NCBI RefSeq assembly: GCF_021021555.1
Contig: NZ_JAINWA010000001.1
Coordinates: 124,001-188,000 of the forward strand
DNA: 64,000 nucleotides
Origin: Teretinema zuelzerae
GTDB lineage: Bacteria; Spirochaetota; Spirochaetia; Treponematales; Treponemataceae
Direction: 5' to 3'
Positions 1 through 64,000 of this stretch are shown one piece after another; positions within the stretch are counted from its first letter, which is position 1; every line of letters begins with the position of its first letter. The notes beneath the pieces were generated by a model that worked only from the letters and a program-made list of their open reading frames with translations, made no database searches and had not been told where the DNA came from. Both the position numbers and the translations under genes were made by a program.

Positions 1-712
1 TGCGGACTTCGGAAACGTACTGGGGATTCTGCCATACGAGCTCTTTCCAGCCGTCGAAGTTGAGGTAGCCCATGAAATAGCGGCGTTCCTCGTTGTTCTG
101 GTCCCGAAGAAGGACGTACAGACCATGAGGGAAGTTCATTCCATAGGTGTTAACCGCGATTGATTTAAGAACGCCGACATTCTTCACGACACCGTATCCG
201 CCTTCGAAGCGGGAGATGCCTGCGGCCTTGTCTTCATCGGTAGGCGGCTGCACAGTACCATCGTCTGCAACCTGAGCCATGGGTTCATAGCTCGGGATGT
301 CGAACGAGGGACGAATAACCGCGTTGGCATTCGCATTCCAGGACGGGAAATTAACCCGAACGCCCAGAACGGTCTGGCCGGCGAAATTTTTCGCGTTCTG
401 GCTCACCGGCGAAGACTTCGCGCGGGAAACAGATACGCTGTTAACGTTCCGGGCTGAAGAATTGAGAACTACTTCCCATGAATCAATGGCAAGCGAAGTT
501 CTCATCAGTGCCTTCTGTTCTTCCGTGAAACTGGCACCTGCAACAGTGGAAAAGTCCATGACTGTTCTCCGGTTCATTGTCATCTTGCCGTTGGCATCTT
601 CAACAATGTCCGCGTTGAGCAGTGCGAAATCGATAAGGACCGCTTCCTCTGCCATTGCAAACCCGCCAGCCAAAAGCAGCGCGATTGCAACAAGTATGAA
701 TCTCCTTTTCAT
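1..712 (-). CDS. flaA: Flagellar filament outer-layer protein FlaA (partial, 3' end outside window)
   Basis: FlaA forms the sheath around the FlaB core of spirochaete periplasmic flagella. I read about 237 residues from an ATG at 712..710; the C-terminus lies beyond base 1. The N-terminus is a clear signal peptide (MKRRFILVAIALLLAGGFAMA) followed by EEAVLIDF, the usual start of mature treponemal FlaA. An AGGAG ribosome site lies six bases before the ATG. Later segments (ISRFEGGYGVVKNVGVLKSI, LYVLLRDQNNEERRYFMGYL) resemble the two FlaA-like proteins at 52682-54153. It is the last visible gene of the minus-strand run from 8908 and also has its own promoter in the 68-base gap upstream. Assignment by family resemblance; not searched. 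Confidence 0.88.
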   Translation of the reverse strand, partial: MKRRFILVAIALLLAGGFAMAEEAVLIDFALLNADIVEDANGKMTMNRRTVMDFSTVAGASFTEEQKALMRTSLAIDSWEVVLNSSARNVNSVSVSRAKSSPVSQNAKNFAGQTVLGVRVNFPSWNANANAVIRPSFDIPSYEPMAQVADDGTVQPPTDEDKAAGISRFEGGYGVVKNVGVLKSIAVNTYGMNFPHGLYVLLRDQNNEERRYFMGYLNFDGWKELVWQNPQYVSEVR

Positions 713-756
713 TCAAAGCTCCTTTAATGCACGTATTATAGCCCTGTCAAGATAGA

Positions 757-784
757 AGTATACGGAAGAAAAACCTTTTGTCAA
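757..784 (-). promoter_or_regulatory. Candidate sigma-70 promoter of flaA
   Basis: On the minus strand TTGACA (784..779) is followed after 16 bases by TATACT (762..757), about 45 bases before the flaA ATG. The -35 box overlaps the TGA stop of the upstream GerMN-like gene, so flaA can be transcribed alone as well as by read-through. Confidence 0.6.
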
Positions 785-1332
785 CGCTTTTCAGTCTGCA
801 CCTGCGCGTTACGGGGAGCATCTCCTCCGAATACCTCTACACCTTCTATATATAAATATATTTTAGCAATATTTCTGAAATTTGTACAAACATTTTTTTT
901 AAATATATCACGCGCCGTCGGAAAATCAGGAATTCCGGCTTCGGGAAGGAGTGCTTCTGAAGAAAGATCAATATAAGCGTCTTTTCCGCGCACGAATGAT
1001 CGCAGAATCCGGGTGCCGCGATTGAAAAGAGGTTTCAAGCCGGGCTCCATCGGACCGAGAACCAGTTCTTCTACATATAACGTAAACTGTTCATCAAGCG
1101 TTTTCATATCCGCAAGGTAGCGCACCTCGGTCTTCGTCTTCGAGGAAACTGCGGAAACCGGAAAAGAAAAAAGACTGCGCGTACGGTTCGGAATGAATGC
1201 ATGCATTACAAAAAGAGCTAAAAGAACGGCGGCGCAGGCCGCGATAACCGCAAGTTGGACCGGGGTATGGGTTCTTCGGGCTTTCGCGGCGAGCATGGAC
1301 AGAGTTGATGCGAGCGAATCTATGATTTTCAT
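781..1332 (-). CDS. GerMN-domain membrane-anchored protein
   Basis: 183 residues. A single hydrophobic helix at about residues 26-46 would anchor the protein with most of it in the periplasm. The rest matches the GerMN pattern: a segment TLDEQFTLYVEELVLGP, then LFNRGTRILRSFVRGKDAYIDLS, ending with NIAKIYLYIEG. GerMN domains are known from the spore protein GerM and from envelope lipoproteins and are often encoded beside cell-wall amidases. Here the ATG overlaps the stop of the amidase gene (ATGA), so the two are probably translationally coupled. The role is probably in cell-wall or envelope assembly; the ligand is unknown. Confidence 0.7.
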   Translation of the reverse strand: MKIIDSLASTLSMLAAKARRTHTPVQLAVIAACAAVLLALFVMHAFIPNRTRSLFSFPVSAVSSKTKTEVRYLADMKTLDEQFTLYVEELVLGPMEPGLKPLFNRGTRILRSFVRGKDAYIDLSSEALLPEAGIPDFPTARDIFKKNVCTNFRNIAKIYLYIEGVEVFGGDAPRNAQVQTEKR

Positions 1333-2387
1333 TGCAGCGTGGTAAATCCCCTGGAATTTTCAAAATGAGTTATGAACGAAGATAAACCATTATATATACC
1401 CAGCGCGCACTTCCGCAAGTAGGCGGGATCGGCAAGCAAAGCCGCTTCTTCAGGATTGCTGACGAAGCCCAGCTCTACCAGAACGCTGGGCATTTTGGCG
1501 TTCCGCACCACAAACCATGCTTCTTCCTTTATTCCGCGGTTCTTGCTCTGCGTTCCGATTTGGGCATCGAGGCTATCGAGGAGGCTTTTCGCTATCAAAA
1601 TGCTTTCAGTCGTGAACTCTTCCTCCATCATGGAGTTGAGAATGGGAAGGATGGCGGCGGCTTCGTCGTTTCCCGCCTTGTCGATAACGGTCCGCCGATA
1701 ATCGGGGGAAAGATACCACACCTCGAAACCGGATGATTTTGTATTAAACGCGGCGTTTACATGGATCGAGACGTACAAAATCGCTTCATGGGCGCCTAAT
1801 TGTATGGAATTGGCCATTTCAACCCGATCCTCGAGAGTCGGATAGGTATCTCCGTCGCGGGTCAACAGGATTTTCTTGTCGGGATACTGGCTGCGCAAGC
1901 GCGCGTGAAGATCCTTCGCCACGGCAAGAACGACATCCTTCTCCTTTACTTCGACAGTTTTACCGCCGACGCGGGCCTTGCCGACGGCGCCTGGATCCTT
2001 TCCGCCGTGGCCGGGATCTATCAGAATCGCGCCGACGCGGTACTGCACGCTCGGCGCCGGCTGGGCGAAGAAAGACTCGAGCTCGGACACGAAAGAAGAT
2101 GTCAGGAACACCCCGCGGGAGCTTCTGACCGGCGGATCCATCAGATCGAATCGGGAATAATCGAATAAAACCAACGGATCGTCAGGCCTGAAATTGACCT
2201 GATGCCCGTTCTTTGACACCACTATCATGCCCGACAGCGGGTCCCAGAAATATACCGCGTCGATGGTATCCGCCGCGGTTTGCAACGATACCAGCGGCGC
2301 ACTCTCGGCACCGTGCATCGCGGACGAGAAGAGCGCTGCCAGAAGGGCGCACAGCCAGGCCCGCTTAACTGGACGCATTCGCATCAT
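1329..2387 (-). CDS. N-acetylmuramoyl-L-alanine amidase (Amidase_3)
   Basis: Zinc amidase that cuts the bond between N-acetylmuramic acid and the stem peptide. The C-terminal two thirds carry the Amidase_3 pattern: ILIDPGHGGKDPG (first zinc His), the Glu in KEKDVVLAVA, SIHVNAAF (second His) and the catalytic Glu in VLVELGFVSNPEEA. The start used here is ATG 2387; it is followed closely by a second ATG and by MRPVKRAWLCALLAALFSSA, a signal peptide, so the enzyme is exported. The N-terminal ~110 residues look like an AMIN-type or other targeting domain. It overlaps the end of the ATP-grasp gene by 23 bases and the start of the GerMN-like gene by four. Confidence 0.88.
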   Translation of the reverse strand: MMRMRPVKRAWLCALLAALFSSAMHGAESAPLVSLQTAADTIDAVYFWDPLSGMIVVSKNGHQVNFRPDDPLVLFDYSRFDLMDPPVRSSRGVFLTSSFVSELESFFAQPAPSVQYRVGAILIDPGHGGKDPGAVGKARVGGKTVEVKEKDVVLAVAKDLHARLRSQYPDKKILLTRDGDTYPTLEDRVEMANSIQLGAHEAILYVSIHVNAAFNTKSSGFEVWYLSPDYRRTVIDKAGNDEAAAILPILNSMMEEEFTTESILIAKSLLDSLDAQIGTQSKNRGIKEEAWFVVRNAKMPSVLVELGFVSNPEEAALLADPAYLRKCALGIYNGLSSFITHFENSRGFTTLQ

Positions 2388-3924
2388 AGACGTACACCAA
2401 ACCCTGAGCGCCGCCTCGCAAAAAAGCAAGCCAACAGGGCTGATACAACGGATGAGACGGAACGGAAAGCAGTTCCGACAAGCCGGGCGCTATCGACAAC
2501 GCTTTTGACAGCGCGCCGGCAACAGTCGATCCGTGCCAGTCTGTTGCCGAATCTTTGCGCGAAAAGAGGGCTTTCGGCATATACACATTCGAATACAAAA
2601 CGGGTTGATCGAACGAGAGCGGATACGAGTCTTGCGAAAGCGTAAACGCGTCCGGAGGAAATCGGGGTTCGCAGCCGGGAGCAACTGATAAATAGGCGTC
2701 GGTTTCCGGATTGCCGGGCTCCAGTCTGATGAAGACGGTCCGGCAAGCTTCTTCGGCGGCGGAAGAGGCCGACAAGCGATCGGGCGCTACGGCAAGGCAG
2801 TTGCCGCATTTTTCGACATTATTCGTGGGAAATACGAGGGAAGCGCCCTCCTCTATCCGCGGGAGAATATCGCGGACGAAGGGTATCGTCCGGGCCTTTT
2901 GAAGTCCGGAAACAACAGCGGCCGTGCCGGGAATGGATATCCACGCGCGTTCGGCGCACACCATGTCGATAGCAGGAACCAGAGAATCAGGCCTCGATCC
3001 CGCGCAGAGATCCAGGGCGGCGCCGGTTAGATCAATCCCGGAAGAATAGGGAAAGGTCCATCCAGACATATATCCGCCGGAAAGGCGTCCGGCGATTTCC
3101 CCGACCATCGGACCGAGGGGCGTCAGTTTTATATCGCCTTTTACCGCGCCGTGGGAAAGGCCGAGGGAACGGACGCCTGCTTCGAACACGCGGACAAGCG
3201 CTTCTTGCGTTTCAGCCGGGAAGGAGCTTGGAATAGTGTGTCCCATCTCGATGAAATAGGGAGAAAACCGGATATGCCGGTCGGCCAGACCGGTCAAATG
3301 GAGGGAGTCGTCGAAAAAGAGCCCTTCGATCGAAAATTCCGGGCCTTCCATGAATTCTTCGACGATCGCGGTGCCGCTTCTCGAAAACCGGAGAGCCGAC
3401 GAAAGAGCGGAAGACAGGGACGTTTCGGAGTCTACTTTTCTGCAGCCCCGTGCGCCCATGTTGTCCACCGGCTTTACAACGACGGGATAGCCGATTTCCG
3501 CTTGCTTCATCAGCGACGCGCAAATTGCGGGGTCGGGATCGCCGACCACGATGTATTTCGGGGAAGGAACGCCTGCTTTCGCAAAACAGGCGCGCATCCG
3601 CGTTTTGTCAGAGGCGTTGAGGGCGGCTTCCAGGGAGTGGCCGGGCAGACCGCACGAGCGGGCGACGGCTGCGACGGACGCGGAAAAGTCGGTCGCGGCG
3701 GTGAATACGCCGTCGAGGCCGCCGTTCGCCTGTAATTCTTTCGCAAAGGAGGTCAAAGCGCCGACATCCTTCAAATCGATGGGGGCGAACCGATGGGCCG
3801 CTTTTCTGCAGGGCGCGTCCGGGTTTCCGTCGCAGGCGACGACTTCCCAGCCTTTCTCTTTCGCGCAGGCGATCGCAACGCCTTGCATCACTCCGGCGCC
3901 GAGCATCAATATTCGCTTTTTCAT
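2365..3924 (-). CDS. ATP-grasp enzyme of unknown substrate
   Basis: 519 residues starting MKKRILMLGAGVMQ, a nucleotide-type Rossmann loop (pre-ATP-grasp domain). The ATP-grasp core follows at about residues 105-310: GYPVVVKPVDNMGARGC, AIVEEFMEGPEFSIEG and GEIAGRLSGGYMSG are the phosphate loop and Mg-ATP segments seen in CarB/PurK-like carboxylate-amine ligases. The C-terminal ~200 residues include a region similar to the last part of such ligases. The start is ATG 3924, overlapping the previous stop as ATGA. Its place after SpsF/SpsG/methyltransferase suggests that it joins an amino acid or other amine or acid to a nucleotide sugar or glycan; this is inference. The substrate cannot be told from sequence. 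Confidence 0.75.
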   Translation of the reverse strand: MKKRILMLGAGVMQGVAIACAKEKGWEVVACDGNPDAPCRKAAHRFAPIDLKDVGALTSFAKELQANGGLDGVFTAATDFSASVAAVARSCGLPGHSLEAALNASDKTRMRACFAKAGVPSPKYIVVGDPDPAICASLMKQAEIGYPVVVKPVDNMGARGCRKVDSETSLSSALSSALRFSRSGTAIVEEFMEGPEFSIEGLFFDDSLHLTGLADRHIRFSPYFIEMGHTIPSSFPAETQEALVRVFEAGVRSLGLSHGAVKGDIKLTPLGPMVGEIAGRLSGGYMSGWTFPYSSGIDLTGAALDLCAGSRPDSLVPAIDMVCAERAWISIPGTAAVVSGLQKARTIPFVRDILPRIEEGASLVFPTNNVEKCGNCLAVAPDRLSASSAAEEACRTVFIRLEPGNPETDAYLSVAPGCEPRFPPDAFTLSQDSYPLSFDQPVLYSNVYMPKALFSRKDSATDWHGSTVAGALSKALSIAPGLSELLSVPSHPLYQPCWLAFLRGGAQGLVYVYDANASS

Positions 3925-5243
3925 GACCAGTCCTCCACAACGCCGTTTTTCATCGCATACACCTCGAACGTATCGCCGAGCTTGAACAGCCGGCTTAAGG
4001 CGCTCGCGGCTCTCCACCTCGGGGAGCCCTCTGCGGCGGTGCCCATGAAGGGGAATCGTTCGGGATGATGGCCTGTGGATACGATTTTCACGACCTGGAA
4101 GCCGTAGCGTTTTAAATGAGCCTTGGCAAGGCGCGGCGTCCAGATGCTGAAATGATCCCGGGGACTTTTCGCCAAAAACGAGGCGCGATTTTTTCGCGCT
4201 GATATTCCGGAGGCGGAAGGAGTCGAAAACGCGAGAATTCCGCCCGGAACCAACAGCTCGCGGATACGCTCGAAAACGCTCTCCAAATCCATGAAATGTT
4301 CGATGACGAACCAGAGAGTCACTGCGTCGAATCGTTTTCCGGTTAAAAAACCCTGAAGATCGGGCGCAGGAAACGCGGAAACGCAGGCATGGAGCTCAAG
4401 GCGTTCGCGCACGTAGGATACGGCTTCAGGAGAAATATCTGTTCCGACCGAGTCCCAGCCGGCATCCCGGGCAGCGACCAGGAAGGGGCCGTATGCGCAA
4501 CCAATATCCAAAAGCGTCGAGCCCTGATGCAGGGACGCGATGATCTTCATCCGCCTCTGCCCCTGCGAGCGGATGGCTTCGAAATCTTCCAGATAGGTTC
4601 TGCCGTACTGCGTTCGGTATTCTTCGAAAAAATACGCTCCTCCGTATTCGCGGCCGGGGCCCACGATGAAAGAAGGATAGAGCATTCCGCAGGCGGCGCA
4701 AGAGCAGACGGTCCGGTCGTTTCTTCGCACGATGACGGAGCGCGACCGGTGTTCTCCGCACAAGGGGCACGGCAGCACCGTTCGATTTGCCAACAGTCCG
4801 AGAAGGTCGGATAAATCGGATTGGACTGTCTTGGGCGTGATAACAGAAGGAACCGGGATACCCTTCTCCAGATAATGCACGATAGAGCGGATAAAGGGAA
4901 AATGCGGAGGAATCGCGGCGAACCGGTAGGCTTTAGCCAGGCGGTAGTGATATGCGGTAGGAGAAAACAAGATAACGCGGCAGCCTGCGGCAAGGGCCTC
5001 GAAGGCGGTAAAGCCGTAATGGGTCACCACCAGATCGTAGTGGCAGAGGCTCTCCCGCAAATTTTCCACAAGGCCGGAAATCGTGTAGCCTTCGGATGTT
5101 TTCCGGGTTCCCCTGGCGCGCGAGTCGATTGCGGTGACATCGATATCGAAACTGGACAGCAGAGCCGCGACGGAAAAGACATAGGGAGAGGGATCGCCGC
5201 CGCCGGAAAGTACGAGAGCTGTTTTTATGCCGTCCGTTTCTTC
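3921..5243 (-). CDS. SpsG-like C-terminal half fused to class I methyltransferase (downstream part of a frameshifted gene)
   Basis: This reading frame encodes 440 residues but has no usable start codon near its beginning. The first ~150 residues (ALVLSGGGDPSPYVF, THYGFTAFEALAAGCRVILF) are the C-terminal GT-B-like half of PseG/SpsG UDP-sugar hydrolases, whose N-terminal half ends the preceding frame. Next comes a Cys-rich zinc-ribbon-like segment (CPLCGEH and CSCAACGMLY) and a SAM methyltransferase with motif I LLDIGCAYGPFLVAA and acidic end GTDIS. A -1 shift at the A AAA AAG heptamer (5249..5243) joins it to the upstream frame to give about 812 residues. Otherwise it is the tail of a broken gene. 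Its TGA overlaps the ATP-grasp ATG. Confidence 0.72.
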   Translation of the reverse strand, partial: EETDGIKTALVLSGGGDPSPYVFSVAALLSSFDIDVTAIDSRARGTRKTSEGYTISGLVENLRESLCHYDLVVTHYGFTAFEALAAGCRVILFSPTAYHYRLAKAYRFAAIPPHFPFIRSIVHYLEKGIPVPSVITPKTVQSDLSDLLGLLANRTVLPCPLCGEHRSRSVIVRRNDRTVCSCAACGMLYPSFIVGPGREYGGAYFFEEYRTQYGRTYLEDFEAIRSQGQRRMKIIASLHQGSTLLDIGCAYGPFLVAARDAGWDSVGTDISPEAVSYVRERLELHACVSAFPAPDLQGFLTGKRFDAVTLWFVIEHFMDLESVFERIRELLVPGGILAFSTPSASGISARKNRASFLAKSPRDHFSIWTPRLAKAHLKRYGFQVVKIVSTGHHPERFPFMGTAAEGSPRWRAASALSRLFKLGDTFEVYAMKNGVVEDWS

Positions 5244-6358
5244 TTTTTTCTGGTTTTCGGCAGCGGCAGATATGAAACATCCGAAAGGTTCGGCTTTGTT
5301 TTTCCGGCAGTCAGGGACGGAATGATGTCCACCAGGTAATCGCATTCGCCGCGGCCGGCGCCTCCGTCGTCGAACGACACCACCGGCCCGCACTCGCGGA
5401 GCTTTCGGATGAAGGATTCGTCGGAGCGGAAATAATCGACGACCGCGAGATGACAGGAGGAGGGAAGCTCCGAAATCGCGCAAGATTTCATATCGGCGGG
5501 AACGGAGGAACAGAGCTCGGAACCGCGGGGAAGATACAACAAACATCTCCATGCATCGCGCATGGAACGGATGAGGGAGACTGCTCTTCTGAAATGTCCG
5601 GTTCCGCGCGAAGGATCGACCGAAGGAACAAAAAGAATCGGACGGGAAACGTAGGTCCACGCTTCGATCACTTTCTCTGAGGCCGGAGGAAAGGGCGACG
5701 AGGATCGGGCAGAGGTTCCCGTGCCGGTTCTTTGCAGGTATTCAGCCATCAAAACGGCTCGTTCATAATCCTCGCGGGTATCGATCGTCGTTCTGATCTC
5801 GGGATGGTACCACTGCGACGGAGCAGTCTCCCGAACGCAATGGAACCGTTCGGGATGATTATACAGAGCCGGACCTACGTGTTCATGCTCGTGGGGAAGG
5901 TCGCTCAATGCCGCGGCTTCGAGGAGCCTGCGGGACGAGAAAACCTCTATGCCACTTCCGTGGGGAAGTCCCGCGTAGGTAAAATAATCGGCTGGCCGCG
6001 GAGCGCTTTGCAAAGCCGAAAACCGTTCAAGGCTCGCTATGGCGGCGTCGTAAAACAAAAAGGGATTGTCTCCGGTCGCCCGAAGGACTGTGGATATTCC
6101 GGTCTTTCTGATCACCCTGCAAAAGCGTTCAAGAACGTCTTCTTTCGGTCCGCTGATGCACAGAAAGCCGCAGGATTCCGCGAGAGGCTGGAACACGGAT
6201 TCCGAATCGGTGTCGCAGGCCAGCACATACGCGTCGGCGGGAATTTGTGAAAGCGTTTCCATTACCCGGACGATTACCGGTTCTCCGGAAAGGGCGAGAA
6301 GCGCTTTTTGAGGCAGCCTCGTCGAGTCAAGGCGAACCTGCAGTATGATACCTGTCAT
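5225..6358 (-). CDS. spsF: SpsF-like nucleotidyltransferase fused to SpsG N-terminal half (zero-frame product)
   Basis: 377 residues in the zero frame. Residues 1 to ~215 are an SpsF/CMP-KDO-synthetase-like domain: MTGIILQVRLDSTRLPQKAL, TVLRATGDNPFLFYDAAI, HGSGIEVFSSRRLL, EHEHVGPALY and a TIDTREDYE end. A second part (RGTGHFRRAVSLIRSM, VVSFDDGGAGRGECDYLVDI) is the N-terminal half of SpsG/PseG, the hydrolase that makes activated sugar precursors for pseudaminic or legionaminic-type glycans. Translation then ends at TAA 5227..5225 just after KTRKKKKRTA, in the middle of the SpsG fold. ATG 6358 overlaps the stop of the glycosyltransferase gene as ATGA. See the slippery heptamer entry for the likely continuation. 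Confidence 0.82.
   Translation of the reverse strand: MTGIILQVRLDSTRLPQKALLALSGEPVIVRVMETLSQIPADAYVLACDTDSESVFQPLAESCGFLCISGPKEDVLERFCRVIRKTGISTVLRATGDNPFLFYDAAIASLERFSALQSAPRPADYFTYAGLPHGSGIEVFSSRRLLEAAALSDLPHEHEHVGPALYNHPERFHCVRETAPSQWYHPEIRTTIDTREDYERAVLMAEYLQRTGTGTSARSSSPFPPASEKVIEAWTYVSRPILFVPSVDPSRGTGHFRRAVSLIRSMRDAWRCLLYLPRGSELCSSVPADMKSCAISELPSSCHLAVVDYFRSDESFIRKLRECGPVVSFDDGGAGRGECDYLVDIIPSLTAGKTKPNLSDVSYLPLPKTRKKKKRTA
5243..5249 (-). other. Slippery heptamer A AAA AAG at the SpsG frame break
   Basis: In the upstream frame the codons are AGA AAA AAG AAG, which is exactly the X XXY YYZ layout of the dnaX-type -1 slippery site. Slipping back one base reads GAA GAA ACG and so on, which is precisely the frame of the downstream SpsG half. 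The zero frame stops at TAA 5227..5225. I see no strong upstream Shine-Dalgarno-like stimulator and no obvious hairpin just downstream, so an indel in the six-A run is the alternative. Confidence 0.55.
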
Positions 6359-7362
6359 TGAATAAAAGGCTCCCAATTTCGAGTGATTTCTACGGCGTCG
6401 CGGGAAAATCGATATCTGTTAACATGCACCCATTTTCGAACCTGAAGAAAAATAGAGAACGCATCGAATATGCCTAACCCTGAACGCGGCAGGAAGGAAA
6501 GAAACCGGACCAGGGGAAGCACAGCCTCGTCTTTTCGGAACGAGGGAGCGAGATTTTTCAGATAAAACCGGACGTAGGACCGGTCTGAACTGATGTCCTC
6601 CTGCGGGACTTCCCCGTCGTAGGACGCTCTAAAAGACGTCGACAAACGGATCTGCTCTCCCCACAGCGATGCCCGGAATCCGAAATCCAGATTCTGCCAA
6701 TACGGATTCGAAATAGTATGATCGAAGCCTCCGAGGCGGATGAAACGCTCACGATTATAAATGCCCGCAAAATCGAAAGGATACGAGGTAGGAGAACCAT
6801 CCTTGATGCAGGGCATCGGCTCAATTTGAAAACGCTTGTTTTTCAACGCCGGAACCATCTGAACCGGAAGGGATTCCATTCGTTGACTCGTCAGAACCGG
6901 AGCCGTGCACAGAAGGTTCTCTTCCTGTATCCGGCTCATCAGCCTCTGAGAAAGGGCGCCCTGGGACAATCGCATGTCGTTCCAGAGAACGAGAACCCAG
7001 GGAGACGACGTTTCCGCCATTCCGGCGTTTATCATTTCGCCTATCGTGAGATTTTCGAGGGGTACCAGAAAACGAACCGAAGGGAACCGTATTGAAAGAT
7101 TTTCGATGTCGTATGATTGGGAAACAAGGGAAGCGCCGGCTCCCGAGCCTGAAGAAGGCGCGGGGGGAGACTCAATTGACAGAATGGAATCGAAGCCGGC
7201 GCTTTCCAGGGACTGGAACACAGCCGATCGATAATACCGCCCTCCCCTGTTGAGCAGAATGACGGTGAAGGGGCTTCCTTCATCGTCGCTCTTTTTAACC
7301 GAGCCTCCGACTATTGTGTGAGACACCTTCCGTTCGTTAAAAATTATAGGTATAGAATTCAT
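6355..7362 (-). CDS. Glycosyltransferase family 2-like protein
   Basis: 335 residues from ATG 7362, which lies 26 bases inside the end of the spiro-SPASM gene. The layout fits a GT-A fold: PFTVILLNRGGRYYRSA near the N-terminus, SPWVLVLWNDMRLS (a likely nucleotide-sugar/metal strand, with NDM where DxD is usual), and the acceptor-side segment FDFAGIYNRERFIRLGGFD then YWQNLDFGFRASLWG. No signal peptide or membrane helix is seen, so it is cytoplasmic. Neighbouring nucleotide-sugar genes support a role in building a glycan, possibly on flagellin or on the surface. Donor and acceptor are unknown. Confidence 0.68.
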   Translation of the reverse strand: MNSIPIIFNERKVSHTIVGGSVKKSDDEGSPFTVILLNRGGRYYRSAVFQSLESAGFDSILSIESPPAPSSGSGAGASLVSQSYDIENLSIRFPSVRFLVPLENLTIGEMINAGMAETSSPWVLVLWNDMRLSQGALSQRLMSRIQEENLLCTAPVLTSQRMESLPVQMVPALKNKRFQIEPMPCIKDGSPTSYPFDFAGIYNRERFIRLGGFDHTISNPYWQNLDFGFRASLWGEQIRLSTSFRASYDGEVPQEDISSDRSYVRFYLKNLAPSFRKDEAVLPLVRFLSFLPRSGLGIFDAFSIFLQVRKWVHVNRYRFSRDAVEITRNWEPFIQ

Positions 7363-8908
7363 CACAGGCTCCGCACAGTCCCTCATAGATACGATTTCGA
7401 TGCTGTCGATAGACTTCGGCCCCTGCTTTCCAAATTTCCGGTAAAGCCTCTTCAAAAGCGTTGCCCAGCGGACGCAGCGCATGAAGATCTTCCCGGCACT
7501 GCGGGACCGTGCCGTCAAGCATGATACACATATCGCGCTTTATATGCCAGCAGGGATGGCGAACCAGCGGAGAAAGATCGGCTACCCGACGATCGGTTAT
7601 GGAGCCGCAAAAATGATCGTGTTTTTGGATGATGACGCGGCCGAGCTTTTCCTTCCAGAAGCGGTAGAAGGTTTCGACTTCCTGTTCGCTCTCGCGCAGG
7701 CGGAGCATCTGAGGCCACACAGCTCCGGGAAACAGCGTCTCCAGCGAAAAGACGAGATCCATGGCTGTCCGCAGATTCGAGTCCGCAACAGCGGAATCGG
7801 AAACGCCGTGAACCGAACCATAGAGAGCTGAACCCGCAGCGTCAAGCGATACGATCCAGTTGATGCGCGGCTCTTCTCCGGCATTCCGCACTGAAGCGGA
7901 AATCTTCGAAATCCCCTCAATCGCCGATCCGTTCCATCCGAGGCCGGTGGTTTCAATAACGAGAGAGAGCCCCGGATGCGAAAGCGTTTCCCTTGCTATT
8001 TCAACGATGTCGGGATGCCCCGAGCACTCGCCCCAAAGGGAAAGCGATACGACGGCTTCGCGGGAAAATTCTGAAATTTTTCCCATCAGGTTCGAGTAGT
8101 CGGAAAGGCTCATGAAGTCCGAACGATCGGTGACTTTTTTGCCGGGAGAGCGCGAGACGCCGCCTGAGCTCCATGCCGGATACGGACAGTAAACGCACTC
8201 ATGCGGACATCCGCCTGCGATCTGAATTTGATAATAGGCGGGCAGGGTTCGAAGCGAATCGCCTCTTTCTTCGACAAGCGCGGGAGCTGTATCCGCAGTA
8301 ATGTCGGCAAAGGATTCGCAGAGCAGCGTATTGCCGGCCGTATCGCATGAAAAATCAACCCTGAGTTGTCTCAAATCCACCGGCGATAGTACGGTTTCGA
8401 TATCGAATGAGTTTATCTCGCGTTTTAAAGTGTCGAAAACGAAGTTTCTCGTTACACGCAAAGCCGAATCCCGCGCCATCCGGGCGAGAACGGGGATGAT
8501 TCCGCGCGCAAGAATTTCCGGCATGAGGCCGGCAGGATAGCCGTCCGCGAAGGTATATTCGGCGCGCGACCGCTCGTGAAGTTCGAACAGTTTCCGGGCT
8601 CCCTCCGGATCGTAAAAAGGACGGTCGGCCCAGGCGAACCAGGCGTGATCATAGCCCCCGGATTCCTTCTCCATGCATTCAAAAAGAGAGGCTGCGGTAT
8701 TTCCATCGGAAAGAACGCACAGGCGATAGTCCGGCGAAGCGGGAATTTCAATCCGGGAATCAGGCGAACAAAGAACAACGATTGCATCGGTTTCCGGAAA
8801 TTTTCCGGCTCGTTCGATGCTGCGTTCGAAGGCGGATTTGCCGCCGCGGAGGGATGCAAGGGCGTACGAATTGATGTTTCCGGCATAAACGAAGGCTATA
8901 GCTTTCAT
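7337..8908 (-). CDS. Spiro-SPASM protein (radical SAM enzyme with N-terminal nucleotidyltransferase-like domain)
   Basis: 523 residues from ATG 8908. The first ~200 residues begin MKAIAFVYAGNINSYAL and resemble a sugar nucleotidyltransferase fold (FAWADRPFYDPEGARKLFEL). A radical SAM core follows with the CxxxCxxC iron-sulfur motif in GGCPHECVYCPYPAW at about residue 250, then LSLWGECSGHPDI. The C-terminus has a SPASM-like Cys set (CWHIKRDMCIMLDGTVPQC and CGACDEFY) for auxiliary clusters. This architecture is the spirochaete-restricted family known as spiro-SPASM, whose reaction is not established. It heads the run that leads through spsF/spsG to flaA, and the divergent xseA gene starts 68 bases away. 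Confidence 0.82.
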   Translation of the reverse strand: MKAIAFVYAGNINSYALASLRGGKSAFERSIERAGKFPETDAIVVLCSPDSRIEIPASPDYRLCVLSDGNTAASLFECMEKESGGYDHAWFAWADRPFYDPEGARKLFELHERSRAEYTFADGYPAGLMPEILARGIIPVLARMARDSALRVTRNFVFDTLKREINSFDIETVLSPVDLRQLRVDFSCDTAGNTLLCESFADITADTAPALVEERGDSLRTLPAYYQIQIAGGCPHECVYCPYPAWSSGGVSRSPGKKVTDRSDFMSLSDYSNLMGKISEFSREAVVSLSLWGECSGHPDIVEIARETLSHPGLSLVIETTGLGWNGSAIEGISKISASVRNAGEEPRINWIVSLDAAGSALYGSVHGVSDSAVADSNLRTAMDLVFSLETLFPGAVWPQMLRLRESEQEVETFYRFWKEKLGRVIIQKHDHFCGSITDRRVADLSPLVRHPCWHIKRDMCIMLDGTVPQCREDLHALRPLGNAFEEALPEIWKAGAEVYRQHRNRIYEGLCGACDEFYTYNF

Positions 8909-8918
8909 GGTATTATAC

Positions 8919-8945
8919 CTATCGGCATCTGACCTCTCTGCTTGA
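8919..8945 (-). promoter_or_regulatory. Candidate sigma-28-like promoter of the spiro-SPASM-to-flaA run
   Basis: On the minus strand TCAA (8945..8942), 15 bases, then GCCGATAG (8926..8919) resembles the flagellar sigma-28 consensus TAAA-N15-GCCGATAA with two mismatches. The end of the -10 box is only 10 bases from the ATG at 8908, giving almost no leader. A TATAAT also lies at 8917..8912 but without a matching -35 and too close to the start. Confidence 0.42.
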
Positions 8946-8970
8946 GGAAAGTCGACCGGCATGATAGGCT
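8942..8970 (+). promoter_or_regulatory. Weak candidate promoter of xseA
   Basis: TTGAGG (8942-8947), 17 bases, TAGGCT (8965-8970), six bases before the xseA ATG. The match to consensus is weak. If used, the transcript would be leaderless, which agrees with the lack of a Shine-Dalgarno sequence here. Confidence 0.3.
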
Positions 8971-8976
8971 TTAGCC

Positions 8977-10188
8977 ATGAACGGAGAACGGCCCGTCAAG
9001 ATTTCAGAAATAACCGCGATCATCAAAGAAATACTCGAAGGATCCTTTCCCTCGGTCCTCCTGGAAGGGGAAATTTCAAACTACCGGCCTTCAAGCACGG
9101 GCCATCTGTATTTCACGCTCAAGGACGACTCGAGTTCGATTTCCGCGGTCATGTTCAAGGGGCGTTCGCGTCAGCTCGCCTTTGTTCCCCGGGACGGCAT
9201 GCTTGTCCGGGCGAAGGGCAGCATATCTGTGTACGAAGCGCGGGGAACCTATCAGATCATAATCGATTCGATGGAACAGGCGGGGACGGGAGATATACTC
9301 CGCCTGCTTGAGGAACGAAAACAACGGCTCGCCCGGGAAGGCCTGTTCGACGAAAAAAGCAAGCGCCCGATTCCTTTTTTTCCGGAGCGCATTGCGGTGA
9401 TCACCAGCCCGACGGGAGCCGCCGTGCGGGATATCGTCCAGATACTCAGAAGGCGGAACCCTGCCATACATATCGTTATACTTCCGGCGTCCGTACAGGG
9501 ATCAGAAGCCCCGGAATCCCTCGCGAGGCAGATAGAAACAGCGAATAGATTCGCCATGGCCGACCTCATCATCATCGGAAGAGGCGGAGGTTCGCTGGAA
9601 GATCTCCTTCCCTTCTCGGATGAATCGGTCGTACGGAGCATCGCCGCTTCAAAAATACCGGTAATAAGCGCGGTCGGCCATGAAACCGATTGGAGCCTCT
9701 CGGACCTCGCGGCCGACGTCAGAGCCCCTACCCCGTCGGCAGCCGCCGAGCTGGCAAGCCCCTTGGCGGAGGACATCCTGGATACGATCCGAACCTCAAT
9801 CTCGCTTTTGGAACAGAGCATCAGGGGAAAAACAGAAAAAATACGGTTGATGATGGGCGCTTTTACAGCGGAATCGCTTGAAATGCGGTTCCGGAGAATC
9901 GCCCAGCCGCGTCTTCTCCGTTTCGACGACGCGAAGGAAGGCCTGCTCGAAGGAATGAAGAAGCAGCTGGATACAGCCCGGCGCCGGCTGGAAATGGCGA
10001 GCGCGGGCCTTGAAGGGGCGAGCCCTCGAGCGATACTCAAACGGGGGTATTCGATGGTGCGGAACGCCGAAAGCGGCGCAATCATCCGGTCCGCTTCGGA
10101 GGCGACGCCCGGAACGCTAGTGGAAATTATCCCCGGAGAGGGAATCATCTTCGCCAGGGTGGAGGAAAAGCACGATGAAGAAATTTGA
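8977..10188 (+). CDS. xseA: Exodeoxyribonuclease VII large subunit
   Basis: 403 residues; exonuclease VII degrades single-stranded DNA to short oligonucleotides. The N-terminal OB fold (VLLEGEISNYRPSSTGHLYF) is followed by the catalytic domain with RIAVITSPTGAAVRDI, the GRGGGSLEDLLPF motif and SAVGHETDWSLSDLAADVRA. A long helical region and the GYSMVRNAESG end complete the family layout at normal length. The ATG at 8977 has no clear ribosome site. The 3' end overlaps xseB by 14 bases, so both subunits should be made together. Confidence 0.95.
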   Translation: MNGERPVKISEITAIIKEILEGSFPSVLLEGEISNYRPSSTGHLYFTLKDDSSSISAVMFKGRSRQLAFVPRDGMLVRAKGSISVYEARGTYQIIIDSMEQAGTGDILRLLEERKQRLAREGLFDEKSKRPIPFFPERIAVITSPTGAAVRDIVQILRRRNPAIHIVILPASVQGSEAPESLARQIETANRFAMADLIIIGRGGGSLEDLLPFSDESVVRSIAASKIPVISAVGHETDWSLSDLAADVRAPTPSAAAELASPLAEDILDTIRTSISLLEQSIRGKTEKIRLMMGAFTAESLEMRFRRIAQPRLLRFDDAKEGLLEGMKKQLDTARRRLEMASAGLEGASPRAILKRGYSMVRNAESGAIIRSASEATPGTLVEIIPGEGIIFARVEEKHDEEI

Positions 10189-10414
10189 AGAACGTCTGGA
10201 TCGCCTGGAATCGCTGACCGATTCGATCAGAAATCCCGATATTCCGCTTGAGGAAGCTCTTTCTCTTTTTGAAGAAGGGATAAAACTTGCCAAAACTCTT
10301 GAAAAGGACCTTGATAAAATCGAAGGAAAAATCCAGATTTTGATGAACCAGCCCGGACTGAACGACGACAAGCCCGAACTGGAACTTTTTTCCGACGAGG
10401 ATGTCGGCAACTGA
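10175..10414 (+). CDS. xseB: Exodeoxyribonuclease VII small subunit
   Basis: 79 residues, typical size for XseB. MKKFEERLDRLESLTDSIRN and IPLEEALSLFEEGIKLAKTL form the two-helix hairpin that binds the large subunit; the acidic tail is common. It overlaps xseA by 14 bases, and its TGA shares one base with the ATG of mutL, indicating a coupled three-gene unit. Confidence 0.93.
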   Translation: MKKFEERLDRLESLTDSIRNPDIPLEEALSLFEEGIKLAKTLEKDLDKIEGKIQILMNQPGLNDDKPELELFSDEDVGN

Positions 10415-12159
10415 TGGAATATAAACCGGTCCGCCAGCTTCCCCCTTCCGTAGCCCGTAAAATAGCGGCCGGAGAAGTTATCGATCGGCCTTCGGCAGTC
10501 GTCCGCGAGCTGATGGATAACGCTATAGACGCCGGAGCGACCAGAATCCACGTTGAAATAGCAAACGGCGGCATCGACCTCATAAGAGTCACCGACAACG
10601 GTTCGGGAATGACAGCGGAAGACCTCGCATTATGCACGCGGACCCATACAACCAGCAAGATATCGGAAGAAACGGATTTGCTTCGCCTATCCACGCTCGG
10701 TTTCCGCGGAGAAGCGCTCTCGTCGATCGACGCGGTGAGCCGTCTGGAAATACGGACTTCGCGCGAAAACTCAGGATCATGGATACTCGATCTGGGCAAC
10801 ATCAGAGCTGGAAACCATCCGATAGGGACATCGGTTTCTGTTGAAGGTCTTTTTGAAAACTTCCCCGCGCGCAAACAGTTTCTTAAACGGAGTTCGGCCG
10901 AATCAAGCCAATGCCGGCAGATTTTTATAGAGAAAGCCCTCGCCTGGCCCGGTCTCGAGTTCAAATTCTCGGTCGACGGTGAAACCAGATTTCTGCTTCC
11001 TCCGGCCGCGACGTATCTTGAAAGGACGCTGGCCGCCCTTGAGCCGAAGGAGCCGGATACGCTTTTCTCCCAGATTCACGGAGTCGGAGACCGCTTTACA
11101 TTCTCCGCGGTACTCGGTTCGCCGGATGTCGTGCGCGCGGACAGGCGTTTCGAGATGATCTTCATCAACGGCAGACGCATCATGGAATACAGCCTTCTGC
11201 AAGCCCTGGAATACGGGTGCGAGGGGCATTTTCCGAACGGATCACATCCTGTAGCATGCCTGTTCATCGATATCGACCCGTCGCTCGTGGATTTCAATAT
11301 TCATCCGGCCAAACGCGAGGCTCGTTTCCGCGATCCGGGAGCTCTCCATCACAGCGTTAGCTCCGTCGTCAAGGACTACTATCGGCGCTATGCCGTCAGA
11401 GAACTGAAACGGGAGGAAGCCGAACCCGCTCAGGACTTTATTTTTCCGTCGGACGGAACCCGCGAACACCCGCTCCAAAGCCGATCATCTGAGCCCCTTT
11501 CCAAACAAGAAGCATTCTTCGCCCCCAAAACCTACGCCGAGTACGCGCTATCCGCCGGGACCCATCCGCATCAGGCGGCCGCAGAACGCGAATCTCCGAT
11601 CCCGGAGTCCGAAGCACAAGACTTCAGATATCTCGGGCAGGTGCTTGGAACCTTTCTCGCGGTAGAAAAGCGCAATATCTTCTATTTAATAGACCAGCAC
11701 GCGGCCCATGAACGAATCCTGTATCAAGAATTGATGGAAACAAGACATGAAAGCCAGAACCTCCTGATACCCTACCGGATTGAGCCCGCGGGGGAAACAG
11801 ACACCGAAAGGTTACGGCGCATTCAAAGAGATCTTGCGGACGCCGGCTTCGACATCGAAGAGGAATCCGACGGAGCATGGCAGGTTGCATCCGTTCCGTC
11901 GAGGTGGGTGGGAAAGCGGACTGATTTAATCGGGGAGATCCTTGATCCCGCGGTCGAACCTGAATCGCTGGTGACGCATCTCTATGCCACGGCTGCCTGC
12001 AGAGCCGCCTGCAAAGACGGAGACGTTCTCGACAGCGGTACCGCGATGCGGATTATTCGGCAGGCCTTCGAGCTCGAGGAACCCCTGTGCCCGCACGGAA
12101 GGCCCCTTTGGATCATGATGGACCGGGAGGAGCTCTTCCGTAAAATCAGGCGGACTTAA
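10414..12159 (+). CDS. mutL: DNA mismatch repair protein MutL
   Basis: 581 residues. The N-terminal GHKL ATPase shows RKIAAGEVIDRPSAVVREL, DNAIDAGA, RVTDNGSGM and TLGFRGEALSSI; HPAKREARF marks the end of the conserved half. The C-terminal domain has FYLIDQHAAHERILYQEL, close to the DQHA(x)2E(x)4E endonuclease motif of methyl-independent MutL (the last Glu is one residue later than usual, with Gln in its place), plus ACRAACKDGD and CPHGRP. This suggests a nicking MutL. It ends convergently with the TPR gene, the two stop codons overlapping at 12156-12159. Confidence 0.95.
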   Translation: MEYKPVRQLPPSVARKIAAGEVIDRPSAVVRELMDNAIDAGATRIHVEIANGGIDLIRVTDNGSGMTAEDLALCTRTHTTSKISEETDLLRLSTLGFRGEALSSIDAVSRLEIRTSRENSGSWILDLGNIRAGNHPIGTSVSVEGLFENFPARKQFLKRSSAESSQCRQIFIEKALAWPGLEFKFSVDGETRFLLPPAATYLERTLAALEPKEPDTLFSQIHGVGDRFTFSAVLGSPDVVRADRRFEMIFINGRRIMEYSLLQALEYGCEGHFPNGSHPVACLFIDIDPSLVDFNIHPAKREARFRDPGALHHSVSSVVKDYYRRYAVRELKREEAEPAQDFIFPSDGTREHPLQSRSSEPLSKQEAFFAPKTYAEYALSAGTHPHQAAAERESPIPESEAQDFRYLGQVLGTFLAVEKRNIFYLIDQHAAHERILYQELMETRHESQNLLIPYRIEPAGETDTERLRRIQRDLADAGFDIEEESDGAWQVASVPSRWVGKRTDLIGEILDPAVEPESLVTHLYATAACRAACKDGDVLDSGTAMRIIRQAFELEEPLCPHGRPLWIMMDREELFRKIRRT

Positions 12160-14300
12160 AGAGTGGAGAGCAGAGCGCGAACTTCAGCGGCGTTCTTGTA
12201 GTCGGGCTTCTTCTGAATCAGTTCCTGCAAAATCGCCTTGGCTCCGGCCTTATCTCCGAGGCTTATATGCAGCTTGCCCAATTCATGATAGGCCTCCCAG
12301 CGGGACGGATCGAGAGCGATCAGCTCTTTGTAGGTGTCGCGGGCCTTCTCCGTAAGCCCGGCGCTGACGTAGGCCACCGCGAGATTCGCCCGCACGGTCG
12401 GATCCCGAGGAGCCTTGTTCAATGCCCTGGCATAGTGTTCCACCGATTTGTCGAACGAGCCCTTCAAGGCCCAGGCCTTTCCCAGATTATTGTTCACTTC
12501 GAAGTTGTCTTTCTCCACCAGGTACGCGGCGTTGAACTGGTTCAGGGCCTCGTCGAGACGGCCGGCGTCCAGATACATAATACCCAGATTGATCCTCGGT
12601 TTTACGTATTTCGGATCAGCCGCGATAGCCTTTGCGTACTGCTGAATAGCGACGTCCGGCATGCCGTTCAATTCACCTGCCAATCCGTAGGTATACAAAT
12701 ATGTTCCGTTCTGAGGCTCGGCCTCGACAGCTTTGCGCGCATAATCCAGCGCCTGGGCGGGCTTTTGCAGTCCCAGCTGAACGACAGCCATGTTGTAATT
12801 CGTCATTGGGTCCGAACTTCCCAGAACCAGAGCTTCCTTGAAAAAGCGCTCTGCATCCGCGAAACGGCCTTCCTTGCTATAGAGCGCCGCCAGCTCCCTG
12901 AGGGCTGAAACATTTCCGGGCTCATGAACGAGCGCTTCTTTATAAGCGGTTTCGGCGCCTTTGAAATCTCCGTTCTTATCCAGCAACCTGCCGATCTCGA
13001 TCTGCGCCCTGCTGTAATCCGGTTTGATTTTAATCGCCGAGCGGAACGCGGCTATCGATTCAGAGTTCAATCCGAGCGCTTTATTAGTCAAGCCGAGGTT
13101 AAAGAAAGCGGCTTCGAAGTCGCTCTTGAGCTGCGTTGTCTTCGCAAAGCTTTGCCGGGCGTCCTTGAATTGCTTGCGCAAATACTGCTGTTTACCCAGC
13201 TCGTAATGGTAGAGATAATTTCCGGGCTCCAGACGCGCGGCTTCGAGCAGATCGGCCAAAGCTTCCGCCGATTTCTTTTGTTCTACATATATCTGGCCGC
13301 GAGTGAATCGCGCCCGCGGATTTGTCGGGTCGGAGGATACCGCGAGATTGGCGTATTCGAGCGCGGAGGACAGAGCTTCGCTTTTCAAGGTGCTGTCCGA
13401 CTCGTTTTTCGCCAGGGCAAGCAAACTTTCAGCCATTTCCGTGTATTTGCCCGAGGCATAGGCCTTTTCGCCCTCAGGCAATGAATTGCGAGCTTCGTCG
13501 AAGGCAGACAAGGCTGAGCGCAAACTGCCGGCGGACGCCCGTTCTTTCCCTTTCTCGACGGCAGAATTTACGGCTTCTATTCTTTTCCGCGTCTCCGCGT
13601 TCTTTTTTGACAATTCTTCTTCAGCCGCTTTTCTTTTTGCCTCTTCTGCGGCGGCCTGTTCTTTCTGCAACGCCGCTTCACGATCTCGAGCTTCTCTGTC
13701 TTCTTTTTCTTTTTGAGCGGCTTCCTCTGCGCGGCGCTTGTCGTCCGCCGCTTTAAGACCCGGATCTTCCTGAACGGTTTTTTTCGCCTGCAGCTCTGAA
13801 ACCTTTGTGCCTGCTCTCTCTTCGTCCGATTCAACAGATTTGCTTCCGGACGCTTTGTTTCGCTCGGCTGCGTCTGCCGAGGACACTGAGGCGGCCCTCG
13901 AGGCGGCTGCAGCGGCCGCGTCCGCCGCGGCAGATACGCGGGCGATGGCTTCCCTTGCGGCATCCAAAGCGGCCTGCAATTCCTCTGTGCTGACCGAGCC
14001 GGACCCGTCGGCGTAGGCGTTTTTCAATCGGCGGGCTTCGAGCACCGCGTCGAGAAGAGCCGAGGCATCCGAATCCTCGGGATTCTGAATGAGCAAGCCT
14101 TCCAGGAGCGAAAGGGCGCGGTCGAATTCCTCGCGTTCAACATAATTACGGACAAGAGTAAGCGTATTCTGCCTCAACGCAGTCGAATCAGAAGCGGCTC
14201 CGCTTCTTTTAGACGCAATAACAAGCCCGATGCCGAGCAATAAAAGCAATACCGCAACTCCGGCGCCGATCAATACGATTTTCTTCTGTTTACTATTCAA
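12156..14300 (-). CDS. Membrane-anchored TPR-repeat protein
   Basis: About 714 residues. I take the TTG at 14300 as start because an AGGAGG lies six bases before it. The product begins MNSKQKKIVLIGAGVAVLLLL, a single N-terminal membrane helix. Residues ~80-260 are Ala/Glu/Lys-rich and probably coiled coil; from ~270 onward there are about a dozen tetratricopeptide repeats (for example ARFTRGQIYVEQKKSAEALA, AFFNLGLTNKALGLNSESIA). TPRs scaffold protein complexes; no enzyme domain is visible. It overlaps the upstream TPR gene by eight bases, so the two form an operon. Specific role unknown. Confidence 0.8.
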   Translation of the reverse strand: MNSKQKKIVLIGAGVAVLLLLLGIGLVIASKRSGAASDSTALRQNTLTLVRNYVEREEFDRALSLLEGLLIQNPEDSDASALLDAVLEARRLKNAYADGSGSVSTEELQAALDAAREAIARVSAAADAAAAAASRAASVSSADAAERNKASGSKSVESDEERAGTKVSELQAKKTVQEDPGLKAADDKRRAEEAAQKEKEDREARDREAALQKEQAAAEEAKRKAAEEELSKKNAETRKRIEAVNSAVEKGKERASAGSLRSALSAFDEARNSLPEGEKAYASGKYTEMAESLLALAKNESDSTLKSEALSSALEYANLAVSSDPTNPRARFTRGQIYVEQKKSAEALADLLEAARLEPGNYLYHYELGKQQYLRKQFKDARQSFAKTTQLKSDFEAAFFNLGLTNKALGLNSESIAAFRSAIKIKPDYSRAQIEIGRLLDKNGDFKGAETAYKEALVHEPGNVSALRELAALYSKEGRFADAERFFKEALVLGSSDPMTNYNMAVVQLGLQKPAQALDYARKAVEAEPQNGTYLYTYGLAGELNGMPDVAIQQYAKAIAADPKYVKPRINLGIMYLDAGRLDEALNQFNAAYLVEKDNFEVNNNLGKAWALKGSFDKSVEHYARALNKAPRDPTVRANLAVAYVSAGLTEKARDTYKELIALDPSRWEAYHELGKLHISLGDKAGAKAILQELIQKKPDYKNAAEVRALLSTL

Positions 14301-15030
14301 GCTGTGCCTCCTCGTTGTACTCCATAACATCTTCAGATCCCGCGGACAGAGTGCTCGCGGCGTCGACAGACTGCAACGAAGAGCTCACCTCGTCCATAAT
14401 CCGTTGATACCGTTCAGCGGCGGCGGCCCTTTCAGCCTCGGCCGCTACGCGCTCAGCCTCCGAGCGAAGCTCTGCGTTCTTTCTCTCTGTTTCTTCGCTT
14501 TCCAGCAGCGCGATGATCTGCCTGATCGAATCCTTCTGCCACGTGGCTGGATCGAGCATCAGATAATTCCGATAATCCGCCGCCGCCTCAGCGAATCTGC
14601 CAAGACGGACGCGGGCATTCGCCCGGTTCAAATATACCGGCGCCCAGAATGCGTCGATCTCGGCGGCGCGGACATACATGCTTTCCGCCTCGGCGAACAG
14701 TTCCTGCAAAAAATACACGTTTCCTGCGTTGAAAAAAAGGACCTTCCGATCCGTTCCCGGCGCTGAAGCTCCGCGCATGAAAGCGCTTACGGCGTCTGCG
14801 TATTTACCCGTCTGCTGATAGCCCAAACCGAGGTAGACGAATACCCGGGGATCGACGCCCGGCTGCAGCGACGCCTGATACAGAAGCGGAATAGCCTCCT
14901 CGGGACGGTTTTCCCGGAACAGCCGTTCGCCTTCGGCGAAATAATCCAGGGCAAAGGCGGAAAACGACGTTAGCATGAGCATCGAGAGGCTTAAAATCAA
15001 CGTCCGAAGCGCTCGTCTTTTTGCATTCAT
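14293..15030 (-). CDS. Exported TPR-repeat protein
   Basis: 245 residues from the ATG at 15030 (another ATG lies at 15039). The N-terminus MNAKRRALRTLILSLSML then TSFSAFA is a signal peptide. Three or four TPR units follow (EGERLFRENRPEEAIPLLYQ, VYLGLGYQQTGKYADAVSAF, VYLNRANARVRLGRFAEAAA), then a basic coiled-coil stretch rich in Ala, Glu and Arg. It is probably a periplasmic scaffold. It is co-transcribed with the downstream TPR gene and diverges from the membrane TPR gene at 15068 across a gap under 40 bases. Confidence 0.75.
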   Translation of the reverse strand: MNAKRRALRTLILSLSMLMLTSFSAFALDYFAEGERLFRENRPEEAIPLLYQASLQPGVDPRVFVYLGLGYQQTGKYADAVSAFMRGASAPGTDRKVLFFNAGNVYFLQELFAEAESMYVRAAEIDAFWAPVYLNRANARVRLGRFAEAAADYRNYLMLDPATWQKDSIRQIIALLESEETERKNAELRSEAERVAAEAERAAAAERYQRIMDEVSSSLQSVDAASTLSAGSEDVMEYNEEAQLE

Positions 15031-15032
15031 AT

Positions 15033-15059
15033 TTGACATTACCCCATAAAAGCTATAGT
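15033..15059 (+). promoter_or_regulatory. Candidate promoter of the TPR/Mrr-like operon
   Basis: TTGACA (15033-15038), 15 bases, TATAGT (15054-15059). The boxes are near consensus but the spacer is short. The -10 box ends eight bases before the ATG at 15068 and no ribosome site is present, so the mRNA may be leaderless. Confidence 0.42.
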
Positions 15060-15061
15060 CT

Positions 15062-15073
15062 TGACATATGTCA
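15062..15073. repeat. 12-bp perfect palindrome over the 15068 start codon
   Basis: TGACATATGTCA reads the same on both strands and contains the ATG of the 15068 gene. It lies in the short divergent region between the two TPR transcription units and could be an operator; chance is possible. Confidence 0.35.
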
Positions 15074-16450
15074 TCAATGTTTATCGGTATCATTGTAATT
15101 CTCGGCGCGGGAGTTGCGGTCCTGATGGTATTCGTCGTCAAATCCTTCATCGCCCCGCAAAAGATAGCTGGAATCGACAAACTCATATCCAACGGTAAAT
15201 ACGGTCCGGCAATAAAAGCCGCGAAGGCGATTATAGCGAGAAATCCCAGAGACACGGAAGCAAGATACCTCTTGGGCAAGGCATACCTCGCAGACGGCAA
15301 GGCCGAATTGGCCCTTATGGAGTTCAAGACGGTCAACGCGACGGCTATTTTCTCCAAAACAATCCCTGAAGCAGAGTTCAGAAAAACAATAGCCCAGCTC
15401 TTCTTAAAATACAACCAGCCCGACGAAGCCCTGAAAGAATTTCTTCTTCTCATAAAATTGGAGCCGTTCCAGGCCGAACACTATTATAACGCGGCCCAGA
15501 TGTTCGAACAACGGGACAATTCCGAACAGGCTATCCAGTATTATAGAAAGGCGGTTGAAACCGACCCAAAGCACGCGACCGCGCATGCAGCCCTGGGTTT
15601 TCTGTTATTCAAGAACAAGCAAATGACCGACGCGAAAACAGAAATTTCGCTGGCGCTCAAACTCGATCCTAAAAACTCGAAAGCCTACTTCTTCCAGGGA
15701 AAGCTTCTCCGGGAAAGCCATGATTACGCGAACGCCCTGGCTGCCTTTGAAAAAGCGCTTCGGGAACCTGAGTTCAAGCAGAAAGCCCTCATAGAACGCG
15801 GATGTTGTTATATCGAAGCGAATAGCCTGGAAAAAGCCATTGTCGAATTCGACAGAGCGATCAAGGCATCGACGGACGATTCGTCCAACGACACCCTCCA
15901 TGCACGTTATTTCCTGGCGACCTGCTACGAGAAGCAACGCGACATCGATAAGGCCATCGGACAATGGGAGAAAATTTTCGTTAAAAAACGCAATTTCCGC
16001 GATGTCGGAGAAAAACTCACCCAGTATCAGGAACTACGGTCTAACGACCACATGAAAGAATATCTGACCGCGTCGAAAGACGATTTTTTTACCATCTGCA
16101 AAGCGCTCACCAATAAGTGCCTTGAACTTGCGGTACGGGAAATAAAGGAAACAAAGTACGGCTGTTCTTTGATTGCCGTAGAAAACGACGCGGAAAAATG
16201 GCGCAATGTTCGAAAAATGCCGCGCATGATCCTTTTTTACCGCGATCCCAACATGATAGAAGACGCCTTCTTGAGAACTCTGCAGGAGGAGATGAAAAAA
16301 CAATCCATCATCAGAGGAATAGTCATTACCAGTTCTGGCTTCACCCGCGCGGCTCTCGAATTCGCGGAAAGCCGGCCGTTGGAGCTGATCAACAAGGACA
16401 AGCTCGAACAGATGTTGTCTCAAGCTGATGTTTTCGCGGAAAACCAGTAG
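15068..16450 (+). CDS. Membrane TPR protein with Mrr-like C-terminal domain
   Basis: 460 residues. An N-terminal membrane helix (FIGIIVILGAGVAVLMVFVV) is followed by TPR repeats from about residue 35 to 310 (for example HYYNAAQMFEQRDNSEQAIQ, ATAHAALGFLLFKNKQMTDA). The last ~110 residues end RGIVITSSGFTRAALEFAE then PLELINKDKLEQML, which closely resembles the end of Mrr-type restriction-endonuclease domains. The usual D and QxK catalytic residues of Mrr are not evident, so the domain may bind rather than cut DNA. It starts a three-gene run with a phosphoesterase and a ParB-like protein. Function unknown. Confidence 0.72.
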   Translation: MSSMFIGIIVILGAGVAVLMVFVVKSFIAPQKIAGIDKLISNGKYGPAIKAAKAIIARNPRDTEARYLLGKAYLADGKAELALMEFKTVNATAIFSKTIPEAEFRKTIAQLFLKYNQPDEALKEFLLLIKLEPFQAEHYYNAAQMFEQRDNSEQAIQYYRKAVETDPKHATAHAALGFLLFKNKQMTDAKTEISLALKLDPKNSKAYFFQGKLLRESHDYANALAAFEKALREPEFKQKALIERGCCYIEANSLEKAIVEFDRAIKASTDDSSNDTLHARYFLATCYEKQRDIDKAIGQWEKIFVKKRNFRDVGEKLTQYQELRSNDHMKEYLTASKDDFFTICKALTNKCLELAVREIKETKYGCSLIAVENDAEKWRNVRKMPRMILFYRDPNMIEDAFLRTLQEEMKKQSIIRGIVITSSGFTRAALEFAESRPLELINKDKLEQMLSQADVFAENQ

Positions 16451-16458
16451 CATCCCAC

Positions 16459-17142
16459 ATGAAAATCCTCTGCGTATCCGATCAGATTGATCCTCTTGTA
16501 TACAGCAGCAACGTTAAAGAAAGATATAAGGACGTAGATCTCGTTATTTCCGCAGGCGATCTGCCGATGGAGTATCTGGAGTTCATTGTTTCGTCGCTGA
16601 ACAAACCGGTTCTCTTCGTGTTCGGCAACCACAATTTAAGCGAATTCGGACAATATCACTCCGTCAACCCTGAAAACGCCCCGAACCCGAGGCAGATGAA
16701 TCCGCTGACAAGAAGCATGACCGGGCACGGCACGACCTATATCGGATTTAAAACGATAAAAGAAAGCGGATTATTGATCGCGGGCGTTTCCGGCTCGCTT
16801 AATTACAATAACGGATTAAATCAGTATTCCGACGCGCAGATGAAACGAAAGCTGTTAAAACTCTTTCCCGCACTCCTGTACAACCGGATCAAATACGGCA
16901 GGTGGCTCGATATTCTGGTAACCCACGCATCTCCCGCCGGAATACACGACAAGCCCGATCCCTGCCATCAGGGTTTTTCATCATTCCTCTGGTTTATGAA
17001 GAAATTCCGGCCGAGGTGGCTCATCCACGGCCATATCCATTTATACGATCTGCAGGACATCCGCGTTTCATCCTTTGAGCAAACAACTGTCATCAACGCA
17101 TATAGTCATTTTATACTTGATACCGGAGCACCGTCAAAATGA
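16459..17142 (+). CDS. Calcineurin-like metallophosphoesterase
   Basis: 227 residues with the metallophosphoesterase order: MKILCVSDQIDP, DLVISAGDLP, VLFVFGNHNL, ILVTHASPAG and LIHGHIHLYD. The first motif, normally DxH, reads D-Q-I here, so one metal ligand differs. The gene begins eight bases after the TPR/Mrr-like gene, without its own ribosome site, and its end overlaps the ParB-like gene by four bases (ATGA). Substrate unknown: family members act on phosphoproteins, nucleotides or nucleic acids. Confidence 0.82.
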   Translation: MKILCVSDQIDPLVYSSNVKERYKDVDLVISAGDLPMEYLEFIVSSLNKPVLFVFGNHNLSEFGQYHSVNPENAPNPRQMNPLTRSMTGHGTTYIGFKTIKESGLLIAGVSGSLNYNNGLNQYSDAQMKRKLLKLFPALLYNRIKYGRWLDILVTHASPAGIHDKPDPCHQGFSSFLWFMKKFRPRWLIHGHIHLYDLQDIRVSSFEQTTVINAYSHFILDTGAPSK

Positions 17143-18044
17143 GCGACCTAATTAAGCATCAAGCGGAAGATGATTTCAACAAGGCACGGAACAAAGCCCT
17201 TTTCAATGAAATACAGAATTTCTTGAATCCCGACCGATCGAAACTCCTCTCGTTTCACGATGTCAAGAAAATCCTGAAACCGAAAAACGAAGTATATGCG
17301 GGAATGCAGACCATTCCGATAGACAGAATCGTAGGAAGCGAAGGCCGGTATCAGGATTTCGACAGCCATTTTCTTCCGAAATCGAGAAACCTCAAGGAAC
17401 GATGGGAACGAGTGGACAGCGCGCATCTCTCCGATACAGTGCTTCCCCCTATCCAGCTGTATGAAATCGGCGGGCTGTATTTCGTGAGAGACGGAAACCA
17501 TCGCGTATCCGTCGCGAAAGCCCAGGGCGTCGGATATATCGACGCCGAAGTAATCTCCTTGAAAAGCGAGATCACCCTGAAACCGGGATTGAATCCCGAA
17601 TCGCTGTTGACCGAAGTCATCAAATATGAAAAGAGAATCTTCTATACGGAGACATCTTTCGGAGATCTGACTGATTACTGGGATCTGGAGTTCACCAGCC
17701 CCGGTCAATACGACGTTATATATAATCATATTCTTGTCCATAAATACTTTATCAACGAGACAAAAAAGGAAGAAATCCCCTTTCAGGACGCCCTCCTTTC
17801 ATGGTTCGACAATGTATACAAGCCGGTGCTTCACGTAATTCAAAAGAAAAAGCTTCTGAAGATGTTTCGCGACAGGACGGCAAGCGATCTATACGTATGG
17901 ATCATCAAACAGTGGGACGAACTGAAAAGAAAATACGGATTGGAATTCAGCCTGGATCAGGCGACGCAAGTCATTGCAGACACTCACAACAGAAACCCCT
18001 TGCGTGTCGTGTCGGACTGGTTCAAAAGAACCTTTCAAACTTGA
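17139..18044 (+). CDS. ParB/Srx-fold domain protein of unknown role
   Basis: 301 residues. Residues ~55-145 resemble the ParB N-terminal (sulfiredoxin-like) fold, with IPIDRIVGSEGRYQDFD, PPIQLYEIGGLYFVRDGNHR and VSVAKAQGVGYIDAEV; the R-DGNHR box is the nucleotide-binding signature of this fold. The C-terminal half (TASDLYVWIIKQWDELKRKY) is helical and resembles a partner domain seen with ParB-like folds in other bacteria. No helix-turn-helix typical of true ParB is seen, so chromosome partitioning is unlikely. It overlaps the phosphoesterase gene, and its TGA lies inside the -35 box of the next unit. Confidence 0.66.
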   Translation: MSDLIKHQAEDDFNKARNKALFNEIQNFLNPDRSKLLSFHDVKKILKPKNEVYAGMQTIPIDRIVGSEGRYQDFDSHFLPKSRNLKERWERVDSAHLSDTVLPPIQLYEIGGLYFVRDGNHRVSVAKAQGVGYIDAEVISLKSEITLKPGLNPESLLTEVIKYEKRIFYTETSFGDLTDYWDLEFTSPGQYDVIYNHILVHKYFINETKKEEIPFQDALLSWFDNVYKPVLHVIQKKKLLKMFRDRTASDLYVWIIKQWDELKRKYGLEFSLDQATQVIADTHNRNPLRVVSDWFKRTFQT

Positions 18045-18069
18045 CGGCGAAAAATATCGATGCTACACT
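18041..18069 (+). promoter_or_regulatory. Candidate promoter of the rsbU-like operon
   Basis: TTGACG (18041-18046), 17 bases, TACACT (18064-18069). The -10 box ends eight bases before the ATG at 18078, which has no Shine-Dalgarno, so a leaderless or nearly leaderless mRNA is predicted. Confidence 0.48.
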
Positions 18070-18077
18070 GAATTACA

Positions 18078-19736
18078 ATGCAAACAGCACTACTAGAAAC
18101 GTACACCGCACTTCCCCTGATAGCGAGTTTGTTGGTTCAAGGGGCAAGCGGCTTGTTTTTATTCCGGATTGCAAAACAATTCCCTAATAAAATCACCAGC
18201 CCGTCGTACATCAAACTTGCTTCGCTGTTTATAGCTCTTCTCGGTTTAAACAGCATCGTCGCCATTTTCATTCCAAGCCTGCTTATTTTCTCAACCGGCG
18301 TTTTCATCGCGAACATCGTTTTTCTCGCATTCTTGATTCTTGCGGGAAAAAATCTTGCCCAAATACGCATCGAGGAAGCCCAAACGCAGGAAATCGCGAC
18401 GGTAACCGAGAACGATGCGGATAACGGCGAAGACCCCCTTATCGAAGTAGGCCGTTCGGTTTTGTCGTATGTATCCGAATCCATCACCGGCGAAATAAAC
18501 CTCGTGCGCCTTTTGGACTTCGTCAATCAAACGCAAATGGCGCATACGAAAGCGGACGGAGGAGTTATTTTCCTTGCGGACGATTTCGACGATCTTATCG
18601 CGGCAAAATCCTTTGCGGGAAACTTTCCGCCGCCCTATAAGCTTCCCGTGGATCTTCCCCACAAACCGGTTCGGGTTGAGACGAATTTCAGATACACGCA
18701 ATTTGCGCTGGGCGAAACAATCTTCGGAGAAGTAGCATCCACCGGAAAACCGGCTTTGATCGTCGATGGAGAAAAAGATTCGCGAATATTCAGCAACGGA
18801 CCTGAAGAGTTCTTGAAGCCGGGCAGCTACATCGTCGTTCCGCTCATGGTAAAGGACAGAGTTGTCGGCGTTTCAGGCCTTGCTCGCCTTCCTGAAAACG
18901 CCCCGTTCGGCGAAGCCGAACTGCGGACAGCCACGATCCTGGCTGGCTTTGCGGGAGCCGCAATAAATAACATCTTCAGCGTTCAGGAAATTCTTGAACG
19001 AGCCGATTTGGAGCGCGAGGCCAGCATAGCCTCGCAAATTCAGAAAACGTTGCATCCGAAACGGCTCCCCGAACTTCCCGAGATCGGTTTCGGATCCTTC
19101 TTTAATTCGACGAAGGGCGTTTGCGGAGATTATTACGATATTATTCTGGCCCGACGCGACAGAATAGCGGTAGCTATCGCAGATGTCGCCGGAAAAGGGA
19201 TTCAATCGAGCATGGTAATGATCATGCTCCGCTCGATACTCCATTTGGTGACCAACACCACGAAGTCCGCAGGAACTATCCTCGACTGGGTGAACAAGGG
19301 CATCACCGGCAAGATCGATATGGACCACTACGCGACGCTCACCTACATCAGCTTCAGTCCGGAAGATCACACCCTTGAATACGCGACCGCGGGGCATCAG
19401 CCCATGCTGATATGGCGAGCAGACTCAAAACAAGTAGAGACCATTCATCAGAAAACGGATCCAATCGGAATCGAACGTTCTTCTACATACGCGGAAATGA
19501 AGTTGACAGTCGGTAAAGGAGATATTATTATTCTCTTCACTGATGGACTGATCGAGGCGTTGAACAGGGATGGAAAGCAGTACGGAATAGAGACTCTTTC
19601 TAAAACAATATCTGCGAGCACACATAAAACGGCAAAAGAAATAGCGTCAGACGTGAAACACCACATCCAGGCTTTTATCGGATCAGCAAGTCTCCATGAC
19701 GACCAAACATTGGTCATTATGAAGATAAAAGCCTAG
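18078..19736 (+). CDS. Membrane GAF-PP2C phosphatase (RsbU/SpoIIE family)
   Basis: 552 residues. Three membrane helices lie in the first ~95 residues. A GAF-type sensor occupies about residues 130-310 (GGVIFLADDFDDLIAAKSFA, PGSYIVVPLMVKDRVVGVSG). The PP2C/SpoIIE phosphatase starts at about 320 with ASIASQIQKTLHPKRLPELP, then VCGDYYDIILARRDRIAVAI, ADVAGKGIQSSMVM, LEYATAGHQPMLIW and ILFTDGLIEALNRDGKQYG; the Asp residues of DYYD, DVAGKG and FTDG are the metal ligands. It should dephosphorylate the STAS protein encoded next, in a partner-switching pathway triggered by a membrane or GAF ligand. Confidence 0.88.
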   Translation: MQTALLETYTALPLIASLLVQGASGLFLFRIAKQFPNKITSPSYIKLASLFIALLGLNSIVAIFIPSLLIFSTGVFIANIVFLAFLILAGKNLAQIRIEEAQTQEIATVTENDADNGEDPLIEVGRSVLSYVSESITGEINLVRLLDFVNQTQMAHTKADGGVIFLADDFDDLIAAKSFAGNFPPPYKLPVDLPHKPVRVETNFRYTQFALGETIFGEVASTGKPALIVDGEKDSRIFSNGPEEFLKPGSYIVVPLMVKDRVVGVSGLARLPENAPFGEAELRTATILAGFAGAAINNIFSVQEILERADLEREASIASQIQKTLHPKRLPELPEIGFGSFFNSTKGVCGDYYDIILARRDRIAVAIADVAGKGIQSSMVMIMLRSILHLVTNTTKSAGTILDWVNKGITGKIDMDHYATLTYISFSPEDHTLEYATAGHQPMLIWRADSKQVETIHQKTDPIGIERSSTYAEMKLTVGKGDIIILFTDGLIEALNRDGKQYGIETLSKTISASTHKTAKEIASDVKHHIQAFIGSASLHDDQTLVIMKIKA

Positions 19737-19760
19737 TTTATAGAAAGGAGCAACATCGGT

Positions 19761-20099
19761 ATGGAACTGAAAATCAGAAAAAACGGTGAAGTATACATCA
19801 TAGATGTGAACGGCGAGATGGATTTGTACAATTCATACAAGCTTAAAGAGCTTGTAATGAAAATGCTTGAGAAGAATGTTCAATCCTTCATCATTAATCT
19901 TGAACAAGTTGATTATATCGACTCGTCAGGCATCGGAGCATTGATTTATATATGCTCAACTGTAAAAAAGATGAACCTGAAGCTTGCGATAACAAATATC
20001 CACGGCTCGGTAAAAAAAGTTATTGAATTGACGAAATTGATGGGTTATTTCCCAATAACCAACAGCATTGAAGAAGCTCTCCAGCAGATGGAAGGCTGA
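19761..20099 (+). CDS. STAS-domain anti-sigma-factor antagonist
   Basis: 112 residues, a single STAS domain. VDYIDSSGIGALIYICSTVK contains the conserved Ser in DSSG that is phosphorylated by RsbW/SpoIIAB-type kinases. GAAAGGAGC precedes the ATG by about 10 bases. It lies between the phosphatase and kinase genes, the classic partner-switching order. Confidence 0.9.
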   Translation: MELKIRKNGEVYIIDVNGEMDLYNSYKLKELVMKMLEKNVQSFIINLEQVDYIDSSGIGALIYICSTVKKMNLKLAITNIHGSVKKVIELTKLMGYFPITNSIEEALQQMEG

Positions 20100-20122
20100 A
20101 ATTTGGATCAGGAGATACATAC

Positions 20123-20674
20123 ATGAATCCGATTAAGGAACTTCGAGCGGATGGCAGCGATCCGCTGTTTGATAAAACAAATATGCTCTACAAGGAATTC
20201 CCTTCGGATTTCCGACAGATCAGGTACTTTACCCTGCTCATCGTTCAATCCGCGCCTCTTGAAATCAAGGAGATTAATCTTCTTGAGCAACAGATCAGCG
20301 AAATTATTAAAAACGCGGTAAAACACGGAAACGATTGCGATCTTAACAAGAAAGTTCGCGTTTGGTATTCGTTCAGTTCAACCCACGCGCACCTCATTGT
20401 CGAAGACGAAGGATCCGGTTTCAAGGATCTGGAAAAGTGGAACGATTTCAATCGAAAACGCCTTGAATGCCTGTACCAGCAGGATTTTGAACACCTGGGA
20501 TCCTTCGTTTCGTTCAGAACGAATAAAAGCGATGAGCAGGACGGCGGAAACGCCTTGTTCGCAGCGCTGGAATATTGGAACGGCGGATTCGTTTATAACG
20601 ACAAGAAAAACGGCGTAGCGATGTTGAAAAAATATCCGCAAAGACGCCATGGAATAACAATCGACGGGGAATAA
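20123..20674 (+). CDS. RsbW-like anti-sigma factor / serine kinase
   Basis: 183 residues with a GHKL ATPase fold: the N box EQQISEIIKNAVKHGND and the G1 box VEDEGSGFKD are clear. Such proteins phosphorylate the STAS partner and sequester a sigma factor or another target. The C-terminal ~70 residues (WNDFNRKRLECLYQQDFEHL onward) are longer than in plain RsbW. No sigma-factor gene lies beside it, so its target is unknown and may not be a sigma factor. A strong terminator follows. Confidence 0.82.
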   Translation: MNPIKELRADGSDPLFDKTNMLYKEFPSDFRQIRYFTLLIVQSAPLEIKEINLLEQQISEIIKNAVKHGNDCDLNKKVRVWYSFSSTHAHLIVEDEGSGFKDLEKWNDFNRKRLECLYQQDFEHLGSFVSFRTNKSDEQDGGNALFAALEYWNGGFVYNDKKNGVAMLKKYPQRRHGITIDGE

Positions 20675-20684
20675 CCCCAAAATG

Positions 20685-20710
20685 AAAGGACTGCATGGCA
20701 GTCCTTTTTT
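20685..20710 (+). terminator. Rho-independent terminator after the rsbW-like gene
   Basis: AAAGGACTGC, loop ATG, GCAGTCCTTT, followed by further Ts: a perfect 10-bp stem with a U-tract, 10 bases after the stop of the kinase gene. The convergent gene's stop lies just beyond. Confidence 0.9.
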
Positions 20711-21536
20711 ATATATATCGAGTTCCGTAACAGCTTTCAAATAAAAAACGTCTATCTTCTTCTTGCATCTCGTTAATCTTTAAATGGTAGATACTGTTTA
20801 TTCGATTCAAATCAACTCTGGAAACCATTTGAGCCCGGCACAGTATTTTTCTTGCTGAAAAAAGCATCTGACAGGAAAGCATCTTGTCGTTCAATACGGA
20901 TGCCGCAGTTTTCTGAGCAAAAACCAATATATGTTCATGATCGATGAATACCAGGAATTCGGGAGATACACTCTCTGAAAATGGTCCGTGTTTATTTTTA
21001 TAAGTTTCCAAAACTGAAAGGAATCTGAGCGAAGGACCCTTGTTTTCCGGTTGTAAGCCGATTAACTGTATCAGGTCGACTTTATCAATATGGATCTCGC
21101 CGATAGCAGTTCGTTCTGAAACAGATAAAAAAGGCGAATACGCATCCGGACAGGAAAAACTGATGAAAAAGGGATCTTCGCGCAGTATGCGAAACACAGG
21201 CTGGGCAGAGAGAGTATCGTTCTCGCTCCAGAGTTGGGCTGGAATTGGAATAGAGGAAGTTAAATCATCAGTAATTATGAAATTAGAATAAAAAACCAGA
21301 CTATGCTCTTGATGGTAAAACCGTACTCTGCAGGGAATCCTGCCGTCTTTCTGCTGCTTACACTGATCGATCAAGGATGAATGGCTGTGAAACTCGATTC
21401 GTCCCGGATGAATTTCATAACTTTGAGGCGGAATTTGGCTGTTCGAAAGTTCAGTAAAAACAGTAAGGGGCTTCTTTGCATTTTCCAGTGAACGGAAAAT
21501 GAACTCTCGTTCAATTCTGCCCAATAAAGACGGCAT
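20709..21536 (-). CDS. Hypothetical protein (cytoplasmic, unknown)
   Basis: 275 residues from the ATG at 21536, chosen because GGGG lies six bases before it; it overlaps the upstream gene by 26 bases. I do not recognise the family. There is no signal peptide or membrane helix. Visible blocks are GRIEREFIFRSLENAKKPLT, RIPCRVRFYHQEHSLVFYSN and PEFLVFIDHEHILVFAQKTA, suggesting a mostly beta fold. The general layout recalls YcgR/PilZ-like proteins in spirochaetes, but the DxSxxG signature is not visible, so I leave it unassigned. Confidence 0.6.
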   Translation of the reverse strand: MPSLLGRIEREFIFRSLENAKKPLTVFTELSNSQIPPQSYEIHPGRIEFHSHSSLIDQCKQQKDGRIPCRVRFYHQEHSLVFYSNFIITDDLTSSIPIPAQLWSENDTLSAQPVFRILREDPFFISFSCPDAYSPFLSVSERTAIGEIHIDKVDLIQLIGLQPENKGPSLRFLSVLETYKNKHGPFSESVSPEFLVFIDHEHILVFAQKTAASVLNDKMLSCQMLFSARKILCRAQMVSRVDLNRINSIYHLKINEMQEEDRRFLFESCYGTRYI

Positions 21537-22137
21537 ATGAATCCCCATCAAAGTATAGTTCGTCGATTTTCCATGCGCCCCCGTCCTGTACGGCCACAAC
21601 ATCGATGAATAATTCAGAGATCGACTGATCTTTGACGAACGATAAACGGAATCGCGAAGTGAAGCGGGAAGATTCATCGCCGGAATTCTCGGGTACGGGC
21701 CTCCCGAACGCGACTGAAGCGGGCACGGGAAAGCGATTCAGACGATAGTTAGTTAAGACTGGAATGAATTGTCGAGTGTCGGCGCATATTTCAGCCGGGA
21801 TGGTCTTATTCCTGAATGCTTGTTCTACCGAACGCAACAGCGAAACAAGGCCATCGGGAGAACCTGAATAATCGAGATAGCCTAAACCATTAAGAGCGGG
21901 ATAGATCCCTCCCGACGAACCGGAAGATGAAGGACTCATCACCGCGAATGTTTCTGATCCGCCCGGCAGAGTCTTTCCGCTATCGGCGGGCCGGGTAGAC
22001 ATAGAGGGATTGTCGACCCACGAAGCGCCTGAAAAAAAGCTTTCAGCAGTATCCAATACGGTAGCCGGATACATATAAATGGGAATACTCAAAAAAAAGC
22101 AAATGACTGAACGATGCATCATACTTTTCCGGATCAT
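21511..22137 (-). CDS. Hypothetical exported protein
   Basis: 208 residues from ATG 22137; ATGs at 22122 and 22119 are alternatives and give a more typical signal peptide (MMHRSVICFFLSIPIYMYPA). The rest is Ser/Gly-rich around residues 45-85, followed by a compact domain ending VVAVQDGGAWKIDELYFDGD, which looks like an NTF2/SnoaL-type or lipoprotein-like end. No known family recognised. It diverges from the aconitase gene, and its start lies in an inverted repeat. Confidence 0.6.
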   Translation of the reverse strand: MIRKSMMHRSVICFFLSIPIYMYPATVLDTAESFFSGASWVDNPSMSTRPADSGKTLPGGSETFAVMSPSSSGSSGGIYPALNGLGYLDYSGSPDGLVSLLRSVEQAFRNKTIPAEICADTRQFIPVLTNYRLNRFPVPASVAFGRPVPENSGDESSRFTSRFRLSFVKDQSISELFIDVVAVQDGGAWKIDELYFDGDSYAVFIGQN

Positions 22138-22151
22138 ACCGGGAAAAGTAT
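22121..22151. repeat. Inverted repeat over the start of the exported-protein gene
   Basis: ATACTTTTCCGG (22121-22132), six-base centre, CCGGGAAAAGTAT (22139-22151): a 12-bp stem with one bulged G. It sits in the divergent region between the 22137 gene and aconitase, upstream of the aconitase promoter, and contains the minus-strand start codon. Operator or mRNA hairpin. Confidence 0.5.
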
Positions 22152-22168
22152 AGCATGAAGACGAAGTC

Positions 22169-22197
22169 TGGACAATCTTGAGTGAACAAGGTAAAGT
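22169..22197 (+). promoter_or_regulatory. Candidate promoter of the aconitase gene
   Basis: TGGACA (22169-22174), 17 bases, TAAAGT (22192-22197), about 33 bases upstream of the aconitase ATG, leaving room for the CAGGAGAG ribosome site. Confidence 0.5.
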
Positions 22198-22230
22198 TTA
22201 ACTTAAGTTTTTTTCCAGGAGAGTTCAAAC

Positions 22231-24192
22231 ATGGCGCTGACCCTAACTGAAAAGATATTACAATCTCATCTTGTAGACGAGAATGCAAAACTTCCGCCCC
22301 GGGGAGAAGAAATCGCAATCCGCATCGATCAAACGCTGACCCAGGACGCCACTGGAACTATGGCGTATCTTCAATTCGAAACAATCGGACTGGACAGGGT
22401 GAGAACAGAGCTTTCGGTATCGTATATCGATCACAACACTCTTCAGGAAGATTATAAAAATATGGACGACCATCGATACCTTCAGAGCGTCGCCGCTAAA
22501 TACGGATTATGGTTTTCCCGCGCCGGAAACGGCATCTGCCATCAGGTGCATCTGGAAAGATTCGGCATTCCGGGGAAAACCCTCCTCGGATCCGACTCGC
22601 ACACCCCTACCGGCGGCGGACTTGGCATGATCGCGATCGGAGCCGGCGGACTCGATGTTGCAGTTGCAATGGGAGGAGGAGCCTTCCATCTTTCAATGCC
22701 TAAGGTGTTCGGCGTAAAACTTGCCGGAGCCCTCCAGGGAGGAGCCTCCGCCAAAGACATCATTCTCGAAGTTTTGAGAAGGGAAACAGTCAAGGGCGGA
22801 GTGGGAAGCATTTACGAGTATTTCGGCCCGGGCGTGGCAGGACTTACCGTCACGCAACGATCGACTATCACCAATATGGGAGCCGAGTTGGGCGCCACAT
22901 GCAGCATATTTCCATCAGACGAAGCCACGAAACGGTTTCTGGAAGGCATGGGAAGAGGCTCGGACTATCACGAACTATCAGCCGACGAAGGCGCAGTGTA
23001 TGATAAGATAATCGAAATCGATCTATCGGCACTCGTTCCGATGGCAGCGCAGCCCCACTCTCCCGACGCGGTGATTCCTGTACGCGAGATCGCCGGAAAA
23101 AAGGTGACCCAGGTTGCCATCGGGTCCTGCACGAACAGTTCGCTCGCGGATCTGACCGCGGTGGCCGCTATCGTAAAGGGAAAACACATCGCGCCCGGAG
23201 TTGAAGCGGGGATCTCGCCCGGAAGCCGCCAAACCTTGATGCTCGCCGAGAAAAGCGGAGTTCTTGGAGAACTCATACGCGCAGGATTCAGAATCCTGGA
23301 AAGCGCTTGCGGACCCTGCATTGGAATGGGATTCGCTCCTAATTCAGAGGGCGTTTCGCTGCGGACATTCAACAGAAACTTCAAAGGAAGATCCGGAACG
23401 CCCGACGCTCAAGTGTATCTGGTTTCTCCAGAGACAGCAGCCGCGGCCGCGATCACCGGAGTCATAGCCGATCCGGCTGATTTCGCCGACAGTCTTAAAA
23501 ACAACGCGGGACTCTATTCCGTAAACGATCCCGCTCTGATAAAAGACGACAGCATGCTTATCGCTCCCCTGCCCCTCGAGCAGGCCCTGCGGACTGACAT
23601 TATCAGAGGACCGAACATCAAACCCTGTCCGGCGACTCCTGCTCTTCCTGATTCGCTGATTCTTCCGATTCTTCTGAAAACAGGAGACAATGTTTCGACC
23701 GACGATATTATGCCAGCCGGCGCGAAAGTTCTGCCGCTCCGCTCCAACATACCTGAAATTTCGAAATTCACCTTTGCCCGCCTTGATGCGGATTTTTACT
23801 CCCGGGCAAAAGACGCAGCAGGCTGTTTCGTATTAGGCGGAGAAAACTATGGACAGGGCTCGTCGCGGGAACACGCGGCCTTAGCGCCCATGTACCTCGG
23901 CGTTCGGGCTGTGCTGGTAAAATCCTTTGCCCGCATTCATAAGGCGAATCTTATCAACTACGGCATCATCCCCCTCGTCCTTGCCGATCCTTCGATGCAT
24001 GAAAAACTCGGCCAAAACGATGTTCTTCGTTTCGAATCGATCCGCCATTCGCTTGAAAAGGGAACCGATTTTGTATTGACCCGCGAATCGGACGGAATGA
24101 AGATTATTGCGCGCAATGATCTGGATGAACGATCCAGAAAGATATTATTGTGCGGAGGCCTGGCCGCCTGGACGAAGTCCGGAGGGCAATAA
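22231..24192 (+). CDS. Aconitate hydratase
   Basis: 653 residues; converts citrate to isocitrate via a [4Fe-4S] cluster. The cluster Cys residues are in AIGSCTNSSLADL and in SACGPCIGMGF. Other marks are GICHQVHLERFGIPGKTLLG, GSDSHTPTGGGLGM and the C-terminal swivel domain GENYGQGSSREHAALAPMYL with ARIHKANLINYG. The size fits the shorter aconitase family of bacteria rather than the 900-residue AcnA. CAGGAGAG precedes the ATG. T. pallidum lacks a TCA cycle, so this gene suggests a less reduced treponeme. A relative (homoaconitase or isopropylmalate isomerase) is less likely because both domains are on one chain. Confidence 0.92.
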   Translation: MALTLTEKILQSHLVDENAKLPPRGEEIAIRIDQTLTQDATGTMAYLQFETIGLDRVRTELSVSYIDHNTLQEDYKNMDDHRYLQSVAAKYGLWFSRAGNGICHQVHLERFGIPGKTLLGSDSHTPTGGGLGMIAIGAGGLDVAVAMGGGAFHLSMPKVFGVKLAGALQGGASAKDIILEVLRRETVKGGVGSIYEYFGPGVAGLTVTQRSTITNMGAELGATCSIFPSDEATKRFLEGMGRGSDYHELSADEGAVYDKIIEIDLSALVPMAAQPHSPDAVIPVREIAGKKVTQVAIGSCTNSSLADLTAVAAIVKGKHIAPGVEAGISPGSRQTLMLAEKSGVLGELIRAGFRILESACGPCIGMGFAPNSEGVSLRTFNRNFKGRSGTPDAQVYLVSPETAAAAAITGVIADPADFADSLKNNAGLYSVNDPALIKDDSMLIAPLPLEQALRTDIIRGPNIKPCPATPALPDSLILPILLKTGDNVSTDDIMPAGAKVLPLRSNIPEISKFTFARLDADFYSRAKDAAGCFVLGGENYGQGSSREHAALAPMYLGVRAVLVKSFARIHKANLINYGIIPLVLADPSMHEKLGQNDVLRFESIRHSLEKGTDFVLTRESDGMKIIARNDLDERSRKILLCGGLAAWTKSGGQ

Positions 24193-24207
24193 CCGGGGGA
24201 CGGAAAA

Positions 24208-25497
24208 ATGGAAATACCTTTCCTGCGGGATCATGCAAGACACTCGACTCCTGTTCGCGATCCCGTCTGGAAAGATATTCCGTTGACTCCTGAATTGCAG
24301 GATATAGTCAGATCCGAACCGTTTTTGCGGCTCTACCGCATCCGCCAGCTCGGTCCTACCGAATTGGTCTATCCCGGCGCGACTCATACCAGAGCGGCGC
24401 ATTCTCTCGGCGTATATAATCTGGCACTTCGAATGTTGCATAAAATGAGCGACCAGGAAACTGATTTCGCTGTTTCCGAGACTTCCTGCCGTTCGTTTCT
24501 CATTGCCGCTCTTCTGCATGATTTGGGACATTTTCCCTATACGCACTCCTTAAAAGAGCTCCCGCTGGAAGATCATGAAGCGCTGACGGCTCGTGCGATC
24601 CTGCAAGAACCCCTGTATACTCTCATCAAGCGATTCGGCGCGTCGCCTGAAACCGCGGCCGCGATAGTGGATCATTCGATTCATCCGGACGACACAGATA
24701 CCGAAGTGCATTTTTTCAGGAAACTTCTTTCGGGCGTGCTTGATCCGGATAAGCTCGACTATCTCAATAGAGACGCGCTGTATTGCGGAGTCCCCTACGG
24801 AATGCAAGACACCGATTTCGTCTTATCGAAGGTGCAATTTGACAAGCGCTACGGAATTGCAATCGATTCAAGCGCGATCATGTCCATCGAAAACATCCTT
24901 TTCTCGAAGTACCTGATGTACCGATCGGTGTATTGGCATCGACAGGTCAGAATAGCCACCGCAATGATGAAAAAAGCCCTATGGCACGGATTATCAAACA
25001 AATCGATCGCAGGGGAGGACTTGTATCGGCTGGATGATTCGGGTCTTTTTTCTTTTATGAATACCGTGGGAGGGATTCCTTTTTCTATCGCCGAAAAAGT
25101 CAGGAACCGCCGTTTTTACAAAATCCTGGGTGAGTTCAAATTCGAATCTTCCGAACAGGGCATGGGCGCGCTGGAGGATTTGCACGCCAGAACCGAAGCC
25201 GAAACCGCGGCGGCAGAATACCTAAGCCGACTAACAGGCACTCCTATCGCATCTGAAGACGTACTCATAGATATACCGGAACGAATATCATTTGAAAGCG
25301 ATTTGCATATACTCGACGAAAACTGTTCATTCAGCGCCAGCACGACCGTATTCAATCCCGCAATAGTCGGCAATTTTACACGTTCGCTTCGAATGGCGAG
25401 ACTTGCGATTAATCCGGACGCCTTCGATGCCATGGGAGGCCGATTCCCGGAGCCCGAGAACCTTGCGCGATGCATCGGCGTGGGTTACACTAAATAA
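24208..25497 (+). CDS. HD-domain phosphohydrolase (dGTPase/SAMHD1-like)
   Basis: 429 residues. The N-terminal HD core shows FLRLYRIRQLGPTELVYPGA, THTRAAHSLGVYNLALRML, ALLHDLGHFPYTHS and later DPDKLDYLNRDALYCGVPYG, i.e. the H...HD...D metal set of the dGTP triphosphohydrolase/SAMHD1-like family. No membrane helix or signal peptide. It starts 15 bases after the aconitase stop with a G-rich ribosome site. It is probably a nucleotide phosphohydrolase; the substrate cannot be read from sequence. Confidence 0.85.
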   Translation: MEIPFLRDHARHSTPVRDPVWKDIPLTPELQDIVRSEPFLRLYRIRQLGPTELVYPGATHTRAAHSLGVYNLALRMLHKMSDQETDFAVSETSCRSFLIAALLHDLGHFPYTHSLKELPLEDHEALTARAILQEPLYTLIKRFGASPETAAAIVDHSIHPDDTDTEVHFFRKLLSGVLDPDKLDYLNRDALYCGVPYGMQDTDFVLSKVQFDKRYGIAIDSSAIMSIENILFSKYLMYRSVYWHRQVRIATAMMKKALWHGLSNKSIAGEDLYRLDDSGLFSFMNTVGGIPFSIAEKVRNRRFYKILGEFKFESSEQGMGALEDLHARTEAETAAAEYLSRLTGTPIASEDVLIDIPERISFESDLHILDENCSFSASTTVFNPAIVGNFTRSLRMARLAINPDAFDAMGGRFPEPENLARCIGVGYTK

Positions 25498-25528
25498 AGG
25501 AATAAAAAACAAAGGTCGGAGGGGCCCA

Positions 25529-26242
25529 ATGAATGTGCACAATGTAATGGAAGAATTCGTTTATAGCGAGGTTAACAGCCTATTCGATACAGCGCACGAG
25601 AACAAGGCACCCTGGCTAACTTGCAATTGCAATCAGTGCAGGCTGGATACGATTTGCTATGTACTCAATAGAATTACTCCAAAATACATCAAATCGGGCA
25701 GAGGACTTGCCCATACTCAACAGGACGATTCGATCGATAAGGCGCAGCTTGCCGCCGATATAAACCGGATTGCCATCGAAGGCATGAAACAGGTTCTTTC
25801 CACCCAGCGTCCTCATCAAAGAGATGCTTCAGACCTGCCGGAAACCCCGGTATTCAATTTTCCTACTTTTGTGGGAAGGATCATCGACGGAGCAACTTTC
25901 GAGCCCCTCAAGAATATTACTGTATTGCTGCTTATCAACGGAAAAAAAGCGGACTCCATAGATTCCTCGTGGGAAAACCCCTACGCAATTTCGAGCCATA
26001 CCCCCGGGACCTTTACCTTTTGGGTTAAACCGATAGCCAGCAAAGCCGAAGGCATAAAAAAAGTTTTTCCTTTTGAGATAAAAGTGGCCGAGCCGGGATA
26101 CGATCCTCTTTCATATTTTTTTGAAATAGGCATGACAAGCGAGTCTGTTTTACGAACAGCATACTCGGCAGAACATGCGTATGTGTTGCCGGATCTGCAT
26201 CTATTTCCCGCTGGCAATGAGCTTGAATCCATGCAGGATTGA
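25529..26242 (+). CDS. ComFB-domain protein with C-terminal beta-sandwich
   Basis: 237 residues from the ATG at 25529, preceded by GGAGGGG. Residues 1-~85 match the late-competence ComFB domain: VHNVMEEFVYSEVNSLFDTA, CNCNQCRLDTICYVLNRITP and KYIKSGRG, with the Cys pair expected for metal binding. ComFB proteins are now linked to nucleotide second-messenger binding. The rest (FVGRIIDGATFEPLKNITVL, then FEIKVAEPGYDPLSYFFEIG) looks like a carboxypeptidase-regulatory-type or transthyretin-like beta-sandwich. This pairing is unusual. No export signal, so it is cytoplasmic. Confidence 0.78.
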   Translation: MNVHNVMEEFVYSEVNSLFDTAHENKAPWLTCNCNQCRLDTICYVLNRITPKYIKSGRGLAHTQQDDSIDKAQLAADINRIAIEGMKQVLSTQRPHQRDASDLPETPVFNFPTFVGRIIDGATFEPLKNITVLLLINGKKADSIDSSWENPYAISSHTPGTFTFWVKPIASKAEGIKKVFPFEIKVAEPGYDPLSYFFEIGMTSESVLRTAYSAEHAYVLPDLHLFPAGNELESMQD

Positions 26243-26279
26243 CCGATACAAGCCGTAGCAGCCCGGATTCGGTCCCGCA

Positions 26280-26308
26280 TTGACAGGATGGGCTGTTTTC
26301 TTTATAGT
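26280..26308 (+). promoter_or_regulatory. Promoter of the tRNA-Pro/tRNA-Arg pair
   Basis: TTGACA (26280-26285), 17 bases, TATAGT (26303-26308), 10 bases before the mature tRNA-Pro 5' end. Near-perfect sigma-70 match and the right distance for a stable-RNA promoter. Confidence 0.75.
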
Positions 26309-26318
26309 GTCTGAATCA

Positions 26319-26391
26319 CGGGATGTAGCCTAGAGGCTAAGGCGTCTGGTTTGGGACCAGAAGATCGGAGGTTCAACTCCTCTCATCCCGA
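26319..26391 (+). tRNA. tRNA-Pro (anticodon TGG)
   Basis: Acceptor CGGGATG pairs with CATCCCG. D arm GCC...GGC, anticodon stem TCTGG/CCAGA with loop TTTGGGA (TGG), T arm GGAGG-TTCAACT-CCTCT and discriminator A. The C1-G72 pair is typical of tRNA-Pro. CCA is not encoded. Confidence 0.96.
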
Positions 26392-26399
26392 TTACGCTT

Positions 26400-26473
26400 G
26401 GGATCGTAGCTCATCCGGATAGAGCAACTGCCTTCTAAGCAGTAGGTAGGGGGTTCGAGTCCCTCCGGTCCCG
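26400..26473 (+). tRNA. tRNA-Arg (anticodon TCT)
   Basis: Acceptor GGGATCG pairs with CGGTCCC (one T-G), D arm GCTC...GAGC, anticodon stem ACTGC/GCAGT with loop CTTCTAA (TCT), T arm with loop TTCGAGT and discriminator G. It lies eight bases after tRNA-Pro, so both are probably cut from one precursor. CCA is not encoded; a T-run follows. Confidence 0.95.
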
Positions 26474-26479
26474 CAATTT

Positions 26480-26508
26480 TTTATAAAATACCGAAAATAT
26501 GCTATACT
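26480..26508 (+). promoter_or_regulatory. Candidate promoter of the uridine-kinase-like gene
   Basis: TTTATA (26480-26485), 17 bases, TATACT (26503-26508), 46 bases before the ATG at 26555, which has an AGGAG ribosome site. Confidence 0.5.
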
Positions 26509-26554
26509 GGATTAATAGCCGCTTGCTGCTAGTACTATAATCCAGGAGTCGCAT

Positions 26555-28210
26555 ATGTTCAGCATCACCTTTCCGGACGGAACGTGTACCGAATTTTCTT
26601 CCCCGATAACCGGGCAAACGCTCATCCCGTATTTCGAACCCCTACCCGCTCCGCTTGTAGCCATGCGCGTAAACAACGAATTGTACTCCCTCAATCGATG
26701 CATAGACGTAAAAGCAAGAGTCGAGCCGGTTACAAGCGCGACAACCGAAGGATCGAATGTATCCAGAAGAACGTTGTGCCTCGTACTCGCTGCCGCTTCT
26801 CGCGAGCTCTTTCCGGAGCTCAGGCTGGTAATCGGCCATAGTCTGGGCTACGGTTATTACTATACGCTGGAATCTGCAAACTCCGATTTTAATTACGCAG
26901 AAGATCTGAAAAAAATCGAACACAGAATGAAAGAAATGATTCGGGAAAATATCCCGGTCGAAACGCAGTATGTATCCTATGAGGAAGCCCTGGATCTGTT
27001 TAGGGACAGCAACCAGACAGATACATGGAAGCTCCTCTGTCATATCAGCAAACCGCGGATGCTCATCAATAAGCTGAACAACTACCGCGATCTCTATTTC
27101 CAGCCTCTTCTTCCTTCGACAGGGCTGCTTTCGGTGTTCGAATTGCGCAGATACGGCGAAGGATTTCTGTTACGGTTCCCGCCCACATCGCATCCCAACG
27201 AATTGGCGAAATTCGAAGACATCCCCGAGCTATTCGAGGTGTACCGCCAGTCCAAAAAATGGGGAAAGCTGGTCAAGGTGTCTTCCGTCGGCGAACTCAA
27301 CGAGCTTGTCGAAAAACGGAAGGTGAAGGATTATGTCGAAGTCACCGAGACTAAGCAAAACAAAACGCTTGCCGAAATAGCCGATAAAATCGCGGAAAGT
27401 TCTTCGGTAAAAGTTGTGTTGATAGCAGGCCCTTCCAGTTCGGGAAAAACAACTACCTCAAAAAAACTTTCAATGCAGCTTAGGGTTCTCGGATACGAAC
27501 CGACCGTCATCAGCCTCGACGACTATTATCGGGGAGTCGCGAATACCCCCCTGGACGAAGAGGGAAAGCCGGATTTCGAGTGTCTGGAGGCGCTGGACAT
27601 TGAACTTCTCAACGAACTGCTGATGAAGCTGTTCAACGGCGAAGAAGTGGAGCTTCCCGGCTTCGATTTCAAAACAGGAACGCGAAAATTCACCGGCAGG
27701 CGGCTCAAGATGAACTCCCGCTCATTGCTCATTCTCGAAGGAATTCACGGATTGAACGATAAGCTGACTCCTCTCGTTCCGCAGGAATACATATACCGGA
27801 TTTATCTCTCGGCGCTTACGCCGCTCAATCTCGACGATCATAACCGCATCCCCACTTCGGACAACCGGCTATTGCGGAGAATCGTCCGCGACGCGCAATT
27901 CCGCGGAAAGGGAGCTGCTGGAACAATCGCGATGTGGAGCAGCGTCCAACGCGGTGAACGGCTGCATATTTTCCCGTATCAGGACAAAGCGAACGTGATG
28001 TTCAATACGGCGCTGGACTATGAATTGTCGGTTCTGAAGGTCTATGCAGAGCCTCTGTTGCGCGCGGTCCGACCGACGGAAAGCGAGTACACGGAAGCTT
28101 CCAGACTGCTCACCTTCCTGAATAATTTCTCGCCGATTCCGCCCTCTTATGTTCCCGGCCAGTCTATAATCAGAGAGTTCATCGGCGACAGCGATTTCAA
28201 GTATTCGTGA
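26555..28210 (+). CDS. Uridine-kinase-like P-loop protein with TGS/ThrRS-like N-terminus
   Basis: 551 residues. The first ~60 residues resemble a TGS domain (MFSITFPDGTCTEFSSPITG), and ~70-200 resemble the editing-associated region next to it in threonyl-tRNA synthetase (LVIGHSLGYGYYYTLESANS). The kinase domain starts at about 285: VVLIAGPSSSGKTTTSKKLS (Walker A), VISLDDYYRGVANTPLDEEG, LLILEGIHGLND and RLLRRIVRDAQFRGKG, all typical of uridine kinase/phosphoribulokinase relatives. Such fusions are widespread in anaerobes and are annotated as nucleoside kinase; the reaction is probably phosphorylation of uridine or a related nucleoside. AGGAG lies eight bases before the ATG. Confidence 0.82.
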   Translation: MFSITFPDGTCTEFSSPITGQTLIPYFEPLPAPLVAMRVNNELYSLNRCIDVKARVEPVTSATTEGSNVSRRTLCLVLAAASRELFPELRLVIGHSLGYGYYYTLESANSDFNYAEDLKKIEHRMKEMIRENIPVETQYVSYEEALDLFRDSNQTDTWKLLCHISKPRMLINKLNNYRDLYFQPLLPSTGLLSVFELRRYGEGFLLRFPPTSHPNELAKFEDIPELFEVYRQSKKWGKLVKVSSVGELNELVEKRKVKDYVEVTETKQNKTLAEIADKIAESSSVKVVLIAGPSSSGKTTTSKKLSMQLRVLGYEPTVISLDDYYRGVANTPLDEEGKPDFECLEALDIELLNELLMKLFNGEEVELPGFDFKTGTRKFTGRRLKMNSRSLLILEGIHGLNDKLTPLVPQEYIYRIYLSALTPLNLDDHNRIPTSDNRLLRRIVRDAQFRGKGAAGTIAMWSSVQRGERLHIFPYQDKANVMFNTALDYELSVLKVYAEPLLRAVRPTESEYTEASRLLTFLNNFSPIPPSYVPGQSIIREFIGDSDFKYS

Positions 28211-28218
28211 TCGGAGAG

Positions 28219-28245
28219 GCAGACGGGGAATCAATCCCTGTCTGC
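28219..28245. terminator. Hairpin between the convergent kinase and fliJ ends
   Basis: GCAGACGGGGA, loop ATCAA, TCCCTGTCTGC: an 11-bp stem with one wobble, placed across the fliJ stop. There is no clear U-tract on either strand, so it may be a weak bidirectional terminator or a 3'-end stabiliser. Confidence 0.45.
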
Positions 28246-28662
28246 ACGCTTGGAAGAAGTCAGATCGTCAAGCATGGATGCTTCTTCAGACAAATAGTCC
28301 TTTCTCCACTCGGCTTGCTTTTTATCCTTTAATTTTTCCAATACCTGGCGGTCGCGCGACGCTAATGTGAACTCCTCTCGAGCTCTTTCCAGAACAAGTT
28401 CCGCCGCCGCGAGTTCTTCGAAGAGTTCTTCCTTGCGCTGATCCAGACGAAAAACATATCGTTCAATGGCGATAAGATCTTCCACTGCAACGGTTTCTCC
28501 GCGGGATGTCGACGCTTGAACGCGTTTTCTCGCGACATCGTCCAGGAGGGCTTGAACGGCATCGCGATGAGACAAAGCCTTGCCTAATTGAAGTTCAGCC
28601 TGTTTTTCCCTGAACTGGCGCAGATCGAACAGTTTATTCAGGGAAAACTCGAAACGTTTCAT
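28231..28662 (-). CDS. fliJ: Flagellar export chaperone FliJ
   Basis: 143 residues, coiled coil throughout, opening MKRFEFSLNKLFDLRQFREK as in the FliJ family. FliJ is the stalk-like subunit of the type III flagellar export ATPase and escorts substrates. Its ATG directly touches the fliI stop (28662), the normal order fliI-fliJ. It is the last gene of the 22-kb minus-strand block. Confidence 0.88.
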   Translation of the reverse strand: MKRFEFSLNKLFDLRQFREKQAELQLGKALSHRDAVQALLDDVARKRVQASTSRGETVAVEDLIAIERYVFRLDQRKEELFEELAAAELVLERAREEFTLASRDRQVLEKLKDKKQAEWRKDYLSEEASMLDDLTSSKRADRD

Positions 28663-30080
28663 CAGTCTTCCCAGTCGCTCTGATCATACGCCTGAGCGGA
28701 TTCTGAGGATTGAACGTACTTTTGAGAAGCGCCCGGACCATGAAGAGTTTTTTCGTCGTCCGGGATTTGCATGGAAGAAACAGCCCCCAAACGATTAAGC
28801 GTGTCGAGGATCGGGGCGGGATCGGATACTTCCTGCGTTAGAAAACCTTCAATATTGGAATGATTGGATATCGCTTCGTCGATCGAGGGATTCGAACCCT
28901 TTTGATAGGCGCCGACGTTTATCATGTCTTCGGATTCAGCGTAGATGGCCATCATTCGCCTGATGTAACCGACGGCCTTTCTGGTGACCGGCCCGGAGAC
29001 CCGGTTGGCGAGACGAGAAATGCTGGCGAGAACATCGATCGCCGGATAATGGTATTTCTGGGCAAGTTTTCTGCTTAAAATGATGTGGCCGTCCAAAATA
29101 CCGCGGACTGTATCGGATATGGGTTCGTCCATGTCGTCGCCGTCGACTAATACGGTGTAGAACCCGGTTATGCTGCCCTTGTCGGAAGTACCGCTGCGTT
29201 CCAATAAGCGAGGAAGCGTTTCGAAAACGCTGGGCGTATATCCGCGGGTAGCTGGCGGTTCGCCGATCGCGAGGCCGATCTCCCGCTGGGCTTTAGCGAA
29301 ACGGGTTACCGAGTCGAACATAAGCATGACGTCCTTCCCCTGATCGCGGAAGTATTCTGCGATAGCGGTGGCAACGTACGCACCGCGAATTCTTGCGACG
29401 GGAGACTGGTCCGAGGTTGCCATCACGACGACGGATCTTTTCAAGCCTTCGGGGCCCAAATCGTTTTCGATGAAATCGACCACTTCCCTTCCGCGTTCGC
29501 CGATCAGCGCAATCACGTTGATGTCAGCGTTCGTGTTTCGCGAAATCATTCCAAGCAGGGTGGATTTGCCGACGCCGGAACCGGCGAATATGCCCAAACG
29601 CTGGCCTCTGCCGACGGCAAGGAGGCCGTCTATTGCGCGGACGCCGGTGACGATCCGATCCGAAATCGGGCGCCGCTTCATCGGGTCGGGAGGAGAGGCG
29701 ATAACCGGATATCGTAGGGACGATACGATCTCGTCGCCCTGATCGGCCGCTTTTCCCATAGCATTGAGCACGCGGCCGAGAAGCATATTGCCTACCGGAA
29801 CCGTCAGAACGGAGCCGCTGGCGGTAACCTTGCATCCTACTTCGATGCCCTGGATATCGTCGTAGCTCATAAGTTGAACAGTCGTACCGTCGAGTCCGAC
29901 GACTTCGGCAAAGACGGGATCGTTGCCGCGCGATAAATGGATGAGGCAAACCTCTCCGATTACGGCCTGCGGGCCGCGGCTTTCAAGAAGCATTCCCTTC
30001 ACGCGTATGATAGAGCCTGTGTACTTGATGGGATCTGCTTCTTCCACCGCTTCGACGTACTTATTGAATAAATCGATCAT
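28662..30080 (-). CDS. fliI: Flagellum-specific ATPase FliI
   Basis: 472 residues. Walker A GIFAGSGVGKSTLLGMISRN, then IALIGERGREVVDFIE, VMLMFDSVTRFAKAQREIGL and GEPPATRGYTPSVFETLPRL are FliI/F1-beta signatures. It drives export of axial flagellar proteins at the cytoplasmic face of the basal body. The C-terminal ~30 residues are an extra Gln/Ser-rich tail. It starts six bases after fliH. Confidence 0.96.
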   Translation of the reverse strand: MIDLFNKYVEAVEEADPIKYTGSIIRVKGMLLESRGPQAVIGEVCLIHLSRGNDPVFAEVVGLDGTTVQLMSYDDIQGIEVGCKVTASGSVLTVPVGNMLLGRVLNAMGKAADQGDEIVSSLRYPVIASPPDPMKRRPISDRIVTGVRAIDGLLAVGRGQRLGIFAGSGVGKSTLLGMISRNTNADINVIALIGERGREVVDFIENDLGPEGLKRSVVVMATSDQSPVARIRGAYVATAIAEYFRDQGKDVMLMFDSVTRFAKAQREIGLAIGEPPATRGYTPSVFETLPRLLERSGTSDKGSITGFYTVLVDGDDMDEPISDTVRGILDGHIILSRKLAQKYHYPAIDVLASISRLANRVSGPVTRKAVGYIRRMMAIYAESEDMINVGAYQKGSNPSIDEAISNHSNIEGFLTQEVSDPAPILDTLNRLGAVSSMQIPDDEKTLHGPGASQKYVQSSESAQAYDQSDWED

Positions 30081-30086
30081 CGGCCC

Positions 30087-31022
30087 TTAATCCTGAGTTA
30101 CCGGATTCGCCGTTTTCACCCGGGTGCGGATGGGAGAGACTTCCAGAATCCGCTGTTCGATTTCATTGAGCTGGCTGGAAATTCTCGCGTCTATCGCGCC
30201 GAAATCCGTCTCTATTACGCATCCGCCGCGATCCACGGTCGTATCCTCTACAACGGTTATATTCTTGACGTTCTCGGCGCTTGAAAGGAAATCCTTGATA
30301 TGCTGGGTCGTCATGGCGACATCGGCCAAATTAACGCGTATGATCACGTCTCCGCGTCCCTTCACCTTGCGCAAAGCCTGGACCACGTTAGAAACGACGA
30401 TATTCCGCTGATTCTCGGAAATGACTTTCACTATTTTTCGCGTCATCATTAAAACTAAATCGACGATCTGCTGCTCGGTTTCGGAGAGAATCTCCTGGCG
30501 TTTGTCCATCATTCGTTCAATAATCGTATGAAGGCGATCGGTCAAACGTTCCGCTTCGAGGTTTCCTTCCTTGAATCCCGCTTCCTGGCCGCTTGCGAAG
30601 CCGTCCTTATAGCCGTCCTTCAGCTGAGCGTCTTTTTTCATCTCTGCTTCGGCGATTATCTCTCTGGCCCGCTTCTCGGCTTGCGCTATTATGGAGTCGG
30701 CTTCATCCTGCGCCTGGCGTTTAATAATTTGCGCCTGGTCGGTCTTTCTCTTTACCTCGTCGAAAGCAGCTTTCTCGGCTTCTTTAAGGATTTCTTCCGA
30801 ACGGGATTGAGCTTCCGCCAGCATGGCTTGCTTGTCGCGTTCGAATTCCATTCTGAAGTGTTCGGCTTCGCGCCTCAGATCGTCGGCGGTGGGACCCTCG
30901 TATATCGGTTCTTCCGGACTTTCTTCAACCGGCTCTTCCACGACGAATTTACGGGCAAGCTGCAGTTGCACGTGTTCATTGCTTACCTTTATTTCATTCG
31001 GCCGAAAAACTGTTTTTGCCAT
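30087..31022 (-). CDS. fliH: Flagellar assembly protein FliH
   Basis: 311 residues. A long charged coiled coil (about 45-170) with KDGYKDGFASGQEAGFKEGN (Gly-repeat typical of FliH) leads into the C-terminal domain (VDLVLMMTRKIVKVISENQR, RGGCVIETDFGAIDARISSQ). FliH regulates the FliI ATPase. It lies 12 bases after fliG in the conserved order fliF-G-H-I-J. Confidence 0.93.
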   Translation of the reverse strand: MAKTVFRPNEIKVSNEHVQLQLARKFVVEEPVEESPEEPIYEGPTADDLRREAEHFRMEFERDKQAMLAEAQSRSEEILKEAEKAAFDEVKRKTDQAQIIKRQAQDEADSIIAQAEKRAREIIAEAEMKKDAQLKDGYKDGFASGQEAGFKEGNLEAERLTDRLHTIIERMMDKRQEILSETEQQIVDLVLMMTRKIVKVISENQRNIVVSNVVQALRKVKGRGDVIIRVNLADVAMTTQHIKDFLSSAENVKNITVVEDTTVDRGGCVIETDFGAIDARISSQLNEIEQRILEVSPIRTRVKTANPVTQD

Positions 31023-31034
31023 TATCTACCACCG

Positions 31035-32105
31035 CTATACGACAAGTTCATCTTCTCCCGAGCGAGCAATTACAATCTCGCCGGTATCTTCAAGATGTCT
31101 GATGATGGATACTATCTTTTGCTGCGCTTCTTCAACGTCCTTCAAGCGTACCGGCCCCATGTACTCCATGTCTTCCTTAAGCATGCCGGCGGCGCGCTTG
31201 GACATATTCCGGAATATTTTGTCCTGAACCTCGGTATCGACGGCCTTAAGCGCTTTCGCGAGCTCCTGGGTGTCGACTTCGCGGAGAACTTTCTGGATAG
31301 CACGATCGTCGAGCATAACAATGTCTTCGAACACGAACATTCGCTTTTTTATTTCTTCCGCGAGATCCGAGTCCTCGTCCTCGAGAGCTTCGATGATGGA
31401 CTTCTCGGATGAACGGTCGACAAGGTTCAAGATCTCTACGATGCTTTCAACGCCTCCGGCCGCCGTATAGTCTTCGCTTGAAAGCGTCGACAGTTTCTTT
31501 TCAAGAACGCGCTCTACTTCGCGAAGAACATCCGGAGACGTTCGGTCCATCGTCGCGATCCGGCGAGCTACTTCGCTCTGAATCTCGTCGGGAAGGTTCT
31601 GAAGGATGACAGAGGCTTTTGAAGGCTCTAGATAGGCCAGAATAAGAGCGATCGTCTGAGGATGCTCCTGTTGGATAAAGTTGAGAAGATGGGCAGGATC
31701 GGTGCGTCTGATAAAGTCGAAGGGCCGAACCTGCAGAGAACTGGTGAGCCGGTTGATAATATCGATTGCCTTTTGGCTGCCGACGGACTTTTCCAGCAAT
31801 TCCCTGGCGTAATCGATGCCTCCGGTTGTTATGAAGTTCTGAGCCATCATGAGGTCCTGAAATTCCTGAAGGATGGCGTCCTTAAAATCTGCTTCGACTG
31901 TTTCCAGACGCGCGATCTCGAAGGTCAAGGTTTCTATTTCATCTTCTCGCAGATGCTTGAAAATTTCGGAAGAAATCTCGGAACCGAGAGACACGAGAAA
32001 AATCGCGGCTTTTTGCCGGCCGGTAAGCGACTTGACGTCCTTGGCTTTTTTCGAGCCGGACGCAGGCGCGGGTTTATCTTTCGGCGATGATGCGGGTGGA
32101 GCCAT
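31035..32105 (-). CDS. fliG: Flagellar motor switch protein FliG
   Basis: 356 residues. The first ~25 residues are a Pro/Lys-rich extension, then TGRQKAAIFLVSLGSEISSE. EHPQTIALILAYLEPSKASV is the middle-domain EHPQ motif and RMFVFEDIVMLDDRAIQKVL the C-terminal torque helix region. FliG couples the stator to the rotor. AGGAAT precedes the ATG. Spirochaetes often have two FliG copies; this one in the fli operon is the usual motor form (FliG2). Confidence 0.96.
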   Translation of the reverse strand: MAPPASSPKDKPAPASGSKKAKDVKSLTGRQKAAIFLVSLGSEISSEIFKHLREDEIETLTFEIARLETVEADFKDAILQEFQDLMMAQNFITTGGIDYARELLEKSVGSQKAIDIINRLTSSLQVRPFDFIRRTDPAHLLNFIQQEHPQTIALILAYLEPSKASVILQNLPDEIQSEVARRIATMDRTSPDVLREVERVLEKKLSTLSSEDYTAAGGVESIVEILNLVDRSSEKSIIEALEDEDSDLAEEIKKRMFVFEDIVMLDDRAIQKVLREVDTQELAKALKAVDTEVQDKIFRNMSKRAAGMLKEDMEYMGPVRLKDVEEAQQKIVSIIRHLEDTGEIVIARSGEDELVV

Positions 32106-32108
32106 GGG

Positions 32109-33812
32109 CTATTCCTCCATTAACCAGGTGCGAATAAGCAGGGCGACGTCTTCCGGATGTTCTTTGGCCATATTGATGGCGTTTTCCTGAAGCTCGAGCC
32201 TTTTGCGCTCTTCTACGGACATGGAAACCTCCATTCCGGCCTGTTCGGCTTCCCAGAGCGTTTTTTGGCGTTCCATCTGATGCTTGCGCAGCAGTTCTTC
32301 TTCTTTCAGGCGCCTGCGTCTTTCCAACTCCCTGGAAATCATGCGGTAAATGATGAACGAAACCAAAATCGCGGCAACCGCGATAAGCGAATACAAAATG
32401 GTCTGTTGAGTCTGCTGCTTCTGCAGATACGCGAGATCCTCTTTTTCAAACTGGGTCGAGCGATCGAAACGAATATTCAAGACGCTCACGGAGTCTCCGC
32501 GAGAATTGCTGAAACCGATTGCGTCCTGAACGGCCTTTGTTGCGGCCTTAAGTTCGTCGTCGGGGATAGGCGAATACTCTCGTTCGATCGCGCCTTGCTT
32601 AATCAGATAATTTCCGTTCTCGTCCCGCTTTTTCGTCCATAAGCCGTCGATGTTGACCGATACGGTTCTTCTACCCATCGAAGGGCTCACGGTTTCGGAC
32701 GTTTCCCTCTGGCCGATAAGTTCATTTTTCTTAACGATCGACTGTTCGGAAAGCCCGTACAAATTGGACATGTCTTTATACGCGGGAGCGGTTTGGCCTT
32801 CTACACCGGCGGGTCCTTCGGGATTAAAGCCCGACCCCTGCCAACGGGTGGTTGAAGTCTCTGACGAAAGAGTGATGGACTGGACGATTTCCGAATCATC
32901 GTAGGGAGTTTCAGGATTATCGGGTCGAATGGTCGTCGGAAGATAATCCTTCTGCTGGACCGACTTGTCGGACATGTCCATTTCGATTTTGAGATTCAAA
33001 TCGCGGACGCGATCGATGCCGTAAATCTGCTGGAGGGCGTTCAATATCTTGGCGCGATACTGGGCTTCCAGCTGAGCGATCAGTTTCTGTTCTTTTTCGA
33101 TTCGGGTCAGCCGGTCCCACTCGCGCATTCCATCGAAATCGTTGAGCACGGTGCCGTTGCTGTCGGCTATCGTGATATTCTCTGCCTTTAATCCTTCGAC
33201 GGCGAATAGAAGGAGTTTTTGAATTCCCTCAACCTTTTTGCGATTCGTAGCCAAATCGCTGCCGGGCTTCGGATATACGATTATGCTTGCGGTAACTTCG
33301 TTTTGATCCGCCGTGAACAACGTTCGCTCGGGAATATTCACCACTACGCTTGCGTCGTCTATGTCGTCTATAGCTTTGATATGCTGACGCACTTCTTCGA
33401 CGATCGCCCGGCGTTTGTTCACATTCCTTTCAAAGTCCGTGATTGTCCAGCGTTCAACATCGAATATGGCCCATGGATCAGTATTCGAAGGAAGCAAATC
33501 CTCCCGGATGAGAATAGAACGCATTCTCCGCGCCGTAGATTCATCCTCGACAGAAATCACGCCCGTGCTCGAAACAGAAACCCGGACATTTTCCTCATTC
33601 AGCCGTAATACGATTCTATCCCGTACAGCCTCGTCGACTACAGGAGAATCGATAAGCGGAACCATCGTAGGCGCGGAAGAAACGGAAAAAAGCAACACTC
33701 CCCCGACTATTACCGCGAGAATGATGCCTCCGAAGATGAGTTTTTGTATTATGGTCCATTTGGCCCATACTGAAGAAATCTGTGATATAAGCTTTTTCAG
33801 CCATTCGTTCAT
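32109..33812 (-). CDS. fliF: Flagellar MS-ring protein FliF
   Basis: 567 residues. Two membrane helices flank a periplasmic part: one near residues 25-45 (LIFGGIILAVIVGGVLLFSV) and one near 460-480 (ILYSLIAVAAILVSFIIYRM). The ring-building motifs ARRMRSILIREDLLPSNTDP and VVVNIPERTLFTADQNEVTA are visible; the C-terminal tail (AINMAKEHPEDVALLIRTWL) binds FliG. GGAGGGG precedes the ATG. It lies 67 bases after fliE, the largest gap in this part of the block. Confidence 0.95.
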   Translation of the reverse strand: MNEWLKKLISQISSVWAKWTIIQKLIFGGIILAVIVGGVLLFSVSSAPTMVPLIDSPVVDEAVRDRIVLRLNEENVRVSVSSTGVISVEDESTARRMRSILIREDLLPSNTDPWAIFDVERWTITDFERNVNKRRAIVEEVRQHIKAIDDIDDASVVVNIPERTLFTADQNEVTASIIVYPKPGSDLATNRKKVEGIQKLLLFAVEGLKAENITIADSNGTVLNDFDGMREWDRLTRIEKEQKLIAQLEAQYRAKILNALQQIYGIDRVRDLNLKIEMDMSDKSVQQKDYLPTTIRPDNPETPYDDSEIVQSITLSSETSTTRWQGSGFNPEGPAGVEGQTAPAYKDMSNLYGLSEQSIVKKNELIGQRETSETVSPSMGRRTVSVNIDGLWTKKRDENGNYLIKQGAIEREYSPIPDDELKAATKAVQDAIGFSNSRGDSVSVLNIRFDRSTQFEKEDLAYLQKQQTQQTILYSLIAVAAILVSFIIYRMISRELERRRRLKEEELLRKHQMERQKTLWEAEQAGMEVSMSVEERKRLELQENAINMAKEHPEDVALLIRTWLMEE

Positions 33813-33879
33813 GTTCCCCTCCCGTTACAGAACGAACCTGTTACAGTTTTGTATATATAGGAGAATATTATATCACAAT

Positions 33880-34191
33880 TTATCGATTTGTGGTAACGTC
33901 GTTCCAACCTTTTATTACCCGATCAATCACCGATTGCGCGATCTTCAGCGATAAATTCGCTTCGGCCATCGCAATCGTTACATCATGAACATCGACAGAT
34001 TCAGGATCCACAATCATCTGTTGAGACAGAGTCTCTGTCTTCATCTGGGAATGATTTACCGAATCGAAAGCCTTCAGCAAGGTTTGCTCGAAACTCTGTG
34101 TTTCAGGACGAACCGAAGTATCGATTAAATCGGTGCTTGATTTCATCGAAGCGCGGAAATTATCCACAGAAACAGGATTAACTTTCATCAT
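33880..34191 (-). CDS. fliE: Flagellar hook-basal body protein FliE
   Basis: 103 residues, normal size. The conserved C-terminal stretch VDVHDVTIAMAEANLSLKIA joins the MS ring to the rod. The ATG overlaps the flgC stop by one base. Confidence 0.93.
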   Translation of the reverse strand: MMKVNPVSVDNFRASMKSSTDLIDTSVRPETQSFEQTLLKAFDSVNHSQMKTETLSQQMIVDPESVDVHDVTIAMAEANLSLKIAQSVIDRVIKGWNDVTTNR

Positions 34192-34646
34192 TACCTACCT
34201 ATTTCCAAAGCTTTCATGAACATCTCTTTAGAACCTTGAATAACGGAAGAATTGGCTTCATACGAACGGGAGGCCGAAATGAGATCGACCATTTCCGTAA
34301 CGATATTTACGTTGGGGTATTCGACGTAGCCGGTTTTAGGCCCTGATTGAATCGCGTCGGGATGAGTCGGATCATAAACAAGCCGAAGATCGGCAGTGTC
34401 CTTTTCGACCGAGGAAACCTTCACGCCGCTTCCTACGCCCCGATCAAGGGCGTCCGGAATAAAGGGCGTGCGCCAATCCATTCCGGCATCCTTCTGCGAG
34501 AGGACTACCCTGCTCCGTCTGAACGCCCCGCCTTCCTGGGTCCTCGTTGTTGAGGCGTTGGCGATATTATCGGATATCACGTCGGAGCGGAGCCGTTCGG
34601 CCGCCATTCCGGAAGCCGCTATCTGTATGCTGGTAAACATTCCCAT
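34191..34646 (-). CDS. flgC: Flagellar basal-body rod protein FlgC
   Basis: 151 residues. The N-terminus MGMFTSIQIAASGMAAERLR and the C-terminus ending NVNIVTEMVDLISASRSYEA are the rod/hook family motifs. GPKTGYVEYPNVN is typical of FlgC. AAGGAAGG precedes the ATG. It is the proximal rod component, exported through the basal body. Confidence 0.95.
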   Translation of the reverse strand: MGMFTSIQIAASGMAAERLRSDVISDNIANASTTRTQEGGAFRRSRVVLSQKDAGMDWRTPFIPDALDRGVGSGVKVSSVEKDTADLRLVYDPTHPDAIQSGPKTGYVEYPNVNIVTEMVDLISASRSYEANSSVIQGSKEMFMKALEIGR

Positions 34647-34658
34647 AACAACCTTCCT

Positions 34659-35072
34659 TTATTTCAATACCGAGTTGGCCTGGGCGAACTGGAAACTCTG
34701 AATCTGGGTGAGCATTTGGTAATTAAGCTGAATTCTCAGGATTTCCATCGCTTCTTCTTCAGGATTCACATTGTTTCCGTTCGCTTTTTCCGTAGTCGTA
34801 TAATCAAGAACCCGGCGGGGCTCGACAGTCCGGTAATCAATGACGCTGTCCGCAGATAGATGGCGGTCGTCGGTTTTCGAAAGTTCGAAGGCTCCGGCGG
34901 AGCGCGTTTCGGAGTCCAGAGCCCGTTTGAGCTCGGTCTCGAAGTTTACGACTGTTCGCTTGAAATTGGGTACTTCCGAGTTAGCCAGATTATTCGCGGT
35001 AACCGTATAGCGAAGGGTGCTCGCATCCATGGCTCGGTGCAAAAGATCGGTAGTACGCGCAAAACTATTCAT
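34659..35072 (-). CDS. flgB: Flagellar basal-body rod protein FlgB
   Basis: 137 residues from the ATG at 35072, with GGAGG seven bases upstream (a TTG at 35078 is too close to it). LLHRAMDASTLRYTVTANNL and ANSEVPNFKRTVVNFETEL are the rod N-terminal motifs. It is the first flagellar gene of the block and has a sigma-28-like promoter just upstream. Confidence 0.94.
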   Translation of the reverse strand: MNSFARTTDLLHRAMDASTLRYTVTANNLANSEVPNFKRTVVNFETELKRALDSETRSAGAFELSKTDDRHLSADSVIDYRTVEPRRVLDYTTTEKANGNNVNPEEEAMEILRIQLNYQMLTQIQSFQFAQANSVLK

Positions 35073-35093
35073 TTTCAAGCCTCCACCTGTATA

Positions 35094-35121
35094 TAATCGG
35101 CACGATATCCTTCGCGGTTTA
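35094..35121 (-). promoter_or_regulatory. Candidate sigma-28 promoter of the flgB operon
   Basis: TAAA (35121..35118), 16 bases, GCCGATTA (35101..35094) against TAAA-N14-16-GCCGATAa/t: one mismatch in the -10. Predicted start about seven bases later gives a leader of roughly 15 bases containing the GGTGGAGG ribosome site. It lies in the 55 bases between hslU and flgB. Confidence 0.55.
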
Positions 35122-35127
35122 CCAGTT

Positions 35128-36549
35128 TTAGAGTATATACCGCGAAAGATCCTGATCGAGCACGATATCCTTCAGGCGTTCGTCTACGTAGGCGGCAGTG
35201 ATGTCTACAGCTTGACCGCTCATCTCGCTTGCGTTGAAAGAAATTTCTTCAAGAAGCATTTCCAGTATCGTATGGAGCCGGCGCGCTCCGATATTTTCCA
35301 TCCGGGAATTCACTTCCGCCGCCAGAAAACTCATGCGTTCTATGGCGTCGTCGGAAAAACTGATCGTTACGTTTTCCGTGCCGAGAAGTTCGATATACTG
35401 GCGGGTAAGCGCGTTCTTCGGCTCCAACAGAATGCGTTTGAAGTCCTCGGCATGCAGGGACTCGAGCTCGACGCGTAAGGGAAAACGGCCCTGGAGTTCC
35501 GGGATGAGATCGCTCGGACGGGAAATGCTGAAGGCGCCGGCCGCGATGAAAAGAATGTGGGTGGTGTCTACGACCCCGTATTTCGTATTCACTTTAGAGC
35601 CTTCGACTATCGGAAGGATATCGCGTTGAACGCCTTCGCGCGATACATCCTGCCCGCCGGATCGGCCTCCGCCGCCTACCGCGATTTTGTCGATTTCATC
35701 GATGAATACGATGCCCATCTGTTCGACTCGATTGCGGGCTTCATCGGCGATTTTTTCCTGATCCACCAATTTATCAAGCTGTTCCGCGATGATGATCTCG
35801 CGGGCGTCCCGAACCGACACGGATTTTCGTTTATTGCGCCCGCCGGTAATAAGATTCGTTATATTCGCCATGCTCATTTCCAGGTCTTCGAGATTAGAAG
35901 AACCCGCGAAGACCTCAAAGGCGGGCATGCCCGTCTTTTGAACCTGGATTTCGACCACGCGCTCCTCAAGGAGGCCGTCGCGTAGCATTTTCCTGAATTT
36001 CTCTCTGGTGGAGGAATCAGCGGAAGACGAGGCTTCGGCAAATGATTCGCCGGAGAGAGCCTCTTCGGGTCCGTTCAGCGAGGGGAGAAGCTCTGCTGAG
36101 GAAGAACTCTGGCCCTTTTTGTTAAAACCCGGCAGCAATAGATCGAGCAGCGCTTCCTCAGCGCGCTTTTCGGCTTCGGCGCGGAGCTGCGTTTGCATCT
36201 CCGACTTGACCATCGCATAACCGACGGCCATGAGATCGCGGATCATCGATTCGACATCCCGCCCGACGTACCCTACTTCCGTATATTTCGTCGCTTCAAC
36301 CTTGATGAAGGGAGCTCCGCTCAATTTCGCCAATCGCCTCGCTATCTCGGTTTTTCCGACGCCGGTAGGGCCTATCATCAATATGTTTTTAGGCGCTATC
36401 TCTTCCCGCGCTTCAGGGCTGAGCTTCAAACGGCGGGTGCGGTTGCGCAAAGCTACGGCGCACGCGCGCTTCGCCTTCGTCTGCCCGATAATATAGCGGT
36501 CAAGTTCTTCCACAATGGCTTTGGGAGTCAATGATTCGAATTCATTCAT
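35128..36549 (-). CDS. hslU: HslU ATPase subunit of the HslUV protease
   Basis: 473 residues. VEELDRYIIGQTKAKRACAV opens the protein; Walker A is ILMIGPTGVGKTEIARRLAK; Walker B is GIVFIDEIDKIA. The I-domain insert between about 110 and 250 has a Ser-rich stretch longer than usual. The C-terminal ILDQDLSRYIL docks into HslV, ending like other HslU tails. A GAGGAG inside the end of hslV serves as ribosome site two bases from the stop. Confidence 0.96.
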   Translation of the reverse strand: MNEFESLTPKAIVEELDRYIIGQTKAKRACAVALRNRTRRLKLSPEAREEIAPKNILMIGPTGVGKTEIARRLAKLSGAPFIKVEATKYTEVGYVGRDVESMIRDLMAVGYAMVKSEMQTQLRAEAEKRAEEALLDLLLPGFNKKGQSSSSAELLPSLNGPEEALSGESFAEASSSADSSTREKFRKMLRDGLLEERVVEIQVQKTGMPAFEVFAGSSNLEDLEMSMANITNLITGGRNKRKSVSVRDAREIIIAEQLDKLVDQEKIADEARNRVEQMGIVFIDEIDKIAVGGGGRSGGQDVSREGVQRDILPIVEGSKVNTKYGVVDTTHILFIAAGAFSISRPSDLIPELQGRFPLRVELESLHAEDFKRILLEPKNALTRQYIELLGTENVTISFSDDAIERMSFLAAEVNSRMENIGARRLHTILEMLLEEISFNASEMSGQAVDITAAYVDERLKDIVLDQDLSRYIL

Positions 36550-36551
36550 CG

Positions 36552-37091
36552 TTACAGCTCCTCGATGGTGATGCGGTCGTTAGTGTAAATGCAAATCTTG
36601 CCCGCGATGGAGAGGCTTTTCCGCGCAATATCTGCCGCATCGAAAGATGTAGACTCAAGATAGGCGAGCGCTGCAGCGTAGGCGTAATTCCCGCCCGAAC
36701 CGATCGCTATCACATCCTCTGCCGGTTCTATCACGTCTCCGGTGCCCGATATGAGCAGGGTTTTTTCCGCGTCCGCAACGAGGAGCAAGGCCTGGAGATT
36801 CCTGAGAGCCTTGTCGGTACGCCAATCTTTTGCCAATTCGACTGCGGCTCGGGTCAAATCTCCGGCGTATTCCTTTATCCTGAATTCGAATTTTTCAAGC
36901 AGCGTAAAGGCGTCTGCGGTAGCCCCTGCGAAACCTGCCAAAATACGGCCCTCATATAATCTGCGAACCTTGCGCGCGTTCGGTTTCATAACCGTCTCGC
37001 CCATCGTGACCTGTCCGTCGCCGGCCATCGCGACCTTTCCGTTCCGGCGCACGGCGACAATAGTTGTGCTTCGTATTTTTTCGTATTTCAT
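36552..37091 (-). CDS. hslV: HslV peptidase subunit
   Basis: 179 residues. The nucleophile Thr lies after an eight-residue lead (MKYEKIRS then [20 protein letters not shown]), so a short propeptide must be removed, as in several non-enterobacterial Hsl[17 protein letters not shown] and [12 protein letters not shown] are conserved. AAGGAG lies six bases before the ATG. HslU is encoded two bases downstream. Confidence 0.95.
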
Positions 37092-37106
37092 GCGTGGCTC
37101 CTTGTG

Positions 37107-38009
37107 CTACCCGTGGGGATGAGCTCGGTGATACAATCGCCGCAACCGCTCCGGGGTTATATGAGTATATCTTTGAGTAGTCGATATGCTGGCATGGCCC
37201 AACAGCTCCTGAACCACGCGTACGTCCGCGCCCCGAGATACAAGGGTCGTTGCAAAACTGTGCCGCAGCGCATGCGGAGAAATGCGACGGCCCGTTCCGG
37301 ATTGGTCGCTGTAGCGGGAAAGCAGATACTGAGCGCCTCTCGCGGAAAGAGGCAAGCCCCGTTGCGAAACGAATACGGCCGGGCAGGCTTTTCGTTCCTG
37401 ATATCGGGACAAAAGGGATTTTCGTTCAGCCAGATACGCAACAAGGGCGGCGCGGGCGTCCGCGGATAAAAAAACCTTTCGTTGCTTATCGCCTTTTCCT
37501 GTTACGATGGCCGCGGAAAAGTCCCGATCGAAATCATTCAGATGCAAACTGCAAAGCTCTGATACGCGGCAGCCGCTCGTATAGAGGACGAGCAGAAAGG
37601 CCTGATCCCGGGCCGGCCAGAGGATGCCTTGTTTTTTTTGCTCTAAGCGTTCCGGGAGCGTGCAAAAATCCTGAGCGTCGTCGGGATACATAAAAACAGG
37701 AAGTTTCTTCGGAGTTTTAAGATTTTTGAGAAGAGAACACGGATTGCCGCCCAACAGCCCGAATCGAACGGCATAAGCATAGTACCCTCGCAGGGCTGAT
37801 AAAACTCGATTAATTCCGGAAGGTTCATACCCCTTCGTCCGCAGATCCGCAAGAAACAGACTCAAATCTTCGGCATTAAGGATGAGAGGATCGGAAGCCG
37901 TCCAGGATGACAACAAGGCCAAATCGCGGCGATACGCTGAAAGTGACCGCGGAGAAAGCCTGCGAACCCCCTGGAGGTAGCTCAAGTATTCCTCAAAACG
38001 TGGATTCAT
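37107..38009 (-). CDS. Tyrosine recombinase (XerC/XerD family, copy 1)
   Basis: 300 residues. The SAM-like N-domain starts FEEYLSYLQGVRRLSPRSLS. Catalytic residues are Arg in TSGCRVSELCSLHL, Lys in VTGKGDKQRKVFL, HALRHSFATTLV (H-x-x-R), LLGHASISTTQRYTHI (His and the nucleophile Tyr). Such recombinases resolve chromosome dimers at dif. It overlaps topA by four bases. A second copy lies at 41888-42781; which one is XerC and which XerD cannot be settled by eye. Confidence 0.92.
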   Translation of the reverse strand: MNPRFEEYLSYLQGVRRLSPRSLSAYRRDLALLSSWTASDPLILNAEDLSLFLADLRTKGYEPSGINRVLSALRGYYAYAVRFGLLGGNPCSLLKNLKTPKKLPVFMYPDDAQDFCTLPERLEQKKQGILWPARDQAFLLVLYTSGCRVSELCSLHLNDFDRDFSAAIVTGKGDKQRKVFLSADARAALVAYLAERKSLLSRYQERKACPAVFVSQRGLPLSARGAQYLLSRYSDQSGTGRRISPHALRHSFATTLVSRGADVRVVQELLGHASISTTQRYTHITPERLRRLYHRAHPHG

Positions 38010-40162
38010 TCCTCTCCGTCCGCATCTCCATCGATAGATTCATCCATCGGTTCGTCCTGCGTATGCAAATAATCGCACTCGGGATTTATGCATGATTTAA
38101 AGGATCCGTTTTTCTTGTCGTATTTTTCGACCATGAACTGGCCGCACTTCGGGCAGACAGCATTGATGGGCTTAAAATGGCTGATGAAATCGCATTCCGG
38201 ATAGTTGGTGCAGCCGTAAAACTCTTTTCCCCGCCCCTTCGTCCTGCGGGCGACGATCTCGCCGTCGCATCCCGGCCTGGGACACCTCGCCAACGGGATA
38301 GACCGGGTATTACGGCACTCGGGAAAACCCGAACACGCAAGAAAAAAGCCGAATCTTCCGAGTTTTTTCAACATCGGCTTTCCGCATTTTTCGCACATAT
38401 ATTCCGTGGTTTCGTCCAAACGGCCCTTCATGCTGTCCAGATTGTTCATTACTTCGGAAACACGGGCATCGAAGGGCGTCCAGAAGGATTCGATCATGCT
38501 CGACCACTCGATCTTTCCATCCTCGACCTGATCCAGATCATTTTCTACGGTCACGGTAAAATTAACATCGATCACGGCAGGAAAAAATTCCACGAGAATA
38601 TCGTTGATGATTCGGCCGAGCTGGGTCGGTACAAGCTGCTTGTTCGATCTATTGACGTAATAGCGGTCTAAAAGAACAGAAATAATCGGAGCATAGGTCG
38701 ACGGGCGTCCGATGCCTTTCTCTTCCAGGGTCTTAACGATCGAGGCATCGGTATACCTGGCAGGCCCCTGGGTAAAATGCTGTTCCGGATGCAGTTGCGA
38801 AACGGTCAATACGTCGCCGACTTTCATGTCGGGAAGCGTTTTTTCCTTTTCTTCTTTTGAAACCAGGGTTTTCATAACTTTGTAGAAACCCTTTTCAAAA
38901 ATCCTGGTTGAGGACACTCTGAAAACCGCGTTTCCGCAGCGAATATCCAAACTGCTTGTTCTGGATTTCGCGTTGGCCATCTGGCTTGATACAAATCGTT
39001 CCCAGATTATGGTGTAGAGGCGCAGCTGATCCCTCGTCAAATGCTCTTTCACATATTCAGGGGTGTAATTAGCGTAGGTAGGACGAATCGCTTCATGCGC
39101 GTCCTGGGCTTTCTTCTCGACCGAGTATTCAACCGGGGTTTCAGGCAATTCAGCCGGATATTTCTGCGATATCCATCCGCGTACATCCTCCATCGCCGTT
39201 GCCGAGATTCGCACGGAGTCAGTACGCATATAGGTAATCAATCCGACGCGGGTGGAGCCGATATTGATGCCTTCGTAGAGCTGCTGGGCGATCTGCATCG
39301 TCTTTTTCGAGGTGAACCCGAGCCGATTAGCGGCCATCTGCTGAAGCTTGGAAGTCGTAAAGGGCGCCTTCGGGCGGATTGTTTTTTCAGTTTGCTTAAT
39401 ATCGATGATTTCGGCCGGAGCTCCGGAGATTTCATCGATGATTTTTTTCACGTCGTCCCCGCAGGAGAGCACCGGTTTTTCGTCTTTGTACAAAACGAGT
39501 TGGGCTGTGAACGAAGTCCTGCCTTTTTGAAGATCGGCGTCCAAGGTCCAATATTCCTCGGGAATGAAATTTTCGACTTCCCGTTCTCTTTCGCATATAA
39601 GCCTGAGGGCTACGGATTGTACGCGTCCGGCTGATAGCCCGTTTTTAACTTTTTTCCACAACAAGGGGGATAGATTATAACCGACCAACCGGTCTAACAC
39701 GCGGCGGGCTTTTTGGGCATTGACCTTCGACTCGTCGATGTCCATGGGATGCTTGACGGAATCCTTAATCGCCTGAGGCGTTATTTCATTGAACACAATG
39801 CGCCTGATCGGCAGATCTTTCAGTTTCGACTGGATAGCGTTCCGCAAATGCCAGGCTATCGCCTCTCCCTCGCGGTCATTATCGCTTGCTAACAAAACTT
39901 CTGTGGATTTTTTCGCGTCTCCCTGAAGCTCCTTCAGAAGTTTTGCCCGCCCCCGGACGGTTATGTATTCAGGCTCGAAATGATTGTTCACGTCGATCGC
40001 GATGCGGGATTTCGGAAGATCGATCAAATGCCCCATGGACGCTTTCACCGTATAGCCCGACCCTAAATACTTCTCTATAGTCTTTGCCTTCGCGGGCGAT
40101 TCGACGATCACTAACGTATTTTTCGAGCTTTTCTTTCCGCGAACAGCCTTTTTTGTGGCCAT
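38006..40162 (-). CDS. topA: DNA topoisomerase I
   Basis: 718 residues. The Toprim domain begins NTLVIVESPAKAKTIEKYLG with a Lys-rich lead; LASDNDREGEAIAWHL holds the metal acidic residues, and the catalytic Tyr is in GLITYMRTDSVRIS. Three C-terminal Cys4 zinc ribbons are clear (CEKCGKPM, CPRPGCDG, CPKCGQFM). It relaxes negative supercoils. GAGGGG precedes the ATG; it follows dprA by 12 bases. Confidence 0.96.
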   Translation of the reverse strand: MATKKAVRGKKSSKNTLVIVESPAKAKTIEKYLGSGYTVKASMGHLIDLPKSRIAIDVNNHFEPEYITVRGRAKLLKELQGDAKKSTEVLLASDNDREGEAIAWHLRNAIQSKLKDLPIRRIVFNEITPQAIKDSVKHPMDIDESKVNAQKARRVLDRLVGYNLSPLLWKKVKNGLSAGRVQSVALRLICEREREVENFIPEEYWTLDADLQKGRTSFTAQLVLYKDEKPVLSCGDDVKKIIDEISGAPAEIIDIKQTEKTIRPKAPFTTSKLQQMAANRLGFTSKKTMQIAQQLYEGINIGSTRVGLITYMRTDSVRISATAMEDVRGWISQKYPAELPETPVEYSVEKKAQDAHEAIRPTYANYTPEYVKEHLTRDQLRLYTIIWERFVSSQMANAKSRTSSLDIRCGNAVFRVSSTRIFEKGFYKVMKTLVSKEEKEKTLPDMKVGDVLTVSQLHPEQHFTQGPARYTDASIVKTLEEKGIGRPSTYAPIISVLLDRYYVNRSNKQLVPTQLGRIINDILVEFFPAVIDVNFTVTVENDLDQVEDGKIEWSSMIESFWTPFDARVSEVMNNLDSMKGRLDETTEYMCEKCGKPMLKKLGRFGFFLACSGFPECRNTRSIPLARCPRPGCDGEIVARRTKGRGKEFYGCTNYPECDFISHFKPINAVCPKCGQFMVEKYDKKNGSFKSCINPECDYLHTQDEPMDESIDGDADGEE

Positions 40163-40174
40163 ACTATATACCCC

Positions 40175-41191
40175 TCAATTCCTCTGCATCGTATGCGAAT
40201 CTATTTCTCTTCTAAAATCAAATGCAAGCTGTCTGCCGGTCTTTCTGATCAGATGCCCCGAAGAAGAACAACGGTTGTCCGCCGCATTGGTTACAACATC
40301 GGTAGAAAGACCCCATTCGTTCAACACATCTTGAGCGCAGGATACCGCAATAGCGCCTTCTTCGAACAGACGCCTGCAACCGGAAGACCGGGGAGACTCG
40401 AGCGCACCCTTGTACACCATCAAATCCCTGCCCTGATCAAGTGCGAAATCCGCGGTAATAAGAGCCCCCGACTTTTCAGGAGCCTCGACAAGAACCACGC
40501 CCCGGGACATTCCTGAAATAAGCCGATTCCTTTGCGGAAACCTGAACTTCAACGGAGCTTCGCCGGGAGGATATTCAGAAAGAACCGCTCCTCCCGACTC
40601 CAGAATTCTCGCGGCGAGGCGGGAATTGCTTATCGGATAAATCCGTTCCACTCCGCAGGCGAGAACCGCTACCGACGGCGCACACCCATCCAGATTTCCC
40701 CGATGAGCATACGCGTCGATGCCTCGCGCAAGTCCGGAAATAACCGGAATGCCCGCTTCGCCGAATTCCTTTCCAAGGCGGGCGGCTCCCAGAGCGCCGT
40801 CCCCGGAGGGATTTCGCGTACCGACCATGGCTGCCAGGGGTTTCTCGGGATCGGGCAATCGCCCTCGCCAAAAGATTCCGAAAGGCGGATCATGAATTTC
40901 CCGCAACAACGGAGGAAACAACGGATCCGAGTACACAGCAAAACCTGTACCATATCTTTCCAGTACAGAAAGGTCCTTCTGCACCGTAATCAAGAGATCA
41001 TCACCGTTCCAGGAAGTAATTCGCAAGCGCCGGCCTGCTAGTATTTCAAGATCTTCTATTGAAAGTACTGCAAGGGATTCAAGATTGTCAAGATTTTTCA
41101 GAACTCTCAATTTTTCTTTGCAAGTAAGAAAATTGATCCTGACCAGCCCAAGAAGCAAATCAATCGGGTGCGTAGAGGTTTTGGAGCACAT
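40175..41191 (-). CDS. dprA: DNA-processing protein DprA
   Basis: 338 residues from the ATG at 41191, which overlaps the TPR lipoprotein gene by 32 bases. The Rossmann-like DprA core shows YPPLLREIHDPPFGIFWRGR, AMVGTRNPSGDGALGAARLG, VISGLARGIDAYAHRGNLDG, LSEYPPGEAPLKFRFPQRNR and ISGMSRGVVLVEAPEKSGAL. DprA loads RecA on incoming single-stranded DNA; it is widely conserved even where competence is unproven. The start is uncertain by a few codons. Confidence 0.93.
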   Translation of the reverse strand: MCSKTSTHPIDLLLGLVRINFLTCKEKLRVLKNLDNLESLAVLSIEDLEILAGRRLRITSWNGDDLLITVQKDLSVLERYGTGFAVYSDPLFPPLLREIHDPPFGIFWRGRLPDPEKPLAAMVGTRNPSGDGALGAARLGKEFGEAGIPVISGLARGIDAYAHRGNLDGCAPSVAVLACGVERIYPISNSRLAARILESGGAVLSEYPPGEAPLKFRFPQRNRLISGMSRGVVLVEAPEKSGALITADFALDQGRDLMVYKGALESPRSSGCRRLFEEGAIAVSCAQDVLNEWGLSTDVVTNAADNRCSSSGHLIRKTGRQLAFDFRREIDSHTMQRN

Positions 41192-41891
41192 AGGCTTTGT
41201 TTTCTTCCGCTTGCGAACGGCGATCCTTGTCCTTTGATTCATTGATGATTTTATCGTATAGCTCGATTGAACGATCTCCCTGCCCGGTCGAGAAATACGC
41301 GCGAGCCAAAAGAAACATCGCGTCGAAATTTCGTTTCTCGATAGTCTGAATCAATTCCAAATGGGGAATGGCGTCGGCAGGCCTGTCCAACTCGAAAATA
41401 TACAATACGGAAAGACCGTACAAAGCTCTTTCATACCTGGGTTCCAATTCTATCGCCCTGAGATAGGCTGATTCCGCTAACGCGTAATATCGTTCTCTAT
41501 CCAGAGGTTTTCCCGTCGCTTCGTAATCCAATGAAGCCTTCGCCATATAGCCTGCGCACACGCCGACATAATAAAATAAATTTTGATTCGTCGGATAATA
41601 TTCAATAGCAGTTCGGAAGTTATCCAGGGCTTTTCCGTACATTTTATTGTCCAGATACCGGGTTCCCAGAATTTTATACCAAATGCCCAGGCGAATATCA
41701 GTATTAACCAGATCTTCAGCCCGTTTCTGGAACTTGCCGATCGCATCCGTTAATTCATCGATTGTGGTCGGGCTATCGACGCCCTCTTCGATCATCTGCA
41801 TGCGTCTGATTTGATTCGTGTTCGCGCCGCACGAGAAAACCAGCACAGCCGCGAAAAAAGCAACGCCAAAAAAAGGAATAGAACGGTTCAT
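41160..41891 (-). CDS. TPR-repeat lipoprotein
   Basis: 243 residues. The N-terminus MNRSIPFFGVAFFAAVLVFSC ends in a spirochaete-type lipobox with Cys at residue 21, so it should be lipidated. Several TPR units follow (IRLGIWYKILGTRYLDNKMY, ALYGLSVLYIFELDRPADAI, AMFLLARAYFSTGQGDRSIE). It lies between dprA and the xerD-like gene, overlapping both. It could act in envelope or division-site scaffolding; this is inferred only from location among division genes. Confidence 0.8.
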   Translation of the reverse strand: MNRSIPFFGVAFFAAVLVFSCGANTNQIRRMQMIEEGVDSPTTIDELTDAIGKFQKRAEDLVNTDIRLGIWYKILGTRYLDNKMYGKALDNFRTAIEYYPTNQNLFYYVGVCAGYMAKASLDYEATGKPLDRERYYALAESAYLRAIELEPRYERALYGLSVLYIFELDRPADAIPHLELIQTIEKRNFDAMFLLARAYFSTGQGDRSIELYDKIINESKDKDRRSQAEENKAYVLQNLYAPD

Positions 41892-42781
41892 ATATCTGCC
41901 TCCCTGCTATCATGATCTGAAATATCGCTTTCTGCCCGATAATTGTCGAAAAAATCGGCATGGTATAAACGAAGGGAATCGGAGTCAAGGTGAGTATATA
42001 TCTGCGTCGTCGAAATATCGGCGTGTCCGAGCAATTCCTGGACAGAGCGCAAATCCGCTCCGCCTTCCAGAAGATGAGTCGCGAAGGAATGTCGCAAGGT
42101 ATGAATTTTACCCGTCAGTCCGGATCGCAGCTCAATTTCCTGAAATCTTTTCCAGATTCCTTTTCTGCTCAACCGCCTTCCATAACGGTTCAGAAAAACA
42201 GCGGAGGTTCTCTGTTTTCCGGCTAAATCAGGACGTTCTTCGCGCAAATAGCGGCCCAACCACTCTGCTGCTGTCTGCCCGAAAGGAATCATCCTCTGTC
42301 TATTCCCCTTGCCGGTGACAAGAATAGATCGTTCCTGAATATTGATGTCCTGCAGAGAAAGAGAAACAGCCTCGCTGACGCGCAAACCGCAAGAATAGAC
42401 TAATTCGAACAAACATCTATCGCGAAGCCCGCCTCTGCGGTCGAGCTCGATTGCCGAAAGGAAGGCGTCAACCTGCGTTTGATCGAAAACCCGAGGCAAC
42501 CGTTGCGAACGCTTCGGAGCTTCGATGAGAGAAGCCGGATTATCGGAACGGATTCCAGACGAAACAAGGAAGGAAAAAAAAGAACGAAGCGCAGCCAAAT
42601 CGCGGGCAAGCGTTTTACCTTCTATTCCGAGATCGGCCCGTTCAAGGAAAAACTGAATGCAGAGCTCGCGATCGGCAAGGGAGGGATCCGCCTGTTTCCT
42701 TGAAGAAAACTCAAAAAAAAGGCGGATAGTTGCGCCGTAAGTCTCGGCAGTCAGCACCGAAGATCCCCGGGCCGTCAGCAA
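41888..42781 (-). CDS. Tyrosine recombinase (XerC/XerD family, copy 2)
   Basis: 297 residues if read from TTG 42781. Catalytic Arg in SCGLRVSEAVSLSL, Lys in VTGKGNRQRMIPF, HTLRHSFATHLL, LLGHADISTTQIYTHL with Tyr. The frame stays open upstream to a CTG at 42817 that overlaps the ftsZ stop and has AGAAGG seven bases before it; that longer version restores a normal first helix (LLETYKAHLLTARGSS), so the true start may be there. It sits directly downstream of ftsZ, fitting a role in dimer resolution timed with division. Confidence 0.92.
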   Translation of the reverse strand: MLTARGSSVLTAETYGATIRLFFEFSSRKQADPSLADRELCIQFFLERADLGIEGKTLARDLAALRSFFSFLVSSGIRSDNPASLIEAPKRSQRLPRVFDQTQVDAFLSAIELDRRGGLRDRCLFELVYSCGLRVSEAVSLSLQDINIQERSILVTGKGNRQRMIPFGQTAAEWLGRYLREERPDLAGKQRTSAVFLNRYGRRLSRKGIWKRFQEIELRSGLTGKIHTLRHSFATHLLEGGADLRSVQELLGHADISTTQIYTHLDSDSLRLYHADFFDNYRAESDISDHDSREADI

Positions 42782-42813
42782 ATGCGCTTTATACGTCTCA
42801 AGAAGCCTATTGT

Positions 42814-44022
42814 TCAGTTTTGAACCTTCTGCTGCAAACGCACAACTGTCGGCGTGTCCAGATCGTCAGTAGCCGCAGGAACAGACACTGAAACGGGAGA
42901 CGATGAAGCATTTCGCGTGCCCAAGCCCTGAGATGATTTTTGCGTTCTTTCGTTCCAAAGCTTCCATTCCGTGCCGGTTACAAAGTCGCCGGATTCTGCT
43001 TTCTGAGCTTTTTCAGAAGCAACGCTTACAACCTGTCTGTCGGAGGTTCTTCGGTACTTCGACGAGATAAAACCGGTTGCGATTACGGTAACGCTGATCG
43101 ATTCTCCCAGGGTGCTGTCGGTCGTCGTTCCGTAAATAATCAAAGCGTCGGGATCCGCATTGGCGGTGACGATTTTAACTATTTCCTCGACTTCCAGGAG
43201 GGTCATCTCGTCGTTTCCGGTAATATTGATGAGGATATGGTTGGCGCCTTCGATTTGCGAATCTTCGAGCAGGGGATTGTTGATCGCGTTAGTTGCGGCG
43301 TCTACAGCCCTGTTGTCGCCGGTGCCGGTGCCGATTCCCATTATTGCGTCGCCCTGTCCTTCCATAGTGGTTTTAACATCGGCAAAGTCGATATTGATCA
43401 AGCCGGGATGCGTTATCAAATCCGAGATACCCTGAACAGCCTGCCTGAGTACATCGTCGGCGATGACGAAGGCCTGTTTGATGGGAGTGCGGCGGTCTAC
43501 AAGCTTTAATAAGTGCTGATTAGGGATGACAATGAGGGTATCAACCGCTTCGCGGAGTTTTTGAAGCCCGTCTTCTGCAAGCTTTTGTTTCACTTTTCCT
43601 TCAAAATCGAAGGGCCGCGTCACGACGCCGACGGTCAAAGCGCCCTGTTCGCGCGCAATTCTTGCTATGACAGGAACGGCTCCGGTTCCGGTGCCGCCGC
43701 CCATTCCAGCGGTGACGAACACCATATCCGCGCCGCGAACGGCGTTCGCGATGGCTTCGGTATCTTCTATCGCGGCTTTTTCCCCGACTTCGGGTTTTCC
43801 TCCGGCGCCAAGACCTCCGGTGAGTTTGGAACCGATAGCGAGCTTAGTAGGGGCGTTCGAGTAATTCAACGCCTGAAGATCGGTATTGGCGACGATGAAG
43901 TCGACATTTTGAAGCCCGCATTCCATCATGCGGTTGACGGCATTCGATCCGCCGCCGCCGGTGCCGACAACCTTGATAACAGTCGGGCTCGTTTCTCTTT
44001 CAGAAATTATTTCTACTTTCAT
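42814..44022 (-). CDS. ftsZ: Cell division protein FtsZ
   Basis: 402 residues from the ATG at 44022, preceded by [28 protein letters not shown], the tubulin signature in [20 protein letters not shown], and the catalytic loop [20 protein letters not shown] are clear. The C-terminus ends [17 protein letters not shown], matching the FtsA/ZipA-binding peptide. It polymerises with GTP to form the Z ring. It follows ftsA in the same transcript. Confidence 0.97.
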
Positions 44023-44073
44023 CTGTTTTCCCCTCCCAGAAAAAACCGCATACAGGCAACTGTATCGCAAAAA

Positions 44074-45315
44074 TCAAAAAAAACTTTTTAATATTCCCCT
44101 CAGTTTCTCTCTGATGGGCTGTGAAACCTGAACAGAAGCCGCCGGTTCCTGAACTTCGGAGCGTTTTCTTTCCCACAGAGAAAGAACGAGCCCAAGGACG
44201 GTCGCATATTCGGGGCTGCGATATTCGCTGATCAATCCGCCGAAGGTTCCGGGAATGCCTATGCGTATCGCCTGGGTTTTGAAAATATCCGAGGCAAGCT
44301 CGATTACGCCGGGAAGCAGGGCTCCGCCGCCGGTGATGACGATATTTCCTGAAAGCTGGCGGGACCTGGTGATTGACGAGATTTTCGATTCAATCATCGT
44401 AAATAGTTCGGCCATCCGGGGCTGAATGATAGAGCAGATTTCGCTTCGCGGAATTACTACGGGAGGACGTCCGCCGACGCCGGGAAGAATAACTTCTTCG
44501 TTCTCCTCGACCAAAGGCTGCCAGCAGCATCCGGCATCGATCTTGATTCTTTCGGCGGTTTCCGAGGAAATGCCTTTCACGATGGAGATGTCGTTCGTTA
44601 CCTGAATTCCGCCAACCGGAAGAACGGCCGTCATGAGCGGTGCTCCGTCCGCCATAACCAGCACATCGGTCGTACCTCCGCCGATGTCGATCAGAATAGA
44701 TCCGAGCTCGCGCTCGTCTTCCGTCATGACTGCTTTTACTGCGGCAAGGGAATGAAGCATGTAGTCCACGACGTTCAGGGATGCCCGGTTGACGCATTTA
44801 ACCATATTTTGGACCGAGGTCACCGATCCGGTAATGATGTGAACCTCGGCTTCCATGCGCACGCCGATCATATTTCTGGGGTCTTTGATGCCCCGTTGGT
44901 CGTCTACGATGTAGGATTGGGGAATAACATGAAGAACCTGGCGGTCCATGGGAATGACAACTGCCTTTGCGGCGTCTATCACGCGGTGAATGTCTTCCTG
45001 GCCGATTTCCCGATTATCGCGGCCCTTGCCGGTAACCGCGACGACTCCCCGGGAGTTGAGACCGTCGATATGAGTACCGCCGATTCCCATCAAACACTGA
45101 GTCACTTCGACTCCGGACATCATTTCAGCGGCTTCGATCGCCTGGGAAACAGCTCTAACGGTATTTTCAATGTTGACAACGACGCCTTTGCGAAGCCCTG
45201 TCGACGGACTGGTGCCGACTCCGGTAATCTGAAAGACTCCGGAATCAGAAATCTCGCCGATTATTGCGCGTATGCGACTGGTACCGATGTCGAGCCCGAC
45301 GACGACGTCACTCAA
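44074..45315 (-). CDS. ftsA: Cell division protein FtsA
   Basis: 413 residues. The start is TTG 45315, overlapping the ftsQ stop, with GGGAG eight bases upstream. VVVGLDIGTSRIRAIIGEIS (phosphate 1), SILIDIGGGTTDVLVMADGA (phosphate 2) and IVITGGGALLPGVIEL mark the actin-like ATPase; the C-terminal PIREKLRGILKSFF is the amphipathic membrane helix. It tethers FtsZ to the membrane. Confidence 0.96.
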   Translation of the reverse strand: MSDVVVGLDIGTSRIRAIIGEISDSGVFQITGVGTSPSTGLRKGVVVNIENTVRAVSQAIEAAEMMSGVEVTQCLMGIGGTHIDGLNSRGVVAVTGKGRDNREIGQEDIHRVIDAAKAVVIPMDRQVLHVIPQSYIVDDQRGIKDPRNMIGVRMEAEVHIITGSVTSVQNMVKCVNRASLNVVDYMLHSLAAVKAVMTEDERELGSILIDIGGGTTDVLVMADGAPLMTAVLPVGGIQVTNDISIVKGISSETAERIKIDAGCCWQPLVEENEEVILPGVGGRPPVVIPRSEICSIIQPRMAELFTMIESKISSITRSRQLSGNIVITGGGALLPGVIELASDIFKTQAIRIGIPGTFGGLISEYRSPEYATVLGLVLSLWERKRSEVQEPAASVQVSQPIREKLRGILKSFF

Positions 45316-46115
45316 ATTGTATTCTCCCTTATGCGATAGGCTACGGTTCCTGCCCGTATATCGATTTCATCGACAGGCAATTCCATATCCTTAACCACAT
45401 CCAGCACAAGCATCATATACTGTAATGCGTCTTGATTCAACGCCTTATCGGTTCTGACGCGAACGGGAGTATGCACCGGGTACAAGACTAAGTCGTATCC
45501 GCCGTATGTCTTTTCGACTATCTTGATTTCCGAAAGCGACGAGAGCAAATCCGGATGAGAAAGCTCCAATCTAGCCAAGTCGTCCAAAAGAGGTTTTAAG
45601 CGCGAATTGAGCCGCATTCCCGGCAACGGATTTTCGAAGGTTAAGCCGGTCAACAGAGGCAAGGAACCCGAAGAACAGGTTTTACCGAAGCGGAACGCCA
45701 CTCCGTTCTGGTCGATTTCAAAAGGAACCATCCGGCCGTCGACGGTGCCGAGAGCGACGGCTACGGGAACTCTTTCCCGAACCCGAATGGTGACACGATC
45801 AGGAAAATATCTGTCGACGCTGACGGAGCTGAACAACGGATTGGCGGCCAGCCGGGAGGCGACAGCCGCGGAATCGAAACTAATCCATCGCTCAAAACCG
45901 CTGAGTCCGGCGAGCGAACACATTTCGTCGTAACCCAACGAAGCAGACCCCTCGATCTGAAGCCTGACCCGGGATGTCGCCGGAACGTATACCAGATAGA
46001 AAAGCACTTCCGCAACAAGAACCAATGCAAGAAAAAACACGGAAGCCTTGACCGCAAGAGATTTCCAGTCGGCGCTATGCGACTTTTTTTCCTCTATGAC
46101 CACAGATTCAGTCAT
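45312..46115 (-). CDS. ftsQ: Cell division protein FtsQ
   Basis: 267 residues from the ATG at 46115, with GGAGAGG six bases upstream and one base after the ftsW stop. A short cytoplasmic lead is followed by one membrane helix (SVFFLALVLVAEVLFYLVYV) and a POTRA domain (RLQIEGSASLGYDEMCSLAG, LFSSVSVDRYFPDRVTIRVR). It is a bitopic division protein acting in the periplasm. Confidence 0.88.
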   Translation of the reverse strand: MTESVVIEEKKSHSADWKSLAVKASVFFLALVLVAEVLFYLVYVPATSRVRLQIEGSASLGYDEMCSLAGLSGFERWISFDSAAVASRLAANPLFSSVSVDRYFPDRVTIRVRERVPVAVALGTVDGRMVPFEIDQNGVAFRFGKTCSSGSLPLLTGLTFENPLPGMRLNSRLKPLLDDLARLELSHPDLLSSLSEIKIVEKTYGGYDLVLYPVHTPVRVRTDKALNQDALQYMMLVLDVVKDMELPVDEIDIRAGTVAYRIRENTI

Positions 46116-46116
46116 A

Positions 46117-47253
46117 CTAAACCTCTCCTCTACTTTTAGATCTGGATACATTTATGATAAAACCGCTGAGGCAAAGACTGATGAGCAGGGACGAACCTCC
46201 GGACGAGAAAAAAGGGAGAGGAATTCCCGTAGCGGGAAAAGCGCGCACAACGACGCCGCAATTCATCAAAGATTGCACCAAAATCAATGTCACGGAACCG
46301 AAACCAAGCAAGAAAGCAAAACGGGACGTGCTGCGCAAACTGATCTGATATCCGCGCACGCAAAAAGTTGAAAGAAGGATAAAATACGCCGAAACCCCCA
46401 TAAAGCCCATTTCTTCGCCCCATACAGCGAAAATGAAATCGTTTTGAACTTCGGGTATTCCGGAGATTTTTCTTATACCGTTGCCCAATCCCCTGCCCCA
46501 GAATCCGCCTTCGGAGAGAGCCGTCAATGCGGCGTTTACCTGATACCCGGCTCCGAGCGGATCGCGCGACGGATCCAAGAATGAAAGAACCCGTTCGACC
46601 CGGTATTCTTTCGTCAGGATCATCAATGCGGATAGCGGAAGCAAAACCAGCGAGATTTTAATAAAAAACGAAATCGAAACGCCGGAAACATAGAACATAA
46701 CCATCACAGTGATAAGAAGAAAAACAGATGTTGAAAAATCGTTCTGCAGATAGACAAGCGAAATGAAAATTCCGGACATTATAGCCGCGGGATACACGGA
46801 AATAGTCGGATCATCCAAATATTCATGTTTTTTATCGAATAAATTCGCCAAAAACAACACTAACACGAGCTTCACCAACTCCGAGGGCTGAAAAGTCGAT
46901 GATCCGATTCCTATCCAGCGAGAAGAACCGTTCTTGGTAATGCCGATGCCCGGAATAAAAGGAAGAATCGTAAGAATGAGCGTCAATAACACAAGCTTCG
47001 GAAGCATGCTTCTAAGAAAATCGAATCGAATAAACGAGCAGACGCTTAACGCTGCGATGCCGATGAGCAAATTGACAATCTGTTTTTTTACAAAATACAT
47101 CGGATCGTTAAAAAAGCGCTCTCCGTAGGACAAAGATCCGGAAAATAAAGTCGTCAACCCGACGCCTATCATCAACGTCAACAACAACACAAAAAGGAGA
47201 TCGATCTTTTCCCTGCCGAAGGGTTGTTCCGCTTGTATCAGGCGCTCATTCAT
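46117..47253 (-). CDS. ftsW: Cell division SEDS protein FtsW
   Basis: 378 residues with about nine to ten membrane helices. Family marks are NGSSRWIGIGSSTFQPSELV, GAGYQVNAALTALSEGGFWG, GIRKISGIPEVQNDFIFAVW and TGIPLPFFSSGGSSLLISL. SEDS proteins polymerise glycan strands from lipid II. Coupled to murF by an eight-base overlap. RodA is possible but the position in the dcw block favours FtsW. Confidence 0.93.
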   Translation of the reverse strand: MNERLIQAEQPFGREKIDLLFVLLLTLMIGVGLTTLFSGSLSYGERFFNDPMYFVKKQIVNLLIGIAALSVCSFIRFDFLRSMLPKLVLLTLILTILPFIPGIGITKNGSSRWIGIGSSTFQPSELVKLVLVLFLANLFDKKHEYLDDPTISVYPAAIMSGIFISLVYLQNDFSTSVFLLITVMVMFYVSGVSISFFIKISLVLLPLSALMILTKEYRVERVLSFLDPSRDPLGAGYQVNAALTALSEGGFWGRGLGNGIRKISGIPEVQNDFIFAVWGEEMGFMGVSAYFILLSTFCVRGYQISLRSTSRFAFLLGFGSVTLILVQSLMNCGVVVRAFPATGIPLPFFSSGGSSLLISLCLSGFIINVSRSKSRGEV

Positions 47254-48667
47254 CGACAGGCTCCGTCTTATGTTGATGCATAATTACGGGAAAAACTCTT
47301 TCAAGCTCCATACCGCGCGAACCTTTGATCAATACAAGGTCTCCGAATCTGATATCCTGCGCCAACGCCGCACTCAGATCGTCTATTGACGAACAGCATA
47401 CGCAACTAATATTCGACCACTCGACCGATTGAGCGGCGGCTATGATTTCTGATCCGAAAAAATATACCGAATCGATTCCCGATTGCGATACAAGGGAACA
47501 AATTTTCCGATGTTCCTTAAAAGAATCTTCGCCGAGTTCAAGCATCGAGCCCAGAACGAATACTTTTCTGCCGGACCACGATACATCCCTGCAAAAAGAT
47601 ACAGCGCTCTCCATCGAATCGGGATTTGCGTTATAGCAATCAAGCATCACAGTGACATCGCCGTGGTATATTTCCGCCCGCCCAAAAAGGGGTTTAACCT
47701 GTTCAAGGCCCTTCTGTATATCCTTCGGCGAAACGCCCGCGTATCGGGAAAGAGAAATGGCTCCGAGAGCGTTTTTGAGATTATATATCCCGGGAAGCGG
47801 AAATGAGATATCCAATCCCTCATAGCGAATGATGCATCCATCGATGCCGTTATCCCTAAATCCCTGGAATCCGGGAGTAGTTTGAAATCCGAACAACTCC
47901 ACCCTGCCCTGGGGAATAGCCGACAAAAAGTTCGCATAGCCGTCGTCTTCGGGAATGAAACCGACCGAATCCGAAGAAAAATTCGAAAAAACCGCTTTTT
48001 TTTCTTCAGCTATTGCATCCTGCGTGCCGAGAATTCCGATATGGGCAGTCCCGATGTTTGTAATCAATGCAAGCGAAGGATTAAGAACGGAAGCGATTTC
48101 GAAAATCTCGCCTCTGCGATTCATTCCCATCTCGAAAACGCCGACCTGGTGTTCGCTTTTAATTTTAAAAACAGACAACGGCAATCCTGTTTCAGAATTC
48201 AAATTTCCTTCATTCATCACGACTTTCCGGGTGACGGAAAAAATCGATCCCAGCAGTTCCTTTGTTGTAGTTTTTCCGCTTGATCCTGTCACCGCGATTT
48301 TCAATAAACCGGGAAATTTGGCTACATACGCCGCGGCCGCTCGCTGTAGAGCCGCAAGGGTATGTTCAACGCTGACGATGCATGCGCCGTACTGCTTGCC
48401 CAATGAACTGAATACGCTCGCGCAGCCGTCTGAATGCGCAGAATCTACCAAAACAACAGAAGCGCCGGCTTCCAATGCACGGGTAATATACGTATGGCCG
48501 TCTTGAAATTCGCCGATCAACGGCACGAATAAAGAACCTGTTACGACTTTTCTGCTATCGGTAGCGACGGAGGAGAAACCGTTCACCGGAGAGAAGTTGC
48601 ACAAGCAAGTTCCATCCACCGCATCTACGAGCTCAGGTATGGTTAAAAGGAGTTCAGAATCAGCCAC
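47246..48667 (-). CDS. murF: UDP-N-acetylmuramoyl-tripeptide-D-alanyl-D-alanine ligase MurF
   Basis: 473 residues from the GTG at 48667. The ATP loop is IAVTGSSGKTTTKELLGSIF; VGVFEMGMNRRGEIFEIASV and ALITNIGTAHIGILGTQDAI are Mur-ligase segments; VMLDCYNANPDSMESAV is typical of MurF. It adds D-Ala-D-Ala to UDP-MurNAc-tripeptide in the cytoplasm. It overlaps the ftsL-like gene by eight bases. mraY, murD, murG and murC are not in this cluster. Confidence 0.95.
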   Translation of the reverse strand: MADSELLLTIPELVDAVDGTCLCNFSPVNGFSSVATDSRKVVTGSLFVPLIGEFQDGHTYITRALEAGASVVLVDSAHSDGCASVFSSLGKQYGACIVSVEHTLAALQRAAAAYVAKFPGLLKIAVTGSSGKTTTKELLGSIFSVTRKVVMNEGNLNSETGLPLSVFKIKSEHQVGVFEMGMNRRGEIFEIASVLNPSLALITNIGTAHIGILGTQDAIAEEKKAVFSNFSSDSVGFIPEDDGYANFLSAIPQGRVELFGFQTTPGFQGFRDNGIDGCIIRYEGLDISFPLPGIYNLKNALGAISLSRYAGVSPKDIQKGLEQVKPLFGRAEIYHGDVTVMLDCYNANPDSMESAVSFCRDVSWSGRKVFVLGSMLELGEDSFKEHRKICSLVSQSGIDSVYFFGSEIIAAAQSVEWSNISCVCCSSIDDLSAALAQDIRFGDLVLIKGSRGMELERVFPVIMHQHKTEPVDE

Positions 48668-48947
48668 CGAGACCCTCCCTTTTTAATTCAATCCGCATTA
48701 TTTCGTCGGAACGCGCCTTCCGCATATATAATTCTTCCGTAGCGACACGCTCGATCCGTTCCGGAACCGATAACACTGTTATCGCGGAAATCAGCCGTTT
48801 ATTTTGATTAACCAAGGCCTGCTGTTCCATATCGAGGCTGCGAAGTTCGGAATCGATCTCTGCGTACCTGCCGGTCTGCCATACGGTGAGGAAAAGAAAA
48901 AAAGGTATAGCAAGCGTCATTACAACAGCCATAACGTTTTTTATCAT
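48660..48947 (-). CDS. ftsL: FtsL-like division protein
   Basis: 95 residues: one N-terminal membrane helix (VMAVVMTLAIPFFLFLTVWQ) followed by a leucine-zipper-like coiled coil (SELRSLDMEQQALVNQNKRL) and a short tail. Size, topology and place between rsmH and murF match FtsL, which is poorly conserved in sequence. The ATG overlaps the rsmH stop (ATGA). ftsI, usually next, is absent. Confidence 0.72.
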   Translation of the reverse strand: MIKNVMAVVMTLAIPFFLFLTVWQTGRYAEIDSELRSLDMEQQALVNQNKRLISAITVLSVPERIERVATEELYMRKARSDEIMRIELKREGLGG

Positions 48948-49897
48948 TTATTCTCCTCTTCATACGACAACTTTCTGACCACTCTCAGACGGGCGCTTCG
49001 AGACGGCGGATTTACGCGAATCTCGTCTTCCTGCGGCGAAACCGACTTCTTAGTGAGCACTTCCACTTTTGCCTTCCCGCCGCATCTACATATCGGCACT
49101 TCCGGCGGACAGGTACACTTCTTTCCCATATCGCGAAAGTAATTTTTTACGATTCTGTCTTCTAATGAATGAAATGTGATCACGCCCAGTTTTCCGTTCG
49201 GAGCCAGGACATCGAGGGCAAGCGACAACAATCCGGGAAGCCTGGAAAGCTCTTCATTCACCGCGATCCGAAGGGCTTGAAACGTCCGCGTCGCGGGATG
49301 AATCCTGCCGTGTCGATACTCTCCGGGAACGGCTGAATAGATGCAATCGGCCAGAGCCTTCGCAGTAGAAAATTTTGATAAGCCGCGTTTTTCGCAGATT
49401 GCTTTAGAAATGCGCCGGGAATACCGTTCTTCGCCGAATTGATAAATCAAATCAGCCAAGGCAGTCTCATTCATTGTGTTGACCAGATCCGCCGCGCTTT
49501 GCGGATATGAAGGATCCAGCCGCATATCGAGCGGTTCATCGGAACGGAAACTGAAACCTCGGCCGGACTTTTCATAGTGAAAAAGGGAAATACCGAGATC
49601 GATCAGTATCCTGTCGGGCTTTGTTTCGGCGTCAGGATATTCAGAAAAGAAAACATCGGACCATCCGTTGTAGAAAGATACCCGATCGCCGAATTGAGCC
49701 AATCGCTCTTTCGCTTTTTCCTGAATTTTCTGATCTGCGTCGATGCCTATTATATGAAGATCCGGATATCGGGTTAAAAAGGCTTCAGTATGGCCGCCCT
49801 CGCCGAGCGTCCCGTCGATCATAAGGGAGCCGCCGTGGTCTGGGGCTAGATACTGGAGACATTCTTGTAATAAGACCGAAGTATGAATTATTTCCAT
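48944..49897 (-). CDS. rsmH: 16S rRNA (cytosine1402-N4)-methyltransferase RsmH
   Basis: 317 residues. SVLLQECLQYLAPDHGGSL, IDGTLGEGGHTEAFLTRYPD, IIGIDADQ, ILIDLGISLFHYEKSGRGFS and GVITFHSLEDRIVKNYFRDM are family motifs. It methylates C1402 in the decoding centre. It follows mraZ by six bases as in most dcw clusters. The Cys-rich stretch CTCPPEVPICRCGGK near the C-terminus is usual in this family. Confidence 0.96.
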   Translation of the reverse strand: MEIIHTSVLLQECLQYLAPDHGGSLMIDGTLGEGGHTEAFLTRYPDLHIIGIDADQKIQEKAKERLAQFGDRVSFYNGWSDVFFSEYPDAETKPDRILIDLGISLFHYEKSGRGFSFRSDEPLDMRLDPSYPQSAADLVNTMNETALADLIYQFGEERYSRRISKAICEKRGLSKFSTAKALADCIYSAVPGEYRHGRIHPATRTFQALRIAVNEELSRLPGLLSLALDVLAPNGKLGVITFHSLEDRIVKNYFRDMGKKCTCPPEVPICRCGGKAKVEVLTKKSVSPQEDEIRVNPPSRSARLRVVRKLSYEEENK

Positions 49898-49903
49898 TTC
49901 GTT

Positions 49904-50353
49904 TTACAAGCAAATCGATCCGAGGCCTTCAGTGGCCTCTTTGAAATCTGCCTCGCTCTCCCCCAAATAGGTGTCGTACTCTTTCGAATCCCACAACTCA
50001 AAATACTTATTGATGCCTAAAAACACGCAATCTTTTCCAAGACCCGCGAATTCTCGAAGACTTTGAGGTATTGAAACCCTTCCAGCCTTGTCAATTTCTA
50101 CTTCCTGCGCGGGAGCGATGAGCCTGCGAAGCACCGATCGCGATTGAGATTGAAACACGGAAGCAGACTCCATCACTTTATCGGAGAGAATCTTCCACTG
50201 TTCAGGAGAAAAAAGCCACAAGCATCGGTCGATGCCGCGAGTAAGAATCAGCGTAGAACCGGATAATTCGGACCTCAAACGAACAGGGAACATTATTCGC
50301 CCCTTTTCATCCAGAGTATTCCGATATTCGCCAGTCAACAGTGCTGTTTCCAC
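49904..50353 (-). CDS. mraZ: Transcriptional regulator MraZ
   Basis: 149 residues from the GTG at 50353. Two SpoVT/AbrB-like MraZ repeats are clear: LTGEYRNTLDEKGRIMFPVR and EVEIDKAGRVSIPQSLREFA. MraZ represses its own dcw operon by binding repeated TGGGN-like boxes, which lie directly upstream here and overlap the start codon. The ribosome site is poor (GGGAG about 13 bases away). It heads the 22-kb minus-strand block. Confidence 0.95.
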   Translation of the reverse strand: METALLTGEYRNTLDEKGRIMFPVRLRSELSGSTLILTRGIDRCLWLFSPEQWKILSDKVMESASVFQSQSRSVLRRLIAPAQEVEIDKAGRVSIPQSLREFAGLGKDCVFLGINKYFELWDSKEYDTYLGESEADFKEATEGLGSICL

Positions 50354-50392
50354 TTTTTACTACTTTCTCCCACTTTTACCCACACACACCCT
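50348..50392 (-). promoter_or_regulatory. MraZ operator: five boxes with 10-bp period
   Basis: On the minus strand AGGGT (50392..50388), TGGGT (50382..50378), TGGGA (50372..50368), TAGTA (50362..50358) and TGGAA (50352..50348) recur exactly every 10 bases, several preceded by AAAG. This matches the known MraZ target, TGGGN repeats with 5-base spacers (AAAGTG-type in mollicutes). The last box includes the mraZ GTG. Confidence 0.75.
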
Positions 50393-50420
50393 ATTCTATC
50401 ACCAAAATTCTGATTGTCAA
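50393..50420 (-). promoter_or_regulatory. Promoter of the mraZ (dcw) block
   Basis: TTGACA (50420..50415), 16 bases, TAGAAT (50398..50393). The predicted start lies inside the MraZ boxes, so MraZ binding would block initiation or escape. It lies back-to-back with the plus-strand promoter of the 50495 gene. Confidence 0.7.
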
Positions 50421-50459
50421 TCAGTTTTGAATAAAATCGAAAGAACATGAGATCTGAGA

Positions 50460-50488
50460 TTTACAACCAGAGTGTCTGTATATATAGT
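50460..50488 (+). promoter_or_regulatory. Promoter of the 50495 gene pair, predicting a leaderless mRNA
   Basis: TTTACA (50460-50465), 17 bases, TATAGT (50483-50488); five of six matches in each box. Transcription would start at or next to the ATG at 50495. Confidence 0.6.
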
Positions 50489-50494
50489 ATTTTC

Positions 50495-50734
50495 ATGACG
50501 CTATATGAATTTTTCATTACCTATCCGGATGGGGAAGAAGCTGAAATACAGCACTCTCTGCAGATAGGAGATTTGATTGACATCAATGGGTATCCGCTCA
50601 AACTTCCGCTAAAAACTAACAAAATGATCGCATACCATATAGCCGGAAAGAGAACACAGGAAGAAAGAGGCGTAATAACGACCCGATATATGCTTGAGCA
50701 GTTAAATGCGTTCGAACTTCTTGAATACGTATGA
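50495..50734 (+). CDS. Small conserved-looking hypothetical protein
   Basis: 79 residues from the ATG at 50495, chosen because the promoter -10 box ends six bases before it. An earlier ATG at 50447 would lie upstream of that promoter. The sequence begins MTLYEFFITYPDGEEAEIQH and includes LQIGDLIDINGYPLKLP and EERGVITTRYMLEQLNAF; it looks like a small beta-rich domain. No family recognised. It overlaps the next gene by four bases (ATGA), so the two probably work together. Confidence 0.65.
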   Translation: MTLYEFFITYPDGEEAEIQHSLQIGDLIDINGYPLKLPLKTNKMIAYHIAGKRTQEERGVITTRYMLEQLNAFELLEYV

Positions 50735-51474
50735 TTAATACCTGGAACGAAAGCCTTCTCCATGAAGAATTGAAAGACTACTATTGCGGAGACAACGGAT
50801 TAAAAGAGGTTCCGATCGACGGATCCATCTGCGATATACTTGCTGCGGATGGTCAAATCATCGAAATTCAAACAAAAAACCTCAGTTCGTTAAGTGTAAA
50901 AATTGAGAAATTGTTAACACATCATCAAGTAAAACTAATCCATCCCATACCGGTAATTACCTATATTGAAACATATACTGAAGGTAACGTTCTGATTTCA
51001 AAAAGAAAAAGCCCGAAGAAAGGGTCGTTATATTCTATTTTCCCAGAGATAACGAAAATTTGGCGTTTTTTACCAGATCCGAAATTCACCCTTCTTGTTG
51101 TTTTGGCGGAAATTCTGGAAATTCGAATCGCCGACGGAAAAGGCTCATGGAGAAGAAAAGGCGTCAGCAAAGCGGACAAAAAATTATTAAAAATACTGGA
51201 TCAAGTAGAAATATCAAGTTTATACGATCTGCAAAAAATGATTCCGGAGGGACTTTCTGAACCTTTTACGCGCAAAGACCTGAGAAATACTGATGCAGGT
51301 AAAAACGCAGACTTCATGGCATGGGTTCTTCATCAAGCAGGAATGCTCGAATTAGTCGGAAAGCAGGGAAATGCGCATATGTATCGGGTAAGTCATGTTC
51401 ATAGAAAAACAGGAAGAGTTAAAACCAAACGAGTACCAGCGCCGATAGCAGAAGAAATCGATACAGTACCGTGA
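50731..51474 (+). CDS. Possible PD-(D/E)XK nuclease-like protein
   Basis: 247 residues. Near the N-terminus GSICDILAADGQIIEIQTKN has the spacing of a PD-(D/E)XK core: an Asp after a hydrophobic strand, then E-x-Q-x-K. The middle (YSIFPEITKIWRFLPDPKFT) and a likely winged-helix end (FTRKDLRNTDAGKNADFMAW) follow. Such a pairing would suit a DNA-binding nuclease, but the family is not recognised and the role is open. Its last 76 bases overlap the 3' end of the histidine kinase gene on the other strand. It is coupled to the preceding small gene. Confidence 0.6.
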   Translation: MINTWNESLLHEELKDYYCGDNGLKEVPIDGSICDILAADGQIIEIQTKNLSSLSVKIEKLLTHHQVKLIHPIPVITYIETYTEGNVLISKRKSPKKGSLYSIFPEITKIWRFLPDPKFTLLVVLAEILEIRIADGKGSWRRKGVSKADKKLLKILDQVEISSLYDLQKMIPEGLSEPFTRKDLRNTDAGKNADFMAWVLHQAGMLELVGKQGNAHMYRVSHVHRKTGRVKTKRVPAPIAEEIDTVP

Positions 51475-52601
51475 TGCGCTTCTATGATGCTTTTAATAAT
51501 TACCATACCGAGGCCAGTACCGCCGCTCGTGGATTGAGAATAAAAAGGCTGAAAAATCCTTTCCAAAGACTCGGGAGACATGCCCACACCGGTGTCCAAA
51601 ATCTCGAAAACAAGGTTACAGCCGTCTTTCAGAGCGCGAATCGTTAACGAACCGCCGTTGTTCATAGCCTTGCATGCATTTTCCGAAGCGTTGATCAAAG
51701 CACGCAACACCCGTTCCTGATCGAGGATCACCGGCTCTGAAACAGAATTTTCGCATGCCAGCTTAACATTTTGAGCTTGCGTTTTAACCGATATTGCGTC
51801 TTGCAAACGTGAAAACAGCTGATCGAGCATGCACACCGACATATTCAATCTAATCTCGCCCCGGGCATAATCAAGAAATTCGGCGGCCAAATGCTCCATA
51901 CGGGTAATGTCTTCATTAATTTTTACAATTGACGAATTAAAATATTCATTATCATCACGATTTGCCTGAAGAAGCTGAACACGAGTTTTTAACGCGGAAA
52001 GTGGATTTCTGATATCGTGAAGGATTAATGACGAAAACCTTCCGACAACAGACAGACGCTCCCTGCTTACCAATTCGTCCTGAAGAGCTTGAAGTTCAGT
52101 GTAGGCGCGGGCCAATTCTTTGTTCTGGCGATCAAGATCGGTAATATGAGCCTCGTTCGAACGTCGAACCATCATGGTGACCGCACGCAACAAGGTTACG
52201 CAAATACTGTTCTCTGTAAGCAACAGATTGTTAAAATCAACTGCTTTGATCACCAACATTCTAAGAAACGTTCTGGATCGCACTGTGGCACTGCGGGGAC
52301 ACTCGTCGATCAAAGCCATCTCTCCAACAGGCTGTCCGGAACTGCACACTCCCAGTAAAACCGCGTCTGTTTTGCCGTATCTTTTCCAGATTTCAGCTTC
52401 GCCTTCCAGGACGACGAAAAAACTATCGCCGGGCATATCCTCAAAAAAAATAATCGTTCCTGGCTCATAAGAAACTTCAGTACATAAAGATGCGATTTTA
52501 TGTAAAGCATTATCCGACATTGAATGGAAGAAATAAATATTTCTCAGGAAATCCGCGTTTTTTTCCGGATAGGATTCTCTTGTTTCAATGCTATTGCTCA
52601 T
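51399..52601 (-). CDS. Sensor histidine kinase with cNMP-binding domain
   Basis: 400 residues from the ATG at 52601, preceded by GAGGTG. Residues ~25-140 form a cyclic-nucleotide-binding fold (EPGTIIFFEDMPGDSFFVVL, PVGEMALIDECPRSATVRS). A coiled coil leads to the H box LILHDIRNPLSALKTRVQLL, N box RALINASENACKAMNNGGSL and G boxes ILDTGVGMSPESLERIFQPF and GGTGLGMVII. No membrane helix, so it is cytoplasmic. No response regulator adjoins. It begins just behind the terminator of the flaA pair, with no promoter visible between. Confidence 0.88.
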   Translation of the reverse strand: MSNSIETRESYPEKNADFLRNIYFFHSMSDNALHKIASLCTEVSYEPGTIIFFEDMPGDSFFVVLEGEAEIWKRYGKTDAVLLGVCSSGQPVGEMALIDECPRSATVRSRTFLRMLVIKAVDFNNLLLTENSICVTLLRAVTMMVRRSNEAHITDLDRQNKELARAYTELQALQDELVSRERLSVVGRFSSLILHDIRNPLSALKTRVQLLQANRDDNEYFNSSIVKINEDITRMEHLAAEFLDYARGEIRLNMSVCMLDQLFSRLQDAISVKTQAQNVKLACENSVSEPVILDQERVLRALINASENACKAMNNGGSLTIRALKDGCNLVFEILDTGVGMSPESLERIFQPFYSQSTSGGTGLGMVIIKSIIEAHHGTVSISSAIGAGTRLVLTLPVFL

Positions 52602-52610
52602 ACACACCTC

Positions 52611-52640
52611 AAAAAAAAATAAGCCGCCCTCGGGCGGCTT
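52611..52640 (-). terminator. Rho-independent terminator of the flaA pair
   Basis: On the minus strand a 9-bp GC-rich stem AAGCCGCCC / GGGCGGCTT with loop GA is followed by A and nine Ts. It lies 41 bases after the FlaA-like stop and only 10 bases before the histidine-kinase ATG. Confidence 0.93.
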
Positions 52641-52681
52641 ACACAATACCATACAACACCAGATAATTCAGCTAAAAAGAA

Positions 52682-53416
52682 TTACCAGTTATCGTACATA
52701 TCATCTGCGTCTCTTGCTTCCATTTCATACAGATCGGAAACAACGCGCAAGTCGTCAAAATACATAAAGTAGCTTCCATAGGCATCTTCAGGATCGCATT
52801 CGATCTTAAATCCTACAATTTTCAGTCCCATTCTGGTGCTGTAATGGTAGTCTTTCTGAATAATACCGGATTTTCCGTCGGGATTCTGCGGAGGAACAGC
52901 AACAGTCATCTGCTTCCAGCCTGAGTGGTTAAGCTTTCCCATATAGAGTTCAAACTCGTTTCCCCAGTAGTCTTCGAGAAGAAGCTTCATCGTGTGATTG
53001 TAGTTTCTTCCAACAACCCAAACACTGGCGGTTTTAGTAATACCCTCGACAGGAAGAGGCTTGACGGCTTTTACAGTAAAACTGTTATAACCGCGTCGGA
53101 AATATTCCACTTTGACGCCGTACACCTTCTCATCTGGAATTTCTTTATCTTTCTCGGCTTCAATGGGCTTTTTTCCAGCGGGGGACCCATCAAAGAGCCG
53201 GCCCTGAATCACGCCTTCATCGGCCGACATCGCGGTAATCCAGGTTCCCTCTTGTTCAAACTTATCTATGGAAATCTCTTTAAGTTTCTGTTCAGCCGAA
53301 TCTGTTCCGATCAACGCAGGATCTGCCGCGTCAAGATTCAAATCATCAGACCGAACTTGAGCTGAAAGGGACCCTACCAGAAGGCAAGCAAGCGCTCCAG
53401 CAACTAGTCTCTTCAT
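52682..53416 (-). CDS. FlaA-family flagellar sheath protein (second of pair)
   Basis: 244 residues with signal peptide MKRLVAGALACLLVGSLSA. ISIDKFEQEGTWITAMSADE, YNHTMKLLLEDYWGNEFELY, GKLNHSGWKQMTVAVPPQNP and SYFMYFDDLRVVSDLYEMEA align by eye with the FlaA-like gene upstream and with flaA at 1-712. It is probably a minor sheath component of periplasmic flagella. Its ATG overlaps the previous stop by one base. Confidence 0.85.
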   Translation of the reverse strand: MKRLVAGALACLLVGSLSAQVRSDDLNLDAADPALIGTDSAEQKLKEISIDKFEQEGTWITAMSADEGVIQGRLFDGSPAGKKPIEAEKDKEIPDEKVYGVKVEYFRRGYNSFTVKAVKPLPVEGITKTASVWVVGRNYNHTMKLLLEDYWGNEFELYMGKLNHSGWKQMTVAVPPQNPDGKSGIIQKDYHYSTRMGLKIVGFKIECDPEDAYGSYFMYFDDLRVVSDLYEMEARDADDMYDNW

Positions 53417-54153
53417 TATTTTCCGCTCTCCTTATTTTCTTCACTGAACTTAGTGCCAACCAGCTCGAAACCATCATAGGAATCCATATAGGTATCGGTA
53501 AGAGCCTTGAATTGATCAAAGAAAATGTAAAAACTGTCTACACGCTCAGTCGGCCTGGTCCTAAGCCGGAAAGCGACAAAAGACATCTGCTGAACGCCGT
53601 TCAGATAAGGAGCAGCTTGCTGGATTGATGAGGGTATATTGACAGACATATTCTTCCATCCCTCATGATTCACCAATCCGAATGAAACAGTATGCACGCG
53701 GCCGTTGCAGTCGCGGACAAGAATCTGTAATTCATAAGCGTAGTGAGCACCCCACACCCATAAATCAAGCCGAGAAACCTTTCCCTTGAACGGAATTTCA
53801 TAGGTTTCAGGTTTTTCAGGATCTGAACCAGGCTTCGTAGGTACTATATCCACCCAGTTATCGCCCTTACGATCGAATTTCACTTCCATTCCCAGGAACT
53901 TGTATTGTCCCTCCGGGTCTGCCTGCGTAACGCGGATAGCGTTCGGCATACCATCGAAATATTTCAGGACAGGATAGCCCTTGGTTGCGAACTTGCTTCC
54001 TGCAGCAATCCATGTCCATTCCGTATCAGGTGAATCAAAATTATCCACTATGTACGTCTCATAGTTCACATGCTGTGATTGCGCCGCTACGGGCACCGCA
54101 ACAAGAGTGAACATAAGGACAAGGCTTGCGATGATTAAACCGCCTTGTTTCAT
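53416..54153 (-). CDS. FlaA-family flagellar sheath protein (first of pair)
   Basis: 245 residues from the ATG at 54153, with AAGGAG seven bases upstream. Signal peptide MKQGGLIIASLVLMFTLVAV then PVAAQ. VDNFDSPDTEWTWIAAGSKF, LWVWGAHYAYELQILVRDCN, VSFGLVNHEGWKNMSVNIPS and YIFFDQFKALTDTYMDSYDG are FlaA-type segments. The order flaA, flaA-like, with the aldolase gene divergent, is the arrangement known in treponemes. A perfect consensus promoter lies upstream. Confidence 0.87.
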   Translation of the reverse strand: MKQGGLIIASLVLMFTLVAVPVAAQSQHVNYETYIVDNFDSPDTEWTWIAAGSKFATKGYPVLKYFDGMPNAIRVTQADPEGQYKFLGMEVKFDRKGDNWVDIVPTKPGSDPEKPETYEIPFKGKVSRLDLWVWGAHYAYELQILVRDCNGRVHTVSFGLVNHEGWKNMSVNIPSSIQQAAPYLNGVQQMSFVAFRLRTRPTERVDSFYIFFDQFKALTDTYMDSYDGFELVGTKFSEENKESGK

Positions 54154-54205
54154 CCCAAACTCCTTTTTTGCTACTATATCATCGGAAACTATACAGCCGT
54201 TTATT

Positions 54206-54234
54206 ATTATATGGCGCAGGTATTGCTTTGTCAA
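54206..54234 (-). promoter_or_regulatory. Perfect consensus promoter of the flaA pair
   Basis: TTGACA (54234..54229), exactly 17 bases, TATAAT (54211..54206), followed by a leader of about 45 bases. No sigma-28 motif is seen, so this sheath operon looks to be under the housekeeping sigma factor. Confidence 0.9.
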
Positions 54235-54252
54235 ACCGTTTATTTTGTTGTA

Positions 54253-54281
54253 TTGACCAAATATAGCCTTCTCTCTAAAAT
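54253..54281 (+). promoter_or_regulatory. Promoter of fructose-bisphosphate aldolase
   Basis: TTGACC (54253-54258), 17 bases, TAAAAT (54276-54281), about 33 bases before the ATG at 54315. It diverges from the flaA-pair promoter with 18 bases between the two -35 boxes. Confidence 0.75.
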
Positions 54282-54314
54282 TAAAACACAAATTTATCGA
54301 TTGAGGAGTGTCTA

Positions 54315-55313
54315 ATGACCAGCTATAAAGAACTGGGTCTTGTAAACACCAAAGAGCTGTTTGCAAAGGCCGTCAAGGGCGGATACGCGATTCCTGCGTA
54401 CAACTTCAACAACCTGGAACAGCTTCAGGCGATTATTCAGGCTTGCGTAGAAACGAAGTCTCCCGTAATCCTTCAGGTTTCTTCCGGCGCGCGCAAATAC
54501 GCAAACGCCAACCTGCTTCGCAACATGGCGCGCGGCGCGGTGGAGTATGCTCATGAACTGGGTTACGACATCCCCGTCGTCCTTCACCTGGATCATGGCG
54601 ACAGCTTCGAACTTTGCAAAGACTGCATTGAAAGCGGATTCTCTTCGGTTATGATCGACGGGTCGCATCTTTCATATGAAGAAAACGTCGCGCTCACCAA
54701 AAAAGTTTGCGATTTCGCCCACTCGCAGAAGGATTACGTCACCGTAGAAGGCGAACTCGGAGTTCTCGCAGGTGTTGAAGACGATGTTTCCTCAGAGCAT
54801 AGCCACTACACTCAGCCTGAAGAAGTCGAGGACTTCGTAAAGAAAACCGGCGTCGATTCCCTTGCTATCTCCATCGGAACCAGCCATGGCGCGACCAAAT
54901 TCAAGCCCGAGCAGTGCACACGCAATGCCGACGGCGTCCTGATCCCTCCGGAGCTCCGCTTCGACATTCTCTCTCAGATCGAAAAAAGAATTCCCGGATT
55001 CCCCATCGTTCTCCACGGATCGTCCTCGGTTCCCGTTCAGTACACCAAAATGATCGAACAGTACGGCGGAGTCATGAAGGACACTGTGGGTATCCCCGAA
55101 GAACAGCTTCGCAAAGCCGCAAAGAGCGCTGTATGCAAGATTAATATCGATTCAGACGGCCGTCTCGCGATGACCGCGCTGATCAGAAAAGTTTTCGCTG
55201 AAAAACCCGGCGAATTCGATCCCCGCAAATACCTCGGCCCCGCTCGCGATGAATTGAAAGTTCTTTATATGCACAAGAATAAAGAAGTTCTCGGTTCAGC
55301 AGGACAGGCATAA
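54315..55313 (+). CDS. fba: Class II fructose-bisphosphate aldolase
   Basis: 332 residues. YAIPAYNFNNLEQLQAIIQA, VVLHLDHGDSFELCKDCIES (zinc His), YVTVEGELGVLAGVEDDVSS (zinc Glu), SLAISIGTSHGATKFKP and IVLHGSSSVPVQY (zinc His, phosphate site) are class II signatures. It cleaves fructose 1,6-bisphosphate in glycolysis. GAGGAG lies six bases before the ATG. Codon choice is strongly biased, fitting high expression. Stem-loops follow directly after the stop. Confidence 0.96.
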   Translation: MTSYKELGLVNTKELFAKAVKGGYAIPAYNFNNLEQLQAIIQACVETKSPVILQVSSGARKYANANLLRNMARGAVEYAHELGYDIPVVLHLDHGDSFELCKDCIESGFSSVMIDGSHLSYEENVALTKKVCDFAHSQKDYVTVEGELGVLAGVEDDVSSEHSHYTQPEEVEDFVKKTGVDSLAISIGTSHGATKFKPEQCTRNADGVLIPPELRFDILSQIEKRIPGFPIVLHGSSSVPVQYTKMIEQYGGVMKDTVGIPEEQLRKAAKSAVCKINIDSDGRLAMTALIRKVFAEKPGEFDPRKYLGPARDELKVLYMHKNKEVLGSAGQA

Positions 55314-55317
55314 GGGC

Positions 55318-55345
55318 ACCTCTAAAAACTTCAGTTTTTAGAGGT
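55318..55345. repeat. Stem-loop 1 after fba
   Basis: ACCTCTAAAAACT, two bases, AGTTTTTAGAGGT: a perfect 13-bp inverted repeat five bases after the fba stop. It begins within GGGCACC, which recurs at 55385. It may end the fba transcript on the plus strand. Confidence 0.75.
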
Positions 55346-55360
55346 TTACCTTAATATAGG

Positions 55361-55383
55361 TGTAAATCCTGTAAGGATTTACA
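55361..55383. repeat. Stem-loop 2 after fba
   Basis: TGTAAATCCT, loop GTA, AGGATTTACA: a perfect 10-bp inverted repeat. Confidence 0.75.
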
Positions 55384-55385
55384 AG

Positions 55386-55422
55386 GGCACCGAGGAAAAC
55401 TAACCGAGTTTTTCGAGGTGCC
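55386..55422. repeat. Stem-loop 3 after fba
   Basis: GGCACC at 55386-55391 pairs with GGTGCC at 55417-55422. Inside, AAAACT can pair with AGTTTT. It is similar in plan to stem-loop 1 and starts with the same GGGCACC. Confidence 0.65.
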
Positions 55423-55432
55423 GATAATACAC

Positions 55433-55475
55433 AAGAAGGAGATCCTCCGGCCCAGCCTGAGAGGATCTCCTTCTT
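55433..55475. terminator. Stem-loop 4: 15-bp hairpin between fba and a convergent gene
   Basis: AAGAAGGAGATCCTC, 13-base loop, GAGGATCTCCTTCTT: a perfect 15-bp stem between the convergent fba and membrane-protein genes. It is probably a bidirectional transcription stop, though the T-tracts are short. Confidence 0.7.
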
Positions 55476-55498
55476 CATGTTATAGAAGATAAGTCTGA

Positions 55499-56251
55499 TT
55501 ATCTATAAAAAAAACGAAGAATTGCAACTAAAACTGCAAGCGAAATAGTGGCCAACCAAACAAAAACGGCAGAGAACGCCAATAACCACAAGGCGACAAC
55601 AAATCCGGAATACACAGCTAATCCTACGATACAAGCTAGAAGACAGGCTTTTTCCCTTGAAAAGCCGGGAGAAAAAAAGGAATCTGAATGCTTTCGCAAA
55701 ATAAAATCCAAAAATAAAACAAATGAAATTACTAGTACCGGAAAACCAGCCGATACCCAAAGAGAAACTGAGGTAAAAGCTACAAGGGCAAGACAAGGCG
55801 TTATAATCGAGTAAATCCCTATTAAATAAGCTATATGGAAATGCGAATTGAGGACATCCGAACGCGGCTTAATAATATAGGCGTCGATTAACGGCGCAAG
55901 AATTCCGGGAATAATGAATAAAAGAACCGCAGAGACAGCGATTACAACCGGTACGTTAGTGGAGAAAATCATTTTTCCGGAAAAAACAGTCTTAAAAAGA
56001 AAACAGTACAGAATTCCGCTGATTGCGCCTAAGAAAAACTTAATTCTTGATTCAACGCGTTGATACGCGATTCGTTCATTAATATACAGCAAAACCGCAG
56101 GAAGTAAAAACACTGAAATGAGCATGACGAACACTAACATAAGGAGAACGTCGTACGCAATACGACCGCTTATCTTGACAGCATTTTCTCTTATTTGGTA
56201 TAGTTTTGTTTGTAACTTTACTTTAGGACGTATAATCAAACGATTATACAC
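55499..56251 (-). CDS. Hypothetical multi-pass membrane protein
   Basis: 250 residues if read from the GTG at 56251. About seven hydrophobic helices are visible (for example [60 protein letters not shown]). The first ~35 residues are basic and soluble. No transporter or enzyme motif recognised. The start is uncertain: no ribosome site precedes the GTG, and a minus-strand TATAAT at 56248..56243 lies downstream of it. Divergent from infC. Confidence 0.6.
56230..56249. promoter_or_regulatory. Palindromic divergent -10 region before infC
   Basis: GTATAATC, four bases, GATTATAC: a perfect inverted repeat that puts a TATAAT on each strand (plus 56231-56236, minus 56248..56243). The plus box is well placed for infC (TTG at 56263, leader about 20 bases); the -35 is weak. 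It could be a shared operator. Confidence 0.5.
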
Positions 56252-56262
56252 AAGGGGGATCG

Positions 56263-56784
56263 TTGGCGGACAATAAAGGCTTACGGATTAATGAACAAAT
56301 CCGTGTACGCGAGGTCAGACTCATCGATGGAAACGGTGACCAAAAGGGTATAGTCCCTACTCTGGAGGCGCTTAAACTCGCACGTGAACAAGGTCTGGAC
56401 CTGGTAGAAGTTGCACCGCAGGCGAATCCGCCAGCTTGCAAGATTCTTGATTACGGCAAATACCGTTTCGAAATGGAAAAGAAGCTCCGTGAATCCAAAA
56501 AGAAACAGAAATTGCAGGAACTCAAGGAAATTCGCATGCAGCCTAAAATCGACGATCACGATCTCGATTTTAAGTCGAAGCATGTGAAGGATTTTCTTGC
56601 CGGCGGCGACAAGGTAAAAGTAACGATCCGATTTCGCGGACGCGAATTGGCTCATACGGAACTTGGCCTGGTAGTCCTTAAGGATGTGTTAAGCAAGCTT
56701 GGTGACGATTATGTCATCGAAAAACAACCCGCTATGGAGGGCCGTTTCATGTCGATGACGCTCGCTCCCAAAGCAAAAAAATGA
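56263..56784 (+). CDS. infC: Translation initiation factor IF-3
   Basis: 173 residues from a TTG start with AAGGGGG four to five bases upstream. [53 protein letters not shown]-type segment and [20 protein letters not shown] are IF-3 signatures. A non-ATG start is usual for infC and allows IF-3 to control its own synthesis. It is followed by rpmI and rplT in the standard order. Confidence 0.96.
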
Positions 56785-56799
56785 TGAGGTAATGGTATC

Positions 56800-57000
56800 A
56801 TGCCAAAGATGAAAACCAAGAGATGCGCGGCAAAGCGCTTTTCCTTTACCGCAAGCGGTAAAGTCAAGTACAAGAAGATGAACCTGCGACATATTCTCAC
56901 AAAGAAGTCGGCAAAACGGAAAAGACATCTTCGTCAGTCCGGCGTCCTTTCAGAAGCCGATTCAGCAAAGATTCGAAAACAGCTTCTTCCCTACGGTTAA
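56800..57000 (+). CDS. rpmI: Ribosomal protein L35
   Basis: 66 residues: [20 protein letters not shown], then [20 protein letters not shown]. Standard length and position 15 bases after infC, with GATGAGGTAATG-type ribosome site. Confidence 0.97.
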
Positions 57001-57019
57001 TATTTTTCAGGAGTAACAG

Positions 57020-57379
57020 ATGCCAAGAGCAATAGACGGTAGCAAACGAAAGGACCACCGCAAGAAGATCCTTAAACTCGCAAAGGGATTTCGCGGTCGC
57101 CGGGGTACTAACTTTAAAGCTGCGAAAGACGCAGTTGTAAAAGCCTTAACGCATGCCTATGTAGACCGCCGCGACAGAAAAGGAGATATGAGGAGTCTTT
57201 GGATTACCCGTATCAACGCTGCTGTGCGCGAGCAGGGTCTCTCCTACTCGCGTTTTATCGAAGGTCTTACTAAAGCCGGCGTTGTAATCAACCGCAAGGC
57301 GCTTTCAAACATGGCGATTGAAGATCCTGCCGCTTTCAAAGCAGTAGTAGACGCTTCAAAAAAAGCATTGGGAGTGTAA
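57020..57379 (+). CDS. rplT: Ribosomal protein L20
   Basis: 119 residues. RKKILKLAKGFRGRRGTNFK, YVDRRDRKGDMRSLWITRIN and AAVREQGLSYSRFIEGLTKA are L20 motifs. AGGAG precedes the ATG by eight bases. No long leader is present before infC, so the L20 autoregulatory leader known elsewhere is not evident. Confidence 0.97.
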   Translation: MPRAIDGSKRKDHRKKILKLAKGFRGRRGTNFKAAKDAVVKALTHAYVDRRDRKGDMRSLWITRINAAVREQGLSYSRFIEGLTKAGVVINRKALSNMAIEDPAAFKAVVDASKKALGV

Positions 57380-57380
57380 G

Positions 57381-57857
57381 ATGCTAAACCTCGATCAGGT
57401 TCGACTTCTTGAAAATCGCGTTGAAAAAGCTGTAGATAAAATTCAGTCCTTGACTAGTGAAAATCAACAGCTGAAAGGCCAGTTATCCGGCCTCCAATCC
57501 AGAGTTCTTGAACTCGAGGGTCTGGTAAACGCGTTTAAGAACGATCAGGGCCGGATCGAGGAAGGAATCCTCAATGCACTGGACAGATTGAGCGCATTCG
57601 AGGATTCCTTATATTCAGACGGCGAAACCGTCGTTGAAACAGGCTCAGAACAAACCCTAACCGAAGAGACTATCGGCGAAGAGCAACAGAGCGAACCGAT
57701 TGAGACATTCAACGAGTCCGGGACGGATATACTCGAAGAAGAACAAAACTCGGAGTTAGAAGAATCAATTCAGGCTGACTGGAATGATGTTTCAGTTTCC
57801 GCGGACGAAGATTCCATGAAATCTCCGGGTCCAGACGGGCAAATGGATATTTTTTAA
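57381..57857 (+). CDS. ZapB-like coiled-coil protein with acidic tail
   Basis: 158 residues. The first ~75 form a continuous coiled coil (VRLLENRVEKAVDKIQSLTS, ENQQLKGQLSGLQSRVLELE) as in ZapB-type division proteins; the rest is acidic and low-complexity (Glu/Ser/Thr-rich), ending SPGPDGQMDIF. It starts one base after the rplT stop and is followed by zapA, which supports a division role. Longer than E. coli ZapB (about 80). Confidence 0.65.
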   Translation: MLNLDQVRLLENRVEKAVDKIQSLTSENQQLKGQLSGLQSRVLELEGLVNAFKNDQGRIEEGILNALDRLSAFEDSLYSDGETVVETGSEQTLTEETIGEEQQSEPIETFNESGTDILEEEQNSELEESIQADWNDVSVSADEDSMKSPGPDGQMDIF

Positions 57858-57863
57858 TCCGAT

Positions 57864-58166
57864 ATGTCTAAAGGCAGCCTTCAGATTGATCTGCTTGGAA
57901 CATCATTCTCCATTCAGGCTGATGAAAAACCGGAATATCTGAATGCTCTATATGCTCATTATAAAAAAATAATCAATCAAATTGAAGAGAGTTCCGCGAC
58001 GCAGAATCCGTTAAAAACCGCCATTATAGCCGGTATTTTAATTTCGGATGAGTTATATAAAGAGAGAATGAAGCGCTCTTTAAATCCCTCGCCTGTTGAT
58101 CTTGCAGAAGCAGAAAAAATAGCTTTAAGCCTCATTTCAAGAATCGATCAAGTAATTTCGGAATAA
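57864..58166 (+). CDS. zapA: Cell division protein ZapA
   Basis: 100 residues. SLQIDLLGTSFSIQADEKPE with YLNALYAHYKKIINQIE and a central helix (LKTAIIAGILISDELYKERM) match the ZapA fold. ZapA bundles FtsZ filaments at the Z ring. It is six bases after the ZapB-like gene and three before manA. Confidence 0.85.
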   Translation: MSKGSLQIDLLGTSFSIQADEKPEYLNALYAHYKKIINQIEESSATQNPLKTAIIAGILISDELYKERMKRSLNPSPVDLAEAEKIALSLISRIDQVISE

Positions 58167-58169
58167 TAT

Positions 58170-59399
58170 ATGAAACTCGACTTTTATCCTCTGAAGAATA
58201 AAATTCAGGACTATTCATGGGGTTCGCTTCATGGAATAGAAGAAGCAACCGGCATCCCGAACGTAGACGGATCGCCGAAAGCCGAGCTGTGGATGGGTTC
58301 TCATCCAGTGTGCCCGAGTCTCGTCATCGATCCGAAAACCCGGAAGGAAATTTCTTTACTCGATCTGATCAACCAAGATTGCAGCTACTACTTAGGGAAC
58401 CGGTCGCTTCAGGACTTCGGATGCAAACTACCCTATCTTTTTAAGATTCTCTCTGCAGAATCTCCTTTATCGCTGCAAGTCCACCCTTCCCTTCAACACG
58501 CATCTGCCGGCTTTACAAGAGAAAATACCTTGGGGCTTTCACTAAACGACCCGAAACGAAATTATAAGGACGATAACCATAAACCGGAAATAATCGTCGC
58601 AATAACCCCTTTTATAGCGATGTGCGGGTTTCGCAACGTAGCGCAGACGGCGGCGTTTTTTACGGAAATCGATGAAACGGTATTTCAGGAACCCTGCGAT
58701 ATCGCGCTTAAAAGCGGCTATTCGCGCTTATGCGACTATTTATTAAATTTGAATGACGATGCCAAAAAAAAATATATCACGTCCGTTCAAAATAAGATAT
58801 CGTCTTTCAATCGATCGCCTTCGAGTTCTTGCGGATACGATTTTAAAAAAGCGCTCGAAATATCGTCCCTGTTGCTCAAGCAGTATCCTTCCGATATAGG
58901 AATCCTTGCTCCTTTTTATCTTAATATAATCGAACTCGTTCCGGGAGAAGGATTATTCCTCCCGTCAGGCGTTATGCATGCATATATTCGGGGAACCGGA
59001 CTTGAATTGATGGCCAGTTCTGACAACGTGCTGAGAGGCGGATTGACGCCTAAACACATAGATGTTACGGAACTGCTCGAAATACTCGATCCTTCGCCCT
59101 ACAAACCCGACATACTTGCAATCAATACTACCGTCGGAGTTTCGATTTACGCAGCTCCGGCGATCGAATTCGAATTATCGCGAATTTCGCCGAACGGTTC
59201 AGCATGCGAGCTGCCTGGAAACCGGCCGATCATCGCGTTATGCTTATCCGAGTCCATCACGTTGACGTCGGAATCGGGCAGTGTTCACATCATGCGCAAG
59301 GGCGACTCGGTATTCATTCCCGCAGGCGTTCAAACGATCGCAGTCGCAGGAAGCGGAATTTGTTTTGCCGCGTCCCTACCTCATAAGGAACGATTATGA
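58170..59399 (+). CDS. manA: Mannose-6-phosphate isomerase, class I
   Basis: 409 residues. YPLKNKIQDYSWGSLHGIEE, AELWMGSHPVCPSLV, LSLQVHPSLQHA (zinc Gln and His), NHKPEIIVAITPFIAMCGFR (Glu) and GEGLFLPSGVMHAYIRGTGL (His) are class I signatures, with ASSDNVLRGGLTPKHIDVTE near the C-terminal part. It interconverts mannose 6-phosphate and fructose 6-phosphate, feeding glycolysis or GDP-mannose. The end overlaps the next gene by four bases. Confidence 0.95.
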   Translation: MKLDFYPLKNKIQDYSWGSLHGIEEATGIPNVDGSPKAELWMGSHPVCPSLVIDPKTRKEISLLDLINQDCSYYLGNRSLQDFGCKLPYLFKILSAESPLSLQVHPSLQHASAGFTRENTLGLSLNDPKRNYKDDNHKPEIIVAITPFIAMCGFRNVAQTAAFFTEIDETVFQEPCDIALKSGYSRLCDYLLNLNDDAKKKYITSVQNKISSFNRSPSSSCGYDFKKALEISSLLLKQYPSDIGILAPFYLNIIELVPGEGLFLPSGVMHAYIRGTGLELMASSDNVLRGGLTPKHIDVTELLEILDPSPYKPDILAINTTVGVSIYAAPAIEFELSRISPNGSACELPGNRPIIALCLSESITLTSESGSVHIMRKGDSVFIPAGVQTIAVAGSGICFAASLPHKERL

Positions 59400-59872
59400 A
59401 AATTTGGATAGACGCTGATTCCTGTCCACGTCAAGTCCGGGAAATAACCTGCCGAGCCTCTACGCGCCTTTCGATCCCGATACTCTTCGTCGCGAACAGG
59501 AAAATACCGTTTCCGCCCATTCCGAACGCCGAAATGATAATCGCCGACGATTCGCCGGATGCGGCGGATGATTATATTGTGGAACATGCTGAATATCCCG
59601 ATTTGGTGATCACCCGCGACATACCCCTCGCAAAGCGGCTGGTTGATAAGCAGATTCCAGTAATCAACGACAGGGGCACCGTATATACAGAAAGGAACAT
59701 AAACGATCGTCTTTCTTCGAGAAATCTCATGCTTGAATTATATCAAATCGGAATCACGCCTGAAAAAACAAAGCAATTCGGAAAGAAGGAACTCCAGGAT
59801 TTCGCCAACGCATTGGACAGAGAACTGACTCGATTAACATTGGTATTAGCCAAAAAACAAGACTATTCTTGA
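59396..59872 (+). CDS. YaiI/YqxD family protein (DUF188)
   Basis: 158 residues. MKIWIDADSCPRQVREITCR, DDSPDAADDYIVEHAEYPDL, VITRDIPLAKRLVDKQIPVI and NDRGTVYTERNINDRLSSRN are the family blocks. The fold is PIN-like with conserved Asp residues, suggesting a nuclease, but its function is not established. Coupled to manA by ATGA; its last 10 bases overlap the convergent HD-GYP gene. Confidence 0.9.
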   Translation: MKIWIDADSCPRQVREITCRASTRLSIPILFVANRKIPFPPIPNAEMIIADDSPDAADDYIVEHAEYPDLVITRDIPLAKRLVDKQIPVINDRGTVYTERNINDRLSSRNLMLELYQIGITPEKTKQFGKKELQDFANALDRELTRLTLVLAKKQDYS

Positions 59873-61107
59873 TCCGGAAAGCGTTCCTTAATCGATTGAA
59901 TCGATGGAAGAATTTCAAAGAAGGCGGATACGACCTCTGGGTCGAATTTATTCCCGCTCATTTTTCGAATTTCTTCCAGAACGTTTTCTTCATTCCAGGG
60001 TTCCTTGTAGACCCTTTTGCACGACAAGGCATCATAGACGTCGGCTAGGGCCACAATTCGTCCCGCAATGGGTATTTCGCGGCCCTTTAACCCTATAGCC
60101 TTGCCTGTTTCAGAATCGACTTTTATCGGCTCTCCGGTGTCGACGACGACATGTCCCGGATAACCGGTTCCGTCCCAGTTTTCATGATGCGTCAAAGCAA
60201 CCTCGCGCGCAACCCTGTCTACCGGCGATTCAATTTCGGAAAAAAGCTTCGCACCGAGCCACGTGTGACCCTGCATAATGTGATATTCGTCGGGGGTGAA
60301 ACGAGCCGGTTTCTTCAAAATCAAATCTGAAATGGCAACTTTTCCCACATCGTGCAGCATTGAAGCGATCTTCAACGTATCCCGGAACTTCCTGCTTTCA
60401 TTCTCATCTATTTGGTGATTAAACGCCCATCTGTCGTATATTTCCACCGCATAGCTGGATACTCGGTTTACATGAGGGCCTGTTTCCTTTGGATCGCGAA
60501 GTTCCGACATGCGGATCATGCGAAGAACCATTGAACGGGTAAGATGCGCATGCTCTAAAGCGACTGTAGCGTTAGCGGCGAAATGGCTGATGTAAAGCTC
60601 GTCGTCCTTATCAAAATGCGAAACTTCTCCGCTTTCGTCTATAGCATTTAACACCTGCAAAACGCCGAGTATCGCGCCGCCGGATGTAGTCAAAGGAATC
60701 GTTAAATTTGATCGTGTTCTATAACCCGAAACTGCATCGCTCTGACGGCCGAATTTATACGGTTTGTCGGGATCGATCACATAGACGTCAGGCTCATTAA
60801 CAAGCTGCTTGGTCAATGCGCTGTAACCTGCTATGGTTTTTTCGTTAATCGGAAATGAAAAGTACGAGTACAGTATTTTTTGGCCGGGCGGAAGTTGTTT
60901 TTGCAAGGTATCATTCTGGGCATAATGAATAGCGAGCCGGTCTCCGTCGCGTACATATATCGAGCCTGCGTCCGCATGCACGACTTTTCGCGCTTCGGTC
61001 AGAATTTGTTCCATCAAGACGTCGACGTCCTGAATCTTATTGAGATGGGCTTCTGTCTCAATGATGCCGGATAATATTTCTTCTCTCGATTTCTTAATAT
61101 ATCCCAT
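59863..61107 (-). CDS. GAF and HD-GYP domain protein (probable c-di-GMP phosphodiesterase)
   Basis: 414 residues. A GAF domain at about 20-185 (EARKVVHADAGSIYVRDGDR, LTIPLTTSGGAILGVLQVLN) precedes an HD-GYP domain with IASMLHDVGKVAISDLILKK, VALTHHENWDGTGYPGHVVV and GRIVALADVYDALSCKRVYK. All HD and GYP residues are intact, so activity against c-di-GMP is likely, gated by a small ligand in the GAF domain. No membrane segment. It diverges from the PilZ gene, and both belong to the same signalling theme. Confidence 0.92.
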   Translation of the reverse strand: MGYIKKSREEILSGIIETEAHLNKIQDVDVLMEQILTEARKVVHADAGSIYVRDGDRLAIHYAQNDTLQKQLPPGQKILYSYFSFPINEKTIAGYSALTKQLVNEPDVYVIDPDKPYKFGRQSDAVSGYRTRSNLTIPLTTSGGAILGVLQVLNAIDESGEVSHFDKDDELYISHFAANATVALEHAHLTRSMVLRMIRMSELRDPKETGPHVNRVSSYAVEIYDRWAFNHQIDENESRKFRDTLKIASMLHDVGKVAISDLILKKPARFTPDEYHIMQGHTWLGAKLFSEIESPVDRVAREVALTHHENWDGTGYPGHVVVDTGEPIKVDSETGKAIGLKGREIPIAGRIVALADVYDALSCKRVYKEPWNEENVLEEIRKMSGNKFDPEVVSAFFEILPSIQSIKERFPDQE

Positions 61108-61189
61108 TTAACCAGACACCCCTCGCCGAACGTATGCTGAAATAAAGTTTACATCAATTTTTTTTTTGCGTCCAGTTATTCATCCATGT

Positions 61190-61195
61190 TATACT
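61190..61195 (+). promoter_or_regulatory. Candidate -10 box of the PilZ gene
   Basis: TATACT nine bases before the ATG at 61205; the -35 region (TTGCGT, 18 bases upstream) is weak. No ribosome site is present, so this may be another leaderless gene. Confidence 0.4.
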
Positions 61196-61204
61196 ACATT
61201 CATC

Positions 61205-62452
61205 ATGATTCAAAGCGTCTCGCCGATCGAAAAAGAATTTCTCATTAAAACAGTGTATCAAAACGAGCATCCCGTACGATTGCACGGGGTTAGCACTGCG
61301 GGAACCGGAAAAATAACGAACGTCGACAGGCAAGGGATGTTCGTAACATTGACTGAAACGTACGATAACGCGAACTTTTCATTATTCGAACATATCACCG
61401 GATATTTCGATTGCCATGGAAACACCTATGCCTTTGAAACAACCATCAGGGACAGTGCTGACAAGCAAATACGAATCGACGCTCCCGATACCTTGTTGCG
61501 CAGTTTGCAAAGAAAATATGTTCGCGTAAAAAAACCGCAGAACATTAAAGTTGCATTTTCGCTTGCCAATGAAGATATCCAGCTTGAATATCCAATATGT
61601 CCAGAATATATTAGCGTCGATGAAAATACTTCCGCAATATCGAGTTCTTCAGACTTAACAAAAGTCATTGCCGAATTTAGAGAACGAATGAATGCCGACT
61701 GCACCGGCAATACAATTCAAATGTTCAGAAATAGAGCTCCTCACAGCTTTGAAGAAAAATTGTTGACCAAAACCGGAAAAGTTCTATTTATTCCTTCTAC
61801 CAGCGCCGAGCTGCCGAAAACCGATCCGTATCCGGAAGGCAGAATAATTACACAGGCAATAGAAGAAAGCTATGAAGATCCGAATCATTTTGTGGAAGGC
61901 ACGCATTTCTCGAAATTGATGAAAGAAAAATCTGCAAAAGGAATCAGTTCTGAAATTTGGTGTCCGATCGTCTATTATCAGTACGTCGTCGGTTATATCT
62001 ATGCTGTTAAAAGCGGTTCCGATTCCTTCGATGTAGCCATGGTCGATTCGCTCTGGGATTTTTCCCGTATTCTCGCATACCAGCTTAAAAAGACAGGTTA
62101 TTTTAAATGCGAGGAAAAGAAGCAGAAGCCGATCCATCATCCCGCAGAACTCATCGACATGAGTCCGGGAGGCATGCATATAGCTCTCGATCAAAGCAAC
62201 TCGAAATTTCCAATACGAGAAGGCTCGATTTTCTCCATACGGATAATGACCGGAACGCAGGAGATTCAATGCACGACGAAGGTCGTTAGAAGATATTCGA
62301 GGAAAGACTCGATCTCATACGGAACAGTATTCCTTGATCTTTCCAGCGAACAATTCATGCACCTCTACGAATGTTTATATCGAAGCCCGTATAACGAGTA
62401 CGATCCGAGAGCTCATGAACAAAGCAGGAAAAAAGCTAAAACTTCTTTCTGA
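61205..62452 (+). CDS. PilZ-domain protein with a large internal insertion
   Basis: 415 residues from the ATG at 61205. The c-di-GMP motif RxxxR appears as LQRKYVRVKKPQNIKVAF near residue 100, and the second motif (D/N)xSxxG as AELIDMSPGGMHIALDQS near residue 325; in ordinary PilZ domains these are about 25-30 residues apart. The intervening ~210 residues (containing ISSEIWCPIVYYQYVVGYIY) look GAF-like. The N-terminal ~95 residues resemble the YcgR N-domain (PVRLHGVSTAGTGKITNVDR). It may sense c-di-GMP and act on motility. Its end overlaps the convergent methyltransferase gene by 17 bases. Confidence 0.75.
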   Translation: MIQSVSPIEKEFLIKTVYQNEHPVRLHGVSTAGTGKITNVDRQGMFVTLTETYDNANFSLFEHITGYFDCHGNTYAFETTIRDSADKQIRIDAPDTLLRSLQRKYVRVKKPQNIKVAFSLANEDIQLEYPICPEYISVDENTSAISSSSDLTKVIAEFRERMNADCTGNTIQMFRNRAPHSFEEKLLTKTGKVLFIPSTSAELPKTDPYPEGRIITQAIEESYEDPNHFVEGTHFSKLMKEKSAKGISSEIWCPIVYYQYVVGYIYAVKSGSDSFDVAMVDSLWDFSRILAYQLKKTGYFKCEEKKQKPIHHPAELIDMSPGGMHIALDQSNSKFPIREGSIFSIRIMTGTQEIQCTTKVVRRYSRKDSISYGTVFLDLSSEQFMHLYECLYRSPYNEYDPRAHEQSRKKAKTSF

Positions 62453-63242
62453 TAAGGCTGAAATAGAGCGGACCCGCGCCGTTACATGCATCGGGAAGAA
62501 TATGATAGCCGTATTCGGTTGCATCGACTGCAGAAGACAATTCGCCGTAGGGCTCGAAATCGATTATTTGCCGTTCGGCATCGGCGTACTTGCGGAACAG
62601 CTTTTCTACGACTCCGTCGTTTTCCGCTCTTGATAGCGCGCAAGTGGCGTAAAGAAGATGGCCGCCAGGCTTTAAAACAAGCCAAGCCGATGACAACAAG
62701 GCCCATTGGCGAATTGACAGGTTTTTAATTCTTGCAGAAGTCCATTGTTCCAGATGAACAGGACTGTTGAGCACATGCCGTTCCGAAGAGCAGGGAGCGT
62801 CGAGAAGTATCGAATCAGCGCTTTCTTTCTCGTACCGGCTCCACCGGGATGCGTCATGCCCGGTTACGGTCAGGCGACTGCGTACTTCCGGCGATAGATG
62901 TTCGTCCAATACCGAAAGCAGCCTGCTTCTGCGGTCCCTCGAGAACTCATTTGAAACAAGCGAAACATTCGAGCCCATTCTAGAGGCAATAACAAGACTC
63001 TTTCCGCCAGGCGCGGCGCATAAATCCAAAATCCTTCCGTCAGCGGGAAGAGGAAGGGAATTCGCAGCTACAACGCTTCCGAAATCAAGATAATAGGGCT
63101 TAACAAGATTCTCGTTATAAGAATAATGAACAACTACTTTCTCCAGAGACGCTCTAAGGAGTTGCCAACGATCTCCGAATTCATGTTCATACCATTCGTC
63201 GAAAGCGGATGGGCCCTGATTAAGATTCCTCTTCTTTTTCAT
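62436..63242 (-). CDS. RNA (cytosine-5)-methyltransferase, RsmB/RsmF (NOL1/NOP2/Sun) family
   Basis: 268 residues. Motif I is ILDLCAAPGGKSLVIASRMG, motif IV ILLDAPCSSERHVL (Cys for release) and motif VI LLYATCALSRAENDGV (nucleophile Cys). No N-terminal NusB-like domain or C-terminal PUA-like domain is visible, so it is a short form. The target is probably rRNA or tRNA. Its ATG shares one base with the stop of the pseudouridine synthase gene, so two RNA-modification enzymes are made together. Confidence 0.88.
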   Translation of the reverse strand: MKKKRNLNQGPSAFDEWYEHEFGDRWQLLRASLEKVVVHYSYNENLVKPYYLDFGSVVAANSLPLPADGRILDLCAAPGGKSLVIASRMGSNVSLVSNEFSRDRRSRLLSVLDEHLSPEVRSRLTVTGHDASRWSRYEKESADSILLDAPCSSERHVLNSPVHLEQWTSARIKNLSIRQWALLSSAWLVLKPGGHLLYATCALSRAENDGVVEKLFRKYADAERQIIDFEPYGELSSAVDATEYGYHILPDACNGAGPLYFSLIRKKF

Positions 63243-63976
63243 TAATCATCCTGAAGAGGGAACGCGTTCCACAGGTTGTCGGGATCGAAAATAGGAGCAG
63301 TCACCGTACATACATCTCCTGTTCCGGGGAGATAGAATTGAATGCGGGAAGCATGAAGACGGATGCCTCCCCTGGGATCGCTTCGCCTTGCTCCGTATTT
63401 AAGGTCTCCCTTAATCGGCATCCCTGAGGCGCTTAACTGAGCTCTGATTTGATGTGTTCTGCCCGTAAGAGGATGTATTATCAAAAAAAGGTACTTATCG
63501 CCCTCCCCTGCCAGTTTCCACTCCAAAGCAGCCTTTTTCCAGACGCCATCTGCCGGCGGTTTCTCTGCAAAAGGGAAAGTGTAAGCTTTATGATGTTTGG
63601 AATCGAAACGAATAAAGTGTTCCATGACGCCTGAATCCGCCGTCAAGGGGGATGCGGGCTTCTCGGTAACGGCTAAATATCTTTTCCGAGTTCTTCCCGA
63701 TGAAAACTCAGCCGATAACGCAGCGCAAACCTCCGGCGTTCTTGCCAATAAGACGCATCCGCTTACAGGCTGATCTATTCTATGAACAGCCTGTACATCG
63801 GGAGCCGCGCAACCGAAACATTCTTCTAGTTCGCCGCGAAGATTTGAAATAAGAGATAATGATTTGTCTTTCACTGTTGTTTCGCAAATTTCGCCTATCT
63901 GCTTATTCACCACGGCAATATCTTTTGTATGATATATAACGCGTCCTTTTAGAAAAGCCGCCTGTTCATTTTTCAT
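63242..63976 (-). CDS. RluA-family pseudouridine synthase
   Basis: 244 residues from the ATG at 63976 with AGGAG six bases upstream. VQAVHRIDQPVSGCVLLAR holds the catalytic Asp (HRID motif), followed by RTRKRYLAVTEKPAS and HPLTGRTHQIRAQLSASGMP and KYGARRSDPRGGIRLHASRI. There is no S4 domain at the N-terminus, as in RluA/TruC-type members. It isomerises a uridine in rRNA or tRNA; the site cannot be predicted. Confidence 0.92.
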   Translation of the reverse strand: MKNEQAAFLKGRVIYHTKDIAVVNKQIGEICETTVKDKSLSLISNLRGELEECFGCAAPDVQAVHRIDQPVSGCVLLARTPEVCAALSAEFSSGRTRKRYLAVTEKPASPLTADSGVMEHFIRFDSKHHKAYTFPFAEKPPADGVWKKAALEWKLAGEGDKYLFLIIHPLTGRTHQIRAQLSASGMPIKGDLKYGARRSDPRGGIRLHASRIQFYLPGTGDVCTVTAPIFDPDNLWNAFPLQDD

Positions 63977-64000
63977 CGGTTTCTCCTAAGATTTCGGCGC

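Follow-up and report, generated by a model that had tools for sequence, protein, structure and literature searches.

A ParB/sulfiredoxin-fold protein co-inherited with a divergent metallophosphoesterase: a candidate phosphate writer-eraser pair in spirochaetes and Chloroflexota

Three closely spaced genes of Teretinema zuelzerae, called here A, B and C, raise the question of whether they work together and, if so, on what. They lie in the window, the 64,000-nucleotide stretch of contig NZ_JAINWA010000001.1 that was analysed (positions 124,001 to 188,000), and the features of the locus are collected in Table 1. The first-pass annotation had described them as a unit made of a membrane TPR protein with an Mrr-like end, an altered metallophosphoesterase and a ParB-like protein, possibly concerned with defence or chromosome anchoring. 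Its layout was borne out by the open reading frames: the three genes are co-directional, with a gap of 8 bases between A and B and an overlap of 4 bases between B and C.

Table 1. Features of the A-B-C locus, in positions of the window.
Feature	Position	Strand	Length or extent	Basis and remarks
Two divergent TPR genes	12156..15039	-	724 aa; about 250 aa	Pfam; start of the shorter gene as read from the sequence
Gene A	15068..16450	+	460 aa	ORF, Pfam, hydropathy, AlphaFold2 model, alignment of 46
A C-terminal Mrr-like domain	16043..16447	+	about residues 330-455	Mrr_cat matches, alignment
Gene B	16459..17142	+	227 aa	calcineurin-like metallophosphoesterase; Pfam, alignment
Gene C	17139..18044	+	301 aa	ParB/sulfiredoxin-fold domain about residues 50-146, D118-G-N-H-R122, then helical DUF4032-like region; Pfam, model, structure matches, alignment
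RsbU-like, GAF + SpoIIE/PP2C phosphatase	18078..19736	+		SpoIIE 157.6 bits, over cut-off
STAS-domain anti-anti-sigma-like protein	19761..20099	+		83.8 bits, over cut-off
RsbW/SpoIIAB-like ATPase, HATPase_c_2	20123..20674	+		30.3 bits, over cut-off
Terminator-like stem	20684..20708	+	11 pairs, T-rich tail	9 bases past the RsbW-like gene; pattern match

Downstream of C, the spacing remains tight, with 33 bases to the RsbU-like gene, 24 to the STAS gene and 23 to the RsbW-like gene, and the order A-B-C-RsbU-STAS-RsbW is kept in Treponemataceae relatives. In Treponema relatives, A-B-C likely heads a six-gene operon with these partner-switch genes. None of the open reading frames scanned here was recognised as encoding a sigma factor. 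The terminator-like stem belongs to a class of sites found 12 times in the region against 11.3 in shuffled sequence, which is the shuffle level.

Product A is best read as a TPR protein that is anchored in the membrane and ends in a degenerate Mrr-like domain. Hydropathy reaches its maximum of 3.05 at residue 6 (19-residue window), and a predicted membrane helix at about residues 5-27 is followed by a TPR array with many Pfam matches, in agreement with the anchor and repeats first described. When the whole AlphaFold2 model (pLDDT 91.2) was compared with the PDB by Foldseek, TPR-type repeat proteins were among the 50 matches listed. The C-terminal domain, modelled in the order alpha-beta-beta-beta-alpha-beta, scored 33.9 bits, and product A 32 bits, against Mrr_cat (PF04471; cut-off 21), which was also matched at E<=0.01 by 46 of 46 aligned relatives, while NA-iREase1 (PF22722) was matched by 17 of the 46. 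A conserved PD-(D/E/Q)xK set is absent: no acid-x-Lys pair is kept between residues 352 and 395 in 55 sequences, where the position of the nuclease site is deduced from predicted strands, and none is kept in deeper aligned members of the domain. An Mrr-like end devoid of an obvious catalytic set, as had been proposed, is thus upheld. The better conserved residues in the 55 sequences are R392 (54), F390 (46) and E372 (39). Searched with a profile of this domain, the PDB returned no convincing match, the best (E 0.09) being a designed protein. The two TPR genes that diverge from A go with it in many spirochaetes. Their likely partner is A and not the B-C pair.

Gene B encodes a predicted metallophosphoesterase of the calcineurin-like type (PF00149, 35.4 bits; cut-off 21.5), divergent in sequence. 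Its first metal motif is D8-Q9-I10, the alteration already pointed out, and lacks the His of D-x-H; the remainder of the ligand set D-x-H, GD, GNH, H, GHxH is complete. In an alignment of 144 sequences, His occurs at position 10 in none of the 143 that have a letter there, D8 is found in 143/143, D34, N57, H58, H156, H170, H190 and H192 are invariant (144/144), and H194 is present in 138. The missing His appears, from this alignment, to be a trait of the whole B family. The closest PDB profiles were weak matches, namely MPPED2 (E 5e-5) and the lariat debranching enzyme Dbr1 (E 1e-4). At the threshold used (profile, E<=1e-15), B is found once per genome.

The product of C is predicted to adopt the ParB/sulfiredoxin fold, which together with a DGNHR box had been its first description. 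Its model (pLDDT 93.9) matched ParB, Noc, sulfiredoxin, SbnI and SerK structures in Foldseek and VIA-align, and within the box DG[N/H]HR the residues D118, G119 and R122 are present in 161/161 sequences and H121 in 160. By Foldseek, pNOB8-like ParB-N (E 1.3e-4) was the sole entry type at E<=0.001. VIA-align values, all below Z 8, were 7.8 for sulfiredoxin 6ky4 (rmsd 3.4 over 82; the best among the matches listed), 7.2 for ParB 7o0n (3.1 over 79), 6.7 for SerK 5x0b (4.2 over 79) and 6.0 for SbnI 5ujd (2.8 over 75), with SerK and SbnI entries spanning 5.0-6.7. Matches at Z>=5 had the ParB/Srx fold except 4ovb (Osa, Z 5.0), clearly unrelated structures stayed at or below 3.4, and the list barely probes the helical C-terminal half.

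At the level of profiles the likeness is fainter. A C profile matched ParB 4umk weakly (E 0.035), ParB_N (PF02195) was unmatched in C in Pfam at E<=0.1, and two homologues reached 13.5 and 13.7 bits against it, below the cut-off of 26.3. The sole Pfam entry at E<=0.1 was DUF4032 (PF13224), HTH_ParB and ParB dimerisation domains being absent; C scored 19.6 bits, under the cut-off of 23.8 that is exceeded by the homologues L083 (25.8), L118 (25.9) and L125 (37.4). Among the NCBIfam matches listed, none for A, B or C exceeds its cut-off. The pI is 7.1 for C and 5.9 for its NTP domain, and elsewhere C domains occur in fusions with ligand-binding Bmp domains or with Usp domains. Position 68 is Glu in 118 and Leu in 33 of the 161 sequences; E68 was paired with E30 of SerK through the offset of the aligned ranges and not by residue-level superposition. 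E30, of which mutant entries were also among the structure matches, is presumably the catalytic Glu. With Glu missing from position 68 in some sequences, the evidence does not extend a SerK-type kinase reaction to every C member, and no such general claim is made.

Do the three genes form a single unit? The genuine pair proved to be B with C. Among 296 Spirochaetota genomes, 108 hold both, 6 only B, 2 only C and 180 neither (C at E<=0.001 with a single protein query, B at E<=1e-15 with a profile). Among 201 Chloroflexota genomes the corresponding figures are 72, 1, 9 and 119, with both profiles at E<=1e-15 and with longer paralogues and partial matches included among the C matches. Of A, the domain is present in 250 of the 296 Spirochaetota, at least 136 of these being without B, and it was not found in the Chloroflexota B-C loci. 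A was dropped as an equal partner because of this wide occurrence in Spirochaetota. The proposed three-gene unit therefore holds in part: A-B-C is contiguous in at least 57 of the 296 genomes (at least 63 with A adjoining B, minus 5 that lack C and 1 whose C lies elsewhere), and a single evolutionary unit of all three was rejected, since A's domain is widespread without B and since B and C track each other.

The two genes are mostly adjacent. In the 108 Spirochaetota with both genes, B precedes C in 93, C precedes B in 3, and 12 are non-adjacent by a 500-base rule, although in three of these (G003, G068, G092) the genes lie a few kilobases apart on the same contig. In Chloroflexota, the pair lies within 1 kb, in three arrangements, in 47 of the 72 genomes. 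The two genes are unlinked in many genomes and yet both present; co-occurrence therefore survives unlinking. Adjacency was also seen in single records of three further phyla; B lies directly beside C in 4 of the 5 plasmid records with a C match (Tsukamurella, two Cetobacterium, Collinsella). In an unannotated Subdoligranulum plasmid record found through B, from one assembly, a C domain stands directly before B. Five further plasmid matches to B are weaker (E 6e-12 to 8e-7), and the records that hold them gave no match to C. One natural B-C fusion, of 528 aa, was found at locus L152.

Cases of C without B amount to 9 of the 81 Chloroflexota genomes with C and to 7 of 80 loci examined, several of which have little upstream sequence, and in Rubrobacter the stretch around a short C-like protein had no B-family match. 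Part of the discordance between B and C may be missing sequence, as completeness is 76 and 66 percent for the two Spirochaetota genomes with C alone and 82 percent for G114, which has B alone. The trees of B and C are largely congruent and their distances correlate at r 0.82, a value which, like the Fisher values of co-occurrence, is inflated by shared species history. The Chloroflexota split of the C tree is poorly supported (0.06, FastTree), and the best such split in the B tree includes 8 non-Chloroflexota loci. The totals of 144 (B), 161 (C) and 55 (A) refer to sequences and not to independent genomes, because loci L031-L191 repeat some genomes (judged by length, L114 is the L078 contig and L166 the L068 contig). 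From the neighbour table, 8 of 80 loci are missing, as the simple gene caller returned no C there, though all 80 do have C.

A natural experiment is offered by genus g2, in which C is absent and B is kept in 5/5 genomes. There, B carries N57S, H170Q and H192Q in all five, and Y116 has become H in four and R in one; the first three residues are among those invariant in the 144 sequences found near C. When both genes occur but not side by side, the residues of B that were checked are intact (L217, L249, L250 and L251, and L254 as far as readable). The decay is a single event in a single genus, the one seen to have lost C, and in G114 B is intact with C not found. Since the two genes are kept together in distant bacteria and B decayed where C was lost, they probably do one job together.

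The surroundings of the pair differ among lineages. Phospho-signalling genes neighbour it in three clades, as RsbU-STAS-RsbW, as a Ser/Thr kinase with PP2C and FHA, and as a histidine kinase. In Tsukamurella and Cetobacterium the neighbours are sugar transporters and glucan enzymes, and NadA and NAD kinase flank the pair in L078, L079, L081 and L082. In the Dictyoglomus-like locus L112, C follows parA and parB, and B was not found in the stretch.

The explanation preferred here is that B and C form one functional module acting on the same phosphorylated target. C would use a bound NTP to phosphorylate or phosphate-modify that target, or else to determine its phosphorylation state, and B would take the phosphate off, so that C may be the writer and B the eraser. 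In spirochaetes, A could serve as the membrane scaffold, its dead Mrr-like domain probably being a docking surface; in the Spirochaetia, the class of the window, the pair would follow A within an operon and, in Treponemataceae, precede the RsbU/STAS/RsbW partner switch, to which it may be linked. The coupling of B and C is well supported, and its chemistry is what we infer: a writer-eraser module, most likely with an NTP-using C adding phosphate and B removing it, is a tentative reading with somewhat less than an even chance of being right. Differing neighbourhoods, the cases of C without B, the intact B of G114 and the variable position 68 of C count against it. The broader proposal is more doubtful, namely a new reversible phosphorylation system with a ParB/sulfiredoxin-fold phosphotransferase as writer and a dedicated metallophosphoesterase as eraser. 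It would serve phylum-specific pathways (partner switching, Ser/Thr kinase clusters, sugar uptake) and would in spirochaetes be tethered to the membrane by a scaffolding TPR protein whose nuclease domain is dead.

Much of the same evidence would suit an arrangement in which B and C join as subunits into a single enzyme or switch, with NTP-bound C gating the phosphoesterase and not making its substrate. Translational overlap, the fusion, and the loss of B residues without C are all consistent with it, the Bmp and Usp fusions fit a sensor, and a DGxHR box that is conserved while position 68 varies also speaks for it; the separation of the two genes in many genomes (beyond 1 kb in 25 of 72 Chloroflexota) argues against it, and it is rated as somewhat less likely than the writer-eraser reading. 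Metallophosphoesterases include nucleotide phosphodiesterases, and C could instead sense or make a nucleotide or second messenger that B degrades. In the text of a 2025 survey, ParB-fold proteins are given as binding ATP, GTP or CTP (PMC12704722), and this, with the NadA and NAD kinase neighbours, points the same way. The nearest PDB profiles of B are MPPED2 and the debranching enzyme, weakly, and nucleotide genes are not a consistent neighbourhood, which makes a nucleotide role unlikely.

The remaining readings are far less probable. A membrane-anchored nucleoid complex, with C as a ParB/Noc-like CTP-dependent DNA clamp and A as anchor, draws on the fold, on the membrane helix and on the parA and parB genes of L112; it was ranked low, and ParB-type anchoring was set aside, as C lacks the HTH and dimerisation domains, is neutral rather than basic, and belongs to a pair from which A is separable. 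That B and C are ordinary neighbours sharing ancestry and no function would explain congruent trees, as expected under vertical descent, but it is equally improbable given a pair that recurs in several phyla with either gene first, matching presence and absence where the genes are unlinked, the fusion and the decay of B without C. Anti-phage defence, suggested at first sight by the Mrr-like domain, was ranked last and is scarcely credible. PADLOC gave a match of B to the candidate model PDC-S10 (37 bits, E 5e-10) and of A to mREase_IV (15.9 bits), every match other than that of B having E>=7e-4, so that one candidate-model match remains; against it, the nuclease set is gone, B is single-copy, synteny is stable within families and not of a variable or island type, the B and C trees largely agree, and 50,697 phage records yielded one weak match to C (E 9e-5, 24 percent of the query).

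ParB-fold proteins beyond chromosome partitioning are largely without an assigned role, and a co-inherited phosphoesterase provides a direct, testable enzymatic context for one clade of them. For spirochaetes, the locus draws attention to A and to a possible input into the partner-switch operon. In the open-licence literature, neither a description of the B-C pair nor a mention of DUF4032 was found, and the text of the 2025 survey, its supplement aside, mentions neither DUF4032 nor a metallophosphoesterase (PMC12704722).

Compared with known systems, A resembles Mrr_cat and NA-iREase1 proteins through the profile matches of its C-terminal domain, and differs by the fused TPRs and membrane helix and by nuclease residues that are not conserved. 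The genes downstream of C repeat the SpoIIE phosphatase, STAS and HATPase order of RsbU-RsbV-RsbW partner switching, except that A-B-C precede them here. B shares PF00149 and the GD, GNH, H and GHxH motifs with calcineurin-like metallophosphoesterases such as YfcE, MPPED2 and Dbr1, from which the lost first-motif His and the extra invariant H170 and H190 set it apart. C has homologues over the DUF4032 cut-off, unlike the window's own C. It is about three times longer than solved sulfiredoxins (89-121 aa), and nothing seen predicts a peroxiredoxin link. With ParB and Noc it has the NTP-domain fold in common; the ParB box is of the GERR type where C has DGNHR, the HTH_ParB and dimerisation domains are absent, and no parA was recognised beside C in the window. 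To SerK and SbnI, ParB-fold free serine kinases, it is akin in fold over about residues 50-145 and in a DGxHR-type box (DGVHR in SbnI), and it differs from them in a candidate catalytic Glu that is not universal, in an extra helical DUF4032-like domain and in having a phosphoesterase as its partner.

The metallophosphoesterase B and the ParB/sulfiredoxin-fold protein C form a pair that recurs across bacteria, and it is very probable that the two are functionally coupled, by whatever mechanism. Among 296 Spirochaetota genomes, 108 carry both genes, 2 only C, 6 only B and 180 neither; where both are present, B lies directly before C in 93, C before B in 3, and the two are non-adjacent in 12, as judged by a 500-base rule. 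When C was searched against 84,980 species genomes, the best 80 of at least 587 relatives were taken (many of them Chloroflexota); B was immediately upstream of, or fused to, C at 73 of these loci, and at several of the 7 exceptions the upstream sequence is short. In a Spirochaeta MAG (L152), B and C are a single 528-aa protein. The 201 Chloroflexota genomes divide into 72 with both, 9 with only C, 1 with only B and 119 with neither, the 72 having the order B-C in 36, C-B in 7, opposite strands less than 1 kb apart in 4 and greater separation in 25. The distances in the B and C trees correlate with r = 0.82 for the full set and 0.88 for Chloroflexota alone, a group largely parted from the rest in both trees; such congruence is expected of an old, mainly vertically inherited pair, and these correlations, like the co-occurrence counts, are partly inflated by shared species history. 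For this reason the Fisher values computed for the co-occurrence in the two phyla are not to be read as probabilities.

The pair was also found on plasmid records. B adjoins C in four of the five records that match C, namely Tsukamurella (Actinomycetota), two Cetobacterium (Fusobacteriota) and Collinsella (Actinomycetota), the C-like domain of the last being joined to a Bmp domain; the Rubrobacter record holds a short C-like protein, and no B-family match was found in its stretch. Ten plasmid records match B, among which Subdoligranulum (Bacillota), a single unannotated record, is the fifth with C adjoining, and no C match was found in the remaining five, weaker ones. The BMP-family annotation of the Collinsella protein may hide a cytoplasmic sensor.

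B is a calcineurin-like phosphoesterase, and its altered first metal motif, D-Q-I, was correctly read in the first-pass annotation: the histidine of D-x-H is absent throughout 144 sequences (one with a gap). D34, N57, H58, H156, H170, H190 and H192 are invariant in all 144, and H194 is present in 138; H170 may stand in for the missing ligand. B is matched by PDC-S10, a candidate PADLOC model, at E 5e-10.

The genus g2 provides the signature of dependence. No match to C was found in its genomes G019, G031, G126, G165 and G173, which retain B beside A, in the order A-B-RsbU-STAS-RsbW at L216. In all five, N57 of B has become Ser, H170 Gln and H192 Gln, and Y116 has become His (four) or Arg (one); the 144 B sequences from loci with C nearby all retain the first three residues. 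Where C lies elsewhere in the genome, all tested residues of B are intact (L217, L249, L250, L251), with only the last column missing in L254 and the N-terminal columns unreadable in L252 and L253. B is also intact in G114, a B-only genome that is 82 percent complete. The g2 decay is a single evolutionary event, and decay following the loss of C is what would be expected if the reaction of B were useless without C. The decayed fold may still act as a binding partner.

For C of the window, no ParB_N match was obtained by sequence (Pfam). The fold proposed for it is supported by a structure model (pLDDT 93.9), in which residues about 50-146 match ParB, Noc, sulfiredoxin, SbnI and SerK; Foldseek returned two matches at E<=0.001, both ParB-N, and VIA-align gave Z of 5.0-7.8 for the ParB/sulfiredoxin fold against at most 3.4 for clearly unrelated entries. 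D118, G119 and R122 are present in 161 of 161 sequences. The remainder is helical and related to DUF4032, whose cut-off is passed by the homologues L083, L118 and L125, whereas C of the window falls below it. B was not found in the stretches of the C-Usp fusions, in that of the Dictyoglomus-like MAG, or near the tandem C-like paralogues, whose genome also has a normal B-C pair.

Features in the window and at related loci
Feature	Location	Strand	Remark
541-aa protein	window 7337-8962	-	CxxxCxxC-type cysteine cluster, C-terminal cysteines
Two divergent TPR genes (724 and about 250 aa)	window 12156-15039	-	accompany A in many spirochaetes
A	window 15068-16450	+	8 bases before B
B	window 16459-17142	+	overlaps C by 4 bases
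C	window 17139-18044	+	33 bases before RsbU-like gene
RsbU-like	window 18078-19736	+	24 bases before STAS gene
STAS	window 19761-20099	+	23 bases before RsbW-like gene
RsbW-like	window 20123-20674	+	
Terminator-like stem	window 20684-20708		after RsbW-like gene
Second TPR/Mrr-like protein, 533 aa	L214:5308-6906	+	own genome, G000:C3:1477510-1477884; followed by 205-aa gene without Pfam match
Cyclic-nucleotide-binding and patatin-like phospholipase protein, ~606 aa	L218:4159-5979; L230:3634-5451	-	after A in some deep spirochaetes
C fused to universal stress protein (Usp) domains	L118:631-2385; L136:5893-7695		Chloroflexota
Collinsella "BMP-family ABC transporter substrate-binding protein"	L239:5088-7001		starts with C-like ParB-fold domain; directly before B
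Subdoligranulum protein of similar length	L241:4097-6013		with C domain; directly before B
parA, parB, C, UPF0102 gene	L112:1782-4940		Dictyoglomus-like MAG
Two longer C-like paralogues in tandem, 413 and 415 aa	L088:5301-7915	-	genome G066, family f46

The three co-directional reading frames and their spacing were as first described. A, of 460 aa, has a single hydrophobic N-terminal helix (hydropathy), followed by TPRs (Pfam) and a domain, starting near residue 330, whose predicted order is helix, three strands, helix, strand, helix, strand, helix. Its suspected likeness to Mrr holds: the Mrr_cat cut-off is passed, 46 of 46 relatives match at E<=0.01, and L231, a deeper relative, matches over positions 5-115 of 115 with 51 bits. 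The nuclease residues are not conserved in 55 sequences, in line with the absence of an obvious catalytic set, and deeper aligned members are similar; the expected acid-x-Lys site is occupied by F390 (46/55) and R392 (54/55).

The idea of a three-gene unit stands only in part. A-B-C is contiguous in at least 57 of the 296 Spirochaetota genomes, and A adjoins B in at least 63 of the 114 that contain B. However, the A domain occurs in 250 of the 296, so that at least 136 have it without B; the window's family is represented by 49 genomes, 47 of which carry two copies, and G056, a 1.1 Mb genome of that family in which neither B nor C was found, retains A with its divergent TPR neighbours. The unit is thus a widespread spirochaete protein joined to a separate pair, and A is the partner of B-C in some lineages only. 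Since the divergent TPR genes adjoin A also without B and C (L215), they may be its functional partners.

Judged by its relatives the window is from a member of Spirochaetota, and its gene order is common to the Treponema sp. loci L155 and L171. Over 55 stretches, with gene starts estimated from alignment, the A-B gap is <=20 bases in 44 of 46 measurable loci, the B-C gap <=30 in 51 of 54 and the C-RsbU gap <=150 in 28 of 32. Elsewhere, Anaerolineales-type pairs stand beside a divergent Ser/Thr kinase, PP2C, DnaJ-VWA and FHA cluster (Pfam on L144), Roseiflexaceae/Thermoflexus-type pairs beside a histidine kinase (Pfam on L129), and others beside sugar ABC transporters accompanied by an amylase or a glucan phosphorylase, or NadA with NAD kinase. 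Neighbours in three clades favour phospho-signalling, but those in others do not; they may share the theme that C connects sensors and regulators. Within the window, the 541-aa protein looks, by its sequence, like a radical SAM/SPASM protein.

How the coupling works is a more tentative matter. C would add or control phosphate on a shared target, B would remove it from the same target, acting in turn with C, and in spirochaetes A would be their membrane scaffold; such a writer-eraser arrangement of B and C is the most likely reading, at somewhat less than even chances. Its strongest argument is that the presumed eraser lost its catalytic residues after the presumed writer was lost. Its weakest point is the chemistry of C, for the residue placed opposite E30 of SerK by the offset of the alignment is Leu in 33 of 161 sequences. 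Almost as good a fit is offered by the main rival, in which B and C form a nucleotide-gated complex. The first-pass observation was confirmed, and its interpretation partly supported.

In the open-licence papers searched no description of the conserved B-C pairing with its signature of dependence was found. The component folds of A, B and C are already known, and that a ParB-type fold is capable of phosphorylation is shown by SerK (PMC5120207).
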